In this document: positions 1 through 64,000 of the stretch, in pieces
Numbering within the stretch: the first letter of the stretch is position 1
How the letters are laid out: the number at the start of each line of letters is the position of its first letter
Assembly (NCBI GenBank): GCA_009846005.1
Contig: VXYL01000057.1
Coordinates: forward strand, 1-64,000
Direction of reading: 5' to 3'
DNA from: Gammaproteobacteria bacterium
GTDB taxonomy: Bacteria; Pseudomonadota; Gammaproteobacteria; Pseudomonadales; Azotimanducaceae
DNA length: 64,000 nucleotides
Program-made: the position numbers and the translations under genes
Notes under the pieces: generated by a model
Database searches by the model: none
The model's input: the letters and a program-made list of their open reading frames with translations, nothing else
What the model was told of the DNA's origin: nothing

Positions 1-2
1 CT

Positions 3-122
3 ACAGACGTGGGAACGGAATCGCGTGTGTCCGAGGATCCATCCTTGTCCGAGGATCCATCCAATCCGAGGATCCATCCAACAGACGTGGGAACGGAATC
101 GCGTGTGTCCGAGGATCCATCC
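3..122. repeat. 42-bp direct repeat with extra core copies
   Basis: A 42-bp unit at 3-44 recurs without change at 81-122. Its 15-bp core TCCGAGGATCCATCC appears two more times between the copies (48-62 and 65-79), giving four core copies. No gene is visible in 1-287; the short minus-strand frame here is encoded by the repeats and shows no family features. The rest of this stretch, up to the rpoC terminator, holds nothing I can recognise. Confidence 0.85.
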
Positions 123-287
123 AAACGATCCTTGCCTTGGCTTCCGGGTCAGGGAGGCGATCAAGAGCCACGCGGCTACGCCGCGAATTTTTGCACGTGC
201 CTCGCAAGCCCGCACTCGGCGGACGCAGAACCGCGATCCGGCAGCGTCTGCCGCCTCGGCGTCGACCCTATCGAAACTCGCCGAAAC

Positions 288-318
288 GGCGGCACGACGG
301 AGAAACCGTCGTGCCGCC
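288..318 (-). terminator. rho-independent terminator after rpoC
   Basis: A perfect 13-bp inverted repeat (288-300 with 306-318) with a 5-base loop begins seven bases beyond the rpoC stop codon. On the minus strand it is followed by G and three T residues, so the T-tract is short. Position and stem strength suggest it ends the long ribosomal protein/RNA polymerase transcript. Confidence 0.7.
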
Positions 319-324
319 CGGCAC

Positions 325-3300
325 CTAACTCGAGCTCAACGCCTCGGACAGGGCCTGCTCGATCTCGTCGGCAGTGGCACCCTGCTCGCGAGCCAACCGG
401 GCCTGGGCCTCCTCCTCCCGCCGTTCCTTGCGTTCCTGGTGGTAGGTCAAGCCCGTCCCGGCCGGGATCAGCCGACCGACGACGACGTTCTCCTTCAATC
501 CGCGCAGGAAGTCCCGTTTGCCGGTCACGGCCGCTTCCGTCAGCACACGGGTCGTCTCCTGGAACGACGCTGCCGAAATGAACGATTCCGTTGCCAATGA
601 CGCCTTTGTGATTCCGAGCAGGACGCGCTCGTACTTCACGGGATTCAGACCGTGGTCATTGAGACGCTCGTTCTCCAGCAGCACGTTGACGAACTCGGCC
701 TGTTCGCCCCGGATGTAGTCCGAATCGCCCGGGTCGACAATCTCGACCTTGCGCAGCATCTGCCTGACGATGGTCTCGATGTGCTTATCGTTGATCGTCA
801 CCCCCTGGAGTCGGTAGACCTCCTGGATCTCGTAGATGATGTACTTCGCGAGTTCTGCCACTCCCTTCAACCGAAGAATGTCGTGGGGACTCTCCGGACC
901 CTCCGAGATGACCTCCCCGCGTTCAACGTGCTCACCCTCGAAGACGGAGATCTGCCGCCACTTGGGAATCAATGTCTCCACGACCTGGTGGGTGATGATG
1001 TCGCCCCGCTCCACCGTCGTCCCGGCCGCCGGCACGATGCGGTGGGAGTCCGGAATGGACAAGGACAGCTCCTCGCCATCGTCCGGCGCAATCACCATGG
1101 TCCTCTCCTTCTCCAAGACCGCAAGCTGGCCAGCGACCTCGGCCCGCAATCCCTCGCCGGTGATGACCAGGCGTCTCTTGCCCTTGGTTTCCTTGCCGAA
1201 GCTGACCGTTCCCGTCGCTTCCGCGAGGATTCCGGGTTCCTTCGGGCGACGGGCTTCGAAGAGGTCCGCGACGCGCGGCAAACCGCCGGTAATGTCCCGG
1301 GTCTTGGACCCCTCCTGGGGAATCCGGGCGACCACATCCCCGACGCCCACCGGCGATTTGTCCTCCACGTTCAGGATCGCGTTGTCCGCGAGGAAGTAAT
1401 GGGCCGGCACATCCGTATTGGCGAGATTAACGGCTTCTCCTGACTCGTCGACCAACCGGACACCGGGGCGCAGGTCCTTGCCGGCCGTTGGCCGGTCCTT
1501 CGGATCGAGCACCGAAATGCTGGAGAGACCTGTCAGTTCGTCCATCTGCCGGTTCACCGACAGCCCCTCTTCCATGTCCTCGAACACGATGCGGCCTTCC
1601 ACCTCGGAGATGATCGGGTGGGTATGGGGATCCCAGTTCGCGATGACCTGACCCGCATCCACTACGTCGTTCTCGCCGACGGTAATGAACGCGCCGTAGG
1701 GCAGCTTGTAGCGCTCGCGCTCGCGTCCATGCTCGTCGACGATCGCGATTTCCCCGGAACGGGATACCGCCACCAACTCGCCCGACTTGCGCTTCACATG
1801 CTTCAAGTTGTGCATCCGCACCGTACCGCCGAAGCGCACCTGGACGCTGTCGCTCGCGGTTGCGCGGGACGCCGCGCCGCCGATGTGGAAGGTCCGCATG
1901 GTCAGCTGGGTGCCCGGCTCGCCAATGGACTGAGCCGCGATCACCCCCACCGCTTCGCCCACGTTCACCTTGTGTCCTCGGGCGAGGTCGCGCCCGTAGC
2001 ATTCCGCACAGACGCCGTAGCGGGTCTGGCAGGTGATCGGCGAACGCACGTCGATCTCGTCGACGCCCATGAGTTCCAAGCGTTCCACCCAGGCTTCGTC
2101 GAGCATGGTGCCCTTGGGAATGAGCTCGTGCTCGCCATCGACGTCGGTCACGGGCCGGGCGATCACCCTGCCGAGCACTCGCGCCGACAGCGGCTCGACC
2201 ACATCGCCGCCCTCGATGAGGGCGGTCATGACCAACCCCTCGTCGGTCCCGCAGTCCGCCTCGGTGACCACGAGATCCTGCGCGACGTCCACGAGCCGTC
2301 GCGTCAGGTAGCCCGAGTTCGCCGTCTTCAGCGCCGTATCGGCAAGTCCCTTGCGGGCGCCGTGCGTCGAAATGAAGTACTCGTTCACCGACAGTCCTTC
2401 GCGGAAGTTGGCAATGATCGGCGTCTCGATGATGCTGCCGTCAGGCCGCGTCATCAGACCCCGCATTCCCGCCAATTGCCGTATCTGCGCCTGGGAGCCG
2501 CGAGCACCGGAATCCGAGTAGATGTAGACCGAGTTGAACGACTCGTGGTCGAACTCCTTGCCGTTGAGATCGATTGCCGACTCGGTGGAGATGCCCTTCA
2601 TCATGGACTGCGAGACCAGATCCTCCGCCCGCGACCAGATATCCACGGCCTTGTTGTACTTCTCGCCTTGGGTCACGAGTCCGGACGCGTACTGCGACTC
2701 GATCTCGGCGACTTCCTCCCGCGCGCTGGTGATGATCGCCGCCTTGTCTTCGGGTATGACGAAGTCCTCGATCCCGATCGATGCCCCGGAAGTCGTCGAA
2801 TAGTGGAATCCCGTGTACATGAGCTGGTCGGCGAAGACCACGGTCTCCTTGAGGCCGACGTTGCGGTAGCAGGCATTGATCAAGGCGGAGATCGCACGCC
2901 GGTCCAGCGGTTGGTTGACCAGCTCGAAGGGCAGTTCCTGCGGCACCAGTTCGTAGAGCAATGCCCGGCCCACGGTGGTTTCGACGAGGGCAGGGTCCTC
3001 GTCTACGTCGTTCTCGCGAATGCGCACCTTGATCTTGGCGTGCAGATCGACCGTGCGGGTCTCGAACGCGCGCGTGACCTCCGCGACGTCTGTGAAGGAC
3101 ATCCCTTCGCCCGCTGCGCCCGTCTTTTCGCGGGTCATGTAGTACAGACCCAAAACGACGTCATGGGTGGGCACGATGATCGGCTCGCCGCTGGCTGGCG
3201 ACAGCACGTTGTTGGTGGACATCATGAGCGCCCGGGCTTCGAGTTGCGCTTCGAGCGTCAACGGCACATGCACGGACATGGTGTCGCCGTCGAAATCGGC

Positions 3301-4869
3301 GTTGAAGGCGGCGCAAACCAACGGGTGCAACTGAATCGCGTTGCCCTCGATGAGCAGCGGCTCAAAGGCCTGGATGCCCAGCCTGTGCAGGGTCGGCGCC
3401 CGGTTGAGCAGCACCGGATGCTCGCGGATGACCTCCGCGAGGATGTCCCAGACCTCCGCGGTCTCCCGCTCCACCATGCGCTTCGCGGACTTGATGGTGG
3501 TGGCCAGTCCGCGTGTTTCAAGCTTCCCGAAGATGAACGGCTTGAACAGTTCCAGCGCCATCTTCTTCGGGAGTCCGCATTGGTGGAGCTTCAAGGTCGG
3601 GCCCACGACGATGACCGTCCGTCCCGAGTAGTCCACCCGCTTGCCGAGCAGGTTCTGGCGGAACCGGCCTTGCTTGCCCTTGATCATGTCCGCGAGAGAT
3701 TTCAGCGGGCGCCGGTTGGATCCCGTGATGGCCCGACCGCGGCGGCCGTTGTCGAGCAGCGCGTCGACCGCTTCCTGCAGCATCCGCTTCTCATTGCGCA
3801 CGATGATGTCCGGCGCATTGAGGTCGAGCAGGCGCTTTAGGCGGTTGTTGCGGTTGATCACCCGACGGTAGAGATCGTTCAAGTCCGAGGTCGCGAAGCG
3901 CCCGCCGTCAAGCGGTACCAGCGGTCTGAGATCCGGCGGCAGCACGGGCAAAACGGTGAGGATCATCCACTCCGGCTTGTTGACCTTGCCGTTGGCGCTC
4001 GACTGGAACGCCTCCATCAGCTTCAGGCTCTTCGATAGTTTTTTCCGCTTGGTCTCCGAAGTCGACGTGCGAACCTGTTCGGCGACCTGTTCGACCCGGC
4101 TCTCGAGGTCCAACTCCGACAGGAGTTCACGAACCGCTTCGCCGCCCATCATCGCCGTGAATTCGTCACCGTGGCGTTCTATCTCCTCGTAGTACTCCTC
4201 GTCCGTGAGTAGCATGCCGGCCTCGACACCCGGCACCGTACCCGGGTCCGTGACGACGTGGTTCTCGAAATAGAGCACGCTTTCGACGGATCGCAGCGTG
4301 CCGATGTAGCGTCGCTCCACCCATGCATTCGGCGCGAGCCCCGGACGGCCGTCCTGGGATGCGACGTGGTCCTCACGGCAGGTGTACCGTTTCGACAGGT
4401 GCGACACCATGTCTCCCGGCGCATAGCGCTGACCCGCCTTCCACCCGGTCAGCTTGCCGTGGCTGTCCTCGCCGTAGCCCGCGTCGAGCAGCAAACCGAT
4501 TCGGGAAGGCAACGATTTGAGGAACCAGATGTGGGCGACGGGGCTCGCCAGTTCGATGCGCCCCATGCGTTCCCGGCGAACCTTCGAAAGGGTCACCTCC
4601 ACGCCGCACTTTTCGCACATCACACCCCGATGCTTGAGCCGCTTGTACTTGCCGCACAGGCACTCGTAGTCCTTCGTGGGACCGAAGATCCGCGCGCAGA
4701 ACAAGCCGTCCCGCTCCGGCTTCAAGGTGCGGTAGTTGATGGTCTCGGGCTTTTTGACTTCGCCGTAGGACCACGAGCGGATCATCTCCGGCGACGCCAG
4801 TCCGATCCGCAGGCTGTCGAACTCGTCCGGTGCGCTCTGGCCCCTAAACAGATTGATGAGGTCTTTCAT
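325..4869 (-). CDS. rpoC: DNA-directed RNA polymerase subunit beta'
   Basis: Largest subunit of RNA polymerase; it carries the catalytic magnesium. The protein has 1514 residues, about 100 more than E. coli RpoC (1407). The N terminus follows the gammaproteobacterial pattern, with zinc ligands C70, C72, C85 and C88. The catalytic NADFDGD motif is residues 523-529, and the C terminus retains the conserved stretch around [13 protein letters not shown]. The excess is explained mainly by two insertions. One of about 60 residues (130-190) follows GLLLD in the clamp region and looks like a CBM5/12 module. One of about 50 extra residues lies in 1238-1299, between RRLVIT and LIPKWRQ. It lies 47 bp downstream of rpoB in the same orientation, the usual rpoBC operon. 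The reading frame is intact through both insertions. Confidence 0.98.
4300..4482 (-). other. CBM5/12-like (chitin-binding ChtBD3-type) insertion inside RpoC
   Basis: Residues 130-190 of RpoC have no counterpart in E. coli RpoC, where GLLLD runs almost directly into the ERVLYFES stretch. The insert has the spacing typical of CBM5/12 modules: W143, Y149, G152-D153, V155, Y162, C164, H168, P176 and W183 near the end. In that family these positions hold the small beta-sheet and the aromatic sugar-contacting face. Binding of carbohydrate here is not implied; the fold may serve another purpose in the clamp. Confidence 0.6.
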
Positions 4870-4916
4870 GTTCCCTTTAATCCCTTGTTCTTGAGCAACG
4901 TAGAGCGTGCTAGCAC

Positions 4917-9236
<4,320 letters not shown>

Positions 9237-9359
9237 TAGAGTTCCCGTGGGTTATGGTTGGATTGGTGAGTTGGTCGTCGCCCGACTTGAGCGACATGCG
9301 ACGCGAGTCTGACGAGGCGATGGGCGCGTCCTTCGGATGATAGCCACGCCCCCACGCGC

Positions 9360-9395
9360 AAAACCCCGAGCGCACGAACTCCCGTGCGCACGGGG
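9360..9395 (-). terminator. attenuator-like hairpin between rplL and rpoB
   Basis: On the minus strand an inverted repeat pairs 9395-9384 with 9375-9364 (11 of 12 pairs, 8-base loop) and runs directly into four T residues (9363-9360). It sits about 100 bases past the rplL stop and 120 before rpoB, the same place as the partial terminator of E. coli rplL-rpoB. It probably lowers rpoBC transcription relative to the ribosomal protein genes. Confidence 0.65.
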
Positions 9396-9411
9396 CAAGC
9401 GCCGTGCGGTT

Positions 9412-9434
9412 AGCGTCCGGATACGCCGGACGCT
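9412..9434 (-). other. second hairpin in the rplL-rpoB leader
   Basis: A perfect 9-bp stem (9412-9420 with 9426-9434) with a 5-base loop lies just upstream of the attenuator on the transcript. It has no T-tract. In E. coli an RNase III site occupies this intergenic region, and this hairpin could play that role; the sequence alone cannot show it. Confidence 0.4.
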
Positions 9435-9495
9435 CTCGACCGACGCCTGAACGGCGCCGACGAAGCTGTTACGATTCAAATCGCGCGGCCGTCGT

Positions 9496-9885
9496 CTATT
9501 TGACTTCCACGGACGCGCCTGCGTCTTCCAACTGCTTCCTTATCTCCTCCGATTCGTCTTTGCCGACGCCCTCTTTAACAGGCGAAGGCGCTTCGTCAAC
9601 CAGGGCCTTGGCTTCTTTCAGCCCCAGACCCGTGATGGCACGGACCGCCTTGATGACATTGACCTTCTTGTCGCCAACGCCCGCAAGTACGACCGTGAAT
9701 TCCGTCTGTTCTTCCGCGCCGGCGGCCGGTTCGTCGGCGCCGCCGGGGCCCGCCGGTGCAACGGCGAGGGGTACCGCGGCCGCGGATACACCGAACTTTT
9801 CCTCCATGGAGCGGACGAGTTCCACGACTTCCATGACGCTCATATCCGCGATGGCGCCTAAGATATCGTCTTTGGACAAAGCCAT
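9496..9885 (-). CDS. rplL: 50S ribosomal protein L7/L12
   Basis: Stalk protein of the large ribosomal subunit, which recruits translation GTPases. It has 129 residues, slightly longer than the usual 120-125. The N-terminal dimerisation segment ([18 protein letters not shown]) is followed by an Ala/Pro/Gly/Glu-rich hinge at about 37-60. The conserved C-terminal domain follows, with [20 protein letters not shown] and [13 protein letters not shown]. It lies 52 bp downstream of rplJ, its partner in the stalk complex. Confidence 0.97.
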
Positions 9886-9937
9886 AAAGGTTGACTCCTC
9901 AAGTGTTGTTGAATGATCTGGTGATGAACCCGGCCCA

Positions 9938-10471
9938 CTAGCCCGCCTGGGCTTCCTTCGAGTCGCCGACGGCGGCCAGGGTTCTGGTCAGCTTGCCGGG
10001 GACCTCCATAAGCGTTTGGACGAGTTTGACAACGGGTGCCCGCATCACCCCCATAAGCATGACGATTGCTTCGTCCCGGGTGGGCAGGGTCGCAACGCGG
10101 TCGATCTCGTCCGCGGCGAACAGCTGACCGCTGATTGACAGAGCCTTGACATCGAGTTTCTCGATGTCGCGTACGGCATCTTTGAACAGTCGCGCCGCCG
10201 ACCCCGGGTCTTCGTTGGAGAACGCCAGCATCGTGGGACCCGTCGCGACCTCGGCTAGGCATTCGTAGTCGGTGCCAACGACCGCGCGCTTCAGCAGCGT
10301 ATTGCGGACCACGCGCAGGTACACGCCCGACTCGCGGGCGCGACGCCGCAGATCCGTCATCTCGGCAACGCTCACGCCGCGATGGTCGACCACCACCGCC
10401 GACAGCGCATTGCCCGCCGCCGCATTCAGCTCGGCGACGATCGCTTGTTTCTGTTCGAGTTGGAGTGCCAT
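9938..10471 (-). CDS. rplJ: 50S ribosomal protein L10
   Basis: L10 anchors L7/L12 dimers to 23S rRNA. The 177-residue protein begins [16 protein letters not shown] and has the family motif [18 protein letters not shown]. Its start codon lies only two bases after the rplA stop, so the long untranslated leader that mediates L10 autoregulation in E. coli is absent at this position. Translation is probably coupled to rplA. Confidence 0.97.
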
Positions 10472-10473
10472 CG

Positions 10474-11169
10474 CTAAACCCCGAGTGAGCCCTCGTCGAT
10501 GCGCAGACCGGGCCCCATCGTCGTCGATAGGGTGATCCTCTTCAGGTAGTGGCCCTTCGAGGATGCGGGCCTTGCCCGGCGAAGGTCACCGATCAGCGCC
10601 TCGACGTTCTCCCTGACCTGCCGAGGTTCGAAACCCACCGTGCCGACGCGGCCGTGCACGATGCCGCCGCGGTCGGCGCGGAATTGGACCTGTCCCGACT
10701 TGGCGTTCTTCACCGCCGTCTCCACGTCGGACGTGACGGTGCCGGTCTTGGGGTTCGGCATGAGTCCCCGTGGTCCAAGCACGCGGCCAAGCGCGCCGAC
10801 CACACGCATGGCGTCCGGAGTCGCGATCACGACGTCGAAGTCCAACTCCCCGCCGTTGACGCGTTCCGCTAGATCGTCGAGTCCCACGACGTCGGCACCG
10901 GCAGCCCGCGCCTTGTCGGCGTTGTCGCCCTGGGCAAAGACGGCGACCCGAACCGCCTTGCCTGAACCATGGGGCAACGTGGTAGCGCCGCGAACGGCCT
11001 GTTCGGACTTCCTGGGATCCACAGCGAGGTTCACGGCGACATCGATCGACTCGGCGAAACCGGTCTTCGCAACGGCGTTGAGCAACGCCACCGCCTCCTC
11101 GATCGGGTAGACCTTGGTCCGGTCCAGCCTTTCCTCGATCGAACGCATTCGCTTGCCTTGTTTGGCCAT
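10474..11169 (-). CDS. rplA: 50S ribosomal protein L1
   Basis: L1 binds the L1 stalk of 23S rRNA and in E. coli represses its own operon. The 231-residue protein has the expected length and the motifs [19 protein letters not shown] and [16 protein letters not shown]. It follows rplK by 84 bp and precedes rplJ by two bases. Confidence 0.97.
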
Positions 11170-11254
11170 CCCTACGACCTCCCGAGCCGGACCTCAACGG
11201 GGTCTCGGTCACATCCCTCAATCGCACGCATTCGTCGACCCTGCCTGGCCATCG

Positions 11255-11710
11255 CTAACCCCCAGCGCCGGGCCGCAAGGCGGCGTCGTCCACGTCTATG
11301 CCGGCGCTGCGCGCGCTGCCGGCTATCGTGCGCACCGCCGCATCGAGGTCGGCGGCGGTGAGATCAGGCATCTTGATCCGGGCGATCTCCTCAAGCTGAG
11401 CTCGGGTTACCTTGCCTTTCTTGTCCGTATTGGGCGTACCGGACCCCTTGTCGATGTTTGCCGCCTTGCGCAACAGCACCGACGCGGGCGGCGTCTTCGT
11501 GATGAACGAGAACGAACGGTCGCTGTACACGGTGATCACCACGGGTACCGGCAGCCCGGCTTCCTGGCGTTGCGTTTCGGCGTTGAACGCCTTGCAGAAG
11601 TCCATGATGTTGACGCCGTGCTGCCCCAGCGCCGGTCCGACCGGGGGGGCCGGATTGGCCTGTCCGGCCGGAACCTGGAGCTTGATATAGGCTTCGACCT
11701 TCTTAGCCAT
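11255..11710 (-). CDS. rplK: 50S ribosomal protein L11
   Basis: L11 forms the GTPase-associated centre with 23S rRNA. The 151-residue protein is about nine residues longer than E. coli L11, mostly at the C terminus ([11 protein letters not shown]). The N-terminal domain [22 protein letters not shown] and the RNA-binding C-terminal domain are well conserved. It lies 51 bp downstream of nusG. Confidence 0.97.
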
Positions 11711-11761
11711 GGTAGCTACTCCGCGATGCCCCGGCGTCGAGTGCGTTCAAGTACGGCGCCA

Positions 11762-12289
11762 TCAGCCCTTCTCCACCTGCGAGAAGTCCAGCTCCACCGG
11801 CGTCGAACGCCCGAAGATCGTTACGGCCACGACCATACGGCTCTTCTCGTAGTTGACTTCCTCCACGACGCCGTTGAAGTCGTTGAACGGACCGTCGATG
11901 ACCCGAACCAGTTCGCCGGGTTCGAACACCGTCTTCGGCGTTGCCTTCTCGCTCCCTTCCTGGACGCGCGCAAGGATCGCCTGTGCTTCGGCGTCCGATA
12001 GCGGCGCCGGTTCGTCGGCGCGACCGCCGATGAACCCCATCACCCTCGGCGTCTCCTTGACCAAGTGCCAGGTATCGTTGTTGAGGTCCATGTGCACAAG
12101 GACGTAACCGGGAAAGAACTTGCGTTCGCTGCGCCGCTTCTGGCCAGCGCGCATCTCCACGACTTCCTCCGTCGGCACCAGCACGTCGTCGAAGTACTCC
12201 TTGAACGGGGACAATTCGATTCGCTCCTTGAGCGAACGCGCCACGGCCTTCTCGAAGCCCGAATAGGCATGGACCACGTACCAGCGCAT
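11762..12289 (-). CDS. nusG: transcription termination/antitermination factor NusG
   Basis: NusG binds the RNA polymerase clamp, limits pausing and links transcription to Rho and ribosomes. The NGN domain starts at [15 protein letters not shown], with VPTEEVVE and [10 protein letters not shown] conserved. The C-terminal KOW domain ([14 protein letters not shown], ending [11 protein letters not shown]) is intact. I place the start at the ATG at 12289 (175 residues), with a GGGG element about 8 bases upstream. An upstream TTG at 12313 would add eight residues and overlap the end of secE. Confidence 0.96.
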
Positions 12290-12305
12290 CACTGTTTGCC
12301 CCGCA

Positions 12306-12707
12306 CTATCCAATCACCTGCTTCACGAGGAAACTCAAACCCGAATCGAGTCCCCACAGAATCAGCGCGAAGATCAGGATCAGGATCAATACGATCATCG
12401 TTGTCTGCGTCGTCTCCTGCCGGTTCGGCCAGACGACGCGCCGCAGTTCCGTCCTGGCTTCGCGCGCCAGGTTCCATACCCGCTGACCCCGTTCGGTCTG
12501 CTGCGCCGCAAAGCCCGCCACCAGGGCCAAGCCCACCAGTGCGAGCGCTCGGTAATGGAACGGCCAGTCGCCGAAATACCAATTGCCCACGACGCCGACG
12601 GCGACGAGCACCATCACGACGATCCATTTCAGCCAATCGACGATAGTTCTGGTCTCCCCTATAGCCTTGGCCCGTTGCGCCGTTGCCGCCACTGATGTTG
12701 TCCGCAT
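12306..12707 (-). CDS. secE: preprotein translocase subunit SecE
   Basis: Essential small subunit of the SecYEG channel in the inner membrane. The 133-residue protein has the three-helix layout of enterobacterial SecE. Two hydrophobic segments lie at about 26-45 and 53-68. A conserved amphipathic stretch ([20 protein letters not shown]) precedes the final transmembrane helix. It stands between tRNA-Trp and nusG, as in many gammaproteobacteria. Confidence 0.95.
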
Positions 12708-12726
12708 GCGGTTCGTGTCCGGTAGG

Positions 12727-12802
12727 TGGCAGGCCAGGAGGGACTCGAACCCCCAACCTGCGGTTTTGGAGACCGCTGCTCTACCAATTGAGCTACTGGC
12801 CT
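12727..12802 (-). tRNA. trpT: tRNA-Trp(CCA)
   Basis: A 76-nt cloverleaf with acceptor AGGCCAG/CTGGCCT, anticodon loop CTCCAAA (anticodon CCA), T-arm GGTTCGAGTCC, discriminator G and an encoded CCA end. It lies between tuf and secE. Confidence 0.97.
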
Positions 12803-12829
12803 TCCGGTTTCAGTCCGCCCCTACCTTCT

Positions 12830-12869
12830 CTTTCGCCCTTTCGCCCTTTCGCCCTTTCGCCCTTTCGCC
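12830..12869. repeat. five tandem copies of CTTTCGCC
   Basis: Five perfect 8-bp units end on the first base of the tuf stop codon (12869-12871 on the plus strand). No stem or T-tract is formed. It is a simple-sequence array in the tuf to tRNA-Trp spacer. Confidence 0.9.
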
Positions 12870-14065
12870 TAGGCGATGATCTTGGTGACGACGCCGGCGC
12901 CCACCGTGCGGCCACCCTCGCGGATGGCGAATCTCAAGCCCTCGTCCATGGCGATTGGGCTGATCAAAGTCGCTTCCAGGTTGACGTTGTCACCCGGCAT
13001 GACCATCTCGACGCCATCCGGCAGGGTTACCGAGCCCGTAACGTCCGTGGTGCGGAAGTAGAACTGCGGTCGATAGCCTTCGAAGAACGGCGTGTGGCGC
13101 CCACCCTCGTCCTTGGACAGAACATAAACCTCCGCCTCAAATCGGGTATGCGGCGTAATGCTTCCCGGTACCGCCAACACCTGGCCGCGTTCGACATCCT
13201 CGCGTTTGGTTCCCCGAAGCAGGACGCCGATGTTCTCGCCAGCGCGACCTTCATCGAGCAGCTTGCGGAACATCTCGACCCCCGTGCAGGTCGTACGCTG
13301 CGCCTCGCGAATACCGATGATCTCGATCTCATCGCCGACCTTGACGATTCCCCGGTCAACCCGACCGGTAACCACCGTGCCGCGCCCCTGGATCGTGAAG
13401 ACATCCTCGATGGGCATCAGGAACGGCTGGTCGACGGGTCGTTCCGGCTCCGGCACGTAGTCGTCGAGGGTCTGGATTAGCTCCAACACGCTGCCCTCGC
13501 CGACATCGGAGGTATCGCCCTCGAGGGCCTGCAACGCGCTTCCGACAACGATGGGCGTGTCGTCGGGGAACTCGTTCTGCTCGAGGATTTCCTGGATGTC
13601 GAGCGTCACCAGTTCGACGAACTCCTCGCGCTCGTCCTCCTCGAGCTGGTCCACCTTGTTCATGTAGACCACGATGCGCGGCACGCCGACCTGGCGTGCG
13701 AGCAGGATGTGCTCGCGGGTTTGCGGCATCGGCCCGTCGACGGCGGAAACGACCAGGATGGCGCCGTCCATCTGCGCGGCACCGGTGATCATGTTCTTGA
13801 CGTAGTCGGCATGGCCCGGGCAGTCGACGTGGGCGTAGTGCCGGTTCGGGCTCTCGTACTCCACGTGGGTGGTTGCGATGGTGATGCCGCGTTCGCGTTC
13901 CTCGGGTGCGTTGTCGATCTCGTCGAACTCCTTGATCTCGCCACCCTGGCGCGCCGCACAGATCTTGGTCATCGCCGCGGTAAGCGTGGTCTTGCCGTGG
14001 TCCACGTGCCCGATCGTGCCGACATTGATGTGCGGCTTGGTTCGTTCGAATCTCTCTTTGGCCAT
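12869..14065 (-). CDS. tuf: elongation factor Tu
   Basis: GTPase that delivers aminoacyl-tRNA to the ribosome. The 398-residue protein has the P-loop GHVDHGKT at 19-26, the switch region [28 protein letters not shown] (G3) and NKVD (G4). It corresponds to the tufB position of E. coli, after tRNA-Thr(GGT) and before tRNA-Trp/secE. Confidence 0.98.
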
Positions 14066-14171
14066 GTCGAGGCGGTCTCCTTAATGCTCCTCTCATCGCG
14101 TGTCTTGCGCGATTAAGCTGCTGCCGGCGCCCATCCCGATGGCGAACGGCGCCGCAAAGGCAAATGTCAAC

Positions 14172-14247
14172 TGGTGCTCACAATCGGATTCGAACCGATG
14201 ACCTCGTCCTTACCAAGGACGTGCTCTACCAACTGAGCTATGTGAGC
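14172..14247 (-). tRNA. thrT: tRNA-Thr(GGT)
   Basis: A 76-nt cloverleaf with acceptor GCTCACA/TGTGAGC, anticodon loop TTGGTAA (GGT), T-arm GGTTCGAATCC, and encoded ACCA end. It matches the thrT position upstream of tuf. Confidence 0.97.
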
Positions 14248-14308
14248 GATCAACGGGGTCCCTTATCGTCAGGCCGGTCAAATCAGTTCGACGCGTGACC
14301 AGACTCCT

Positions 14309-14382
14309 TGGAGCGGGTAGCGGGAATCGAACCCGCGCCATCAGCTTGGAAGGCTGAGGTTCTACCACTGAACCATACCCGC
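14309..14382 (-). tRNA. glyT: tRNA-Gly(TCC)
   Basis: A 74-nt cloverleaf with acceptor GCGGGTA/TACCCGC, anticodon loop CTTCCAA (TCC), T-arm GGTTCGATTCC, discriminator T and encoded CCA. It matches glyT of the conserved cluster. Confidence 0.97.
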
Positions 14383-14446
14383 CGCTAGCCAAGCGCACCG
14401 CTGCGCCTGAAGCTCGCAAACCCTGCCGACTTCGCCACCGCGCCAC

Positions 14447-14531
14447 TGGTGGAGGGGGTAGGATTCGAACCTACGAAGGCTAAGCCGTCAGATTTACAGT
14501 CTGATCCCTTTGGCCGCTCGGGAACCCCTCC
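14447..14531 (-). tRNA. tyrU: tRNA-Tyr(GTA)
   Basis: An 85-nt class II tRNA with acceptor GGAGGGG/CCCCTCC, anticodon loop CTGTAAA (GTA), a long variable arm and encoded ACCA end. It is now the first tRNA of the tyrU-glyT-thrT-tuf group. Confidence 0.97.
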
Positions 14532-14558
14532 GGGACTCGCAAGTAAAAAAGACGCGGA

Positions 14559-14587
14559 AGTGTGCCTATGGCAGCGGTTGGTGTCAA
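14559..14587 (-). promoter_or_regulatory. predicted sigma-70 promoter for tyrU-glyT-thrT-tuf
   Basis: On the minus strand a perfect -35 TTGACA (14587-14582) is followed after 17 bases by CACACT (14564-14559) and a GC-rich discriminator. The expected start near 14551 lies about 20 bases before tRNA-Tyr. The -10 is weak (3 of 6), which is common at stringently controlled tRNA promoters. Confidence 0.5.
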
Positions 14588-14716
14588 CGCCGATTTGCAG
14601 CCTGTCGGCCAATTCGGACGGCCTCCCAACCGGCATCGGCGTATCCGACATCGGTGTGGTTGTGCGATGTCGCCAAGCGCTGTAAGAAGACCGTGTCAAG
14701 CCAACGGTCCCGATAC

Positions 14717-15919
14717 ATGGTTCTGGCCATCGACGAGCGATTGCGGCAGGTGTTCGGCGCACAGGTACGCTGCGATGGTCCACTGGCGGCCAGCGGCGCC
14801 GGGTTGCGCGTTAGCGGGATCGACCTCGGCACACCGTTGCGACCCGATGAGGTAGGCGCGCTGCTCGATGCGCTTGCCCAGTACCGCATCGTGACCCTCA
14901 CCGGGCAGCAACTGGATTCGTTCTCGGTCGCGCATTTCGAGCGATTCGCCAATCACTGGGGCGCGCCGCTGCCGCATCCGAGCAACTTCAAGCGTGGTTC
15001 CCTCGAGCGCTTCATGGACAACCCCGAACTCCTGCTGCCCGAAGAGCGACCTTCCGCCCAGGTGAACGCCGCCTTTCCCGGCGAACTGCACTGCCTGCCT
15101 GGCGCCGATTCGCCCGCCGTGCTCGTCGTTGCCAATATGCACAAGCTCAGCGACGAGGAACGCGAAACGGGACCGACGCTGACCCGGGGCACGACGTGGC
15201 ACACCGACATCGAACATCACCCGATCCCTCTCCACGTGTCCATGTTCCTCGTCCACAAGGTGCCGGTGACCCGCGATGCACCCGGGAACACCTGGGTCCG
15301 CGACCCCGAATCGGACAACGCGTCGAACGCCCCCTACTTCGAAAACGCAGACCCCGATTTGATGCGTCTACGTAGGGCGCTGCCAAGGAACGGCGAAACG
15401 TCGTTCGCCGATACCGCAGCCGCCTACGCCGCGCTACCACAAGCCGAGCGCGCGCGCCTCTCCCGCATCCAGGTGCGCAGGCATTCCTATGCCAGAAAAC
15501 AAACTGTCCCCGTGCCCTTGGTCCGAGCCAATCCGCGCTCGGGCATCAAGTCGCTGCATAGCCCGCTCTGGTGCCCGCGGCCGCCACGTCAAGTCCCCGT
15601 CGAGGTCGTTGGCATGTCCGGGGCGGCATCGCGGGCTTTCCTCGACGACATCGAAGCCCATGTACTGCAGCCCGAGTTCCGCTACGACCATGCCCATGCC
15701 CCCGGCGACGTGACGATCTGGGACCTGTTCATGACCATCCACGTCGCGCCGCCGATCAAGGAGAACATCCAGTCGATCGACGACGCCCGCCTGTTGTACC
15801 GCATCAGCTGCAAGGGTGAACCGGCGTTGAAGCTGCCGAGGTGCGACTCCCCCGCGTGGATCGAGAAACACATCTTCATGGGCTACACGACGCCTCGGGA
15901 GGCCATCGAGGCGTGCTGA
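14717..15919 (+). CDS. TauD/TfdA-like Fe(II)/2-oxoglutarate dioxygenase
   Basis: Predicted cytosolic non-haem iron oxygenase of 400 residues; the substrate is unknown. The family signature is the iron-binding HxD in TTWHTDIEHH, with a distal His in the motif VTIWDLFMTIHVAPP and the 2-oxoglutarate arginine expected in RLLYRIS. The N-terminal part has the usual VTLTGQQLDSFSVAHFERFANHWG stretch in two halves around residue 60-75. I chose the ATG at 14717; earlier in-frame codons would run through the tRNA-Tyr promoter region and add sequence without family character. It is transcribed against its tRNA neighbours and separates thrU from tyrU. Confidence 0.8.
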   Translation: MVLAIDERLRQVFGAQVRCDGPLAASGAGLRVSGIDLGTPLRPDEVGALLDALAQYRIVTLTGQQLDSFSVAHFERFANHWGAPLPHPSNFKRGSLERFMDNPELLLPEERPSAQVNAAFPGELHCLPGADSPAVLVVANMHKLSDEERETGPTLTRGTTWHTDIEHHPIPLHVSMFLVHKVPVTRDAPGNTWVRDPESDNASNAPYFENADPDLMRLRRALPRNGETSFADTAAAYAALPQAERARLSRIQVRRHSYARKQTVPVPLVRANPRSGIKSLHSPLWCPRPPRQVPVEVVGMSGAASRAFLDDIEAHVLQPEFRYDHAHAPGDVTIWDLFMTIHVAPPIKENIQSIDDARLLYRISCKGEPALKLPRCDSPAWIEKHIFMGYTTPREAIEAC

Positions 15920-16044
15920 GGGGCCATTGCCCGAGATTTCGAACGCTGTTGGTGCTGTTGGAACCCTACAAGGCGGCTTGCCTGGAAGAAGCGACCACGA
16001 AGACGGGCCACTACCGCGGGGGCCGATGGTGCAGAGGCAAACGG

Positions 16045-16413
16045 CTAGCTCCCACCCGGTCCCGCGGCGAGTTGTTCGAAGAACTCAACCTTGTGGCCGA
16101 CCGGATCGAACAGGATGGCATTGCGGTGACCATAGGCCTCATCGGTGGGGCCTCGCCAGAACGTGACGCCTTGACGAACAAGGCGGCTATGGGTCTCGTC
16201 GACACTCGCCACCTCGAATAGGAGATCAACACGGCCGGGTTCCGCCACCGGGGATCCGCTCTCCAGGCAAAGCCGGCAGTCGCCTGCACCACGAAGAACC
16301 GCAATCTGTCCTGCCGTCTCTTGCTCGACCGTCAAACCGACGGTGTTCACGTACCAATCGCGGACGCGAGCGATGTCCCCCACCTGCAAGGTCACGTACG
16401 CCAAGATGGCCAT
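16045..16413 (-). CDS. VOC (glyoxalase/bleomycin-resistance fold) protein
   Basis: A 122-residue single-domain vicinal-oxygen-chelate protein. It opens with the family pattern AYVTLQVGDIARVRDWYVNT and ends with DPVGHKVEFFEQ, where the Glu is the usual metal ligand. A specific reaction cannot be assigned. The ATG at 16413 has GGAG about eight bases upstream and fits the family start; longer versions run into tRNA-Thr. It lies 64 bp downstream of tRNA-Thr(TGT) in the same direction and could be read from that promoter. Confidence 0.8.
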   Translation of the reverse strand: MAILAYVTLQVGDIARVRDWYVNTVGLTVEQETAGQIAVLRGAGDCRLCLESGSPVAEPGRVDLLFEVASVDETHSRLVRQGVTFWRGPTDEAYGHRNAILFDPVGHKVEFFEQLAAGPGGS

Positions 16414-16477
16414 GCGCTCCGTTCCCGTGTTCCCTCGACACGGACGATATTCGTCCACGTCCGGTAAGCCCCGTTGC

Positions 16478-16553
16478 TGGTGCCGCCACGAGGAATCGAA
16501 CCCCGGACCTTCTCATTACAAGTGAGCTGCTCTGCCGGCTGAGCTATGGCGGC
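16478..16553 (-). tRNA. thrU: tRNA-Thr(TGT)
   Basis: A 76-nt cloverleaf with acceptor GCCGCCA/TGGCGGC, anticodon loop CTTGTAA (TGT), T-arm GGTTCGATTCC and encoded ACCA. The top pair of the anticodon stem is a G-A mismatch. In E. coli this gene directly precedes tyrU; here it is 1.9 kb away. Confidence 0.95.
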
Positions 16554-16598
16554 TGATCGTTTGGGTCGGTGAGGTTCACGACCGTTCCAACCGGCGCG

Positions 16599-16627
16599 AT
16601 GGTAGGGAAAGGGCACCTTGGCGGCAA
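16599..16627 (-). promoter_or_regulatory. predicted promoter of tRNA-Thr(TGT)
   Basis: Minus-strand TTGCCG (16627-16622), 17-base spacer, TACCAT (16604-16599), then a GC-rich discriminator. Each box matches four of six consensus bases. The expected start lies about 40 bases upstream of the tRNA. Confidence 0.45.
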
Positions 16628-16635
16628 CCGATCCG

Positions 16636-17430
16636 TCACCCCGCGTCATCGCTCGGACAGGGCTCGTGGTCGAGGCCGTCGAGGGCGTCGGAAGGCACCT
16701 GTCGAGCGCGCAGGTAGTGACGTTCGCGCACCAAGACGTCGTAGCCTAGTGCGGCGATCCGGTCGCGACGCGCATCGGCGCGGTTGCGGCTGACGTAGAC
16801 ACCGACGGACACGGCATTCTCGTACGGGCCGCTCCAAATGATGGCCGCATCGATCGCTTGCCCGTGCAGTTCCTCCAAAACCAACCGCGCACCGGCCCGT
16901 GATGCGGCCGGTGTTATGTAGACGGGATAGTCGACCTTGGCTTCTTGCAGCGAATCGACATCCGCGCCCGTCGAACCCAGTCGCGTCGCCGCCGCGGCAA
17001 GCGTTTGTTGGCTGCCGAGGGGGCCGAATACGACGCAATCGAGCAAGGTTGTCGGCGTTGGCGGCCCGTTCGCGGACGGTTCAACCGCGATTTCGGGCGC
17101 TGTGGGCGACGGTGGTTGGATCTGCTCGTCTGCAGAAGCGGTCAGTTCAGCGCCTTCGCTCTGCTCGCCCTCGGGCAGGCCATCGGTCGGCGTCTCGAAG
17201 GCCCGCTCGTCGGCCGCGGTGTCCACCCGTTCGACGATGGGCGGCAACGTCTGGGGCTCGAAGTCCACCCGTTCGGCCGGCGACGGCGCCAGGATTCCGC
17301 GCGCGACGAGCTTGTCTCGCAACGGCCACGCGGTCCACACGGCGATGTTGGCAACGACGAGAATGACCAGGACCCACGCCAATAGCGAGCGGATCGCCGC
17401 GCCGGTGTTCGCTGCGGCAGCGGATTTCAC
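16636..17430 (-). CDS. membrane-anchored SPOR-domain protein
   Basis: Predicted inner-membrane protein of 264 residues. A single hydrophobic helix lies near residues 14-36 (LLAWVLVILVVANIAVWTAW), followed by a Pro/Glu-rich linker. A C-terminal SPOR-like domain (about 125-250) begins CVVFGPLGSQQTLAAAATRL and ends in the GYDVLVRER strand. SPOR domains bind denuded peptidoglycan at division sites. The GTG at 17430 overlaps the coaX stop as GTGA, so I prefer it to a GTG/ATG further upstream inside coaX. The coaX-SPOR-tRNA order resembles the Pseudomonas birA-coaX region. Confidence 0.7.
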   Translation of the reverse strand: MKSAAAANTGAAIRSLLAWVLVILVVANIAVWTAWPLRDKLVARGILAPSPAERVDFEPQTLPPIVERVDTAADERAFETPTDGLPEGEQSEGAELTASADEQIQPPSPTAPEIAVEPSANGPPTPTTLLDCVVFGPLGSQQTLAAAATRLGSTGADVDSLQEAKVDYPVYITPAASRAGARLVLEELHGQAIDAAIIWSGPYENAVSVGVYVSRNRADARRDRIAALGYDVLVRERHYLRARQVPSDALDGLDHEPCPSDDAG

Positions 17431-18119
17431 GGCAATGCGATCTCCAAGCCGTCGAGCACCAGGTGCGGTTCGCATCGGACGGGCACCGACAGGCGCTCCG
17501 CGAGCAAATCCGCGTCACCGCCGGTGAGGAACACCTCGGCACCGTAGCCGTGCCGAGCCGCAAAGCCCTTGACCGCGGCTTCGGCGAACGCCAGCAGCAT
17601 CAGGAACGTCCCCGATGCCACGGCCGCCTCCGTGTCCGTGCCTGGCAAGGTGCACGGTCTGATCCACCCCTTGGCGCGAACGTCCGCGGTCTCGCGGTCG
17701 AGGGCAACCCGCAACAACCGCAACCCCGGTGCGATATGGCCGCCCTCGTGGCGTCCGTTGGCATCGACGAAATCCGCCGTCGCCGCCGTGCCCACGCTGA
17801 TGACGATGGCCGGACCGGCGCAACAACGCCACGCCGCAACCACGGCCAGCCATCGATCCACGCCGAGCCGGTCCGGGTTCGCGTAGCCGCATTGCACCCC
17901 GGCAAGCTCGTGCGCCGTCGTCGCGAACTCCGGCCGGACGCCGTAGCGGTCCGCAATCGTGCGCGCCAGCACGTCTCGGTTGCGGAGAACCGTGGCTACG
18001 CGAACGCGGCTCGGTGCGACGTTCAGGTCCGGCAACTGCGGGGATGGCAAGGCACCCACCGACCGGTCCAGACGCCACTTGGTGCGCGTATTGCCCATGT
18101 CGATGTCGAGCGACGTCAT
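17427..18119 (-). CDS. coaX: type III pantothenate kinase
   Basis: Catalyses the first step of coenzyme A synthesis, phosphorylation of pantothenate. The 230-residue protein has the ASKHA fold signatures: DIDMGNTRTKWRL near the N terminus (phosphate 1), LGVDRWLAVVAAW, VISVGTAATADFVD (phosphate 2) and a GGHIAPGLRL motif. The ATG at 18119 gives the normal family start; further upstream in-frame ATGs exist but lie outside the fold. It follows birA by 64 bp. Confidence 0.92.
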   Translation of the reverse strand: MTSLDIDMGNTRTKWRLDRSVGALPSPQLPDLNVAPSRVRVATVLRNRDVLARTIADRYGVRPEFATTAHELAGVQCGYANPDRLGVDRWLAVVAAWRCCAGPAIVISVGTAATADFVDANGRHEGGHIAPGLRLLRVALDRETADVRAKGWIRPCTLPGTDTEAAVASGTFLMLLAFAEAAVKGFAARHGYGAEVFLTGGDADLLAERLSVPVRCEPHLVLDGLEIALP

Positions 18120-18183
18120 GTTCCGGCGTTTCCCATCCGTACGCATCGTCGCCACCAGGCGAGTCTGCCGCCGTCCGCGGGTC

Positions 18184-19191
18184 TCATGTTGCGGCCGCAT
18201 CCCGCATTGTGACTTCGCCACCGGTGAACGAGCGGACCCCGTATGCAGTCTCGATCCGCAGTGCGCCGTCGGGGCCGACATCGAGGACCTTTCCCGTGAA
18301 GGATGCCGCTGGCTTCTTGCCGGTATCGGGACCGCCTCCATCGGTCGGTGTCACCACGACCCGGGCGCCCCGGTAGTAGTGGACCGCGTTCCATTCGTCG
18401 CGGAACGGATCAAAGCCCGCGTCGTCGAATTCCCGGCACGCGGCGACGACGTGGTCGAGGATCCGCGTCAGCAGCGCGTTGCGGGTCGGGCCGTCGATCT
18501 GTTCCGCGACATCGGCGATCGACTGATCGATGCGCTCGGCCACCCGCGCCGCGCAGCCCACGTTGACCCCGATGCCGATGACGACTTCGACCGGCGCCAC
18601 GGACCGTACCAATTCGATCAGGATTCCGGCCAGCTTGCGCCCGTCGAGCAGGATGTCGTTCGGCCATTTGAGCGCCACACCCGCCACACCGTGTTGCACC
18701 AAGGCACGGCGCACCGCGATCCCGACCACAAGACTTAGTGCGCCGATCTCCGGCACCGGTCGTTCGACGGCAACGCCGATGGAGACGGCCAGGTTGCGTG
18801 CAAACGGGCTCAACCAGTTTCGCCCTCGGCGCCCGCGCCCGGCGGTCTGAACCTCCGCGGCGAGAACCCGTCCGTTGATGCGGCGCCCGGTCGCCTCGGT
18901 CAGAAGCGACGTGTTCGTGCTACCGATATAGGCACGCACGTCGAGGTCGCGTAGCCAGGACGCGGTTGCCGGGGCAAGTCCGTCACGGATCGCCCGCACC
19001 GACAGCAATTCGATGTCTGGCTCGAGCAAGGCGCGATTGTCTTTGACTTGCACACCCAGCGCCGCCAGGGCCGCCATGCCGGGGACGGGAACGCCGGTTA
19101 GGTCGGACGAACGCCGCAAAACCAGGTCGTCGAACACGCGGTCGAGCCCGCCGTCGCCACTTGTCCCCGTCGGCAACTCGCTACGGCACAC
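18184..19191 (-). CDS. birA: biotin--[acetyl-CoA-carboxylase] ligase BirA
   Basis: Attaches biotin to the carboxyl carrier protein; in E. coli it also represses the bio operon. The catalytic domain is clear: GRGRRGRNWLSPF (biotinyl-AMP loop), KWPNDILLDGRKLAGI and a C-terminal SH3-like domain. The N-terminal region matches the position of the E. coli winged helix, but only the DLTGVPVPGMAALAALGVQV part resembles it, so DNA binding may be weak or lost. The start is uncertain: no ATG fits. GTG 19191 (335 residues) gives a length near E. coli BirA (321); other GTG/TTG codons are possible. Confidence 0.88.
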   Translation of the reverse strand: MCRSELPTGTSGDGGLDRVFDDLVLRRSSDLTGVPVPGMAALAALGVQVKDNRALLEPDIELLSVRAIRDGLAPATASWLRDLDVRAYIGSTNTSLLTEATGRRINGRVLAAEVQTAGRGRRGRNWLSPFARNLAVSIGVAVERPVPEIGALSLVVGIAVRRALVQHGVAGVALKWPNDILLDGRKLAGILIELVRSVAPVEVVIGIGVNVGCAARVAERIDQSIADVAEQIDGPTRNALLTRILDHVVAACREFDDAGFDPFRDEWNAVHYYRGARVVVTPTDGGGPDTGKKPAASFTGKVLDVGPDGALRIETAYGVRSFTGGEVTMRDAAAT

Positions 19192-19251
19192 GTCCAGGGA
19201 GTCGCCTGCCCGATCCACTCGGTTTCTATCGTCGTTGGGGCGCAAAGTTCG

Positions 19252-19280
19252 TTGACGTGCCGAAGGCTGACCGCTAGTGT
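19252..19280 (+). promoter_or_regulatory. predicted promoter of fur
   Basis: TTGACG (19252-19257), 17-base spacer, TAGTGT (19275-19280), about 30 bases before the fur GTG. The -10 box matches only three of six bases. No clear Fur box is seen here. Confidence 0.4.
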
Positions 19281-19310
19281 CAGTATCACACACGCCAAGC
19301 CCCCACAACC

Positions 19311-19727
19311 GTGGCACACGCCCCACAGCAGACAGAACTGAAGCGTGCCGGACTAAAGGTCACGATGCCGCGCCTGAAGGTTCTCGAGGTGCTCGAACGC
19401 GCCGAGCCGCACCACCTGTCGGCGGAAGACGTCTACAAGCAGCTTCTGCGGGTCGACGAATCGATCAGCATCACGACGATCTACCGCGTGCTCACCCAGT
19501 TCGAGCAGTCGGGCATCGTCGAGCGGCACAACTTCGATGACGGGCATGCCGTCTACGAGTTGGCGAGCGAAACGCACCACGACCACATGGTGGACGTGGA
19601 CTCGGGTTCCGTGACCGAGTTCGTCAACGAACGCATAGAGGACCTGCAACACGAAATCGCCGCCGAACACGGCTACGAGCTAGTTCACCACGAAATGGTG
19701 CTGTACGTCCGCAAGCTCAAGAACTAA
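19311..19727 (+). CDS. fur: ferric uptake regulator Fur
   Basis: Iron-responsive repressor, a 138-residue dimeric DNA-binding protein. The winged helix covers LKVTMPRLKVLEVLE to ITTIYRVLTQFEQSGIVERH. The metal-binding HHDHM motif is present. The cysteine pair of the E. coli structural zinc site is missing and the protein has no cysteine at all, as in cysteine-poor Pseudomonas-type Fur. It is divergent from birA and starts with GTG. Its likely target bfr lies 200 bp downstream with a Fur box. Confidence 0.93.
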   Translation: MAHAPQQTELKRAGLKVTMPRLKVLEVLERAEPHHLSAEDVYKQLLRVDESISITTIYRVLTQFEQSGIVERHNFDDGHAVYELASETHHDHMVDVDSGSVTEFVNERIEDLQHEIAAEHGYELVHHEMVLYVRKLKN

Positions 19728-19790
19728 CACGAGCACGGACGCTAGCGCGCCAAGTACCCGCGATCCCGACTCCGACGGGCGAGGCATGCC

Positions 19791-19815
19791 GTAGGGGACG
19801 GGCCTGTCCCGTCCC
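19791..19815. repeat. dispersed palindromic repeat (GTAGGGGACGGG family)
   Basis: GTAG followed by the stem GGGACGGG-N5-CCCGTCCC (8 bp, 5-base loop). The same unit occurs at 38814, 50298 and 56140, and inverted at 50244. A partial related piece GTCGCCCCTAC lies at 19860. It fills the fur-bfr spacer with no gene. Confidence 0.8.
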
Positions 19816-19932
19816 GTTCCACCTTTTGCTGCGACGGCGCGTCTTAGTGGTGCGGTAGTGTCGCCCCTACGCCCTTTGCCCAACCATGCTCAACCGTAGA
19901 GTCGGGAACCACTCAAGGAAGCTTGACCGTCA

Positions 19933-20403
19933 TCAGCCCATCTGCGACTGCACGTAGTTCTGTAGCCCGGTCTTGTCGATCAGTTCGAGCTGAGTCTCCA
20001 GCCAGTCCACGTGCTCCTCTTCGGAGGTCAGGATGTCTTCGAACAACTCACGGCTGACGTAGTCGGCCACGGACTCGGCGTAGGCGACGCACTCCCGCAA
20101 CAGCGGCATGGCGTCGTTCTCCAACTTGAGATCGCAGCGCAGCATATCGGGGATGTCTTCGCCGATCATCAACTTGCCGAGGTCCTGCAGATTGGGCAGG
20201 CCGTCCAGGAACAGGATGCGCTCGATCAGCGCATCGGCGTGCTTCATCTCGTCGAGGGACTCGTTGTGCTCGTGTTCGCCGAGTTCCTTTAGGCCCCAGT
20301 CCTTGAACATCCGCGAGTGCAGGAAGTACTGGTTGATCGCTGTGAGTTCGTTCTTGAGCACGCGGTTCAGGTATTCGATGATTTTCGGGTCTTGCGGCTT
20401 CAT
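19933..20403 (-). CDS. bfr: bacterioferritin
   Basis: Haem-containing iron storage protein that forms a 24-mer shell. The 156-residue protein matches E. coli Bfr closely. Diiron ligands are E19, E52, H55, an E in the [11 protein letters not shown] region, and E-x-x-H in SEEEHVDW; the haem ligand Met (M53 in DEMKHAD) is present. The ATG at 20403 gives the standard [13 protein letters not shown] start. Upstream lies a near-perfect Fur box, so control by the neighbouring fur gene is likely. Confidence 0.95.
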
Positions 20404-20484
20404 GGCGTTCTCGCTGGTCCGTCCATGCCCGTGATTGTCCATGCTTCGAACCGCGAACGCAATGTAACTTACTGATATTACGAG

Positions 20485-20499
20485 TGAAAATCATTATCA
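20485..20499 (-). promoter_or_regulatory. Fur box upstream of bfr
   Basis: Minus strand TGATAAT-G-ATTTTCA is a 7-1-7 inverted repeat with one mismatch from the Fur consensus TGATAATnATTATCA. It lies 82 bases before the bfr ATG and overlaps a possible -35 (TTTTCA) with TACATT 18 bases on. Confidence 0.75.
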
Positions 20500-20612
20500 T
20501 CACGCTTCGCGGACGCAGAATTCTCACGCTACGGAAACCGGCGTGAGGGATGCCTTGTGGCGTCTCTTCTGGGCGGGAAGAAAGCTGCGTCTGACTTCAG
20601 TGCGGGCGGCCG

Positions 20613-20631
20613 CGCGTCGCTTCGCGACGCG
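20613..20631 (-). terminator. hairpin between the MerR-TPR gene and bfr
   Basis: An 8-bp perfect stem (CGCGTCGC with GCGACGCG, 3-base loop) lies 18 bases past the stop of the MerR-TPR gene. No T-tract follows, so a terminator function is only a suggestion. Confidence 0.3.
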
Positions 20632-20648
20632 TTGGGGCCGCTTTAGCG

Positions 20649-21515
20649 TTAGTCGGCTTCCACCAGCGACTGGTAGCGGCGCATGTGCCGAAGGTAGCTG
20701 AGTTCGTCGCCCCTGACCTCGAAAATGCGCGCCAGGTTGTAGTGCGCGTCCGGGATCGATGCCGCTTGCTGATAGTAGCCCACGGCCGTATCAAGTTCGT
20801 CGAGTTCGTCGAAGACCGTACCGAGGTTGTAGAGCGCCAGCTGGTGCTCCGGAACACCGTCCAGCGCGAGCCGGTAGTGCCGCTTGGCATGCTTGAGGTC
20901 GCCCCGGACCTGGTACAGGCGTCCGAGGTTGACATGCGCGTCGGCATTGGCGGGGTTTAGGTTAATCGCGCGGGTATATGCCTCCGGAGCCTTCTCGGGC
21001 GCCACCTCTTCCAGGTCGAGGCCGAAGTTGTACCAGTCGTCGCTATCGAGGTCGTCGCTCTCGCGTGCGATGGCGAGATTGCGCGTGGCGATCTTGCGTA
21101 CATCGCCGGCCAGATGCTCAACCTCGAAGGCGAAGTGGCCCTGTCCGGTTTCCACGTCCCAGAGCGCGTCCTGCTCGCGGACCACGACGGTGTTGCCGTC
21201 CGCGAAGATGCGCATCGCGGACAGCGGGCGGTGGGTGCCCTCTTCCCGTAGCCGGTCGCGGAGTTTGAGCAGCGCGGCCAACGTCCGGCGCGACGACACG
21301 TCCGCATCGAGCAATCCCTTCGCGGTTCGCAGGAGAACCATGTCCTCGAAGGAGAAGTGGAATTCGCCCGCCTTGCCCCGGCTCGGTTCGATCAGGCCGT
21401 GCTGAACGAAACGACGGATCAGCGTCGGTTTGAGTCCGGTCAGTTCGGAGACTTCGCGCGTTCGATATCCGCCCGCATCCGTGCCGTCGCGGGACCTCGA
21501 TTGAATCGGCCGCAT
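20649..21515 (-). CDS. MerR-type HTH protein with TPR repeats
   Basis: A 288-residue predicted regulator. Residues about 15-85 form a MerR-like winged helix (YRTREVSELTGLKPTLIRRFVQHGLIEPS in two parts), reading a helix-turn-helix plus wing. The C-terminal half holds TPR-like helices: EAYTRAINLNPANADAHVNLG, then a repeat with HYRLALDGVPEHQLALYNLG. The ATG at 21515 begins 22 bp beyond the ku stop, in the same direction, so the two are probably co-transcribed. The ligand or partner is unknown. Role inferred: regulation or scaffolding linked to the Ku-LigD locus. Confidence 0.75.
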   Translation of the reverse strand: MRPIQSRSRDGTDAGGYRTREVSELTGLKPTLIRRFVQHGLIEPSRGKAGEFHFSFEDMVLLRTAKGLLDADVSSRRTLAALLKLRDRLREEGTHRPLSAMRIFADGNTVVVREQDALWDVETGQGHFAFEVEHLAGDVRKIATRNLAIARESDDLDSDDWYNFGLDLEEVAPEKAPEAYTRAINLNPANADAHVNLGRLYQVRGDLKHAKRHYRLALDGVPEHQLALYNLGTVFDELDELDTAVGYYQQAASIPDAHYNLARIFEVRGDELSYLRHMRRYQSLVEAD

Positions 21516-21537
21516 GGGCGTGGTTCCAACTCGATCG

Positions 21538-22443
21538 TCAGCCCTCGCCGCCCGACGCCGCGGTCTTGTCGTCGCCTGCCGCAGGTGCACCGCCGCTTGG
21601 CTGCTTCTCGGAGGCGCGTTTGCCCGAGGCCCGTTTCGCCGGGCGCCCGCGTTTGGCTTCCTTGTCGGCACCGCCGCGATCCGCAACGGATTGGCGAAGC
21701 GCTTCCATGAGGTCGATGATCTTGGCTTCCGCCTTCTCCTCGGGCGCCACGGCAATGTCCTGGCCATCGATCTTCTGCTGGATCAATTCAAGGACCCGGT
21801 TTTTGACCTCGTCCTGGTAGTTCTCGGGTTCGAACTTGTCGTTGGTGCGCTGGGCGATGATCTGAACGGCGAGGTCGAGTTCCCCATCGTTGACGTCGCA
21901 GACATCAAGGGGCACCTCGTCAACCTTGCGCAGCTCGTCGGCGTGCTTGAGCTGTTCCATGACCAGGGCTTCGCCCATGGGTCGGATGAGGACGAGATAG
22001 CTTTTGCCCCGGGCCGCGTAGCGCGCCAGCGCCGCGCGGCCGGTCTTGCCCAAGGCAGCGCGCAACAGATGGTAGGAGCGGGCGGCGCCCTTGTCCGGGC
22101 CGAGGTAGTACACCCGTTCGATGAAGACCCGTTCGACATCCGCCAACGGAATGAACTCGTCGATGTCGATGGCGTTGGTGGCCACCACGTTGAGGGCTTT
22201 CAACTCGTCGGCGGTGAACGTGACGTACTGGCCCTTGGCGAATTCGTACCCCTGGACGCGGTCCTCGCGTTCAACTATCTCCCCATCGGAGGCGCGGATA
22301 TACTGCTGGCGCAACCGCGAGCCGTCCTTGCTCAGGTAGTTGAAGCGAACGGCGCTGGTATTGTCGACCGTGGGGAACAGCTTGCAGGGAATCGACACCA
22401 AGCCAAACGAGATTGTGGCGGAAGCCATGGGACGGGCGGCCAT
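21538..22443 (-). CDS. ku: non-homologous end-joining protein Ku
   Basis: Binds double-strand DNA ends and recruits LigD. The 301-residue homodimeric bacterial Ku has the core start MASATISFGLVSIPCKLFP and the conserved YYLGPDKGAARSYHLLRAAL region. The C-terminal tail is Lys/Arg/Ala-rich (KRGRPAKRASGKRASEK), the type that contacts DNA and LigD. The ATG at 22443 is preceded by GGGAGGTG, a strong ribosome-binding site. It is divergent from ligD with 52 bp between starts. Confidence 0.95.
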   Translation of the reverse strand: MAARPMASATISFGLVSIPCKLFPTVDNTSAVRFNYLSKDGSRLRQQYIRASDGEIVEREDRVQGYEFAKGQYVTFTADELKALNVVATNAIDIDEFIPLADVERVFIERVYYLGPDKGAARSYHLLRAALGKTGRAALARYAARGKSYLVLIRPMGEALVMEQLKHADELRKVDEVPLDVCDVNDGELDLAVQIIAQRTNDKFEPENYQDEVKNRVLELIQQKIDGQDIAVAPEEKAEAKIIDLMEALRQSVADRGGADKEAKRGRPAKRASGKRASEKQPSGGAPAAGDDKTAASGGEG

Positions 22444-22495
22444 GCGACACCTCCCTTGTATTCGAGGCCGGACGGGAATATAGCCCGTATCGGTT

Positions 22496-24988
22496 ATGCC
22501 CTCAAGAAGCGGCGATAGCCTCGGTACGTACCGATCCAAGCGACGCGCCTCGGTCACTCCGGAGCCTTTCGCGGCCGTGGAGCGGCAAGGCACACCCGGG
22601 TCTCGACGACTGTTCGTCGTCCAGCAACACGCGGCGACGAGACTGCATTGGGACTTCCGGCTGGAGGTCGACAACGTACTCCGGTCCTGGGCCGTACCCA
22701 AAGGTCCATCGATGGACCCGGAGGACAAGCGCTTCGCGGCGTTGGTCGAGGATCACCCCTTGGACTACGCCGACTTCGAGGGCAGCATCCCGGAAGGCAA
22801 CTACGGTGCCGGCAACGTCATCGTCTGGGATCAGGGCACCTACGTCGAACTGGAGGACTTCGCGACTGGATTCTCCGACGGAAAGCTCTTGTTCGACTTG
22901 AACGGCCACAAACTGCGCGGACGGTTCACGCTCATCAAGCTCAAAGGCAGGGAAAACACCGGCAAGGAGTGGCTGCTCATCAAGGAACGCGACCAATGGG
23001 CGCGGGCCGGTACCCTCTCCGACGATTCCGTGCTGTCGGGGCTCACCGTGGACGGCCTTGACCGCGCCGACGAGATGGACGCTGTACTCGCCGCCGACAT
23101 CCAGTCGCTCGACCCTCCTCCGCCGCCCACGCGGACCGTGACGGTGGCGCCCATGCTGGCTACTGCGTCGGAACCGTTCCATCGCGACGGCTGGGTGTTC
23201 GAGATCAAGTACGATGGCTATCGCCTGATGATCGAACGGCGCGGCGAGGACGTGACGTTGCGCTCGCGCCGGGGTCTCGATCTGACCGCGCTGTTTCCCG
23301 AAATCGCGAAGTGCGCGCGCCGGCTGCCGTATCGCGAATACACCATTGACAGCGAAGTCGTGGTACTCGACGGCCGCGGCGTACCGAGCTTCGCCCGACT
23401 GCAGCAACGCGCCGCCCTGCGCGGCGGGCCGTCGGTGGCAAGGGCTTCGATGCACGATCCGGTCATCTGTTTCGCGTTCGATCTGGTGCGCGCCTGCGGA
23501 CACGACTTGAGGGATCAGCCGCTCGTCGTACGCAAGGGCCTGCTCGAACGCATGCTCCCCGCCGCCGGGCCGATCCGCTACTCGGCGCACGTGGAGGGCA
23601 ATGGCATCGAGACCTTCGAGGCCATGACCAGGCTCGGTCTCGAAGGCGTGGTCGGCAAGCGGGCCGATTCGGCCTACCGTAGCGGCCGCAGCGACGCTTG
23701 GCGAAAGGTCCGCGCGAAGCGTTCGGCGGACTTCGTCGTCGCGGGCTGGACCCCGGTCAAGTCGAACTCGCAGGACATTGGTGCCCTCGTGCTTGCCGAG
23801 TATCGCGGTGAGGAACTCGTCTATTGCGGTCGCGTCGGCTCCGGTTTGGGGGAGGCGAACCGTCGGGAGGCGAAGTCGCGGCTTGCGCAGCTCGACGCCG
23901 GCGAGGCGCTGTCGGCGGACGCCACGCACCGTTGGGTCAAGCCGATGTTGGTGTGCGAAGTGGAGTTCCGCGAATATTCCGCGGACGGCAACCTCCGCCA
24001 TCCGGTGTTCCTTCGGTTCCGCGACGACAAGACCCCCGGGGAGTGTCTGAGCGCGTACGACGAACCCGTCGACTTCGACTTCGACCCGGAACCCGTGCGC
24101 GAGGTGACCGTCACCAATGTCGAGAAGATCTTCTACCCCGAGCGGGAACTCACCAAGGGGGATCTGATCGACTACTACGAAAGCGTCTCACCCTGGATGC
24201 TGCCCTACCTCGCCGACCGCCCGCTGGTGCTTACCCGGTTCCCGGACGGCATCCACGGCAAGTCGTTCTACCAGCGCGACGCGCCCGCCTTCGTCCCCGA
24301 TTGGCTCACCCGCAAGACCCTTTGGAGCGAGAGTGCGGAGCGAGAGGTCAACTACTTCGTCGTGCAGAACGTCGAGTCGCTCAAATACCTGGCGAACATG
24401 GGTGCGATTCCCATCCACGCCTGGCACAGCCGCATCACCGACCTCGAACACCCGGACTGGTGCGTCCTGGACCTCGACCCCAAGGATGCGCCGTTCGCGC
24501 ACGTGGTGGCCATCGCCAAGGCGATCGAGGAACTGCTCGGCGAAGTCGACCTGCCTGGCTTCTTGAAAACCAGCGGCGCGAGCGGCCTCCACATCCTCTT
24601 GCCGCTGGCCCGTCAACTCACCCACGGCCAAGCCCGAACCCTTGGCGAACTGCTGGCCCGGGTCATCGTCATGCGGCGCGGCGACATCGCCACGATTACG
24701 CGCGTCGTGCGCCACCGCGAGAGCAAGGTCTATGTCGACTTCATGCAGAACGGCCACGGCCAGTTGCTGGTGGCGCCGTTCTCGGCCCGCGCCGAGGTGG
24801 GGGCCTCCGTATCCATGCCGATCGAGTGGTCCGAACTCGATGACCGGCTGCACAACTCGAACCATCACCTGAAGAACGCCATCGGGCGCCTCGAACGCGT
24901 CGGCGACCCGATGGCGCCCGTGCTGGCGACGACGCCGGACCTCAACCGTGCCCTGGGTTTGCTTGGCGAACGCGTGGCGGACTCGTAG
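22496..24988 (+). CDS. ligD: ATP-dependent DNA ligase LigD (phosphoesterase-ligase-polymerase)
   Basis: End-processing and sealing enzyme of bacterial NHEJ, 830 residues, in the PE-LIG-POL order of Pseudomonas LigD. The phosphoesterase domain has H45, H51, D53 and H87 in the same spacing as the Pseudomonas active site. The ligase nucleophile is K238 in EIKYDG, followed by OB-fold motifs. The primase-like polymerase domain (about 535-820) has the catalytic pair D659/D661 in LDLDP. All three active sites look intact. It pairs with the divergent ku. Confidence 0.96.
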   Translation: MPSRSGDSLGTYRSKRRASVTPEPFAAVERQGTPGSRRLFVVQQHAATRLHWDFRLEVDNVLRSWAVPKGPSMDPEDKRFAALVEDHPLDYADFEGSIPEGNYGAGNVIVWDQGTYVELEDFATGFSDGKLLFDLNGHKLRGRFTLIKLKGRENTGKEWLLIKERDQWARAGTLSDDSVLSGLTVDGLDRADEMDAVLAADIQSLDPPPPPTRTVTVAPMLATASEPFHRDGWVFEIKYDGYRLMIERRGEDVTLRSRRGLDLTALFPEIAKCARRLPYREYTIDSEVVVLDGRGVPSFARLQQRAALRGGPSVARASMHDPVICFAFDLVRACGHDLRDQPLVVRKGLLERMLPAAGPIRYSAHVEGNGIETFEAMTRLGLEGVVGKRADSAYRSGRSDAWRKVRAKRSADFVVAGWTPVKSNSQDIGALVLAEYRGEELVYCGRVGSGLGEANRREAKSRLAQLDAGEALSADATHRWVKPMLVCEVEFREYSADGNLRHPVFLRFRDDKTPGECLSAYDEPVDFDFDPEPVREVTVTNVEKIFYPERELTKGDLIDYYESVSPWMLPYLADRPLVLTRFPDGIHGKSFYQRDAPAFVPDWLTRKTLWSESAEREVNYFVVQNVESLKYLANMGAIPIHAWHSRITDLEHPDWCVLDLDPKDAPFAHVVAIAKAIEELLGEVDLPGFLKTSGASGLHILLPLARQLTHGQARTLGELLARVIVMRRGDIATITRVVRHRESKVYVDFMQNGHGQLLVAPFSARAEVGASVSMPIEWSELDDRLHNSNHHLKNAIGRLERVGDPMAPVLATTPDLNRALGLLGERVADS

Positions 24989-25020
24989 GAGTGCGCGCGG
25001 GCGCAACACAAGGGTCGCCT

Positions 25021-25557
25021 CTACGAGTCCGACCCGGGCTTGTCACCCCCCTTGTCGCGCCCCGCCGAGCGAACCGTCCTGTCGACCGTGGTGGTCTTGT
25101 GTCCTGCCTCGAGGGCATCGCGTATGGCGGTGACGTTCTCCGGACGCGTCGGGTGAAATTCGCCCAACGTGCAGGGCATCGAGGATCCATCGGGACGAAA
25201 CCGCGGCAAGCCCCTGAACTGATCCCGGGCGCATAGCCGCATGCCGCGCTTCTCGATCTCCAGGATCATGTCGGGCTGAAGACCCATGCAACGGCTGGGG
25301 AGAATGTTGAGCCACATGTTGTCGCCCCTGCCATGGAACACCAGGATCTGGTTGTTCATCACCTCGACCCGCCGGTACTTCCCGGTGGAAAGGCAACGAA
25401 GCGACTGCTCGTAGGCTTCCTCGCCCAGAGGGTTGGCCAAGATCTCTGCCGCCGTAATCCGTGGTTCGGCGTCCTGGGCCTCGTCCTCCTGCTCGGGCGA
25501 TGCCGCAGCGGTGCAGGCCACGGCCAGCAGCCCTATCAGTGTGCCCCGTGTCGCCAT
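25021..25557 (-). CDS. secreted DUF6491 family protein
   Basis: A 178-residue exported protein of unknown function. A signal peptide spans MATRGTLIGLLAVACTAAAS, with a possible weak lipobox at LAVAC. The mature part has the DUF6491-type pattern: CLSTGKYRRVEV, a central NQILVFHGRGDNMWLNILPSR-type strand pair, CMGL, and a late C in MPCTLGEF. The ATG at 25557 is chosen because it begins the signal peptide. It is convergent with ligD (32 bp apart). Confidence 0.7.
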   Translation of the reverse strand: MATRGTLIGLLAVACTAAASPEQEDEAQDAEPRITAAEILANPLGEEAYEQSLRCLSTGKYRRVEVMNNQILVFHGRGDNMWLNILPSRCMGLQPDMILEIEKRGMRLCARDQFRGLPRFRPDGSSMPCTLGEFHPTRPENVTAIRDALEAGHKTTTVDRTVRSAGRDKGGDKPGSDS

Positions 25558-25665
25558 GCCAGTAATCTCGGACGACATTCGTCTCGTAGTCTACGCCGAA
25601 GTCTGATGTGATGTTGGGGCGGCATAGGCAGGTTGCAGACCACGCGAGGTCGGCGCAACCTGGCG

Positions 25666-27153
25666 CTAACCCAAGCCGTAACGGGTCCGCAAGTGATCTA
25701 GAAACGCGCTTGTCCCGAGCCGGCAACCGGTCACGTCGGCGACCAATTCGAGGCTCGGCTTGATGCTGCCTCGACGATGCACATGCTCGCGCAGCCAGTC
25801 GAACAGCATCGCGAACCGTCCTTCGCGGACCACATCGTCGAGGTCGGAGATTCCATCCCGCGCCGCGCGGAAGATCTGTGCTGCCATAAGGGCGCCCAGC
25901 GTGTAGCTCGGGAAGTAACCAATCAACCCGGCGAACCAGTGCACGTCCTGCATGCAGCCATCCGCGAAGTTCCCTGCCGTGGATAGCCCGAGCGATGTCG
26001 TCATGCCCTCGTTCCACGCGTCTGGAATCTCGGCGACTGACAAGCTCCCGTCCAACAGCGCGGTCTCCAATCGGTAGCGGAGAATGACGTGCAGCGGATA
26101 GGTGAGTTCGTCGGCATCGACCCGGATGAAACCACGTTCGACCTTGGCGGCGAGCTTCACAAGGTTGGCAGGCTGCCACTCGGTCGCGTCGGTCTCGGCG
26201 CCGAGCAACGTGCGCTGGATGATCGGTGCCGCGAACTCGATGAACGGGGCGCCCCGGCAGACCTGCATTTCCATGAGCAGGGACTGGCTCTCGTGCAGCG
26301 CCATGCCACCGGCATGGCCCACCGGCTGGCCGCGCCAGTCTGTTGGCAGGCCTTGCTCGTACATCGCGTGCCCGGTCTCGTGAAGCACCGCGAACATCGA
26401 CTCGAGGAAGTCGTGCTCGTTGTAGCGCGTGGTGATGCGCGTATCGTCCGGGTCGCCCCCGCAGAACGGATGGTGGCTCACGTCGAGCCGTCCACGCCCG
26501 AAGTCAAACCCCACCTCGGCCATAAGAGCCCGGCCAAGGGCTTCCTGGCGTTCGATGGAGAACGGTCCCCGCGGCAAAGCAGCCACCGGCTGGCGAGCGA
26601 TCGCATCTTCCACCATGTCGGGGAGCACGGCACCTAGCTCGTCGAACACCGGATCGATGGACGCGCGGGTCAGACCGGGCTCGTAGTTGTCGAGCAGCGC
26701 ATCGTAGGGCTCGCATTCGAGCGTGGCTGCCAGCGCCTGCGCTTTCTCGCGGGTGAGGTCCACGACGGTGTTCAGACCATCCACTACCGCGGTCCAGTCG
26801 TTCTCGCCCCGCGCACCGCGCCATGTCTGCTCGCAGGAGGATGTGGCGAGCGACAACGCTCTGACCAGATCCGCGGGCACGGCGCGCGAGGTCACCCAGT
26901 CGTGGCGGATCTTCTCCACGTTGACGGCTTGCCAGGGGTCGAGTTCCTCCGCCGCCGCGGCATCAACGAGCTCACCGGTCTCCGGCGCCGCGGTGAGTTC
27001 GTGGACCATTCCAGTGAGTGTGGCCAACGCTTCGCCGCGCACGCTGCCGCTGCCCGCCGGCATCATCACCGCCTCGTCCCAGGACAACATGGCCAAGGCG
27101 TGGTTGAGATCGCCGATTCGTCTGAACCGTTCATGCAAGGCGTCGTAGCCCAT
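25666..27153 (-). CDS. carboxypeptidase Taq (M32 family metallopeptidase)
   Basis: Zinc carboxypeptidase of 495 residues, the usual M32 length. The zinc motif HETGHAMYEQGLP (HExxH) is present, preceded by the family signature TRYNEHDFLESMFAVL, and HPFCGGDPDDTRITTRY lies upstream. The N-terminal HALAMLSWDEAVMMPAGSG fits the family. It probably trims peptides in the cytosol. It is divergent from the molybdoenzyme gene. Confidence 0.92.
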   Translation of the reverse strand: MGYDALHERFRRIGDLNHALAMLSWDEAVMMPAGSGSVRGEALATLTGMVHELTAAPETGELVDAAAAEELDPWQAVNVEKIRHDWVTSRAVPADLVRALSLATSSCEQTWRGARGENDWTAVVDGLNTVVDLTREKAQALAATLECEPYDALLDNYEPGLTRASIDPVFDELGAVLPDMVEDAIARQPVAALPRGPFSIERQEALGRALMAEVGFDFGRGRLDVSHHPFCGGDPDDTRITTRYNEHDFLESMFAVLHETGHAMYEQGLPTDWRGQPVGHAGGMALHESQSLLMEMQVCRGAPFIEFAAPIIQRTLLGAETDATEWQPANLVKLAAKVERGFIRVDADELTYPLHVILRYRLETALLDGSLSVAEIPDAWNEGMTTSLGLSTAGNFADGCMQDVHWFAGLIGYFPSYTLGALMAAQIFRAARDGISDLDDVVREGRFAMLFDWLREHVHRRGSIKPSLELVADVTGCRLGTSAFLDHLRTRYGLG

Positions 27154-27242
27154 TGCTTGTCTCCGAAAAATCCTGCGCGGCAGTCTGTGTGACTCGTCGC
27201 GCCCAAGGCAAGTTCAACCGACCCGAGACACAGTTTCCATCG

Positions 27243-27248
27243 TATAGT
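27243..27248 (+). promoter_or_regulatory. candidate -10 box of the molybdoenzyme operon
   Basis: TATAGT (5 of 6 matches) lies 28 bases before the ATG, but no good -35 is seen at 16-18 bases. The ATG is preceded by GAGGAGGGGG, a strong ribosome-binding site. Confidence 0.3.
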
Positions 27249-27275
27249 TAAACGGCCACGGAATGAGGAGGGGGC

Positions 27276-29519
27276 ATGAGCGTCGCACAAGGTCTGAAGT
27301 ACATCGGCACACGGCCGGTTCGCCCAGATGGTTTGGAGAAGGTCACGGGGCGCGCCAATTTCGGTGCCGACCATGCCATGCCGGGAATGCTGCACGGCAA
27401 GGTGGTGCGAAGTCCCCACGCGCACGCTCGCATCCGCTCCATCGACACGTCCGCCGCCGAAGCCATGCCCGGTGTGTTGGCTGTCATCACCGCCGCCGAC
27501 TTTCCAGACCGGACCCACTTCAGCTTCGGCCGCAAGGGGTTCAACAACAACCTGATCGCCGGCGACAAAGTGCTCTATCACGGCCATGCCGTCGCCGCCG
27601 TCGCCGCAACCTCTGTTCAAGCGGCGGACGCGGCGGCAGAAGCCGTTGACGTGGACTACGAGGTTCTCGAAGCCGTCACCGACGCGCTCCAGGCACTCGA
27701 ACCCGATGCGCCCATCCTGCACGACGATCTCCGCACCCAAGGGTTGGCGGAACCGTCTACAGAACCCACCAACCTCGTCAAGAAGCAGGTCATCTCCAAG
27801 GGCGACGTGGAGGCGGCCTTCGCCAACGCCGACGAGATCGTCGAGCGGACGTTCGTGACACCCATGGTCCACCAGGGCTACATCGAGCCCCATGCCTGCG
27901 TCGGTAGCTTCAACGAGGACGGCCAGGCCACCGTCTGGTGCAGTACGCAGGGTCATTTCGGCGTCCGCAGCATGACCGCAATGGCGTTGGGCATGGACGA
28001 GGGCGACATCCGGGTCATCGCCAGCGAAATCGGCGGCGGATTCGGCGGCAAGACCACGATCTACCTGGAGCCGTTAGCGGTGAAGCTCTCGGAGAACAGC
28101 GGCAGGCCCGTGAAGATGGTCATGACCCGGGAGGACGTGTTCCGCGCCACCGGGCCGGCATCCGGCACCGTCAACACCATCAAGATCGGCTGCAAGCGCG
28201 ACGGCACCATCGTCGGCATGTACGCCAAGCTCATCTACGAAGCGGGCGCCTTCCCGGGCAGTCCGCTTGGTGCCGGCGCCATGTGCATCTTCGCCCCGTA
28301 CGATGTCGAGGACGTATTGATCGAGGGCTTCGAGGTGGTGGTCAACCGACCCCGCGTCGCCGCCTACCGGGCGCCCGGTGCTCCCCAGTCGATGTTCGCG
28401 GGCGAGTCCGTGATCGACGAGCTTGCCGAGATCATCGGCATGGATCCCATCGATTTCCGGCTGAAGAACGCCGCGAGCGAGGGCACCCACGCGGCCTACG
28501 GCCCCACCTTCGGCCCGGTGGGCCTAAGGGAGTGCCTCGAAGCCGCGAAGGCCCATCCGAACTACGCGAAACCGCTCGGCGAGGACGAGGGGCGCGGCGT
28601 GGCGGCGGGCTTCTGGTTCAACGGCGGCAACCAGTCCAGCGCCGAGGTTCACATCACCGACAGCGGCATGGTCAAGATCGTCGAGGGCAGCCCGGACATC
28701 GGCGGCAGCCGGGCGTCCATGGCCCTGATGGCGGCCGAGACCCTGGGCGTACCCTACGAACGCATGCGCATTCGCGTCGCCGACACCGACTCGACCGGCT
28801 ATTGCGCGACGACCGGCGGCAGCCGCACCACCTTCGCAACCGGGCTCGCGGTGATCCGCGCCTGCGAAGACGTGATTCGCCAACTCAGATCCCGGGCGGC
28901 GGCGACCTGGGGCATCGAGCCCGACCAGGTGGAATGGTCCGACGGCGAGGCGCGACCGGTGGCTGGCGTCAACGTCGAAGCGGAGCCCCTGTCCCTGACC
29001 GACCTGGCGAGAACCGCAGCTCGAACCGGCGGTCCCATTTCCGGACGGGCGTCGCTGACCGCCCAGGGTCCGGGACCGGCTTTCTCCGTCAACATGGCGG
29101 ATGTCCATGTCGACCGCGAGACGGGTCGCGCAACGGTGACCAGCTTCACGGCCATCCAGGATGCCGGCACCGCGATCCATCCCGACTACGTCGAGGGGCA
29201 GATGCAGGGCGGTGCCGCCCAGGGCATCGGCTGGGCGTTGAACGAGGAGTACATCTACGACGACAACGGCGTGCTGGACAATCCGGGTTTTCTGGACTAT
29301 CGGGTGCCCGTCGCGTCTGACCTCCCCATGATCGACACCGAGATCGTCGAGGTGCCGAATCCGAACCACCCGTACGGCGTTCGGGGCTGCGGCGAAACAC
29401 CCATCGTCGCGCCCTTGGCCGCGGTCGGCAATGCCGTCAGCCACGCGGTCGGGGTACGCATGACCGAACTGCCCCTGTCGCCGCCGAAGGTGCTGGAGGC
29501 GATCACCAACGGGTCCTGA
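27276..29519 (+). CDS. xanthine dehydrogenase/CO dehydrogenase-type molybdopterin-binding subunit
   Basis: Large catalytic subunit of the xanthine oxidase family, 747 residues. The N-terminal aldehyde-oxidase hammerhead domain (about 15-125) includes KVVRSPHAHARI. The cofactor domain has IGGGFGGKT, YRAPGAPQSMFAGES, TTGGSRTTFATGLAV, and GCGETPIVAPLAAVGNA, where the Glu is the expected catalytic base. The substrate cannot be read from the sequence. Neither the FAD nor the 2Fe-2S subunit gene is adjacent, so it must partner with distant genes, or act atypically. It begins a plus-strand operon. Confidence 0.88.
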   Translation: MSVAQGLKYIGTRPVRPDGLEKVTGRANFGADHAMPGMLHGKVVRSPHAHARIRSIDTSAAEAMPGVLAVITAADFPDRTHFSFGRKGFNNNLIAGDKVLYHGHAVAAVAATSVQAADAAAEAVDVDYEVLEAVTDALQALEPDAPILHDDLRTQGLAEPSTEPTNLVKKQVISKGDVEAAFANADEIVERTFVTPMVHQGYIEPHACVGSFNEDGQATVWCSTQGHFGVRSMTAMALGMDEGDIRVIASEIGGGFGGKTTIYLEPLAVKLSENSGRPVKMVMTREDVFRATGPASGTVNTIKIGCKRDGTIVGMYAKLIYEAGAFPGSPLGAGAMCIFAPYDVEDVLIEGFEVVVNRPRVAAYRAPGAPQSMFAGESVIDELAEIIGMDPIDFRLKNAASEGTHAAYGPTFGPVGLRECLEAAKAHPNYAKPLGEDEGRGVAAGFWFNGGNQSSAEVHITDSGMVKIVEGSPDIGGSRASMALMAAETLGVPYERMRIRVADTDSTGYCATTGGSRTTFATGLAVIRACEDVIRQLRSRAAATWGIEPDQVEWSDGEARPVAGVNVEAEPLSLTDLARTAARTGGPISGRASLTAQGPGPAFSVNMADVHVDRETGRATVTSFTAIQDAGTAIHPDYVEGQMQGGAAQGIGWALNEEYIYDDNGVLDNPGFLDYRVPVASDLPMIDTEIVEVPNPNHPYGVRGCGETPIVAPLAAVGNAVSHAVGVRMTELPLSPPKVLEAITNGS

Positions 29520-29540
29520 CCCGCTTATTGGCGGTGGCGC

Positions 29541-30548
29541 GTGCGGTCCTTCCGGTGTAGCTGCGGCAACCGCGTCTACTTCGAGAACGACCGCTGCCTC
29601 GCGTGCGGGCGGGAATTGGTGTTCGACCCCGCGACCATGGCGTTGCGGGTCGTCGAGGCATCGGATGAACGCTGTGCCCACCATGCCTATCCCGGCACCT
29701 GCAACTGGCTCGCCGCCCCCGACCGGGACGGTTTCTGTATCGCCTGCGCCCTGAACGAAGTCATCCCCGACCTCTCCGAGCCGCGCCGCGTACGTCTCTA
29801 CCATGAGGTGGAGAAGGCCAAACGACGGCTCCTGTTCACGCTGATGAGCCTGGGACTGCCGGTGGAAGGCCGCGCCGAGCGGATGGACGGCCTGGCTTTT
29901 CGCATTCTGGCTGATGCGCGACTGGACGAGGCCCACCCGACCCTCGACGTCCACGAAGAAGTCACCACCGGACATGTGCAGGGCGAGATCACCATCAACC
30001 TGCTCGAGGCGGACCCGGTTCTTCGCGAGGAGATGCGTGTCGCGATGGACGAGTCCTACCGAACCCTACTCGGTCACTTCCGGCACGAGTCCGGGCACTA
30101 CTACTGGCAGCGACTGGTCGCCCACGGCGACGCGCTGGTCGGATTCCGCGACCGGTTCGGCGACGAACGCCGGCACTACCAGGACAGCCTGGATGCGTAC
30201 TACCGAGACGGACCGCCGCCGGGCTGGCACGACGAATACGTGGTCGCCTACGCTTCGAGCCACCCGCTGGAGGACTTCGCGGAGTGCTGGGGGCACTATC
30301 TGCACATGGTCGACACCCTGCAGACCGCGGCCGACGACGGACTCGCCATCGGCGGCGTTGCATTGGCCGATCCGACCGGCGCGGAGCTACCGTTCGACGA
30401 GATCGTCGACCAATGGCGTGCCCTGGCAACGGCCATGAACGACCTGAACCGCAGCATGGGCCTTGACGATGCCTACCCGTTCTCGTTGACCGAAACGGTA
30501 TTGGGAAAACTGCGATTCGTGTACGAACTCATTTCGGCTTCGACATGA
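29541..30548 (+). CDS. zinc-ribbon metallopeptidase (COG4307/DUF2248-like)
   Basis: A 335-residue protein with an N-terminal zinc ribbon (CSCG...CLACG at residues 6-22) and a second Cys/His cluster. A zincin-type HESGH motif lies in HFRHESGHYYWQRL near residue 178-190; an EDFAECWGHYLHM stretch follows and may supply the third ligand. Starts GTG. Its TGA overlaps the ATG of the ATP-grasp gene as ATGA. In this family such genes accompany ATP-grasp/alpha-E cassettes; a role in processing a ligated peptide product is an inference. Confidence 0.8.
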   Translation: MRSFRCSCGNRVYFENDRCLACGRELVFDPATMALRVVEASDERCAHHAYPGTCNWLAAPDRDGFCIACALNEVIPDLSEPRRVRLYHEVEKAKRRLLFTLMSLGLPVEGRAERMDGLAFRILADARLDEAHPTLDVHEEVTTGHVQGEITINLLEADPVLREEMRVAMDESYRTLLGHFRHESGHYYWQRLVAHGDALVGFRDRFGDERRHYQDSLDAYYRDGPPPGWHDEYVVAYASSHPLEDFAECWGHYLHMVDTLQTAADDGLAIGGVALADPTGAELPFDEIVDQWRALATAMNDLNRSMGLDDAYPFSLTETVLGKLRFVYELISAST

Positions 30549-32008
30549 CCATCGACTGGCGTGCTTACCAATCGGCGGGCTTGTACGACGAGCTGGTGCT
30601 GCCGAGCGGGCGCGCACGCGCCGGAGCCGGCGAGCTTGTCCAGGCGCTCGCCAAGCTTTCCGACGAGGAACTCCAGGAGCGCAAGACCGCAGCGGATCTC
30701 GCCATCCGGTCCATGGGCATCACCTTCTCGGTCTACCACGAAGGCACGAACATCGACCGCGAGTGGCCGTTCGACATCGTTCCCCGCCTGATTCTCAAAC
30801 GCGAGTGGGACGAGATCGCCCGCGGGCTCAAGCAACGCGTGCGGGCGTTGAACGCCTTCATCGACGATGTCTACCACCACCGCCGTTCGCTGCGCGACGG
30901 CGTGGTGCCTGAGGACTACGTCATGAAATCCCGGGAGTACCGGTCCCGCTGCGCCGGCATCGACCCGCCCCACGGCGTCTGGTCCAATGTCTGCGGTTCC
31001 GACCTGGTACGCGACGCGGACGGTTCGCTCTATGTGCTGGAGGACAACCTCCGAGTGCCGAGCGGGGTGTCCTACATGCTGGAGAACCGGGCGGTGATGA
31101 AGCGGATCTTCCCCGAACTCTTCGAGCACTACGCCATTCATCCCGTCGACGACTACCCGTCGGCGCTCGCCGCCTGCCTGCGCTCGCTGTCGCCCAGGGA
31201 CGTGCGCACGCCACGGATCGTCGTGCTCACGCCGGGTATCTACAACTCGGCGTATTTCGAGCACGCCTATCTCGCCCTGGAGATGGCGGCGGAACTGGTC
31301 GAAGGCTCGGATCTCGTGGTCGGCGACGACGACTGCGTCTACATGCGGACCATCAGCGGCTTAGAACGCGTCGACGTCATCTACCGTCGCATCGACGACC
31401 TGTTCCTGGACCCCCGGGCGTTCCGCAATGACTCGATGCTCGGCGTCCCAGGATTGATGCGCGCGTGGCAGGCGGGCAACGTCGCACTGGCCAACGCCCC
31501 CGGCTGCGGGGTCGCGGACGACAAGGTGATCTACACCTACGTACCGGACATGATCCGCTACTTCCTGGGCGAAGAGCCGATCCTCGCCAACGTGCCGTCC
31601 TACCGGTGCGCGGAGAAGGCGCATCGGGACTACGTCCTGGACAATCTCCAAGATCTCGTCGTCAAGCCAGCAAACGAGTCGGGTGGCTACGGCATGCTGA
31701 TCGGCCCGCACTCCACCCGACGCCAACGCGACGAGTTCGTCCGCGTGATCCGCGCCAACCCGCGCAACTACATCGGTCAGCCCACGCTCACGCTTTCAAC
31801 CGCCCCCACCCTGGCGGGTACCGCGGTCGAACCCCGCCACCTCGACCTGCGGCCGTTCATCCTGTCCGGCGAGGACATCTACGTCACCACCGGCGGACTG
31901 ACGCGCGTTGCCATGCGCAAGGGCTCCATCGTGGTCAATTCGTCCCAGGGCGGCGGCAGCAAGGACACCTGGGTGGTCGAACCCGCGACCAAGGAACAAC
32001 CGGCGTGA
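30545..32008 (+). CDS. circularly permuted ATP-grasp type 2 protein
   Basis: A 487-residue predicted ATP-dependent ligase (DUF404/DUF407, COG2308 type). Typical motifs are GITFSVYHEGTNIDREWPFD, GSLYVLEDNLRVPSGVSYML, VVLTPGIYNSAYFEHA and VVKPANESGGYGMLIGP. Comparative work on amidoligases links this family to peptide-bond synthesis on an unknown small peptide. It overlaps the genes on both sides (ATGA upstream, GTGA downstream). Confidence 0.92.
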   Translation: MTIDWRAYQSAGLYDELVLPSGRARAGAGELVQALAKLSDEELQERKTAADLAIRSMGITFSVYHEGTNIDREWPFDIVPRLILKREWDEIARGLKQRVRALNAFIDDVYHHRRSLRDGVVPEDYVMKSREYRSRCAGIDPPHGVWSNVCGSDLVRDADGSLYVLEDNLRVPSGVSYMLENRAVMKRIFPELFEHYAIHPVDDYPSALAACLRSLSPRDVRTPRIVVLTPGIYNSAYFEHAYLALEMAAELVEGSDLVVGDDDCVYMRTISGLERVDVIYRRIDDLFLDPRAFRNDSMLGVPGLMRAWQAGNVALANAPGCGVADDKVIYTYVPDMIRYFLGEEPILANVPSYRCAEKAHRDYVLDNLQDLVVKPANESGGYGMLIGPHSTRRQRDEFVRVIRANPRNYIGQPTLTLSTAPTLAGTAVEPRHLDLRPFILSGEDIYVTTGGLTRVAMRKGSIVVNSSQGGGSKDTWVVEPATKEQPA

Positions 32009-32955
32009 CCGCCAACGTGCTGTCGCGCGTCGCCGAGCGCGTGTACTGGCTGGGCCGGTACCTGGAGCGCGCGGAGTCCACGGCACGCCTCATCACCGTC
32101 AATACCAACCTCATCATGGATCTGCCGGTGCGGCTGCCGCTGGGCTGGCGGCCGCTGATCGACATCACCGGTTCCGCCGAGCTGTTCGAGTCCCTGTACG
32201 GCAAGGGGAAGGCCACCGAACGTAACGTGTGCCGGTTTCTCGCCACGGATACCCGCAATCCCGGATCGATCATCAACTCCATCGTCGGCGTCCGCGAAAA
32301 CGCCCGTACCGTGCGCGAGAACATGCCGCGAATCACTTTCGAGTACATCAACGAGCTCTACCTGTTCGCGCGCTCGGCGCTCACGCCCGGGCAATCGCGC
32401 AGCCGCCGCGGCGAGGCGCTGACCCAGATCAGCCGCCTCGCCCAGCAGCTCGAAGGATTCCTGTCCCAGAACATGCTGCACGACGCGCACTGGGAACTGC
32501 TGCGGCTCGGCAACTACATCGAACGGGCCGACATGACCACGCGCATCATCGACGTGCGCACCGTGGACCTCATCGCCGGGCATCACGAACTCGAACCCTT
32601 CCAGGACATCCAGTGGCGTAGCGTGCTTCGTTCGTTCTATGCGATGCAGGCGTACCACGCGTCCGTGCGCGAACCCGTCGACCCGCCGCTGGTGCTCGAG
32701 TTCCTGTTCAACGACGAACGCCTGCCCCGCTCCTACCTGCGCTGCCTCAACTCCGTCCGTCGCAGCCTGCGCGGACTGCCCCGCAACGGCGCCGCCGTCC
32801 ACACCTGCGACCGTGCCCTCAAGGCGCTGCAGGACACCGATGTCGCCCGGTTGGGCGGACTGGCGCACAGCGTCGAACTGCACCAGTTCATCAACGACTG
32901 CCAAGTGCACCTGATCGAACTGCACGACGCCATAGTGAGCACTTACTTCGAGTAG
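32005..32955 (+). CDS. alpha-E domain protein (DUF403)
   Basis: An all-alpha protein of 316 residues, the constant partner of COG2308 ATP-grasp proteins. It opens MTANVLSRVAERVYWLGRYL after a GTG start, and has the family motifs NARTVREN, WELLRLGNYIERADMTTRI and RLPRSYLRCLNSVRRSL. The GTG overlaps the upstream stop codon (GTGA), which fixes the start. No transglutaminase gene, often the next partner, follows. Confidence 0.92.
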   Translation: MTANVLSRVAERVYWLGRYLERAESTARLITVNTNLIMDLPVRLPLGWRPLIDITGSAELFESLYGKGKATERNVCRFLATDTRNPGSIINSIVGVRENARTVRENMPRITFEYINELYLFARSALTPGQSRSRRGEALTQISRLAQQLEGFLSQNMLHDAHWELLRLGNYIERADMTTRIIDVRTVDLIAGHHELEPFQDIQWRSVLRSFYAMQAYHASVREPVDPPLVLEFLFNDERLPRSYLRCLNSVRRSLRGLPRNGAAVHTCDRALKALQDTDVARLGGLAHSVELHQFINDCQVHLIELHDAIVSTYFE

Positions 32956-33053
32956 CGGGCCCTCGGTCCTGCCGGGGTGGGGGCGCGGTTGGACGCCCGT
33001 CCATTCCCCACTAACATCTACTTCAACGACGTGCGTGGGTTCCAACCGCCACC

Positions 33054-33827
33054 ATGCTCTCCCGAGACCAACATGATCGCTTTCGCAGACAGGGGCTCGT
33101 GCATCTCGACGCGTTTCTGCCCGCCGATGAAGTGGACGCCGCCTGCGCGGCGACGAGGCGGGTCTTCGACGAGGCTGAGACCAATGGCTCGGCACAACCG
33201 GCGGTTCCGGCGAAAGGAAGGTTGCGCGGCGCAAGCGAATCCGAGCCCATCCGCAGCCTCTTTACCGCCGCACTCATGGATGTAGTCACCGAACTTGCGG
33301 GAGGTCGTCCGGTTCGCCCAATGGGCAATCGGCCGCAATTCTTGGTGACGATGCCGAACGCGGAGGAGTGGACGGTGCCGCCGACAATCTGGCACGTCGA
33401 CCTGCCACGCCTGCCGAGCAACTGCCTGGTCGGGATCCAGGTCTTCACGTTTCTAAGCGATGTCGTACCCCGAGGCGGCGGAACGCTCGTGGTCGCGGGT
33501 TCGCATCGCCTCCTGAACAACGGGTCGCGCGTACGCTCGAAGAACATCAAGAAACGGCTGCGCCGGCTACCCTACTTCCAGGATCTGATGTCCAAGCAGT
33601 CCGGCGATCGGGAACGCTTTTTGACCGAGCCGGGCACGGCGCAAGACCCCGATGCCGGCGACGTCTCGCTGCGCGTCGTCGAACTGTGCGGGCAACCCGG
33701 CGACGTCTACCTCACCGACATGCGGCTGTTGCACACCCTCGCGCCCAACGCGACGGATGAGCCGCGCGTGATGCTGACGCATCGCTTCGTAGTCGAGGAA
33801 TTGGCGAACGCGTTGTGGGACGAATAA
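33054..33827 (+). CDS. phytanoyl-CoA dioxygenase family protein (PhyH)
   Basis: Fe(II)/2-oxoglutarate oxygenase of 257 residues. The iron triad is WHVDLPR (His-x-Asp) plus a distal His in LLHTLAPNATDEPRVM, with the 2-oxoglutarate Arg in the same segment. VPRGGGTLVVAGSH is the typical loop. The substrate is unknown; PhyH relatives in bacteria act on fatty acyl, osmolyte and natural-product substrates. Confidence 0.87.
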   Translation: MLSRDQHDRFRRQGLVHLDAFLPADEVDAACAATRRVFDEAETNGSAQPAVPAKGRLRGASESEPIRSLFTAALMDVVTELAGGRPVRPMGNRPQFLVTMPNAEEWTVPPTIWHVDLPRLPSNCLVGIQVFTFLSDVVPRGGGTLVVAGSHRLLNNGSRVRSKNIKKRLRRLPYFQDLMSKQSGDRERFLTEPGTAQDPDAGDVSLRVVELCGQPGDVYLTDMRLLHTLAPNATDEPRVMLTHRFVVEELANALWDE

Positions 33828-33852
33828 AACGAGCTTCATGGGCAACTGGCAC

Positions 33853-33876
33853 GGGCCGCCACAAGGGCGGCCCCTA
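33853..33876. repeat. palindromic repeat covering the caiB stop
   Basis: GGGCCGCC-N5-GGCGGCCC followed by CTAC. On the minus strand CTA is the TAG stop of the CoA transferase, so the repeat lies across the gene end. Confidence 0.7.
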
Positions 33877-35064
33877 CGGAGCGCTCACGATCCCGTTCAC
33901 GAGCAACGCTTGGCGTCGATCCTTCTCGTAGCCAAGCTCCGCAAGGATGTCCATCGTGTGCTCGCCCAAGTGCGGCGCGCCGTGGCGGATTTCGGGAACC
34001 GTAACCGCGAACCGCGCCGCATTGCGCGCCTGGCGAAGGCGACCGGCGTGGGGATGATCCGTCTCGATCACGATGCCGCTGGCGTCCACCTGGGCGTGGC
34101 GGACCATCTCCGCCCGGGTTAGCACCGGCGCACAAGGTACGCCTGCCGCTTCCAAGACTTCGAGCCATTCGTCCGCCGTTTTCTCGAGAAGCGCCTCTTG
34201 GGTCAGTTCCAAGCGCTTGTTGGCATGGCGGTCCCGCCCCGCCGGCGTCTTGAAGCGTTCATCGTCCAGCCATTCGGGGTGGCCGACCGCATGGCACAGG
34301 CCCTGCCATTGGTCGTTGGCCATGACCGACACGCTGATGTAGCCGCTCGCGGTCTCGTAGATGAGGTCGATGAAGGTGGCCGCATGAGCGACATCGACCT
34401 CCTTGCCGACGAAGGTCTGGCTGCCCATGTCCGTCGACCAGAGGAAGGCGACGACGGAATCCAGCATGGATAGCCGGATGTGCTGACCGACGCCGGTGCG
34501 CTCGCGGCTGAACAACGCCGCCGAGACCGCTTGGGCGGCAGTCACACCGGTCAGCTTGTCCGGGAGAACCGTCCGGATCAGCCGGGGTCGATCATGGTCC
34601 GATCCCGCCTGGACGCTGGCCAGGCCCGACAGCGCCTGGATGATCGGGTCGTAGACCGGCTTGCCGGCATAGGGGCCGCGCTCGCCCCAGCCGCTCATCG
34701 ACACGTAGATCACCTCCGGCTTGACGGCCTTCAGATCGTCGTAGTCGAGACCAAGCCGCGCCATGACCCCGGGACGGTAGTTCTGGACGAAAACGTCGGC
34801 GGTGCGGGCGAGATCCAGTACGACCTGGCGACCTGCCGGCGACTTGGCGTCCACCGAAATCGAGCGCTTGTTGCGGTTGTTGTTGACGAACGCGGCCGTG
34901 AAATGGCGCTGGCCGTAGCCCGCGCGTCGTGCATGGTCACTGCGTGCTGGGGCTTCGACCTTGATGACGTCGGCACCCTGGTCGGCGAGGATCATCGTGC
35001 CGTAGGGGCCGGCGATCATCGTCGTGAAGTCGATGATCCTGACGCCGTCGAGAGGCCCGGTCAC
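33874..35064 (-). CDS. CaiB/BaiF (class III) CoA transferase
   Basis: Transfers CoA between carboxylic acids, probably 396 residues long. Typical features are the GPLDGVRIIDFTTMIAGPYG start, ADVFVQNYRPGVMARLGLDY, and KPVYDPIIQALSG, which carries the catalytic Asp. The acyl substrate is unknown. The GTG at 35064 overlaps the DUF4276 stop (GTGA). A lipid or carnitine-like role fits the acyl-CoA genes elsewhere in the window, but this is inference. Confidence 0.9.
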   Translation of the reverse strand: MTGPLDGVRIIDFTTMIAGPYGTMILADQGADVIKVEAPARSDHARRAGYGQRHFTAAFVNNNRNKRSISVDAKSPAGRQVVLDLARTADVFVQNYRPGVMARLGLDYDDLKAVKPEVIYVSMSGWGERGPYAGKPVYDPIIQALSGLASVQAGSDHDRPRLIRTVLPDKLTGVTAAQAVSAALFSRERTGVGQHIRLSMLDSVVAFLWSTDMGSQTFVGKEVDVAHAATFIDLIYETASGYISVSVMANDQWQGLCHAVGHPEWLDDERFKTPAGRDRHANKRLELTQEALLEKTADEWLEVLEAAGVPCAPVLTRAEMVRHAQVDASGIVIETDHPHAGRLRQARNAARFAVTVPEIRHGAPHLGEHTMDILAELGYEKDRRQALLVNGIVSAP

Positions 35065-35774
35065 GTAACTTGCTCCTTTGCATCCTCGGCCGTGCGCTCC
35101 AGACACGTCAACCAATCGTCGAAGTGGCGACATTCGCTCCGGATCTTCGGCAGTCCGATCTCCAAAACAGCCAAGTTCCCCATAAACGGCTTGTCGTATC
35201 CCCGAACGATCCCTCCTATGCGCTTCGACGGGGCCGTTTGAGGTGAGTCGTCTATCTCCTCCGGTGTAGCAAACCGAGCTCGAACGGCTTGCAGATCCTT
35301 GGCGACACCCTCTTGGCCGATAGCCTTCGCAAATCGGACGCAGTCACTGAACAACAACGCCTCGAACTCGTGCATCAATACAAACGGAATGAATCGTTGC
35401 GTATCGAGTCCACCGCCCATTCGTTCGCTCACGTCTTCGAGCAACGCCTGCTCGACTGTCTCCGCGCGCTGTTCGAATAGCTTGGTTGGAGCCGCAGCCC
35501 TTCCGGGCCAGGCCCCGTTTCCGCTCTGGGGTAGGCGGTAGTAGTCGACCATCATCGTTGCGACACAGTTTCTATCCTCCCTGAGATGACCGACGATGTC
35601 GTTCCGAACCGCCGGCCACGACCGGATACCCCCTCGTTGCGACCTTGCGCGCGCATTGCCAACCAACCGGGCCGCGACACTGACATACCCACGGGATACC
35701 AAGTGGCTCGCGAGAACTTCGTTGACGAAAGACTCCTCGGTCTCACCTTCGACATGTACCAATAGCCGCGTCAC
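35061..35774 (-). CDS. DUF4276 family protein, probable Toprim-like nuclease
   Basis: A 237-residue protein. The N-terminal strand with HVEGETEESF (E9, E11, E13) resembles Toprim motif 1, and VATMMVDYYRLP (D77) the second acidic motif. HEFEALLFSD (135-144) is the DUF4276 hallmark. In OLD-family and PARIS-type systems a separate Toprim protein pairs with an AAA ATPase, as here. The GTG at 35774 overlaps the ATPase stop as GTGA. The nuclease role is inferred from motif layout. Confidence 0.75.
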   Translation of the reverse strand: MTRLLVHVEGETEESFVNEVLASHLVSRGYVSVAARLVGNARARSQRGGIRSWPAVRNDIVGHLREDRNCVATMMVDYYRLPQSGNGAWPGRAAAPTKLFEQRAETVEQALLEDVSERMGGGLDTQRFIPFVLMHEFEALLFSDCVRFAKAIGQEGVAKDLQAVRARFATPEEIDDSPQTAPSKRIGGIVRGYDKPFMGNLAVLEIGLPKIRSECRHFDDWLTCLERTAEDAKEQVT

Positions 35775-36907
35775 TTGACATCCCGGCTTTCCGATGCGGG
35801 CCTGCCGCCGAGTTCGTTCTTTTCCCAAAGTTGCCCGAGGCTGTAGCGACGGAGCCAAGACTCCAGCCGGTCCGCGTCCAACCTGTTGAGCCGGGTGCCG
35901 CCGTCGATACGTTCGGCCACGAGTACGTCGCTCGGCTCGAAATGGTCGAGCAACGTGGACGACTGCGTGGCGAGGAGAACCTGGGTCTCCGTCGACACGC
36001 TCTTGATGATCGACGATAGGACTGCGATGGAGTAGGGATGCAACCCGAGTTCAGGCTCGTCGAGAAGGACGATGGAAGGGCGCAGATCGCCAGGCTGAAG
36101 AAACAGGGTCGTTAGAGCGATAAAGCGCAGGGTTCCATCCGACAGTGCCGCCGCGTCGAAGTAGGCATCGGACCCCCGATGCCGCCATTGCAGGCGGATT
36201 TTGTTCTCGTTGAGCGCATCCGGCTCGAGGATGAAGCTGTCGAAGAACGGCGCGACGAGGCGTACGGTGCGTTGGATGACGTCAAGCGAGTCTCGGTGCT
36301 TCTCCTTCAACAGGTACAGGAAAGCGGCCAGATTGGATCCGTCCGTTCGCAAGCGCCGGTTGTCGTTGACATCGGCGGTTAGGCGGATTGGTGACCTTCG
36401 GGACGTGTCGTCGAACTGGTACTTCGACCAAGTCGCTAAGCATCGCTTCAGGATTTGGGCAACACGCTCGGGCAGATACTCGCTGCCGATCTCGGCTTCG
36501 ACGCCGCCGCCAGTCAAGTCTTCCTTGTCGGGCGTCGAGTACCTCAATTTGTCGCTCCAGTAGTACGCCGCCTCCGCAAGCGGACGCAACCCGTCGCTGT
36601 CCGTTGGCACCAAGGTGATTTCGTATTGGTCTACCTCGTCGTTCATCGACACCCTGAACGACATCTCGGTTGTTCGCTGAGCGCCGAAGTGGAGCAGCTG
36701 GTTGGCTCCTCCGGCTTCCGCGACGTAGCGCTTGAGGTTTGCCTGGCGCAGTGCTCCTAGGAACGAGAACGCTTCTACGAAGTTGGACTTGCCGGATCCA
36801 TTGGCCCCGATCAGGACATTCACGTCATTGAGCGCGAGCTCGTCGACATCGGCCAAGCTCCTGAATCCCTTGATGGTGATGTGGTCGAGTTTGTTGTCCG
36901 TCGGCAT
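35771..36907 (-). CDS. AAA family ATPase (AAA_21, OLD/PARIS-like)
   Basis: A 378-residue SMC/ABC-type ATPase. Walker A is GANGSGKS at 34-41, the signature-like LSDGT at 255-259, and Walker B IVLLDEPE at 279-286, followed by the D-loop/H-loop region LLATQSSTLLDHF. The ATG at 36907 begins the family start HITIKGFRSL; upstream codons have no family character. It is translationally coupled to the DUF4276 gene. The pair looks like an ATPase/Toprim phage-defence unit, in the manner of OLD or PARIS, without proof. Confidence 0.85.
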   Translation of the reverse strand: MPTDNKLDHITIKGFRSLADVDELALNDVNVLIGANGSGKSNFVEAFSFLGALRQANLKRYVAEAGGANQLLHFGAQRTTEMSFRVSMNDEVDQYEITLVPTDSDGLRPLAEAAYYWSDKLRYSTPDKEDLTGGGVEAEIGSEYLPERVAQILKRCLATWSKYQFDDTSRRSPIRLTADVNDNRRLRTDGSNLAAFLYLLKEKHRDSLDVIQRTVRLVAPFFDSFILEPDALNENKIRLQWRHRGSDAYFDAAALSDGTLRFIALTTLFLQPGDLRPSIVLLDEPELGLHPYSIAVLSSIIKSVSTETQVLLATQSSTLLDHFEPSDVLVAERIDGGTRLNRLDADRLESWLRRYSLGQLWEKNELGGRPASESRDVK

Positions 36908-37033
36908 TGTTGGCGGTGCGGAAAACAACCGCGTCGAAAGCAGCGAATCGAAGCCTACGCTGCATGGTTGGGCGACGCCAGCATCCCGGCCTGACGCGGG
37001 CAAGGCCGTCGCCTGGCCCGTTGCGATGCTCGC

Positions 37034-38479
37034 TTATCTCGTAAACAGTCTCTGGACCTCGGGATCGGGCACGGGGCCGCTTCGAGCCGCGATGACTACG
37101 TACGCCAACGTGGATGCGATCAGAGCTGGAAAGACCTCGTGCACCACGTCGCCCATCCCGACCACCAACCAGCCCAGGAGCACCGCGATTCCCAAGCCGA
37201 ACGCCGTCAGCGCCGCGGCCTCGTTGCCACGGCGCCAGTGAAGACCCAACAGAATGGTCGGTACGAAACAGACCGCGAACAGGCTGCCCGAGAAGATCGT
37301 GATCTCGACGATACCGCCCGGCGGGTTCAGGGCAACGATTGCCGCGACCACGGCAAAGCCGGCGACGCCGAGCCGCGCACCGCCGACAACGGACGCCTCG
37401 GCGCGACGGCGCAAGAGGTCCCGCGATGCCACCGACGCCGCGACCAGCAGCACGCTGTCGAGGGAAGACATGGCCGCGGCGAGGATGGCGATCACCAGGA
37501 AGTCGCCGACCAGCGGCGGGATCACGCCCGGGTCGTTCACCAGCGTCGGCACCACCAGGTCGGTGTCCGTCACGCCGTCGAGCAGGAAATGCGCGTAGAG
37601 GCCGAGCGGGAACAGGCAGAACTGGATCACGAGGATGCCGATCACCGCGACCCAGACACCGACGCGCACGCTGTGCTCGTCCTTCAGGCCGTAGAAGCGC
37701 GTCACCTGGCGGGGATCCACCAGCAGTTTCAACGAGCCGGCAAGCGCGATGCCGATCAGGACCACGAAGGGTATGGCGCCGTTCAATTCCACGAGGTGGG
37801 CGCGCGACGGCTCGTTCGGCAACTCGGCGATGACGCCGACGCCGCCGGCCGCCGAGGTGATGAAGTAGAACAACAGGATCGATCCCACCACCATCAATGA
37901 GCCCTGCAGCACATCGGTGCGCACCACGGAGACGAACCCACCGAGCATCGTGTACATGACGATGAGGCCAAGCGTCACGATCACTGCGAGTTGGTAAGGG
38001 ATGCCGAGGAAGACCTGGAGCAGGTTGCCCGCGCCCTTGAACACCGCGATCAGGTACAACAGGCACGAGAACACGATGACCGCCGCCGCGGCGACGCGTA
38101 CCCGGTCGCTGGCGAACCGGACGGCGAGGAAGTCCGGCACCGTCAGCGATCCCCAGGCCGCCGCGAAGCGCCGCATCCGCGGCGCCACGATGCGCCACGA
38201 CAACCAGCAGAAGACCACCATCAAGGCCGCCATGGTCAGCCACGGCAGTCCGTACTCGTAGCTCTTTCCGGCGAGCCCGACGTAGCTGTTCGTGCTCGCG
38301 AACGTGGCGTAGAACGACACGCCGATCACCGCGCCGCCCATTCCGCGGTTGCCGATGAAGAACCCCGCGGCGGTCTTGCCTGCGCGCAGGCCTAGCCTGG
38401 CGTGGGCCAAGAGGAACGACGTGTAGACGACTGCGAGCGCGACCGCGAACCAGTGCTGGCCCAGCCAGGATCCGATCAC
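37034..38479 (-). CDS. sodium:solute symporter family transporter
   Basis: Inner-membrane transporter of 481 residues with about 13 hydrophobic helices (SSS/SLC5 family). Typical are GGAVIGVSFYATFASTNSYVG near the N terminus, YTMLGGFVSVVRTDVLQG and ILAAAMSSLDSVLLVAASVASRD. The substrate is unknown. It starts with GTG immediately after the FmdB-like gene and is the last gene of the ferritin/SCP2 operon. Confidence 0.9.
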   Translation of the reverse strand: MIGSWLGQHWFAVALAVVYTSFLLAHARLGLRAGKTAAGFFIGNRGMGGAVIGVSFYATFASTNSYVGLAGKSYEYGLPWLTMAALMVVFCWLSWRIVAPRMRRFAAAWGSLTVPDFLAVRFASDRVRVAAAAVIVFSCLLYLIAVFKGAGNLLQVFLGIPYQLAVIVTLGLIVMYTMLGGFVSVVRTDVLQGSLMVVGSILLFYFITSAAGGVGVIAELPNEPSRAHLVELNGAIPFVVLIGIALAGSLKLLVDPRQVTRFYGLKDEHSVRVGVWVAVIGILVIQFCLFPLGLYAHFLLDGVTDTDLVVPTLVNDPGVIPPLVGDFLVIAILAAAMSSLDSVLLVAASVASRDLLRRRAEASVVGGARLGVAGFAVVAAIVALNPPGGIVEITIFSGSLFAVCFVPTILLGLHWRRGNEAAALTAFGLGIAVLLGWLVVGMGDVVHEVFPALIASTLAYVVIAARSGPVPDPEVQRLFTR

Positions 38480-38758
38480 CTACTCTTCCTGCCCCTTGGC
38501 GATGTCGCCACGACGGTTGATGAGCCGGTCCGGGTCGGCCGTCGGCGTGTCGCGCATCGCCTTGTCCACCATGGCGTCGTACTTCGGGTCGAGCCGGGCA
38601 ACCTTGGATCCCTTCGAGAGATGCACGGAGGGCTTGGAGACGATGCGCGACGCCGTACCGCCGCAAGCGCATTGGACCTCGCTCGGGATCGCCTTGACCG
38701 ACGCGAGTCTGCCCGTCACCGCACCGCATTCAACGCATCGGTACTCGTAGACGGGCAT
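38480..38758 (-). CDS. FmdB-like zinc-ribbon protein
   Basis: A 92-residue protein starting MPVYEYRCVECG, with two CxxC/CxC pairs (C8, C11 and CACGG near residue 35) in the FmdB regulatory protein pattern. It abuts the symporter gene with no gap. The function of this group is unknown. Confidence 0.85.
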   Translation of the reverse strand: MPVYEYRCVECGAVTGRLASVKAIPSEVQCACGGTASRIVSKPSVHLSKGSKVARLDPKYDAMVDKAMRDTPTADPDRLINRRGDIAKGQEE

Positions 38759-38813
38759 CCTAGAAGTCCGGCAAGCGCTGCGCCGGTCGCCCGCGCACCC
38801 GTGCGGAGCAACC

Positions 38814-38838
38814 GTAGGGAACGGGCTTGTCCCGTCCC
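38814..38838. repeat. dispersed palindromic repeat
   Basis: GTAG-GGAACGGG-CTTGT-CCCGTCCC, one mismatch from the unit at 56140. It sits in the 135-bp gap between the SCP2-like and FmdB-like genes, so the operon may be punctuated here. Confidence 0.8.
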
Positions 38839-38893
38839 GGGTCGCCGTCGCCCAGACCACCGTGCGACAAGCGGATTCTTGCCACGGCGCCAG

Positions 38894-39316
38894 CTAGGCC
38901 ACAGTGGTCCGTCGCGGCGCAGCGGTGCGCGTCGCCTCGATACGCGCACCCGCATCGCACAGCGCCTGTATCGACAGGTGGTATCGATCGAACTTCAACC
39001 TGAGCATGGGATCGGGTGCCCGCACGATGCCGCGATCTATGTCGAGACTGACCAGTGAGGGTGCGACGCCGCGGGCACGTCGGGTGAGATAGTCCGTCCA
39101 TTGCCGCGGCGTCATCTCGATGACCAGTTCGCAGTCCCGGAGCGCGGCCTCGTCGGCCGTTTCGACCGACGCCACCTCGAAAGCCTCCAAGGCGACGATC
39201 CGAACCGCTTTGCCCGACTTGAGCCCCACGACGAGATCTGCCGAGCCGAGTTTTCGGAACCCGGGGTCTTGGTTGACCGCCTCGCCAGCCGGGTGCACCC
39301 AGTCTAGTTGAGCCAT
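38894..39316 (-). CDS. SCP2-like small protein (second)
   Basis: A 140-residue protein. The segment from DLVVGLKSGKAVRIVAL to LRLKFDRYHLSIQALCDAGA resembles the sterol-carrier-protein-2 fold: a curved beta-sheet with a hydrophobic cavity. The acidic EMTPRQWTDYL region matches that of the upstream 39328-39762 protein, so the two are probably distant paralogues. It follows that gene by 11 bp. Confidence 0.55.
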   Translation of the reverse strand: MAQLDWVHPAGEAVNQDPGFRKLGSADLVVGLKSGKAVRIVALEAFEVASVETADEAALRDCELVIEMTPRQWTDYLTRRARGVAPSLVSLDIDRGIVRAPDPMLRLKFDRYHLSIQALCDAGARIEATRTAAPRRTTVA

Positions 39317-39327
39317 CCCATTACTCC

Positions 39328-39762
39328 TCAAGGGAACTCCGTTTCGACGAGCGCCGAGGCGTCGAAGAAGAACTGCAATGTCTGGTTGTAGCGGAAGAAC
39401 AGGTCCTCGCGGACCTGGTCGCCGTGCTTGGACGTCGCCAGGCCATCCTCGCGGTCGAGATCCAAGGTGTTCAGCGTGTGGTGGAGATCGGCCCCGTCGT
39501 TGGCCGCGATGTTGGCAACCATGTCCCGCCACGCCTCCGCCGGCATCTCGAGATAGAAGTCGACATCATCGAGCGTCCCGTCATCGCCCTCGGCGGCGGC
39601 ACTGCACTCGAAGCCGTCGAAGGTGAGCACGAAGACCTTCTCGGCGATCCTGAAGCCGGCCACGCAATTGCAGTAGCCGCCCCCGGCGCCGCGGTAGCGG
39701 TCGTCGGCGTTGAACACGTTGCGGACTTCGTCGAACCAGTCGACGGAAGGGAACAGCGCCAT
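39328..39762 (-). CDS. SCP2-like small protein (first)
   Basis: A 144-residue protein. FNADDRYRGAGGGYCNCVAG, KVFVLTFDGFECSA and DVDFYLEMPAEAWRDMVANI follow an SCP2-like lipid-carrier pattern. It starts one base after the stop of the ferritin-like gene. Family assignment is by eye only. The two SCP2-like proteins suggest that the operon acts on a hydrophobic substrate. Confidence 0.55.
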   Translation of the reverse strand: MALFPSVDWFDEVRNVFNADDRYRGAGGGYCNCVAGFRIAEKVFVLTFDGFECSAAAEGDDGTLDDVDFYLEMPAEAWRDMVANIAANDGADLHHTLNTLDLDREDGLATSKHGDQVREDLFFRYNQTLQFFFDASALVETEFP

Positions 39763-39763
39763 T

Positions 39764-40888
39764 TCAGGCCTCGGCGCCAGTCGGATTCGCGTACTCGTTC
39801 AGGGGCGGCGGCAAACGCGCGGGATCTCGCGGCACGCCTAGCCATTGGCAGTAGCCCAGATAGGTTGCGACGTAATCGCGCATCATGTCCCCATAGACGG
39901 CCATGCCGCGTCCCGCGGCCTTGGCAACACCCCGGCCGAATACCACGGCGAGCGCTTCGGCAAGCACGGGATCGCGCAGATCCCGGGTCAGCCCGCCCTC
40001 GCCGATGGCGATCAGCGTACGCACGACCTGGAGTACGTCGTCGGCATGCGCCATGGCGTACTTGAGATGATCCAGGGCATAGGTCACATGGCGCGCCTTG
40101 TCGGCCAGCGCATGACCGTAGATGAAGCGCTCCGCGTCGTTGTGGGCGTGGCGGCCAAGGTACTTGTAGAGCGTCATCGCGAACGTCCCGCGCATGATCA
40201 GGAGGTAGACGACGGCTTCGGTCCAGCCGCCCCGGCTCTCCAGGATCATCCGGTTGACCATGCCCGGCCCTTCCAGTCCGAGGCCGCCGCCGTTGGCGAG
40301 CGCTCGCTTCCGGAAGCACTCGTAGTGGCGGGCAGCGTCGAAACTGGCCGTCGCGAGAAACTGCTTGACCTCGTGGTAGCCGTAGGACATTTGATGCTGC
40401 CACCCCGTGATCGTCTCGATGTCGACGTTCGCGTAGCCGACGAGTTCGGTGCAGACCTGGCAGACCGCGTGCTCGACGTCATCCGGGAGCGGCTCGATGG
40501 TGTCCCAAGGCACGTCCGTGGCCGGCGCCCACCGGCGCTGGATCGCCTCCTCGTAGAGATCCGCGGCGCAGTCTGCCCAGAGTCCGGCCTTGTCGCGGAT
40601 CGAATAGCCCACCGGCGGCATGCCCCGGCGCGGAACCGCACCGCGGGGATTGCGGCTCTGATCGGCCCATTGGGTCGGCGTCTCGCCGTAGATGCCGACG
40701 TTTAAATCCCCGAGTCGGAGTCCCGCCTTGCCGGGCTTCACCCGAACGCCCCATTGGCGGGTCTTGTTCATCCAGTTGTACTTGGGCTCGAAGGTCCGCT
40801 TCTCGTCGGACGCCGTCGACTTGGGCGGCACCGGTTTCTGCGCGGGCTGGTTCGGCGACGAGGGTTTCGCCGCCGGCTTGTTTGCCAT
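39764..40888 (-). CDS. ferritin-like protein with lost diiron ligands
   Basis: A 374-residue paralogue of the upstream protein; long stretches are shared, such as DLYEEAIQRRWAPATDVPW and CFRKRALANGGGL. The carboxylates that bind iron in the partner are replaced: V142, A185 (in FDAARH), G234 and K264 (in ADKARH) stand where the partner has E120, E163, E213 and E243. The histidines of both motifs (H188, H267) remain. It is therefore probably a structural subunit of a heteromer, like the beta subunit of bacterial multicomponent monooxygenases. A Pro/Lys-rich N-terminal extension is present. The start is ATG 40888. Confidence 0.75.
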   Translation of the reverse strand: MANKPAAKPSSPNQPAQKPVPPKSTASDEKRTFEPKYNWMNKTRQWGVRVKPGKAGLRLGDLNVGIYGETPTQWADQSRNPRGAVPRRGMPPVGYSIRDKAGLWADCAADLYEEAIQRRWAPATDVPWDTIEPLPDDVEHAVCQVCTELVGYANVDIETITGWQHQMSYGYHEVKQFLATASFDAARHYECFRKRALANGGGLGLEGPGMVNRMILESRGGWTEAVVYLLIMRGTFAMTLYKYLGRHAHNDAERFIYGHALADKARHVTYALDHLKYAMAHADDVLQVVRTLIAIGEGGLTRDLRDPVLAEALAVVFGRGVAKAAGRGMAVYGDMMRDYVATYLGYCQWLGVPRDPARLPPPLNEYANPTGAEA

Positions 40889-40905
40889 CGGTGGAAATCC
40901 GCCGC

Positions 40906-41967
40906 TTAGGCGGCTTCCTCGATCATCTGCGCAACCCGGGAACGACCGTTCTCGAAGCGCTCCCCGAATCCCGCCGAGATGACGCGCTTGCGGTACTCCT
41001 GAAGCTGACGGCGGCGGATCGCGATGATCTTGTTCATGCCGTCGTCGAAGTTCTCCTTGCCGCCGCCGAGGATGATCGCCATGGACTCGGAAGTCGGCGT
41101 CAATTGCCCGACCGGGTTCGCGGCGCCGATCAAGCCGCCCTCGGCCTCGTCGAGGTAGCAGTGAATCTCTTCGCGGCGTTCCGGCGCGGTCTCCGACATG
41201 TAGCGCAAGTGCATGACGCCGAACGCCACGTGGCGCGCCTCGTCCTGGGCGCAGAGCCGGTAGATGACCTTCTCGGCTTCGTTCTGCGCCATCAATTCGC
41301 CCATGCGGAAGAGGGTCAGCACGGCGCCCTCGCCGGACACGTGGAGCCTCGACGACATCTCGGTGAAGTCCCGGGACAGATCGATGCTGCCGACGAAGCC
41401 GGAGGTGGCACCCGTGGCCTGCATGAGACCGCCGCCGTTGGCGAGTGCGCGCTTGCGGAACACGTCCATGTGCCGGGACTCGTCCATCACCTGGGCGAGC
41501 AGCACCTGGCGCGGCTCGTAGAAGTCCGGCGTGGTCAGCGACACCCAGCGGGCAGGCACGTCGCCGGCGACGAACTCCACTTCCGTGAGAAACGTGGCGA
41601 GTTGGCACTCCGCCTGCTCGACGTCGTCGGGCAGCGGTTCGATGGTGTGCCAAGGCACGTCGGTGGCCGAACTCCATTGCCGTTGCAGGGCTTCCTCGTA
41701 GAGAAACGACGCATTGTCCAGCCAGATTTCGTTCTTGCTTCGCACCGCGTAGGCGCCGATCCGGTACGACGCCGGTCGCGCCGCCGCGCCCCTGGCCCGG
41801 CCGGTGAGATTGTCGCTGACCTCCGGCGCGTCGCCGTAGTCGCCGATGCTGATATCGGCGATGGTCAAACCGTACTTGCCGGGCTCCGCGCGTGTCTCCC
41901 ACGGTCCCGTGCGGTCCATCCAGCCGAGATCGAGTTCCCGCTCGGCACCGTTCGCGGCTTCGCTCAT
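40906..41967 (-). CDS. ferritin-like diiron oxygenase candidate
   Basis: A 353-residue protein of the four-helix ferritin-like superfamily. Candidate ligands are E91/E92, E120, E163-x-x-H166 in VMDESRHM, E213, and E243-x-x-H246 in AQDEARHV: the full E/ExxH/E/ExxH set. AGGAG precedes the ATG at a normal distance. It begins an operon with the ligand-less paralogue (17 bp on), two SCP2-like proteins and more. The substrate is unknown. Oxidation of a lipid is a guess from the SCP2 neighbours. Confidence 0.8.
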   Translation of the reverse strand: MSEAANGAERELDLGWMDRTGPWETRAEPGKYGLTIADISIGDYGDAPEVSDNLTGRARGAAARPASYRIGAYAVRSKNEIWLDNASFLYEEALQRQWSSATDVPWHTIEPLPDDVEQAECQLATFLTEVEFVAGDVPARWVSLTTPDFYEPRQVLLAQVMDESRHMDVFRKRALANGGGLMQATGATSGFVGSIDLSRDFTEMSSRLHVSGEGAVLTLFRMGELMAQNEAEKVIYRLCAQDEARHVAFGVMHLRYMSETAPERREEIHCYLDEAEGGLIGAANPVGQLTPTSESMAIILGGGKENFDDGMNKIIAIRRRQLQEYRKRVISAGFGERFENGRSRVAQMIEEAA

Positions 41968-42041
41968 GCGTTCCGTTCTCCTTGCTCAGACGGTAACTAT
42001 AACCTTCGGCAAGCAAAATGTGTTTGGGCAAGCAACATTCG

Positions 42042-42069
42042 TTGACCCCCAAGTTGCCTTGTGTAGACT
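42042..42069 (+). promoter_or_regulatory. plus-strand promoter, module B
   Basis: TTGACC (42042-42047), 16-base spacer, TAGACT (42064-42069). The same pair with the same 16-base spacing recurs at 42223-42250. It points away from the ferritin operon, into the 351-bp region 41968-42318 that otherwise has no gene. Confidence 0.55.
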
Positions 42070-42074
42070 CTCCG

Positions 42075-42153
42075 TCGGAGTGCGAGTCCGCAGTGTCTGG
42101 CAGTGCCACGACATCGACCGAGAGCCGAACCCTTCGCGGGGTTCGGGCTCTTT
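42075..42153 (+). ncRNA. candidate small RNA, module B
   Basis: Starts near 42075 after the TAGACT box and ends at a terminator hairpin (42122-42153; 11 pairs with one bulge, then TTT). On the minus strand bases 42065-42118 align without gaps to the 5' half of the tRNA-like gene at 42319-42418, with the CGC anticodon arm kept. The 3' half of the tRNA is missing here. It may be a decayed duplicate or a small RNA in its own right. Confidence 0.35.
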
Positions 42154-42222
42154 GCTCCCGGACAAGGACGGACTAGCTGAGAGCCCGCCAGCAGCGGTTC
42201 GTTGTGCCAATCCATCCGGGTG

Positions 42223-42250
42223 TTGACCTCGACGGTGCCCCATGTAGACT
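42223..42250 (+). promoter_or_regulatory. plus-strand promoter, module A
   Basis: TTGACC (42223-42228), 16-base spacer, TAGACT (42245-42250). A transcript from here would cross the complete tRNA-like gene on its antisense strand and end at the terminator at 42424-42456. Confidence 0.55.
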
Positions 42251-42318
42251 TCCCGTCGACCGCTTCTACTGAGCGGCCACCTAAGGGCGGCTGGAACTGG
42301 CCTGCCAGCCGCAGGGAT

Positions 42319-42418
42319 TGGTGCCGAAGGAGGGACTCGAACCCTCACGGCGTGCGGTTTGGGCGCAGAGGCCGGCGGAATGCGAATCCGCTGTGTCTAC
42401 CAGTTCCACCACTTCGGC
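42319..42418 (-). tRNA. class II leucine-type tRNA with CGC anticodon
   Basis: A 100-nt cloverleaf. Acceptor GCCGAAG/CTTCGGC, D-arm GGTGGAACTGGTAGACAC and discriminator A with encoded CCA match tRNA-Leu, close to E. coli leuX. The anticodon stem GCGGA/TCCGC is perfect and the loop is TTCGCAT, giving CGC, which pairs with the Ala codon GCG. The variable arm is about 27 nt with two helical segments, longer than usual. The T-arm GAGGG-TTCGAGT-CCCTC is intact. C3-G70 replaces the G3-U70 pair needed by alanyl-tRNA synthetase. It could be a pseudogene, a decoy or a recoding tRNA. Confidence 0.7.
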
Positions 42419-42423
42419 CAAGG

Positions 42424-42456
42424 GCCCGAACCCTCCATGGGTTCGGGCTTCTTATT
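42424..42456 (+). terminator. plus-strand rho-independent terminator, module A
   Basis: Perfect 10-bp stem (42424-42433 with 42439-42448), 5-base loop, then TTCTTATT. The T-rich tail exists only on the plus strand. An equivalent sits at 42122-42153. Confidence 0.7.
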
Positions 42457-42465
42457 GGCGGTGGT

Positions 42466-42894
42466 TCAGTTGGTCGTCGCGGAGGCGTCCCGCTCGGTCG
42501 GCCCCTCGTCGACTAGGTCGTCCCAATCCACATCCTCGTCGTCCAAGTCGTCGAGCCAGTGGATGGCGTAGCCCGCTGGCAGCGGTTCGTTGCGCTCCAA
42601 GCGGCCGCCGAAGTCGCGCAACCGGGCGAGCATGTCCTTGAGGTACGGATCGGTAGGCGGCGCGGGCCGTTCGATCTCCGCGAGTTCGAGGAGTTCGTTG
42701 TGGCACCACAGGAAGAGTTCCTCTCCGGGCAGGTAGTCGCGCCTGGCCGGGGTGTCGGTGACCTGGTCCAAGTCGTCGTAGACGCGGTCGCAGAACCGTC
42801 GCAGTTTCTGACTGCCCTGCGATGCGGCCTTGACGGTCTTCAATATCTTGATCATCCGATCGCGATGGCGATCGAGTACGGTTTGCGGGTCCAC
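42466..42894 (-). CDS. hypothetical acidic protein
   Basis: I do not recognise this 142-residue protein. It has an N-terminal basic helical segment (HRDRMIKILKTVKAASQGSQK split at 20) and an Asp-rich C-terminal tail (WLDDLDDEDVDWDDLVDEG). It begins GTG. The piece NEPLPAG has a counterpart (NEPLLAG) in the duplicated segment at about 42185-42210, so its 3' end was part of the local duplication. The 280 bp between it and the next gene show nothing further. Confidence 0.5.
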   Translation of the reverse strand: MDPQTVLDRHRDRMIKILKTVKAASQGSQKLRRFCDRVYDDLDQVTDTPARRDYLPGEELFLWCHNELLELAEIERPAPPTDPYLKDMLARLRDFGGRLERNEPLPAGYAIHWLDDLDDEDVDWDDLVDEGPTERDASATTN

Positions 42895-43173
42895 GGGTAG
42901 TCCTCGTCGTTGGAATGAAGGGACCCGGAATGATTACGCACACGATCGGCGAAACCTGTGCGACGACAGCCACCGCCCGTGTGCGATATTCGCCCTTCTG
43001 CGAGTAGGCAATCGCTGTTTCCAAGCGGCCCGGCGCCCGGTTGATGGTCCTGCCACGGGCCGATGCGCCTCGGCATTACTTTCGCGAACAAGCGAACCAT
43101 CTGCACAGCGAAACACCGCGCCATGCCACCTCCGCGAGAGTCCGGGTCGGCGCTCCGACATGGCCCTGCGGTA

Positions 43174-44976
43174 CTACTTGAGGCTGCTCTCCATGTAGAG
43201 CATCATTCCCAGCATCCGGTCCAACAGTTCTCCCGACGACGCGCCGGGGAAGTTGCGGAGCACGAGCTCCTTGACGAAGAGACGCGCAATGTAGCGCAGC
43301 TGCGAAGCACGGGATTGGGAAGCGAAAACGAAGTCGCGGTGACCACTGTTGACGACGATCAGTTCCCGATCGAGTTCGTAGCGCGAACGCCACAACTGTC
43401 CCGGCGCATTTTCGTAGGTATAGCCCGGCAATCCCTGCCGCGCCGGCGCCCCATCGCGGTCGGCCAACAGGGAATCGGTGACCGTGACCAGCGCCTTCGC
43501 CTCGCAAACAACGTCCCGCTGCGTGGCAACGAGCTTCACTGTCGTCAAACCCGGCTCTTCTGATGCGTGGAACTCGACGATCTCCGCATGAGGATCGTCG
43601 AGTTGACCGTTACCCTCCACGAGGGTCCAAGCGAAAACGACCCCTTCATCCACCTGTCTACCCGAACGGTCCCGGCAAACGGCGCGCAGCGAGCGTCTCG
43701 CGCCAACCTTCACCACCGACGATGCAGGCGATATCCGGGCGCTATAAAGCGGCCCCGCGATTTCGAAGAACTCCTGCGGTGGTGTCGATTCCTCATCCCC
43801 ACCCGCGAGTTCGCCAACCGTCGCCTCCCGTTCGCGTTTCGACGGCTCCAGCGCCGGCCCCGTGGATGCGTCCGGCCGCCGTCCAGATCCGCCTCGATGC
43901 ACGTCGAACCAATCGTATTCCTCCGCCGGCAAGGCCAAGAACGCCTCCCGGAACGCACGCCGGATCGACTTCAGCGTCCTTTCGCTAGCTCGCTCCTCCT
44001 CCGCTCGCCTGAGATCGGCGATCAAGTCGTCGAGCCGTTGCGCAACGGCCTCGAGGCCTTCACGAAGCGCCGCGAAGGCTTCGTCGCGGATTACCCCCGT
44101 ACGGGTTCCGGGGGTGAGGTTGACGAACGGCGCATCGACAACGCCATCGACATAGCCGCTGCTCCACGGACCCTCCTCGAAACCGTCGAGAGCGTTCAGT
44201 TCGACGACGCGCGTGCCGTTTCGATACAGCGACACGCCGCGGTCGGATGATGGATCGTCGAGGTAGAGCTCAAGCTTGATCTCGCCGAACCCCGTCTCGG
44301 GATTGTCGAGTTCGTGAATAAGCCTTCCGTCGAATACACGGGGCGAGACCGCATAGGACTTGCGCGCGGTCCTGTCGTTGATGCGCACGTTAACGCCGGT
44401 TTGCCGTATACGGTCTCGCAGTTCGGAAGCCAGATACCAGTTCAGCTTCTCACCGCTGAACTGGCGAACGCCTGCAAGCAGGGGCCGGATATCCAAGGTA
44501 GTGCCGGACTCCGCCACCAACGCCCGCCTTGTTCTGACGGTGTCGCCCTCCTCGCCGCGGTGCATGGACATTTCATGCACCGTACCGTCCGACGCTGGCG
44601 AGCTGAACCTCAGGTTCTCTCCAAGCGTCCAGAAGCTCAACAGCCCGATGCCGAATTCGCCTTGGATTCCCTGTACGCCGTCTTTCTTCAGACGTTTCTT
44701 GATCGAGTCGCAGATATGGGTCGCGACGTAGCGGAAATCCGGCGCGCCCGCGCCGTCGCGCCGGACGCCTTCGCCATCGTCGACGATCTTCAGATAGGGC
44801 TGGCCACGTTCGCGCCCGCGAACGATGTCGATGTTGCGTGCCCTCGCGTCGATACTGTTCTCGACGAACTCGGCCACAGCCTTCAGCGGATTGTCCTGAC
44901 TTTGCGCGATGATGGTGATCGCCGACCAGTGGTCGCCGATGCGAAGCCTGCCGCCCGCGTTGTCCCTTCGAGCCAT
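43174..44976 (-). CDS. MORC-like GHKL ATPase with Ig-like domain
   Basis: A 600-residue protein. The N-terminal GHKL ATPase fold has the N-box EFVENSIDA (36-44; N40, D43), G1 DDGEG (66-70) and G2 GEFGIGLLSFW (106-116), then an S5-like transducer region. A coiled, Glu/Arg-rich stretch (about 330-375) follows. An Ig-like beta domain at about 420-500 includes GRQVDEGVVFAWTLVEGNG. A helical C-terminal region ends MLGMMLYMESSLK. I chose ATG 44976 over an upstream TTG. Prokaryotic MORC-like ATPases are linked to restriction and DNA repair loci. The partner is unclear here. Confidence 0.8.
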   Translation of the reverse strand: MARRDNAGGRLRIGDHWSAITIIAQSQDNPLKAVAEFVENSIDARARNIDIVRGRERGQPYLKIVDDGEGVRRDGAGAPDFRYVATHICDSIKKRLKKDGVQGIQGEFGIGLLSFWTLGENLRFSSPASDGTVHEMSMHRGEEGDTVRTRRALVAESGTTLDIRPLLAGVRQFSGEKLNWYLASELRDRIRQTGVNVRINDRTARKSYAVSPRVFDGRLIHELDNPETGFGEIKLELYLDDPSSDRGVSLYRNGTRVVELNALDGFEEGPWSSGYVDGVVDAPFVNLTPGTRTGVIRDEAFAALREGLEAVAQRLDDLIADLRRAEEERASERTLKSIRRAFREAFLALPAEEYDWFDVHRGGSGRRPDASTGPALEPSKREREATVGELAGGDEESTPPQEFFEIAGPLYSARISPASSVVKVGARRSLRAVCRDRSGRQVDEGVVFAWTLVEGNGQLDDPHAEIVEFHASEEPGLTTVKLVATQRDVVCEAKALVTVTDSLLADRDGAPARQGLPGYTYENAPGQLWRSRYELDRELIVVNSGHRDFVFASQSRASQLRYIARLFVKELVLRNFPGASSGELLDRMLGMMLYMESSLK

Positions 44977-45383
44977 GATCGCCAAGCGCAAAGCGCCGAA
45001 GGTTTGCGGCAAGTTGGCACAAAGTCAATCCCGGCGGCGAGCAAATGTCGACGAACACCCCGTGCAATCCCGCCGCCGGGCCGGGGATTCGGAACCTCTG
45101 TGCAGAGATTGAAAAGGGCGATGTTCTCTTCCGGGGATGCCCAGCCCATTCCAGATGCCGACCAACCCGAACTCGGCACGGCAGCCACCCGTTTTCCACG
45201 CTTCGTCCACGGCCAGGTCCCCCCAGAGAAACGAGGCGCGGTGGTCGAAGGGTGGGAAACGCAACTCGACGCCGGGTTGATTGGCGCGATGTTCGCAACG
45301 CGTCGGTGGGAGCTTGTTGCGCCCGCGCATGTTGTCCGGCAAACGGCTAAAGTCGACGTTCCAACAGCTATGCGGATTTCTCA
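44977..45383. other. 407-bp gene-free stretch
   Basis: This divergent region between the GHKL ATPase and the M3 peptidase holds no gene I can support. Short minus-strand frames show fragments such as FDHRASFLWGDLAVDEAWK that could be a decayed gene, but they are broken between frames and match no family by eye. No clear promoter boxes were found before the peptidase ATG. Confidence 0.5.
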
Positions 45384-47255
45384 ATGACGGACAGCGAAGC
45401 GGTCGTCCAAGGTGTCGGCTGGGATTTGACGGGCGAGTACCCTGCCGCGGATTCGCCGGAGATCGACGCGGACTCCAAGCGGCTTGGCGCTCTTCTGGAC
45501 GACATCGAGCGGCGCAACGGTGCGCTGATTCCGTTGCTGGATGGCGTCGCCGCGTTGACCGTCGATACCGCTGCCGATGCGATCGATGACGCCCGGCAGA
45601 TCTTCGCGCTGATCGAACGGGCGCGAAAACTCCTGCGCGACCCCGAGACCTACGCCGAGTGCTGCCTGAGCGTGGACAGCCGAGACGAGCAGGCCCAGGC
45701 GCTGCTCGGACGGCTGCAGTCGGTCGGCAAGCGGTTCGATGAGCTTGCCGAACCCCTAGGGCAGTTTCTCGACCTCGCCCCCGGGCCGGTGGTCGAGGCC
45801 TATCTCGCCGACCCCTCGGTTGCGCCCTCCCGGTTCAACGTCGAGCACTCCCGCCGTCGACGCCACGAACTCCTGCCGCTCGCCGAGGAAAACCTCGTCA
45901 CCGGCCTAGGTGAAGACGGCATCCATGCCTGGGGTCGCCTCTATGATCAGCTTTCCGGCACGCTTTCCTGCGATGTCGCGGTGGGCAACGAGCATCGCGA
46001 CGTGGGGCTCGCCGAGGCGGCCGGGTTCATGCAGAGCTCCGACGACCGCCTGCGCGAGAACGCCTGGCGCGCCGTCAACGAAACCTGGGACGGGCAAGTC
46101 GAGTCCTGCGCGGCCGCAATCAACGCCATCGCCGGCTGGCGGCTTGAGTTGTGTCGGAAGCGAACCGCCCGGGCCGGAGCCCCGGTGCACTACCTCGACG
46201 CCCCGCTGCATGCCAACCGGATCCAACGGGAGACCCTCGACACCGTGCTCCAAGTCGCCCAGGAGGCCATTCCGCTGGCGCGGCGGGCCGCGCGTCTCCA
46301 AGCGAACGCCTACGGAAAGGAGCACTACGGGCCCTGGGACAACCGAGCCCCGGCACCCGTCGCGCACGGAGAGTCCGCCGAGTCCATCGCCTACGACGAA
46401 GCTGTCGATCTGATTGCCGGCGCATACGGCGATGTCGAGTCCGAGATGGGCGATTTCGTTCGCATGATGGCCGAGAAGCGCTGGATCGAGGGGACCGTGG
46501 GGCCGAGAAAACGACCCGGGGCCTACTGCACGGGATTCCTCAAGTCGCGCACGCCGAGGGTCTACATGACCTACACCGGGGGCAGCAGCGATGTCATCAC
46601 CCTCGCCCACGAACTGGGCCACGCGTTCCACTCCTGGGTCATGCGCGACCTTCCCGACAGCCAACGGCGCTACGGCATGTCCATCGCCGAGACCGCCAGC
46701 ACCTTTGGCGAAACCATCGTTCGAGATGCCCTGCTGCGCCGGGCGGAGAACCCGTCGGCGGCGCTCGACATAGTCTGGGAGGAAGCCGCCGCGCTGGTGA
46801 CCTTCATCCTCAACATCCCCACGCGGTTCGAGTTCGAACGGAATTTCTACGACGCCCGCGCCGAGCGTCCGCTAAACCCTAAGGAATTGAAGGCGATGAT
46901 GAGCGCCGCCTGGGAGAAGTGGTACGGCGAGTCCATCGCCGAAGGCGACCCGCTGTTCTGGGCGAGCAAGCTCCACTTCTACATTTCGGGCTTGAGCTTC
47001 TACAACTTCCCGTACCTGTTCGGCTACCTGTTCAGCTTAGGCGTCTATGCACGCCGCGCGACATTCGGCGACGAGTTCTTTCCCCGCTACAAGGCGCTTT
47101 TGATGGACACCGGCCGAATGACCACCGAAGACCTCGCCGCCAAGCACCTCGACGTCGATCTCACGCAGCCGGATTTCTGGCGCGACACGCTGGCCATGAT
47201 CGAGCCGCGCATCGATCACTTCGAGGCGCTGGTGAACGCGAGGACGCAGTCGTGA
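45384..47255 (+). CDS. pepF: M3 family oligoendopeptidase F
   Basis: Zinc endopeptidase of 623 residues that cleaves oligopeptides in the cytosol. The zinc motif is HELGHAFHSW, with the third ligand Glu in SIAETASTFGE. The family segments KRPGAYCTGFLKSRTPRVYM and SGLSFYNFPYLFGYLFS are present. Its stop overlaps the GTG start of the next gene (GTGA), so the two are coupled. Confidence 0.92.
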   Translation: MTDSEAVVQGVGWDLTGEYPAADSPEIDADSKRLGALLDDIERRNGALIPLLDGVAALTVDTAADAIDDARQIFALIERARKLLRDPETYAECCLSVDSRDEQAQALLGRLQSVGKRFDELAEPLGQFLDLAPGPVVEAYLADPSVAPSRFNVEHSRRRRHELLPLAEENLVTGLGEDGIHAWGRLYDQLSGTLSCDVAVGNEHRDVGLAEAAGFMQSSDDRLRENAWRAVNETWDGQVESCAAAINAIAGWRLELCRKRTARAGAPVHYLDAPLHANRIQRETLDTVLQVAQEAIPLARRAARLQANAYGKEHYGPWDNRAPAPVAHGESAESIAYDEAVDLIAGAYGDVESEMGDFVRMMAEKRWIEGTVGPRKRPGAYCTGFLKSRTPRVYMTYTGGSSDVITLAHELGHAFHSWVMRDLPDSQRRYGMSIAETASTFGETIVRDALLRRAENPSAALDIVWEEAAALVTFILNIPTRFEFERNFYDARAERPLNPKELKAMMSAAWEKWYGESIAEGDPLFWASKLHFYISGLSFYNFPYLFGYLFSLGVYARRATFGDEFFPRYKALLMDTGRMTTEDLAAKHLDVDLTQPDFWRDTLAMIEPRIDHFEALVNARTQS

Positions 47256-49786
47256 GCCGTGCCGCCGTCGCCATCATCTCAGTATGGCTCGCTCTTGGCG
47301 TCGCGGCGGCGGAGGACTACCTGTCGCCGGAACTCCGCGCCAAGGTCGAGGATCTGAAGGCGGCGGTCGAGACGGAACCGAGCACGGTCGCCACCGCCAG
47401 GGACCGTGCCCAAACACTCTGGGAGTGGTTGAACGCCTATTCCCTGACCGGGCGCTACGTGCCCGTCAATGCCACCGTGTCGAGCATTCTCACCTACAAC
47501 CAGGTGGGAGGGTTCGGTGGACTCGACAACACCGTTCGGGAACTCGCGATCCTCGACGGCGACCCGGAGACACTCGGCACCCTGTCCGCCGACACCGGTC
47601 CATACGAGGTGCGCAGCTACGCCACGATCCGTCAGACCTACACGGTGGGAACACGCGACATCCTGCCGGGCGGCGGTTTCGTCGTGACGCGCCACTTCAT
47701 GGCCAACTTCGGACGCTACCAGACCGAGGATCCGGCGGCGGACAACTACATCTCAATCGCGTCCTCCAATCCGAACGTGCGCTTCTCCCGTTCATCTGTA
47801 TCGCTACGCGGTATGCACGGCGGTTTCCGAAGCGCCACCGACACGTTGACGTTCCGCGTCGCTTCGGGTCGCCTGACACAAGGCGACACGGTGACCATCA
47901 CCTACGGTGACACGGCCGGAGGCGGTCGCGGTTTGCTGATGCCCGATTTCTCAAGCGATCGCATGCCGTTGCCCCTGTACCTCGTGTTCGACGAATCGGG
48001 CCTTCTAATCAGCCTGCCCATCCAACCCATCCGCGTCGTCGGATCAAGCGCCTCCGGCGTACATGGATTCGCACCGTCGGTGGTCGCGGTCGGCGAGCCC
48101 TTCGAGGTGTCGATACGCGCCCAGGACCGCTACTACAACCGCGCAAAGCCGCCGATTCCGGGTTGGGAGGTCTTCGTCAACGGCGAACCCTACGCGGATA
48201 TCGAAGCCGGGGGCGAAGCGATACAGGTCCTCAAGGGGTTGAGCTTCGGGGCGCCGGGGGTCTACCGGTTCTCGTTCCGTTCCAAGGACGGCGCGATCGA
48301 GGGGACCGCCAACCCGATCCTGGTGGAGGACCACCCCGCACGGCGGATCTACTGGGGCGACACCCACGGCCATTCGGGTTTCGCCGAAGGCATCGGCACC
48401 CCGGATCGGTTCATGGTCTGGGCCCGGGACGATGCGCGGCTCGACTACGTCACCCATTCCGAGCACGACATCTGGATGGACGACTTCGAATGGAACGTAC
48501 TCGCCGACAATGTACGGCGCTATTCCAAGGAGGGCGAGTTCATTGCTTTTCTCGGCTACGAGTGGACGATCCGGAACTATCAGGGCGGCCACCACAACGT
48601 GCTGTTCCGGACTCCCGACGACCGTCGGCGCATACCGGCCCAGGAGTTCGGCACGCTGTCGCGGCTCTACCAGGGGCTGCGTACCCTTCACGACCCCGAA
48701 GACGTGGTGGTCATCCCCCACGCCCACCAAGCCGGCGACTACCGACTGAACGACCCGTTGCTGGAGCCGTTGGTCGAGATCATGTCCCAACACGGCACGT
48801 TCGAGTGGTTCGGACGGATGTACTTGAAGCACGGTCACCAAGTGGGCTTCACCGCCGCCAGCGACAACCATCTGAGCCAACCGGGCTACAGCGCGCCCAA
48901 ACCCGGCGGGCTGGCGCAGGCGGGCGGCCTCGGCGCGCTGCGCGCCGAGGCGCTTACCCGGGATGCGTTGTTCGACGCGATGCGTAGCCTGTCGACCTAC
49001 GCCACGACCGGCGACCGCATCGTTCTCGACGTCACCTTGAACGACGGCGAGATGGGAACCCGTGTGCCGTTTTCCGAAGCGCGCCATGTCAAGGGTCGGG
49101 TGATCGGCACCGCCCCGATCGACACCATCACCCTCGTCAAGAACGACGAGGACATCTGGGTACACGACTACCTGACCGACCAGGACACAAGGACTATCGC
49201 GGACGGCGAGTACCAGTTGATCTTCGCCTCCGACTCCGTGCCCTACCACCCCAACGACAACCCGCGCGGCTGGCGGTGGTGGCGAGGCGCGCTCGCGTTG
49301 GAAGGCGCACGGGTGGCCACCGCTCGGGGCGCGGACTTCCACACTACCTCCGCCCATCGGCTCGACGTGACCGACCAAGGGGGTCTCGAGTTCGCGACCT
49401 ACACCCGCGGCGACACCAGTACGATCACGCTCGACCTTGCCGATGTTCGCCGGGGCGCAACGCTGACCCTGAGACTTGACGCGGGCACCGAGTTCGGCGG
49501 CGGTCCGCCGCGCCTTCGGCCACACCGCAACGTGCCCGAGGCCGAGGTCGTCCTGGAACTGCGCAACTTAGACCGAGGCATGCTGACGCGGGTCATCCCC
49601 TTCGACGGCTACATGGACTCGGTGACCCTACGCCGCCCCATCGCCAAAGGTGTGTCGGACGTCATCTTCGAGATCGAAGACGAGGGAACGCGGCACGGCG
49701 ACTACTACTACGTGCGCGTCAAACAGGCCAACGACGCGCTGGCCTGGTCGAGCCCGATCTGGGTTGGCGGCTTCCCAAAACGGTGA
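47252..49786 (+). CDS. DUF3604 family exported protein
   Basis: An 844-residue protein. The N terminus after GTG (SRAAVAIISVWLALGVAAAED) is a signal peptide. Beta-rich domains precede a PHP-like metal-binding part that begins IYWGDTHGHSGFAEGIGTPD near residue 365, with DYVTHSEHD and a later TAASDNHL motif; these His/Asp residues resemble a metal centre. Ligand and reaction are unknown. It is coupled by 4-base overlaps to pepF and to the HIT gene. Confidence 0.85.
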   Translation: MSRAAVAIISVWLALGVAAAEDYLSPELRAKVEDLKAAVETEPSTVATARDRAQTLWEWLNAYSLTGRYVPVNATVSSILTYNQVGGFGGLDNTVRELAILDGDPETLGTLSADTGPYEVRSYATIRQTYTVGTRDILPGGGFVVTRHFMANFGRYQTEDPAADNYISIASSNPNVRFSRSSVSLRGMHGGFRSATDTLTFRVASGRLTQGDTVTITYGDTAGGGRGLLMPDFSSDRMPLPLYLVFDESGLLISLPIQPIRVVGSSASGVHGFAPSVVAVGEPFEVSIRAQDRYYNRAKPPIPGWEVFVNGEPYADIEAGGEAIQVLKGLSFGAPGVYRFSFRSKDGAIEGTANPILVEDHPARRIYWGDTHGHSGFAEGIGTPDRFMVWARDDARLDYVTHSEHDIWMDDFEWNVLADNVRRYSKEGEFIAFLGYEWTIRNYQGGHHNVLFRTPDDRRRIPAQEFGTLSRLYQGLRTLHDPEDVVVIPHAHQAGDYRLNDPLLEPLVEIMSQHGTFEWFGRMYLKHGHQVGFTAASDNHLSQPGYSAPKPGGLAQAGGLGALRAEALTRDALFDAMRSLSTYATTGDRIVLDVTLNDGEMGTRVPFSEARHVKGRVIGTAPIDTITLVKNDEDIWVHDYLTDQDTRTIADGEYQLIFASDSVPYHPNDNPRGWRWWRGALALEGARVATARGADFHTTSAHRLDVTDQGGLEFATYTRGDTSTITLDLADVRRGATLTLRLDAGTEFGGGPPRLRPHRNVPEAEVVLELRNLDRGMLTRVIPFDGYMDSVTLRRPIAKGVSDVIFEIEDEGTRHGDYYYVRVKQANDALAWSSPIWVGGFPKR

Positions 49787-50199
49787 TGACGATGGCATTT
49801 TCACTTCACGAGAAGCTGGCCGCGGACTGCGAATCCCTTGGCGACCTGGATCTCTGCACCGTGCTTCTCATGCGCGACCACCGCTTTCCCTGGGTGATCC
49901 TCGTGCCGCGCATCGAAGGCTTGCGCGACCTCCACGACCTGCCCAGGGACCGGGCACGGGTCCTCTTCGACGAGATCGATAGGCTGTCGCGGATCCTCGT
50001 CGACGAGTTCCAGGCCGAGAAGATCAACGTCGCGGCGCTCGGCAACCAGGTGCCGCAGCTACACGTCCACGTCATCGGCCGGTACGCGAGCGATGTGGCG
50101 TGGCCCGGACCCGTCTGGAACGCCGGCGTTGTCCAGGATGTCGACCAAGTGGCCGTTAGGGCACGCGCAACGGCTCTTCGTCGGGCGTTGAGGTTCTAG
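49783..50199 (+). CDS. HIT domain protein
   Basis: A 138-residue nucleotide hydrolase-like protein. The triad region QLHVHVIGRY (HxHx) is the HIT motif, and the N-terminal FPWVILVPRIEG strand fits the HIT fold. It probably acts on dinucleoside polyphosphates or adenylated products. The ATG overlaps the DUF3604 stop (ATGA); a second ATG three bases on is an alternative start. Confidence 0.88.
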   Translation: MMTMAFSLHEKLAADCESLGDLDLCTVLLMRDHRFPWVILVPRIEGLRDLHDLPRDRARVLFDEIDRLSRILVDEFQAEKINVAALGNQVPQLHVHVIGRYASDVAWPGPVWNAGVVQDVDQVAVRARATALRRALRF

Positions 50200-50243
50200 C
50201 CGCAAGACGTCCCGTTCACCGGGGCATCGACAATGCGCGGCGC

Positions 50244-50322
50244 GGGCGGGGACAAGCCCCGCCCCTACGGGGTCTTTCTCCTCACCTCGGGCATTCCGTA
50301 GGGGACGGGCTTGCCCCGTCTC
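50244..50322. repeat. two opposed palindromic repeats
   Basis: At 50244-50268, GGGCGGGG-ACAAG-CCCCGCCC-CTAC, the inverted form of the unit. At 50298-50322, GTAG plus GGGACGGG-CTTGC-CCCGTCTC, the direct form. They fill the gap between the convergent HIT and GST genes. Confidence 0.75.
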
Positions 50323-50386
50323 GGCCGCCCCGTTCCCTACGGTTCCCCGCGACCAGATTGCTTCCTGAGGGTCCGTGCCGGCGGCG

Positions 50387-51010
50387 TCAAGGAAGCGGTA
50401 TTTCGCCCGCGTCGAACGGGACGCTCCAGCCTTTACGCACCGCTGGACGAGAGGCGATGGCGACGAACCAGCGTTTCAGGCACGGGTAGTCGGTCCAATC
50501 GATTCGATGCCAGGGCCAGCGGGCGATCCACGGCCACGTCGCGATGTCGGCGATGGAGTAGTCGCCGGCCAGGTACTCCCACCCGACGAGGCGTTGATCG
50601 AGAACCCCGTACAGGCGTTTCGCCTCGTCGCCGTAGCGTTTCTCCGCGTAGTCCGACTTGCCGGCGTTGAACTGCAGGAAGTGGTTGGCCTGGCCGAGCA
50701 TCGGTCCGACGCCGCCCATCTGCAGCATCAGCCATTCCAGCGTCGTCCAACGGTCCGAGCCGCCGAACTTGCCGGTCTTGTCGGCAAGGTAGAGCAGGAT
50801 CGCGCCGGACTCCATCATGGACCGTCCGGTTTCCCGGTCGATGATCGCCGGGATCTTGTTGTTGGGGCTGATGGCCAGGAATTCGGTAGCGAACTGTTCG
50901 TCCTTGCCGATGTTCACCGGGTGCGCGACGTAGTCGAGGCCGAACTCCTCCAGGGCAATGGAGATCTTGCGGCCGTTCGGAGTCGGCCAGGTGTAGAGGT
51001 CGATCGTCAT
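50387..51010 (-). CDS. glutathione S-transferase (YfcG/YghU, Nu-like)
   Basis: A 207-residue GST. The thioredoxin-like N-terminal domain starts MTIDLYTWPTPNGRKISIALEEFGL, the pattern of the Nu class (disulphide-bond reductase type), with NNKIPAI. MMESGAILLYLADKTGKF is the usual motif before the helical domain. Its ATG overlaps the DUF4340 stop (ATGA), so it is the last gene of the Gld-like operon, unusual company for a GST. Confidence 0.9.
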   Translation of the reverse strand: MTIDLYTWPTPNGRKISIALEEFGLDYVAHPVNIGKDEQFATEFLAISPNNKIPAIIDRETGRSMMESGAILLYLADKTGKFGGSDRWTTLEWLMLQMGGVGPMLGQANHFLQFNAGKSDYAEKRYGDEAKRLYGVLDQRLVGWEYLAGDYSIADIATWPWIARWPWHRIDWTDYPCLKRWFVAIASRPAVRKGWSVPFDAGEIPLP

Positions 51011-52098
51011 CCGTCTTCGGATGCCCCGCCAGCTTCCGCTGACTCTTCCGCCCCCTCGGCCTCGGTCCCCGTTTCGGAATCAGCCGCCGTCTCGGATTCC
51101 TCCGATTCTTCGGCTTCCGGCGGGTCCGGAAGGAGATCGGCAAACGGTTTGTTCATCTGCTCCGCGATGTACTTGGACAGCTCGTAGGCGCCGGATACGC
51201 GATCCGATACCGCCACGTACTTCTCGCCGTCATCCAAGGCGAATATCGACAACGTCTGGTCACCCTCCTCGTCGGTGAGAACGAAGGTCATCGTGGCCGA
51301 CTCCGGCAACGCCGCCTCGTTCACGCCGGTGACCGAGAGCCCCTTGAACCGGCCGACGAAGGTCTCGACCTTGCCTTGGTCGAGTTCCGTGCCGTCCGTG
51401 GTAACCCAAGCGTCCTGTTCCTCGCCGGCCCTACCGTCCTTGCCGAACTCGTAGCCCGCCACCGGTTCGACCGTGTCCTCGGCGTCTTCGGAATCCGGTT
51501 CCGAGGCAGCATCGGTTGAAGCCGGATCTCCCGGGAGGCGGCGCAAGGCCGTAACCTCACCCTGCGGACGAAGCAACGAACGGTCGAGCCAGTCCCCGGC
51601 CTTCACACCAGCTTCGTAGTTGGAGAACCTGATCGCATAGATTTCGTCTTCCCCGGTGCGACGGGCATGGGTCTTGCGGTAGCCGGGCGAGGTGCCGAGG
51701 TAGATGTCCGCGACGGTGTCTTCCCCAGCCCTTGCCACGAGATGGCGTTGGTGGTTTTCCGCCGTGACCTCGAACCGCTCGTGTGTCGGCTGGGTATTGG
51801 CTACCGGCCAACTCCCCGCAGCGTCGGAGAGCCTCTCGATTACCGAATCCACCTTGAACCCGGCGGCGGGAACCCCGTTCGGCAACTGCCAGTTCCCGTC
51901 CACCTTGGTAACGCTTACCGAGCCTTCGTTGTTCGAAACCGTCAAGCTATCGACGCTCTGTGCGTCGAACTGTAGAAACGGTTCGGGCTCCTCGATGCCG
52001 CCGCTCCTCGCCGCGAGCAGCACGCCGACGACGACAATCTGAATGCCCAGCAGCGCACCGAGCGTCGTCTTGTTGATGATCCCTCTCTCACGGTTCAT
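51007..52098 (-). CDS. DUF4340 domain protein of the Gld-type ABC operon
   Basis: A 363-residue membrane-anchored protein. One N-terminal helix (TTLGALLGIQIVVVGVLLAA) leads to a mostly extracytoplasmic domain with the DUF4340 pattern: DGNWQLPN, DWLDRSLLRP and GYEFG. An acidic Glu/Ser-rich tail (EAEESEESETAADSETG) ends it. The ATG at 52098 overlaps the upstream permease stop as ATGA. It is a common partner of GldG-type genes, likely part of the same exporter. Confidence 0.87.
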   Translation of the reverse strand: MNRERGIINKTTLGALLGIQIVVVGVLLAARSGGIEEPEPFLQFDAQSVDSLTVSNNEGSVSVTKVDGNWQLPNGVPAAGFKVDSVIERLSDAAGSWPVANTQPTHERFEVTAENHQRHLVARAGEDTVADIYLGTSPGYRKTHARRTGEDEIYAIRFSNYEAGVKAGDWLDRSLLRPQGEVTALRRLPGDPASTDAASEPDSEDAEDTVEPVAGYEFGKDGRAGEEQDAWVTTDGTELDQGKVETFVGRFKGLSVTGVNEAALPESATMTFVLTDEEGDQTLSIFALDDGEKYVAVSDRVSGAYELSKYIAEQMNKPFADLLPDPPEAEESEESETAADSETGTEAEGAEESAEAGGASEDG

Positions 52099-55022
52099 GA
52101 CGATGCCTCCAACTGGGCCTGGAATGTGTTCCGCCGCGTCAACCGGCGCTGGCGGCTTAGGCCGAACACCAACGCGAGACCCGCAAGCGCCAGTGCGTAG
52201 TTGACGTACTCCCAAACCCGCTGTGCCTGGGCTTCCATCGGCTCCAAGGTGCGGTTGAAATGACCACGGGCGCGGATTCCGAGCAGCGAGCGGTCTTCGA
52301 CGGCCCAGTCCACGAGGTTCGCCATGAGCTGGTTCGAATTGACGTAGATCATGCCGTCCGCCGAACCGACCATGCGAATGGTCTGGTCGGCAACGAACGA
52401 CGCGGAACCGATCACGATCAAGCGTGCGGATTCCGGCGACTTGTCGATCACCGAGGTGACCGTGCCCAGCGTATCGACGTCCTCCTCGTCCACGGCATCC
52501 TCTCCTTGTGGACCGTCTTGTGCAGCCGCCGGGGGTTCCGCTTCGTCTTCGGCGAGCGGGGACGTCTCGAAGAACGACTCGAAGCGGCCTTCCACCATGA
52601 CCGCGAGAGTATTCGGGCGCTGCTCGCCCTCGGGCGTGTAGACGATATCCCCCGATAGGTCGAGGTTTGGCGTGATGTCGGTGGAGGCCGAACGCCAACT
52701 CGCGGCGGAACTCGTCATCAGGGTCGTTACGGTCCGCTCGGCATTGCGTTCCTCGTCCACCTCGATGGGCGAACTCCACGCCATGGTCACCTGGGGAACC
52801 GCTGCCGTGAACGCGACGTCCTGGTTCAGCGAATCGCCCCGCACGTCGACGAAATAGGGGTAGTCGGTCATCTGGACATCCCGGAAGGTGAAGCCGCCGA
52901 CCTGCCGGGTCACCGGCAGCGGGAACGCCGCGTTCTTCGGATCCATGACCAACGAGGGATCGATGCTCACCCCGTGGTGGGCCAAGTAGTCGTCGAGACC
53001 GGAGAACGCCGGTGTCGCGGTCAGCGACTGGGGCGTCATCACCGTGCGGTACGCGCCGGTGGCAATCACCACCGTGCCCCCGCGCATCAGGTATTGGTCG
53101 ATGGCGAATACGGCCTTGTCGTCGAGACCCGAAGGATCCACGACCATCAGCACATCCGCGGATGCCTCGACATCGCCGCTCAGGAGGTCAACGCTCCGCA
53201 CGCTGAAGTCCGAATCGAGCATGTCGCGCAAGCCGTTGAACTCGTTGCCGGGCGGTTGTTGCATCTGGGGCATCTGTTGCTGCATGTAGGGCGGCATCCC
53301 CTGCGGGGCGGACAAGCCGACAGTCTTCAAGAGACCCACCGCGTAGCGCTTCAAGCCCTCCTCGATGCCACGCCGAAGTCCATCCCGATCCAGGGACTCC
53401 GGGATCGGCATCTGTACCAAGGTCACGCCATCGGTGAGGGTCAGGTGGAAATAGAAGGTGTTGATGTCGAAAACGCTCGACGCCATCGGCCGGAAGCCGT
53501 AGTCGGCGGCGATCTGCTGTGCCACGGCGCCACCCCCGGCATCGGGATCGACGACCTCCGCGGTCAGCTTGCCAGCCGATTCCTCCTGCATCTCCAGGAG
53601 AACCACGTCGAGGTCCCCGCGCAACGTGCGCAGTGCCTCCGGCAGGCGGTCATCGGGCGAGATGTAGCCGGTGAACTTGACGGGTTGGGTGACGTTGTCG
53701 AAGACGCTGCCGCCGCCCTGGAATCCGTAGAGAACCTTCTTGATGCTGCGCGTGATGTCGTACTCCGGATTCTTGAGTCGGACATCGAGATCGGCCTCGC
53801 CCTGCACCTTGACCTCGATCAGGTCGCTGAAACTGAGCACTTCGTATTCGTCGGCGTACTGGACAAGCACGTCGAAGTACGAACTGACGAGACTCGCCTG
53901 GTACCTGTCCGCGACCTGGAAAGGGACTGCGCGGATGCCGTACTTGGTGTTGGCCTCGTCCTCGAGTTCCGGATTCTCCGTCGGATCGATGAGTTCGACG
54001 CGGACCATGTCGCCGCCCGCCACGCCGTATTCAGTCAGCAGGTTCTTGAGCTGCGGTCCGAGCGGCCCGAGTAGCGGGTGGGTCTTGGCGCTGAAGTAGC
54101 CGCGGATAAGAAGGGGTTCGCGAAGTTCGCGCAGGTAGCTCTTGGTGGCTTCGGAAATGGAGTACTGATTGCCTTGGGTCGCATCCCAGCGCAGGAAGCC
54201 CACGCCCGACAGCCACAGGTTGGCGACTAGGAAGTTCGCGGCCACGAGTCCCAGGACGACGCGCCGCTCCATGTGCCGGCGACCGCCGCCGTCGGCAGCC
54301 CACCCCTGCGAGTCAACGGCGTAGACGTTCAACGCGAGGAACACCGCCAGTATCGAGCCGTAGAAATAGAGATCCCGCAAGTCGAGCACGCCCCGGGTGA
54401 TGGACTCGAACCGGGACCCTGCGCCGAGAGCGCGCAGCGCGTCACCGACGGTCCCGCCGAACAGTTCGGTTAGCGTCGGCGTGCCCAGGAGATAGAAAAC
54501 GCCACACCCGAACGACGCGAGTATCAGGGCGACGATCTGGTTCTCGGTCTTGGCACTGACGAACAGACCGATGGAGATGTAGGCGGCACCCAACAGGGCA
54601 GCCGCCAGGTAGCCAGCAAAGACGGGACCCCAGTCGAGATCGCCGAGCATCGCCACCGTGACCGGCAACGGCACCGTCAGCGCCAAACCGACGACGAGGA
54701 GACCCCAGCAAGCCAGGAATTTGCCGACGACGAACTCCGTGCTCGTCGCCGGCACCGTAACCACTAGTTCCAGCGTGCCAGTACGGCGTTCGTCGCTCCA
54801 CATGCGCATCGTCAGCGCCGCCGCGAGGAACACCAGCAGCACTGGCAGCCATTCGAACATCGGCCGCACGTCGGCGATGTTGCGCGCGAAAAACGCCTCC
54901 ACCCAGAAAAACACGAACAATGTGACCCCAAGAAAGGCACCCAGGAACAGGTACGCGATGGGGGACGAGAAGAAGTGCGCCAGTTCCTTGCCGGCGATTC
55001 TTCGGACGGCATCAATTCGCAT
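52095..55022 (-). CDS. fused ABC-2 permease (GldF-like) and GldG-like protein
   Basis: A 975-residue protein joining two normally separate products. Residues 1-250 are a six-helix ABC-2 permease (start MRIDAVRRIAGKELAHFFSSP, with DERRTGTLELVVTVP). From about 260 a GldG/ABC-type uncharacterised domain follows: LRWDATQGNQYSISEATKSY, GYFSAKTHP, and GQRF-like DDRLPEAL repeats. A C-terminal helix VWEYVNYALALAGLALVFG anchors it. The start ATG overlaps the ATPase end by 11 bases. Substrate unknown; related systems act in gliding or polysaccharide/protein export. Confidence 0.88.
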   Translation of the reverse strand: MRIDAVRRIAGKELAHFFSSPIAYLFLGAFLGVTLFVFFWVEAFFARNIADVRPMFEWLPVLLVFLAAALTMRMWSDERRTGTLELVVTVPATSTEFVVGKFLACWGLLVVGLALTVPLPVTVAMLGDLDWGPVFAGYLAAALLGAAYISIGLFVSAKTENQIVALILASFGCGVFYLLGTPTLTELFGGTVGDALRALGAGSRFESITRGVLDLRDLYFYGSILAVFLALNVYAVDSQGWAADGGGRRHMERRVVLGLVAANFLVANLWLSGVGFLRWDATQGNQYSISEATKSYLRELREPLLIRGYFSAKTHPLLGPLGPQLKNLLTEYGVAGGDMVRVELIDPTENPELEDEANTKYGIRAVPFQVADRYQASLVSSYFDVLVQYADEYEVLSFSDLIEVKVQGEADLDVRLKNPEYDITRSIKKVLYGFQGGGSVFDNVTQPVKFTGYISPDDRLPEALRTLRGDLDVVLLEMQEESAGKLTAEVVDPDAGGGAVAQQIAADYGFRPMASSVFDINTFYFHLTLTDGVTLVQMPIPESLDRDGLRRGIEEGLKRYAVGLLKTVGLSAPQGMPPYMQQQMPQMQQPPGNEFNGLRDMLDSDFSVRSVDLLSGDVEASADVLMVVDPSGLDDKAVFAIDQYLMRGGTVVIATGAYRTVMTPQSLTATPAFSGLDDYLAHHGVSIDPSLVMDPKNAAFPLPVTRQVGGFTFRDVQMTDYPYFVDVRGDSLNQDVAFTAAVPQVTMAWSSPIEVDEERNAERTVTTLMTSSAASWRSASTDITPNLDLSGDIVYTPEGEQRPNTLAVMVEGRFESFFETSPLAEDEAEPPAAAQDGPQGEDAVDEEDVDTLGTVTSVIDKSPESARLIVIGSASFVADQTIRMVGSADGMIYVNSNQLMANLVDWAVEDRSLLGIRARGHFNRTLEPMEAQAQRVWEYVNYALALAGLALVFGLSRQRRLTRRNTFQAQLEASS

Positions 55023-55923
55023 CGCGGACCTCCCCCGTCTCGGCGCTCACCTCCCGGAACACGGTCTCGAGGTCGCGCTGCTCCACGGCCAGGGCATGCA
55101 CGGCGATCCCGGCACCCACCAGGCGGCGCGTCAACTCCGCCCGGGCTGCATCGTCCGAGACCCCGTCGAAGGCGTACCCGCCGTCGTGCGGCGTCACCTC
55201 GGCAAACCCCGCGACCGCGGATTCGATCGGCTGTAGCGCGGCGTCCGTTCGCAGCACCATGCGATCGCTCTGCTGCAGATCCGTCAACCGTTCGTCCAGG
55301 GCGAGCGTGCCGGCGCGCAGGATCATCACCCGATCGCACACCGCATCGACCTCCTGCATGATGTGGGTCGACAGGATCACCGTCGCGTTGCCCGCCAAAC
55401 GCCGTATCAGGTCGCGCATCTGCTCGGTTTGGGACGGATCGAGACCATTTGTGGGCTCGTCCAAAATCAACAGCTGCGGCTTGTGGACGATGGCCTGGGC
55501 CACGCCGACGCGTTGCTGGAAACCCCTCGACAACGTGCCGATCGAGTCGAACGCGCGCCCCGCAAGATCGGTCGACCCCAGCACCTCCTTGAGCGCCGAC
55601 GCCCGGTTCGCGACGTGCCGCAACCCCGCAACGTAGTCGAGGTACTCCACCACCGTCATCTCGGGGTAGACCGGGCAATTCTCGGGCAGGTAGCCCAACC
55701 GCTGCTGGACCGCCTCCGGCGCTTCGACGACATCGTAGCCGTCGACGCTGACGCGTCCCGCGCTCGGCTCCAGGTAGCCCGTCAACATCTTCATGATCGT
55801 TGTCTTGCCGGCACCGTTGTGCCCCAGCAAGCCGACGATCTCCCCGCTGCCGATGGAGAAACTGACGGAATCCACCGCCAACGTCTCCCCATACCGGCGC
55901 GTCAACTCCTCGGCGTTGATCAC
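55012..55923 (-). CDS. ABC transporter ATP-binding protein (GldA-like)
   Basis: A 303-residue ATPase. Walker A GHNGAGKTT, Q-loop in RLGYLPENCPVYPEMTV, signature LSRGFQQRVGVAQAIVH, and Walker B LLILDEPTNGLDPSQ are intact, and the H-loop is STH. The GTG at 55923 is preceded by GGAGGAG, a clear ribosome-binding site. It powers the fused permease encoded next. Confidence 0.93.
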   Translation of the reverse strand: MINAEELTRRYGETLAVDSVSFSIGSGEIVGLLGHNGAGKTTIMKMLTGYLEPSAGRVSVDGYDVVEAPEAVQQRLGYLPENCPVYPEMTVVEYLDYVAGLRHVANRASALKEVLGSTDLAGRAFDSIGTLSRGFQQRVGVAQAIVHKPQLLILDEPTNGLDPSQTEQMRDLIRRLAGNATVILSTHIMQEVDAVCDRVMILRAGTLALDERLTDLQQSDRMVLRTDAALQPIESAVAGFAEVTPHDGGYAFDGVSDDAARAELTRRLVGAGIAVHALAVEQRDLETVFREVSAETGEVRDAN

Positions 55924-56401
55924 CGAACTCCTCCGTTCACTATTCGCTAGTCTGTCCTTCGCCACGGCACGTCCGCAGCCACGGGGTACCGGCGAAGCGC
56001 CGGTAAGATACAAAGACGACTGGCGACTTTCTACCCCACTCCCGCGTTCGTTTGACCAAGAAGGGTCGAGAGAATTCCCACGGACCGCGATGCCAATCCA
56101 CGCCGGTGTACCGCAAGTCCTTGCTAGCGAAGTGACTCCGTAGGGGACGGGCTTGTCCCGTCCCGGCGCGTCCTTGGGACGTGTTTCGAGAACGCTCGTG
56201 CGTTCTCGCGGCAAACGGCTGACGCCTTGCGTTGCCCTGGCACGGGCGACCGCAAGGGTCGAACGGGCGACCACAAGGTCGCCCCTACGGGCTCACCAAG
56301 AGATCGTCGCGCACCTACGACTCCGCAGAAGTGGCGCTGACGCGCCGAATCGGACAGACTCACAGACTGGCTCCCGCGCAACCTAGGCTTAAGGCACAAC
56401 C
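55924..56401. repeat. 478-bp repeat-rich intergenic region
   Basis: No gene is seen. It holds ACCGGCG-AAG-CGCCGGT (55988-56004), GTAG with GGGACGGG-CTTGT-CCCGTCCC (56140-56164), and GGGCGACC-ACAA-GGTCGCCC (56265-56284, CTAC after it), plus an incomplete copy just before. It separates the divergent ATPase and SDR genes, so promoters must lie within, but none was recognisable. Confidence 0.8.
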
Positions 56402-57259
56402 GTGCGTGACGTAGCGGGCAAGACTGCGTTTATCACTGGCGGCGCAAGCGGCATCGGTCTCGCCATGGCCCGATCATTCTCCGTCGCTGGCATGAAGGTC
56501 GTCATCGCCGACGTCGAGCAGGCCGCCCTCGATGCCCTCGACAACGAATTCGAAGCAAGCAACGCCGAGTTCCTGACCATCAAGGTCGATGTCACCGACC
56601 GCGATGGCTTGGAAGCGGCGGCCGCAGCCACCGAGGCGCGCTTCGGCAAGGTCCACTTGGTGTGCAACAACGCCGGTGTGGCGGTGGGCGGCCGCATCGA
56701 CGAAATGACCTACGACGATTGGGACTGGGTACTGGGCGTCAACATCAACGGGGTCGTCAATGGCATCAGCACCTTCGTCGAGCGTTTGAAGAGCCACGGC
56801 GAAGGTGGCCATTTCGTGAACACCGCGTCCATGGCCGGGCACGTCTCGATCCCCGGTCTCTCGGTCTACACCGCCAGCAAGTTCGCGGTCGTCGGCATCT
56901 CGGAGACCATGCGGGCCGATCTCATGCCCCACAACATCGGGGTGTCGGTTCTATGCCCCGGCATGGTCGACACGAACATCCTCGATTCCGGACGCAACCG
57001 TCCCGACCATTTCGTCCACGGCGCGCGTCCCTGGGGAGAGTCCCTTCCGGCCGAAGAGCGCGACGCCTTCAACGAGAACATCCGCGCCAGCATGATCGAT
57101 CCCGCGATCGTCGGCGACATGGTGCTGCACGCCATCCAGACGGACGAGTTCTACATCTTCACCCACCCGGGCATCGAACCGATGACCCAGTTGCGCGGCA
57201 CCGAGATCGCCGACGCCTTCGCGCGCTGGCGCGACTACTGCGAGGCGCGGAACATCTGA
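56402..57259 (+). CDS. short-chain dehydrogenase/reductase
   Basis: NAD(P)-dependent oxidoreductase of 285 residues. TGGASGIG is the nucleotide motif near residue 13, NNAG follows, and the catalytic Ser-Tyr-x-x-x-Lys lies in TASMAGH...YTASK. Starts GTG. The next gene, 17 bp on, is a MaoC-like hydratase, so both may act in one acyl or hydroxyacyl pathway. Confidence 0.93.
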   Translation: MRDVAGKTAFITGGASGIGLAMARSFSVAGMKVVIADVEQAALDALDNEFEASNAEFLTIKVDVTDRDGLEAAAAATEARFGKVHLVCNNAGVAVGGRIDEMTYDDWDWVLGVNINGVVNGISTFVERLKSHGEGGHFVNTASMAGHVSIPGLSVYTASKFAVVGISETMRADLMPHNIGVSVLCPGMVDTNILDSGRNRPDHFVHGARPWGESLPAEERDAFNENIRASMIDPAIVGDMVLHAIQTDEFYIFTHPGIEPMTQLRGTEIADAFARWRDYCEARNI

Positions 57260-57275
57260 TGCGTCACGAGACCCC

Positions 57276-57797
57276 ATGACGCGGAGCACCAAGAAGGTCG
57301 GACCGCAACGCTACCGCGAGACCTTCGGGCGCTATTTCGCCGCCTTCGAGGTTGGCGATGTCTACGAGCATCGTCCGGGGAAGACCATTACGGAATACGA
57401 GAACCACCTGTTCACGCTGCTGACCCTGAACACCCACCCCCTGCATTTCGACGCCGAGTTCGGCAAGGCAACCGAGTTCGGCCAGAATCTGGTGGTCAGC
57501 ACCTACACCCTGTCGCTGCTGATCGGGATGAGCGTCACGGACATAAGCCACAAGGCCATTGCCAACTTGGGTCTGGACGACGTGAAGTTCCCGTCACCGG
57601 TGTTTGTTGGGGACACGCTCTATGCCGAATCAGAAGTCCTCGCCAAGCGCGAATCGAAGTCGAGACCCGGACAGGGAATCGTTACCGTACGAACCGCGGG
57701 CCACAACCAGGACGGCGTCGAAATATGCAGTTTTGTCCGCAACGTTCTCATCCCCGCCGAGGGCCGCGCGGTCGAAGATCGCATGGAAACCTACTAG
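57276..57797 (+). CDS. MaoC-like dehydratase
   Basis: Hot-dog fold enoyl-CoA hydratase-type protein of 173 residues. The hydratase signature is in LTLNTHPLHFDAEFGKATEFG, with the Asp/His-like residues expected in this family, followed by the GDTLYAESEVL strand. The exact substrate is unknown. It follows the SDR gene in the same direction. Confidence 0.9.
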   Translation: MTRSTKKVGPQRYRETFGRYFAAFEVGDVYEHRPGKTITEYENHLFTLLTLNTHPLHFDAEFGKATEFGQNLVVSTYTLSLLIGMSVTDISHKAIANLGLDDVKFPSPVFVGDTLYAESEVLAKRESKSRPGQGIVTVRTAGHNQDGVEICSFVRNVLIPAEGRAVEDRMETY

Positions 57798-57805
57798 CAG
57801 ACGCC

Positions 57806-59764
57806 ATGTGGCAGCGATCGTTTCTCTGCCCACTCTCCTGCCTGCTGTTCTTGGCTGGTTGTACGGCGATGGATAGCTCACGCGGGGACGCCGAACCCGT
57901 GGCAGGCGCTGCGAACCTGGTCGTCGACCGCGTGCCGACCGTTCCGGAGGCGGTACTGGCCGGGCTCGACCGTTACCGAAACACCCGTTCCGCCAGCTTG
58001 CTCGGCTGGATCGACGACGGCATTCTGATCGCAACCCGATTCGGCAACACCACCCAACTGCACCGGGTCGACGCGCCACTCGGCATGCGCCGCCAGATCA
58101 CTTTCTTTCCCGAACCCGTGGCGGGCGCATCGGTGAACCCAGACTCGGGAAGAAACGGCTTCGTGTACCTGAAGGACGCCGGCGGCTCCGAGTTCTACCA
58201 GATGTTCTGGTACGACAACGCAAGCGCCGACTCCATGCGCTTGAGCGACGGCTCGTCCCGCTACACGGGCCTGTCCTGGTCGCCGACCGGGGCGTGGCTC
58301 GGCTACTCGACCACCGAGCGCAACGGCACGGACTGGGACCTGCACGCCAAGGACCTGCGCGGGGGACGCATGGTCCTCCAGGAAGACGAAGGCACGGGTT
58401 GGGGCATCGAGGATTGGTCCGAGGACGACGGCCGGATACTGATCAGCCAGTACATCTCGGTGAACGAGTCACGCATCTACGAATTGGATGTAACCACCCG
58501 CAAGCGACGCCGGCTGCTGCCCGACGTCACCGCCGCGTTCGGAGGTGTCCGCTACGGACCCGGGCGGAGCGTCTACTTCACCTCGGACATGAACGGCGAG
58601 TTCAGGCGCCTGCACCGTCTTGACCTCGACAGCGGCGCGATGCAAGTGCTAACGGAAGATGCGTCCTGGGACGTGGAGTCGTTCGCCGTCTCCCGCGACC
58701 GTCAGCGAGTCGCCTACGTCCTGAACGAAGACGGCGTCAGTCGGCTGTTCGCACGCAGCCTGGTCGACGGCGCTTTCATCGCCCTGCCACCGCTACCCCT
58801 CGGGATCGTGTCCGGGTTGCGTTTCCACCCAGACAGCAGCCGGCTGGGGTTTACGCTGCGCTCCGCGACGACCCCCTCGGACGTTTTCAGCATCGACTTC
58901 CGCACCCGCGTGCTAACACGATGGACACGCAGCGAACTCGGCGGAATCGACCCCGACCGGCTCACCGAGCCCCAACTCGTCCGCTACCCGACATTCGACG
59001 GCCGCTCCATACCGGCGTTCGTGTACCGTCCGCGGGGTACGGGCCCGCACCCGGTGATCGTCAGCATCCACGGCGGCCCCGAAAGCCAGTCGAGACCATC
59101 GTTCTCGTCCACCACGCAGTACTACGTCAACGAACTCGGGGTCGCCGTGATCTACCCCAACGTGCGCGGCTCCAGGGGCTACGGCAAAACCTGGCTCAAA
59201 CTCGACAACGGCCGGCTCCGCGAGGACTCCGTGCGCGACATCGGCGCGCTCCTGGACTGGATCGCCGCCGTGCCGGATCTTGACGCCGACCGGGTCGCCG
59301 TGACCGGCGGTTCCTACGGCGGCTACATGGTGCTGGCCTCCGTGGTGCACTACGGTGACCGGCTGCGCGCCGGCATCGAGCGTGTCGGCATCAGCAACTT
59401 CGTGACCTTTCTCGAGAACACCCAGCCCTACCGCCAGGATCTTCGCCGCGTCGAGTACGGCGACGAGCGCGATCCCGATATGCGCGCCTTCCTGACCTCG
59501 ATCTCGCCGCTGACCCAGGTCGACAAGGTCACCACTCCCATGTTGATTTCCCAGGGACAGAACGACCCGCGCGTACCGGCGAGCGAATCCGAGCAAATCG
59601 TCGCCGCCTTGAAAAAGGCCGACATCCCCGTTTGGTACGTGCTCGCCAAGGACGAGGGCCACGGCTTCCGCAAGAAGTCGAACCGCGACTACCTGACGGC
59701 GGTCACGGCGATGTTCATCACGCGCCACCTACTCGATGGCAAACCCGATGACGAGGCGCCTTGA
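57806..59764 (+). CDS. S9 family prolyl oligopeptidase-type lipoprotein
   Basis: A 652-residue exported serine peptidase. The signal peptide ends in the lipobox LLFLAGC, so it is a lipoprotein. A beta-propeller region (about 40-390) is followed by an alpha/beta hydrolase domain. The nucleophile is Ser in GGSYGGYM, Asp in NDPRVPAS and His in EGHGF. The ATG at 57806 is placed by the signal peptide. Confidence 0.92.
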   Translation: MWQRSFLCPLSCLLFLAGCTAMDSSRGDAEPVAGAANLVVDRVPTVPEAVLAGLDRYRNTRSASLLGWIDDGILIATRFGNTTQLHRVDAPLGMRRQITFFPEPVAGASVNPDSGRNGFVYLKDAGGSEFYQMFWYDNASADSMRLSDGSSRYTGLSWSPTGAWLGYSTTERNGTDWDLHAKDLRGGRMVLQEDEGTGWGIEDWSEDDGRILISQYISVNESRIYELDVTTRKRRRLLPDVTAAFGGVRYGPGRSVYFTSDMNGEFRRLHRLDLDSGAMQVLTEDASWDVESFAVSRDRQRVAYVLNEDGVSRLFARSLVDGAFIALPPLPLGIVSGLRFHPDSSRLGFTLRSATTPSDVFSIDFRTRVLTRWTRSELGGIDPDRLTEPQLVRYPTFDGRSIPAFVYRPRGTGPHPVIVSIHGGPESQSRPSFSSTTQYYVNELGVAVIYPNVRGSRGYGKTWLKLDNGRLREDSVRDIGALLDWIAAVPDLDADRVAVTGGSYGGYMVLASVVHYGDRLRAGIERVGISNFVTFLENTQPYRQDLRRVEYGDERDPDMRAFLTSISPLTQVDKVTTPMLISQGQNDPRVPASESEQIVAALKKADIPVWYVLAKDEGHGFRKKSNRDYLTAVTAMFITRHLLDGKPDDEAP

Positions 59765-59805
59765 GCGGCCCGGAGCGCACGCGGGACGTCACCCCATTCG
59801 TGCGG

Positions 59806-62172
59806 TCATTGCCCCGGGAAGCCGTCGACCCGGATCGGCTCGGAGTCGGCACGACCGAGGTCGTCCACTACCCGCACGGTGAATCGCCCCGTTCGCGGCG
59901 TCCAGAAATAGTTCTCGCCGGGCACGGTGGTCGCCACCAGGCGGTGGTCGACGAACCAGAACATCCTTTGGACATCGCCGTCCACAACGGCCGAGAACAG
60001 CACGGTACCCTCTGCGGGGCCCGGTGCGGCGGCGTGATAGACCAGAGTGCGTTGGGGAGAACGAATGCGAGGCGCGAATCCGGTGGCCGAGGTCTCGTCG
60101 AGACTGCACGCCGGCGACCAAGGCGGTGGTCGACGAATGGCGATGCCCGCTCTGCGGAACACGGCCTGGAGATTCGACGGCCAGAACTCGTACACGACCC
60201 GGTCGGTGTCGGCATCCCCGCCGCAGCTGCGAAGACCCGTCAGGCGGTCGATATCGATGGCCCGGTACACCGACGACACCTTGATCGGCGAAACCCCGGG
60301 AATGAACCAGGATCGCGTGGTACGCGGACAGTGGGGTCCCGGCAAGTCGCCGGTGGTCGCGCAGACTTCCACCCGCTTCACGTTGAGACCGCCAACCCGG
60401 ATGGTCGCCGGCTCCCCTTGCCGTTTGTTCCCTACAAGGCTGTCCGCGATGGCGAAAAACAACGGCGCGGCGGCTTCGCGGCCGACCAGCGCCGGATTGG
60501 CCGACCCGTCGAAGTTGCCGACCCACACGGCCAACACGTAGGGGCCGACGACTCCCACGCTCCAAGCGTCCCGGAATCCGAACGATGTGCCCGTCTTCCA
60601 AGCGATCACACCTCGATCGGGATCCCGCGCGGTCTTCCCGGGTCTGGCCACGTCGCGGAGCATATCGAGCACCAGGAAGCTCGCTTCCGGGCTTAGCAGT
60701 CGTTGCGGTGCCGCTGAGACGGATCCGGGCACGACGACCAGGTCGCGCCACAAGCCACCGGCCGCCAATGTCGCATAGAGGCGCACCAATTCCTCCATGG
60801 TGATCTCGCTGCCGCCGAGGGCCAGAGCGAGTCCATAGTCGGCGGCGGATCGCAATCCCGTCACGCCCGCACTGTGCAACCAATCCCTGAAACGCTCGAC
60901 GCCCAGGTCGGCGAGCAATGCCACGGCCGGGACGTTGCGGCTGTGGATCAAGGCGTCGCGGGCGAACACCGGACCCGTGAACCCCCGGTCGAAGTTCTCC
61001 GGCGTATACGCGGCGTATCGACGTGGCGCGTCTTCGAGCAAGGTCATCGGATGGATCAGGCCGTCGTCCAAGGCCAGCGCGTAGAGCAGCGGCTTCAGCG
61101 TCGAACCGGGTGACCGGCGTGCCCGCACACCGTTCACCTGCCCAGCAATCGCCTCGTCGAAGAACCCAGCCGAACCGACCAGCGCCAACACCTCCATCCT
61201 CCGCGCCTCGATGAGCATGGCCGCTGCGTTGGCAATGCCGTCGCGGCGGCGCAGCTCCACGTGATCGGCCACGCGCGCTTCCACCAGGCGCTGCACCTCG
61301 AGGTCGAGCGTCGTGCGAACGTGGGAAACGCCGGTCATCGGCACGTGATCCCGGACGAAATGCGGCGCATGGGAAGGCAACCGCGACGGGGAGGCAAACG
61401 TCGGTACGAGTCTCGCCCTAGCCGAGGTCTCGATTTGGGCATCGTCCGTGTTGGATTCCCACGCCGCGAAGAGTCGATCACGGGCGGCCAAGAGCTCCGC
61501 GCGACCTTGGGCCGTGACCGGAAACCGGTCGGTCGGGTTCTGCGGAATGACTGCAAGCGCCAGCGCTTCGCCCAGACCAAGCGCGCTGGACGGCTTGTCG
61601 AAGTAGACCCGGCTGGCCGTCCCGATGCCTTCGATGCTGCCGCCGTAGGGCGCGAGGTTCAGGTACGCCTCGAGAATCTCGTCCTTGCCGTAGTGGCGCT
61701 CCAACTGCACCGCGCGCACCGACTGGACCAGTTTTCCGAACACCGTCCGGGTATCCAGACCGAACCGCAATCGGGCCAGCTGCATGGTGATCGTCGACCC
61801 GCCGACGACGCGGCTGCGCCGGACGTAGGTCGTCCATGCCGCGCGCGCCAACGCGAGCGGGTTGACCCCGTAGTGACGGTAGAACCCGCGGTCTTCGTAG
61901 AGCAGCGTCGCCTCCCGCGCCGCTGGGGCGATGTCGTCGAGTCGAGTGAACAGGCGATAGCGACCGTCCTTCGCCGCAACGAGCTTGAGGGGGCGTCCCT
62001 CGCGGTCCGTCACCAAGGTCGAGAAATCGATGTCCCCGTACAGCGCGGGCTTCGGCAGCACGACCCAGACCAACGACGCGCAGGCCGCGATGCCGGACAA
62101 GATCGCCACGGGACGCGCAAACCTGCCCAGTTTGCGACGCGCTTTAGCGAATGGCGTTCGGCTGACGATCAC
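59806..62172 (-). CDS. pbpC: penicillin-binding protein 1C
   Basis: Bifunctional peptidoglycan synthase of 788 residues at the inner membrane. A single helix (about 17-37) leads to the glycosyltransferase domain with EDRGFYRHYGV and GGSTITMQLARL. The transpeptidase domain has SPGSTLKPL (active Ser), SRN and KTGTS. A C-terminal BiPBP_C-like domain ends it. GTG 62172 overlaps the alpha-2-macroglobulin stop as GTGA. The pair is known from E. coli YfhM-PbpC. Confidence 0.95.
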   Translation of the reverse strand: MIVSRTPFAKARRKLGRFARPVAILSGIAACASLVWVVLPKPALYGDIDFSTLVTDREGRPLKLVAAKDGRYRLFTRLDDIAPAAREATLLYEDRGFYRHYGVNPLALARAAWTTYVRRSRVVGGSTITMQLARLRFGLDTRTVFGKLVQSVRAVQLERHYGKDEILEAYLNLAPYGGSIEGIGTASRVYFDKPSSALGLGEALALAVIPQNPTDRFPVTAQGRAELLAARDRLFAAWESNTDDAQIETSARARLVPTFASPSRLPSHAPHFVRDHVPMTGVSHVRTTLDLEVQRLVEARVADHVELRRRDGIANAAAMLIEARRMEVLALVGSAGFFDEAIAGQVNGVRARRSPGSTLKPLLYALALDDGLIHPMTLLEDAPRRYAAYTPENFDRGFTGPVFARDALIHSRNVPAVALLADLGVERFRDWLHSAGVTGLRSAADYGLALALGGSEITMEELVRLYATLAAGGLWRDLVVVPGSVSAAPQRLLSPEASFLVLDMLRDVARPGKTARDPDRGVIAWKTGTSFGFRDAWSVGVVGPYVLAVWVGNFDGSANPALVGREAAAPLFFAIADSLVGNKRQGEPATIRVGGLNVKRVEVCATTGDLPGPHCPRTTRSWFIPGVSPIKVSSVYRAIDIDRLTGLRSCGGDADTDRVVYEFWPSNLQAVFRRAGIAIRRPPPWSPACSLDETSATGFAPRIRSPQRTLVYHAAAPGPAEGTVLFSAVVDGDVQRMFWFVDHRLVATTVPGENYFWTPRTGRFTVRVVDDLGRADSEPIRVDGFPGQ

Positions 62173-64000
62173 GTGTTCTCGACAACCAGCCTGCCCGCCA
62201 GTGAACGACCGCGGATGCTGCGGTGGTACATGGCGGCGGCATGGGCCGCGGGGGCGGCGAATTCGCCCGGACTCGTCGCCTTGACCCGGTAGAGGATCTC
62301 GGTGACGCGCTCGCCGAAAGTGCCGTAGAGCACCAACCGGTCCTCGCGTACGTCCCGATAGTCGGGCGTCCACCGCCCGTAGCGGTTGCGCACCGACTCG
62401 GTGAGGATCTCGAATCCACCCGGCAGCAGGTCCGTGACCGCGACATTGCCGATCCAACCTCCCTTGGAACGGACCCGCAGCCTTACCGTCAGTTCGTCTC
62501 CCACCCGGATCCGCTCGACCGGATCGCCCTCGTCGTCTAGGTAGACGCGGTCGACCTCGATGCCCTCGGCGAGACGATCGGTGGGCACGTCGATGTCGTA
62601 GCCGGACTCGCTCGCCGCGAAGTAGATGCCACCGGGTGCCGAATGCGAGATCTCAACTCGTTCGACGGACACCGGCAGCGATGCTTGGGCGATTGCGCCC
62701 CCGGGAACCGCCACGTCCACGGCACCGTCCGGGCCGTAGGCGACGACATCGGGAGGCGACAACTGTCCTTGGGCCGCCAAGCTGCGGTGGATGGCGCCGA
62801 GCGCCAAGATCGTATAGGCGGCAGACAAGGTGTTGAAGCGGTTCTCGAAAACCGGCTGCACGAGTCGCCGAACGGCGTCGCCGTCAAGTCGCGCCATGCG
62901 GGCCGGAAAGTGTAGGGCCAAGAGGTAGACGTATTGCGCGTCCCGGCCCAACCGCGTGTCGAAGTCCGTGTCCGGTTCCGACGATTCGCCGATCCGGTAG
63001 CCTTCGATCAACCGCTCGGCCAGCACGTCGTTGCGCAACAGCGCGTGGCTCGCCGCCATGTAGGCGCCGGCGATGTCGCTACGCCATGTCTCGGCCGCAT
63101 GGACCTCCAACGTCCCCTGGAGCGCGTTGAGGTTGTTCGTGGTGACCCGGCCGCTGCGGGTTAGCAGGTAGATGGCGTAGGCCCGGGTACGGGCGGCAGC
63201 GAGGTCGAACGGCGCGGGGTCGTCGTCACCACCAGCGAGCCGCCTCAGGTAGCTTCCGGCCCGTGCATACATGTCGTCGGGAACCGGGAGCCCAAGACCG
63301 CGGGCCTCGAGTAGGAAGTGCGTGATGTAGACCGAAACGAACGGCGCCGCCTCCTCCGACGTCGCCCAGAACAGGAATCCGCCGTTGGCGTGCTGTCGCG
63401 GGCGCAGCTGCGCGATCGTGTCCCGAAACAATGTCCGGTATTGCTGCCAGTCCAGACTGATCGTCCACCCTTGCAGCAGACCCAGTTGCGGGAATGCCTT
63501 GCTGACGATCTGTTCGGCGCAGGCATGCGGAAACGACTCGAGGTATGGCAGCAGGCCGGCGGCGAGGGCGAGTGGGCTTGCCGAGACGGTAATGTGCCGG
63601 CTTGCGAAGCTCTCGTGTAATCGGCGCGGCAGGTTGACCACGGCTCGGCCACCAGCCTCGAAGCCCGATTCAACGGTTGTCTCGAACGCCACCGCCGGGC
63701 GTACGGACAAGGTGGCTTGCCGCTCGACGGAGGCATCGCCGAGGCGCCCGGCCAAGGTCACCGAGGCGGCCCCCGGCGAAGGGCCGGCGCGTAGCCGGAA
63801 GTTCACTCGCCCTTCGCCACCCGCCGGGAGGTCAACGGTCCTCTCGATCCCATCCTCCGCTCGAAGGCGATCCATCGCCTCCACCGCTACGACCACTTCC
63901 CCGTCCGTTCCTTCGACGTTGTTCGCCACGCCGACCGCGACGTCGAACACGTCGCCCGGCGCCGCGGCCAACGGCAGATTGGGCGACAGGACGATGGGAC
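62169..64000 (-). CDS. bacterial alpha-2-macroglobulin (partial, runs off window)
   Basis: C-terminal about 610 residues; the start lies beyond 64000. Bacterial A2M proteins trap proteases in the periplasm. The thioester motif CAEQ is intact in FPHACAEQIVSKAFPQLG (Cys codon 63519-63521). The all-alpha thioester domain and a MG10-like C-terminal domain follow. It is translationally coupled to pbpC, the usual partner, and is probably a lipoprotein of the YfhM type; its N terminus cannot be checked here. Confidence 0.9.
   Translation of the reverse strand, partial: PIVLSPNLPLAAAPGDVFDVAVGVANNVEGTDGEVVVAVEAMDRLRAEDGIERTVDLPAGGEGRVNFRLRAGPSPGAASVTLAGRLGDASVERQATLSVRPAVAFETTVESGFEAGGRAVVNLPRRLHESFASRHITVSASPLALAAGLLPYLESFPHACAEQIVSKAFPQLGLLQGWTISLDWQQYRTLFRDTIAQLRPRQHANGGFLFWATSEEAAPFVSVYITHFLLEARGLGLPVPDDMYARAGSYLRRLAGGDDDPAPFDLAAARTRAYAIYLLTRSGRVTTNNLNALQGTLEVHAAETWRSDIAGAYMAASHALLRNDVLAERLIEGYRIGESSEPDTDFDTRLGRDAQYVYLLALHFPARMARLDGDAVRRLVQPVFENRFNTLSAAYTILALGAIHRSLAAQGQLSPPDVVAYGPDGAVDVAVPGGAIAQASLPVSVERVEISHSAPGGIYFAASESGYDIDVPTDRLAEGIEVDRVYLDDEGDPVERIRVGDELTVRLRVRSKGGWIGNVAVTDLLPGGFEILTESVRNRYGRWTPDYRDVREDRLVLYGTFGERVTEILYRVKATSPGEFAAPAAHAAAMYHRSIRGRSLAGRLVVENT

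Follow-up and report, generated by a model that had tools for sequence, protein, structure and literature searches.

Leucine-type tRNA genes with foreign, mainly alanine-codon anticodons and a predicted antisense RNA in two genera of Gammaproteobacteria

What use could a bacterium make of a tRNA gene that joins the body of a leucine tRNA to an anticodon for an alanine codon? Such a gene, termed tRNA-LeuX below, lies on the minus strand of the window—by which we mean the whole stretch of 64,000 nucleotides analyzed here—and its features and neighbors are collected in Table 1. The initial annotation described a tRNA-Leu body, a CGC anticodon, the absence of a G3-U70 pair and a variable arm of about 27 nt, all of which were borne out by the analysis. 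What it had missed is a family of such genes in two genera, together with an apparent promoter and terminator on the opposite strand.

Table 1. Features of the tRNA-LeuX locus in the window
Feature	Position	Strand	Details
tRNA(LeuX), 7/5 class II	42319..42418	-	encoded CCA, A73, U8, A14, A15-U48, G18G19
Anticodon CGC (reads GCG), loop TTCGCAT	42382..42384	-	
Variable region, 28 nt including U48	42347..42374	-	proximal stem CGGC/GCCG, distal TGCG/CGCA
Terminator-like hairpin, 10 bp	42424..42456	+	42424-42433 with 42439-42448, then TTCTTATT; abuts tRNA 5' end
Sigma70-like promoter site TTGACC-N16-TAGACT, facing tRNA	42223..42250	+	-10 ends 68 nt from tRNA 3' end
Hairpin, TGGCC in loop (GGCCA in tRNA sense)	42287..42312	+	within predicted antisense RNA
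Decayed second unit	42042..42150	-	hairpin 42120-42150; D arm and CGC anticodon arm at about 42077-42117
Promoter-like site of decayed unit	TTGACC 42042-42047 / TAGACT 42064-42069	+	
Upstream gene, 142 aa	42466..42894	-	tRNA direction; no Pfam match

A leucine-type tRNA gene with an alanine-codon anticodon

The gene is a full class II tRNA of the leucine type with an anticodon for alanine codons. The tRNA model RF00005 matched positions 42322-42418 of the minus strand with 53.1 bits (the span in Table 1 includes the encoded CCA), and the five normal tRNA-Leu genes of the same genome scored 52.7-58.7 bits. The 5' half reads as the acceptor strand GCCGAAG, UG, a D stem GUG/CAC and an anticodon stem GCGGA/UCCGC that encloses the 7-nt loop UUCGCAU; it is followed by the variable region, a T stem GAGGG/CCCUC with the loop UUCGAGU, the acceptor strand CUUCGGC, A73 and CCA. 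The acceptor stem (GCCGAAG/CTTCGGC) is the same as in tRNA-Leu(GAG) of this genome, the anticodon is CGC in place of any leucine triplet, and the 3-70 pair is C-G, not the G3-U70 of tRNA-Ala. Although the minimum-energy fold contains the acceptor, anticodon, variable and T stems, the folding energy by itself is unremarkable (z -0.95, with 33 of 200 shuffled sequences folding equally well), so that the case for a tRNA rests on homology and covariation. ARAGORN did not report the gene and found none in loci L038 and L039; other family copies were missed or labeled Ala or '???'.

The neighborhood offers a possible source of transcripts, as transcription of the 142-aa gene could run into tRNA-LeuX. 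Neither this protein nor three further window proteins on the same side had a Pfam match, and no synthetase domain was found among six proteins scanned beside the gene. Two neighboring genes on the minus strand (353 and 373 aa, window 39764-41967), also without a Pfam match, encode proteins with a common segment, TDVPWxTIEPLPDDVE. The decayed neighbor copy with a CGC arm, which the initial annotation had proposed, does exist and has its own hairpin and promoter-like site; a remnant resembling it is present in a relative (L042/L071).

A family of copies with foreign anticodons in two genera

The search for relatives combined three approaches. A nucleotide search of 97 genomes gave matches in 90, most of them partial and taken as ordinary tRNA-Leu. 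A pattern joining a Leu-type D arm to an NGC anticodon was found at 19 places in 13 of the 206 genomes of the host's taxonomic family, confined to two of its 37 genera, and the reversed pattern had no match in the same genomes; in 390 genomes of the order, an even draw from a larger group, the pattern matched the window's own genome only, and the 372 genomes from other families gave no match. As the pattern sees NGC anticodons with a strict D arm only, copies with CAC or GGA came from reading the loci and from the covariance model R1, which was applied to 16 genomes of the window's genus and nine of the second genus. Altogether, 15 of the 25 genomes carry tRNA-LeuX, with 26 copies among them, a count that leaves aside the decayed second unit of the window and loci L073 and L074. 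The anticodons are CGC (14 copies), GGC (8), CAC (2) and GGA (2); alanine anticodons thus occur in 22 of the 26 copies and a leucine anticodon in none. CGC and GGC are each found in separate groups and in both genera, and GGA is represented by one copy per genus, both intact in appearance. The recurrence of CAC is weaker, because both copies carry a lesion (A18 for G18 in G002A, a shortened T loop in G014c); our weighting of the explanations is left unchanged, since the argument rests on CGC, GGC and GGA. The same body with foreign anticodons in other species and metagenome-assembled genomes (MAGs) rejects a random point mutation or an assembly error, in line with the initial annotation, which had argued against a single random change.

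Some copies stand alone, and others are arranged in tandem (three in G014 contig C207, two in G011 contig C17) or dispersed (four in G101). The array of three, at positions 35-720 of locus L105 (G014:C207), carries GGC, GGA and CAC, with the shortened T loop in the CAC unit, and the assembly has a run of N between the second and third units. In locus L092 (G101:C236), the 3' acceptor strand of a copy starting at about position 1495 is split by a small insertion, bounded by the inverted ends GTGCTCTGT..ACAGAGCAC, that resembles a miniature transposable element. About eight of the 26 copies are damaged (G011B, G000B, G101a, G014c, G097b, G099, G101d and G002A), and G007 is mildly so.

Six relatives share the locus beside the 142-aa gene, and the isolate prefixes of these MAGs presumably point to sponges. 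The anticodon is CGC in L070 (IRC1_bin_7), CGC and GGC in two copies in L069 (RHO1_bin_53), GGC in L071 (RHO3_bin_63) and CAC in L072 (COS4_bin_45); none of these four species shows the normal Leu anticodon that the initial annotation had allowed for in relatives. Only a decayed copy is left in L073 (277c_33), and L074 (SB0662_bin_58) has no tRNA. At the latter site (about 4660-4760), a hairpin that looks like a regular terminator for the 142-aa gene is followed by what is perhaps a remnant of the acceptor stem.

Comparison of the copies reveals the constraints of a tRNA. Across ten aligned copies, including the damaged G000B and G002A, 93.2% of 280 cells are paired and 11 of 28 pairs have changed on both sides, with the reservation that the copies are related and the cells are not independent events. 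The covariation score of 0.304 compares with 0.088 in shuffled alignments, was reached by 0 of 500 of them and fell to at most 0.082 with sliding partners; the distal helix of the variable arm is paired in only 65% of cells, partly through misalignment. Of the 24 copies then known, 23 were parsed (G014c was left out, and G101c and G101d were found later). Near-universal among them are U8, U33, G18G19, the T-loop TTCRA, A73 and CCA, the exceptions being A18 in G002A, U56 in place of C56 in G102, and the broken copies. In nearly all, A37 and the anticodon stem match those of translating tRNAs, and positions 32 and 57 vary only within limits permitted in tRNAs; the stems differ between copies, and the variable arm and positions 16, 17, 20, 59 and 60 of the loops vary freely. 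The variable region spans 24-32 nt, and C3-G70 is present in 22 of the 23 parsed copies, the remaining one (G101a) being broken there.

In an Rfam scan of 18 relative loci, tRNA was the only family matched, with 16 RF00005 matches in 14 loci at 45.7-54.4 bits; L040, L106, L108 and L130 had none at the gathering threshold, though R1 gave 93-117 bits there. A phylogeny of 60 sequences, built on 72 aligned positions from which the anticodon triplet was then masked, united groups C and D with G007 and G102 with a support of 0.999 and placed groups A and B elsewhere. The alignment is too short for the tree to favor either a single or a repeated origin of the copies. An origin from plasmids was set aside for want of any match in plasmids, as was one from phages, where the sole match was one of 33 bases to an annotated tRNA-Leu. 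The pattern also matched seven IMG/VR contigs, on six of which R1 gave 45-55 bits—far below most copies—and on L157 nothing; by eye, these tRNAs look different from the family. Contigs L159 (4702-4782), L155, L158, L160 and L161 hold Leu-like tRNA genes with odd anticodon arms, the one on L159 having a UGC (Ala) anticodon and a shortened T arm.

Promoter-like and terminator-like sites on the opposite strand

A promoter-like site facing the tRNA on the opposite strand was found in 14 of the 26 copies and a terminator-like hairpin beside the tRNA 5' end in 25. All six window-type copies carry the hexamers, spacing and distance listed in Table 1 (p <=0.015 each against 200 shuffles), and eight of the 11 copies of the second genus have TTGACC-N17-CATGGT at 63-67 nt (p 0.01-0.04). 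In group A, the hexamers are identical in all six copies and the spacer is variable. A weaker form occurs in G101a (p 0.435) and a different site in G010B (p 0.035); p values of 0.055-0.8 were obtained for G102, G007, group C (four copies less the one cut off) and two of the three copies of group B. These trials covered the 24 trailers of sufficient length, those of G101b and G014c being cut by contig ends. As a control, tRNA-sense promoters were sought in the same trailers and reached p <=0.05 in six of the 24 (G010A, G011A2, G048b, G099, G010B and G000B); in G010A and G011A2, the tRNA-sense site scores higher than its antisense counterpart, perhaps as the promoter of the next gene.

The hairpin lies 0-4 nt from the tRNA 5' end in these 25 copies and is broken in G009, with sequences that are unlike between groups. 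A second hairpin, in the trailer, bears GGCCA within or at the loop in groups A, C and D, G007 and G102 (GGCCG in the case of G101d), on stems that differ. Upstream of the tRNA, a strong promoter in the tRNA sense was seen in G007 only (p 0.005; p >=0.135 in the others, 25 tested). The nearest upstream ORF points in the tRNA direction at eight of the nine loci with a recognized ORF (13 loci were surveyed, four having no ORF by the filter used), so that the tRNA may be transcribed by read-through from the preceding gene. This arrangement suggests an antisense RNA of about 200 nt covering the whole tRNA in the window-type units and most of those of the second genus, which perhaps acts as a silencer of tRNA-LeuX; in the window, it would extend on the plus strand from about 42257 to about 42456.

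Charging, possible use and relation to known systems

Leucine identity in E. coli, as set out in section 12 of PMC9976931, depends on A73, A15-U48, G18G19, A20a and D/T-loop contacts, with the anticodon and the variable arm unneeded, and the same source describes C2-G71 as repelling SerRS. The window copy has A73, A15-U48, G18G19, U8-A14, the D/T-loop contacts, C2-G71 and, by our numbering, A20a. Charging by LeuRS is thus likely, and leucine would be favored over serine because A73, A15-U48, G18G19 and C2-G71 are all present; C3-G70 argues against AlaRS. Since ValRS uses A35, a base absent in 24 of the 26 copies, the CAC copies might also attract that enzyme. A search with PF09334 found five synthetase-like proteins in the window's genome, of which the protein on contig C49 is LeuRS and the other four, by size and score, are taken to be the Met, Ile, Val and Cys enzymes. 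A dedicated second LeuRS was rejected, as TIGR00396 identified a single one in 14 of the 15 carrier genomes, the exception with two being G101, which is 6% contaminated.

This genome has five normal tRNA-Leu genes (CAA, GAG, CAG, TAA and TAG). Of the two counterparts named in the initial annotation, tRNA-Leu(CAA) is thus present, and for alanine an ordinary tRNA-Ala(GGC) is there, with no CGC among the tRNA-Ala genes seen. A pattern for tRNA-Ala, which missed this GGC gene and is not exhaustive, found UGC in four of the 16 genomes of the genus. Genes for Ala(UGC), Ile(GAU), Asp(GUC) and Ser(UGA) were not seen among the tRNAs listed for the window's genome (G000), perhaps because of assembly gaps such as missing rRNA operons.

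The target codon is a common one, as the initial annotation had supposed: in 23 long window ORFs, GCG is the most frequent alanine codon, with 570 of 1308 occurrences and 44.1 per 1000 codons. No recoding was seen, and wholesale reassignment was discarded: when the LeuRS gene was compared with that of relative G004, GCG codons aligned to Ala in 23 of 34 cases and to Leu in none—a comparison of one gene pair, in which G004 itself carries a CGC copy. Because GCG is so common and no recoding was seen, a freely expressed, leucine-inserting tRNA-LeuX would be costly, and such a tRNA would have to be scarce or conditional.

On this basis, the explanation that we favor, and hold to be somewhat probable, is that LeuRS charges tRNA-LeuX and some leucine is inserted at alanine codons by a tRNA that is scarce or conditional and restrained by antisense RNA. 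LeuRS, whose E. coli counterpart ignores the anticodon, would load leucine onto the tRNA, which the ribosome would use at GCG; the sister copies would act likewise at GCC/GCU, UCC/UCU and perhaps GUG. An RNA started at the opposite-strand site would be complementary to the whole tRNA and end at the hairpin by its 5' end, keeping tRNA-LeuX low. The damaged copies and the sister species without the gene speak against this explanation, and they imply that tRNA-LeuX is dispensable. The convincing tRNA-sense promoter seen in G007 only, and the lack of a recognized synthetase beside the window copy, also count against it. A bolder form, which we regard as possible but rather doubtful, is a mistranslation switch: a leucine tRNA for alanine and serine (perhaps also valine) codons would be transcribed by read-through and silenced by the antisense RNA, whose loss would set off a burst of leucine misincorporation.

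An unlikely alternative is that the tRNA is charged with leucine but serves outside translation, for example as a donor of its aminoacyl group or in regulation, its foreign anticodon merely avoiding leucine codons. The abundance of GCG, too common for free misreading, fits this alternative, as do the nematode nev-tRNAs, which the accessible text of PMC4300185 describes as charged with leucine in vitro with no misincorporation detected in the proteome. Yet the T loop, U33, A37 and the anticodon stem are kept in nearly all copies as in translating tRNAs, the anticodons fall on four related triplets and are not scattered, and the six window proteins scanned include no candidate transferase.

We give the same low probability to the view that the copies are remnants of a repeat that duplicates, either silent or in decay, and have no function today. 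Decay is plain in the window's second unit, L073, G011B, G101a, G014c and G000B, the L074 site has no tRNA, and a good tRNA-sense promoter is confined to G007; against this, paired substitutions that compensate each other and the invariants of tRNAs are seen in both genera, and the RF00005 scores in the relative loci are near those of real tRNA-Leu.

Still less probable is that the real product is the opposite-strand RNA of about 200 nt, with the tRNA likeness inherited but not used as such. Promoter and terminator-like hairpin both point that way, and where the tRNA has decayed, in the window's second unit and in L071, the promoter-like site is still there, although the decayed copy of L073 retains TTGACC only. 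Wobble pairs, counted in the tRNA sense, also bear on the strand. Leader hairpins (26 copies) have 47 A.C and 6 G.U cells and trailer hairpins (23 copies) 34 and 15, an excess of A.C indicating that these hairpins suit the opposite strand; stem ends were counted as well, and there the flanks, rich in A or in C, contribute A.C cells; the trailer search picked a different hairpin in G003A, and the group C trailers (four were measured) point the opposite way (7 G.U, 5 A.C). The variable arms (5 G.U, 9 A.C) agree with the opposite-strand product and lie outside a simple strand picture. In contrast, the tRNA stems lean to the tRNA strand (10 G.U and 4 A.C in 460 cells), and the tertiary invariants are mostly kept. 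Finally, an extra tRNA-Ala, charged with alanine despite its leucine body and decoding correctly, would suit the prevalence of alanine anticodons and the lack of CGC among the ordinary tRNA-Ala genes seen (GGC in the window's genome, UGC in four relatives), but is very improbable given C3-G70, the long variable arm and the valine and serine anticodons on the same body.

Judging from the accessible parts of the sources cited, the nearest known systems are tRNA-ProX in idea, nev-tRNAs in identity and allo-tRNAs as class II bacterial tRNAs with many anticodons. The tRNA-ProX genes of Streptomyces and Kitasatospora (tRNA-ProA, ProN and ProT), for which the commentary PMC10365949 relates a proposal of deliberate mistranslation, likewise put several anticodons of other amino acids, alanine foremost, on one amino acid's body, and the same proposal is raised here. 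tRNA-LeuX differs in its leucine body, its class II form and its gammaproteobacterial hosts; the window gene has neither a proline body nor a neighboring ProRSx, with no synthetase recognized beside it and a predicted antisense RNA instead. The nev-tRNAs share the long variable arm, a foreign anticodon (Gly, Ile) and the charging with leucine predicted for tRNA-LeuX, whereas they are eukaryotic and read GGG and AUA, and the portion of PMC4300185 considered here describes no antisense arrangement. Allo-tRNAs are bacterial, with a long variable arm and many foreign anticodons, and links to transposons or toxin-antitoxin systems have been hypothesized for them; they have 8/4 or 9/3 acceptor/T stems and serine identity as presented in PMC7609411, unlike the 7-bp acceptor and 5-bp T stem and the leucine identity of tRNA-LeuX. 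Ordinary bacterial tRNA-Leu has the same body, D loop, A73 and A15-U48; tRNA-LeuX departs from it in never having a leucine triplet, in mostly lacking A35, in the length range of its variable region and in the hairpin at its 5' end. Control by antisense RNA, as in type I toxin-antitoxin systems, would call for an opposite-strand promoter, a terminator and complementarity; what is seen here is a promoter-like site in 14 of the 26 copies and a hairpin in 25. No bacterial case with a leucine body appears in the accessible parts of a review of mistranslating tRNAs (PMC11415595) or of a screen for alternative codes (PMC8629427), nor was such a family recognized in the literature within reach, which takes in few subscription papers.

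tRNA-LeuX thus reveals a blind spot of annotation, as ARAGORN misses or mislabels such genes. Few systems of encoded bacterial mistranslation are known, and the literature consulted describes proline-bodied (tRNA-ProX) and serine-bodied (allo-tRNA) cases; a leucine-bodied family aimed at a very common codon would widen this range. An antisense RNA covering the tRNA may also represent a form of control, one that is directly testable. Should the mistranslation switch be true, it would offer these bacteria a means of diversification under stress or constitute a module resembling a toxin-antitoxin system made of RNA only.
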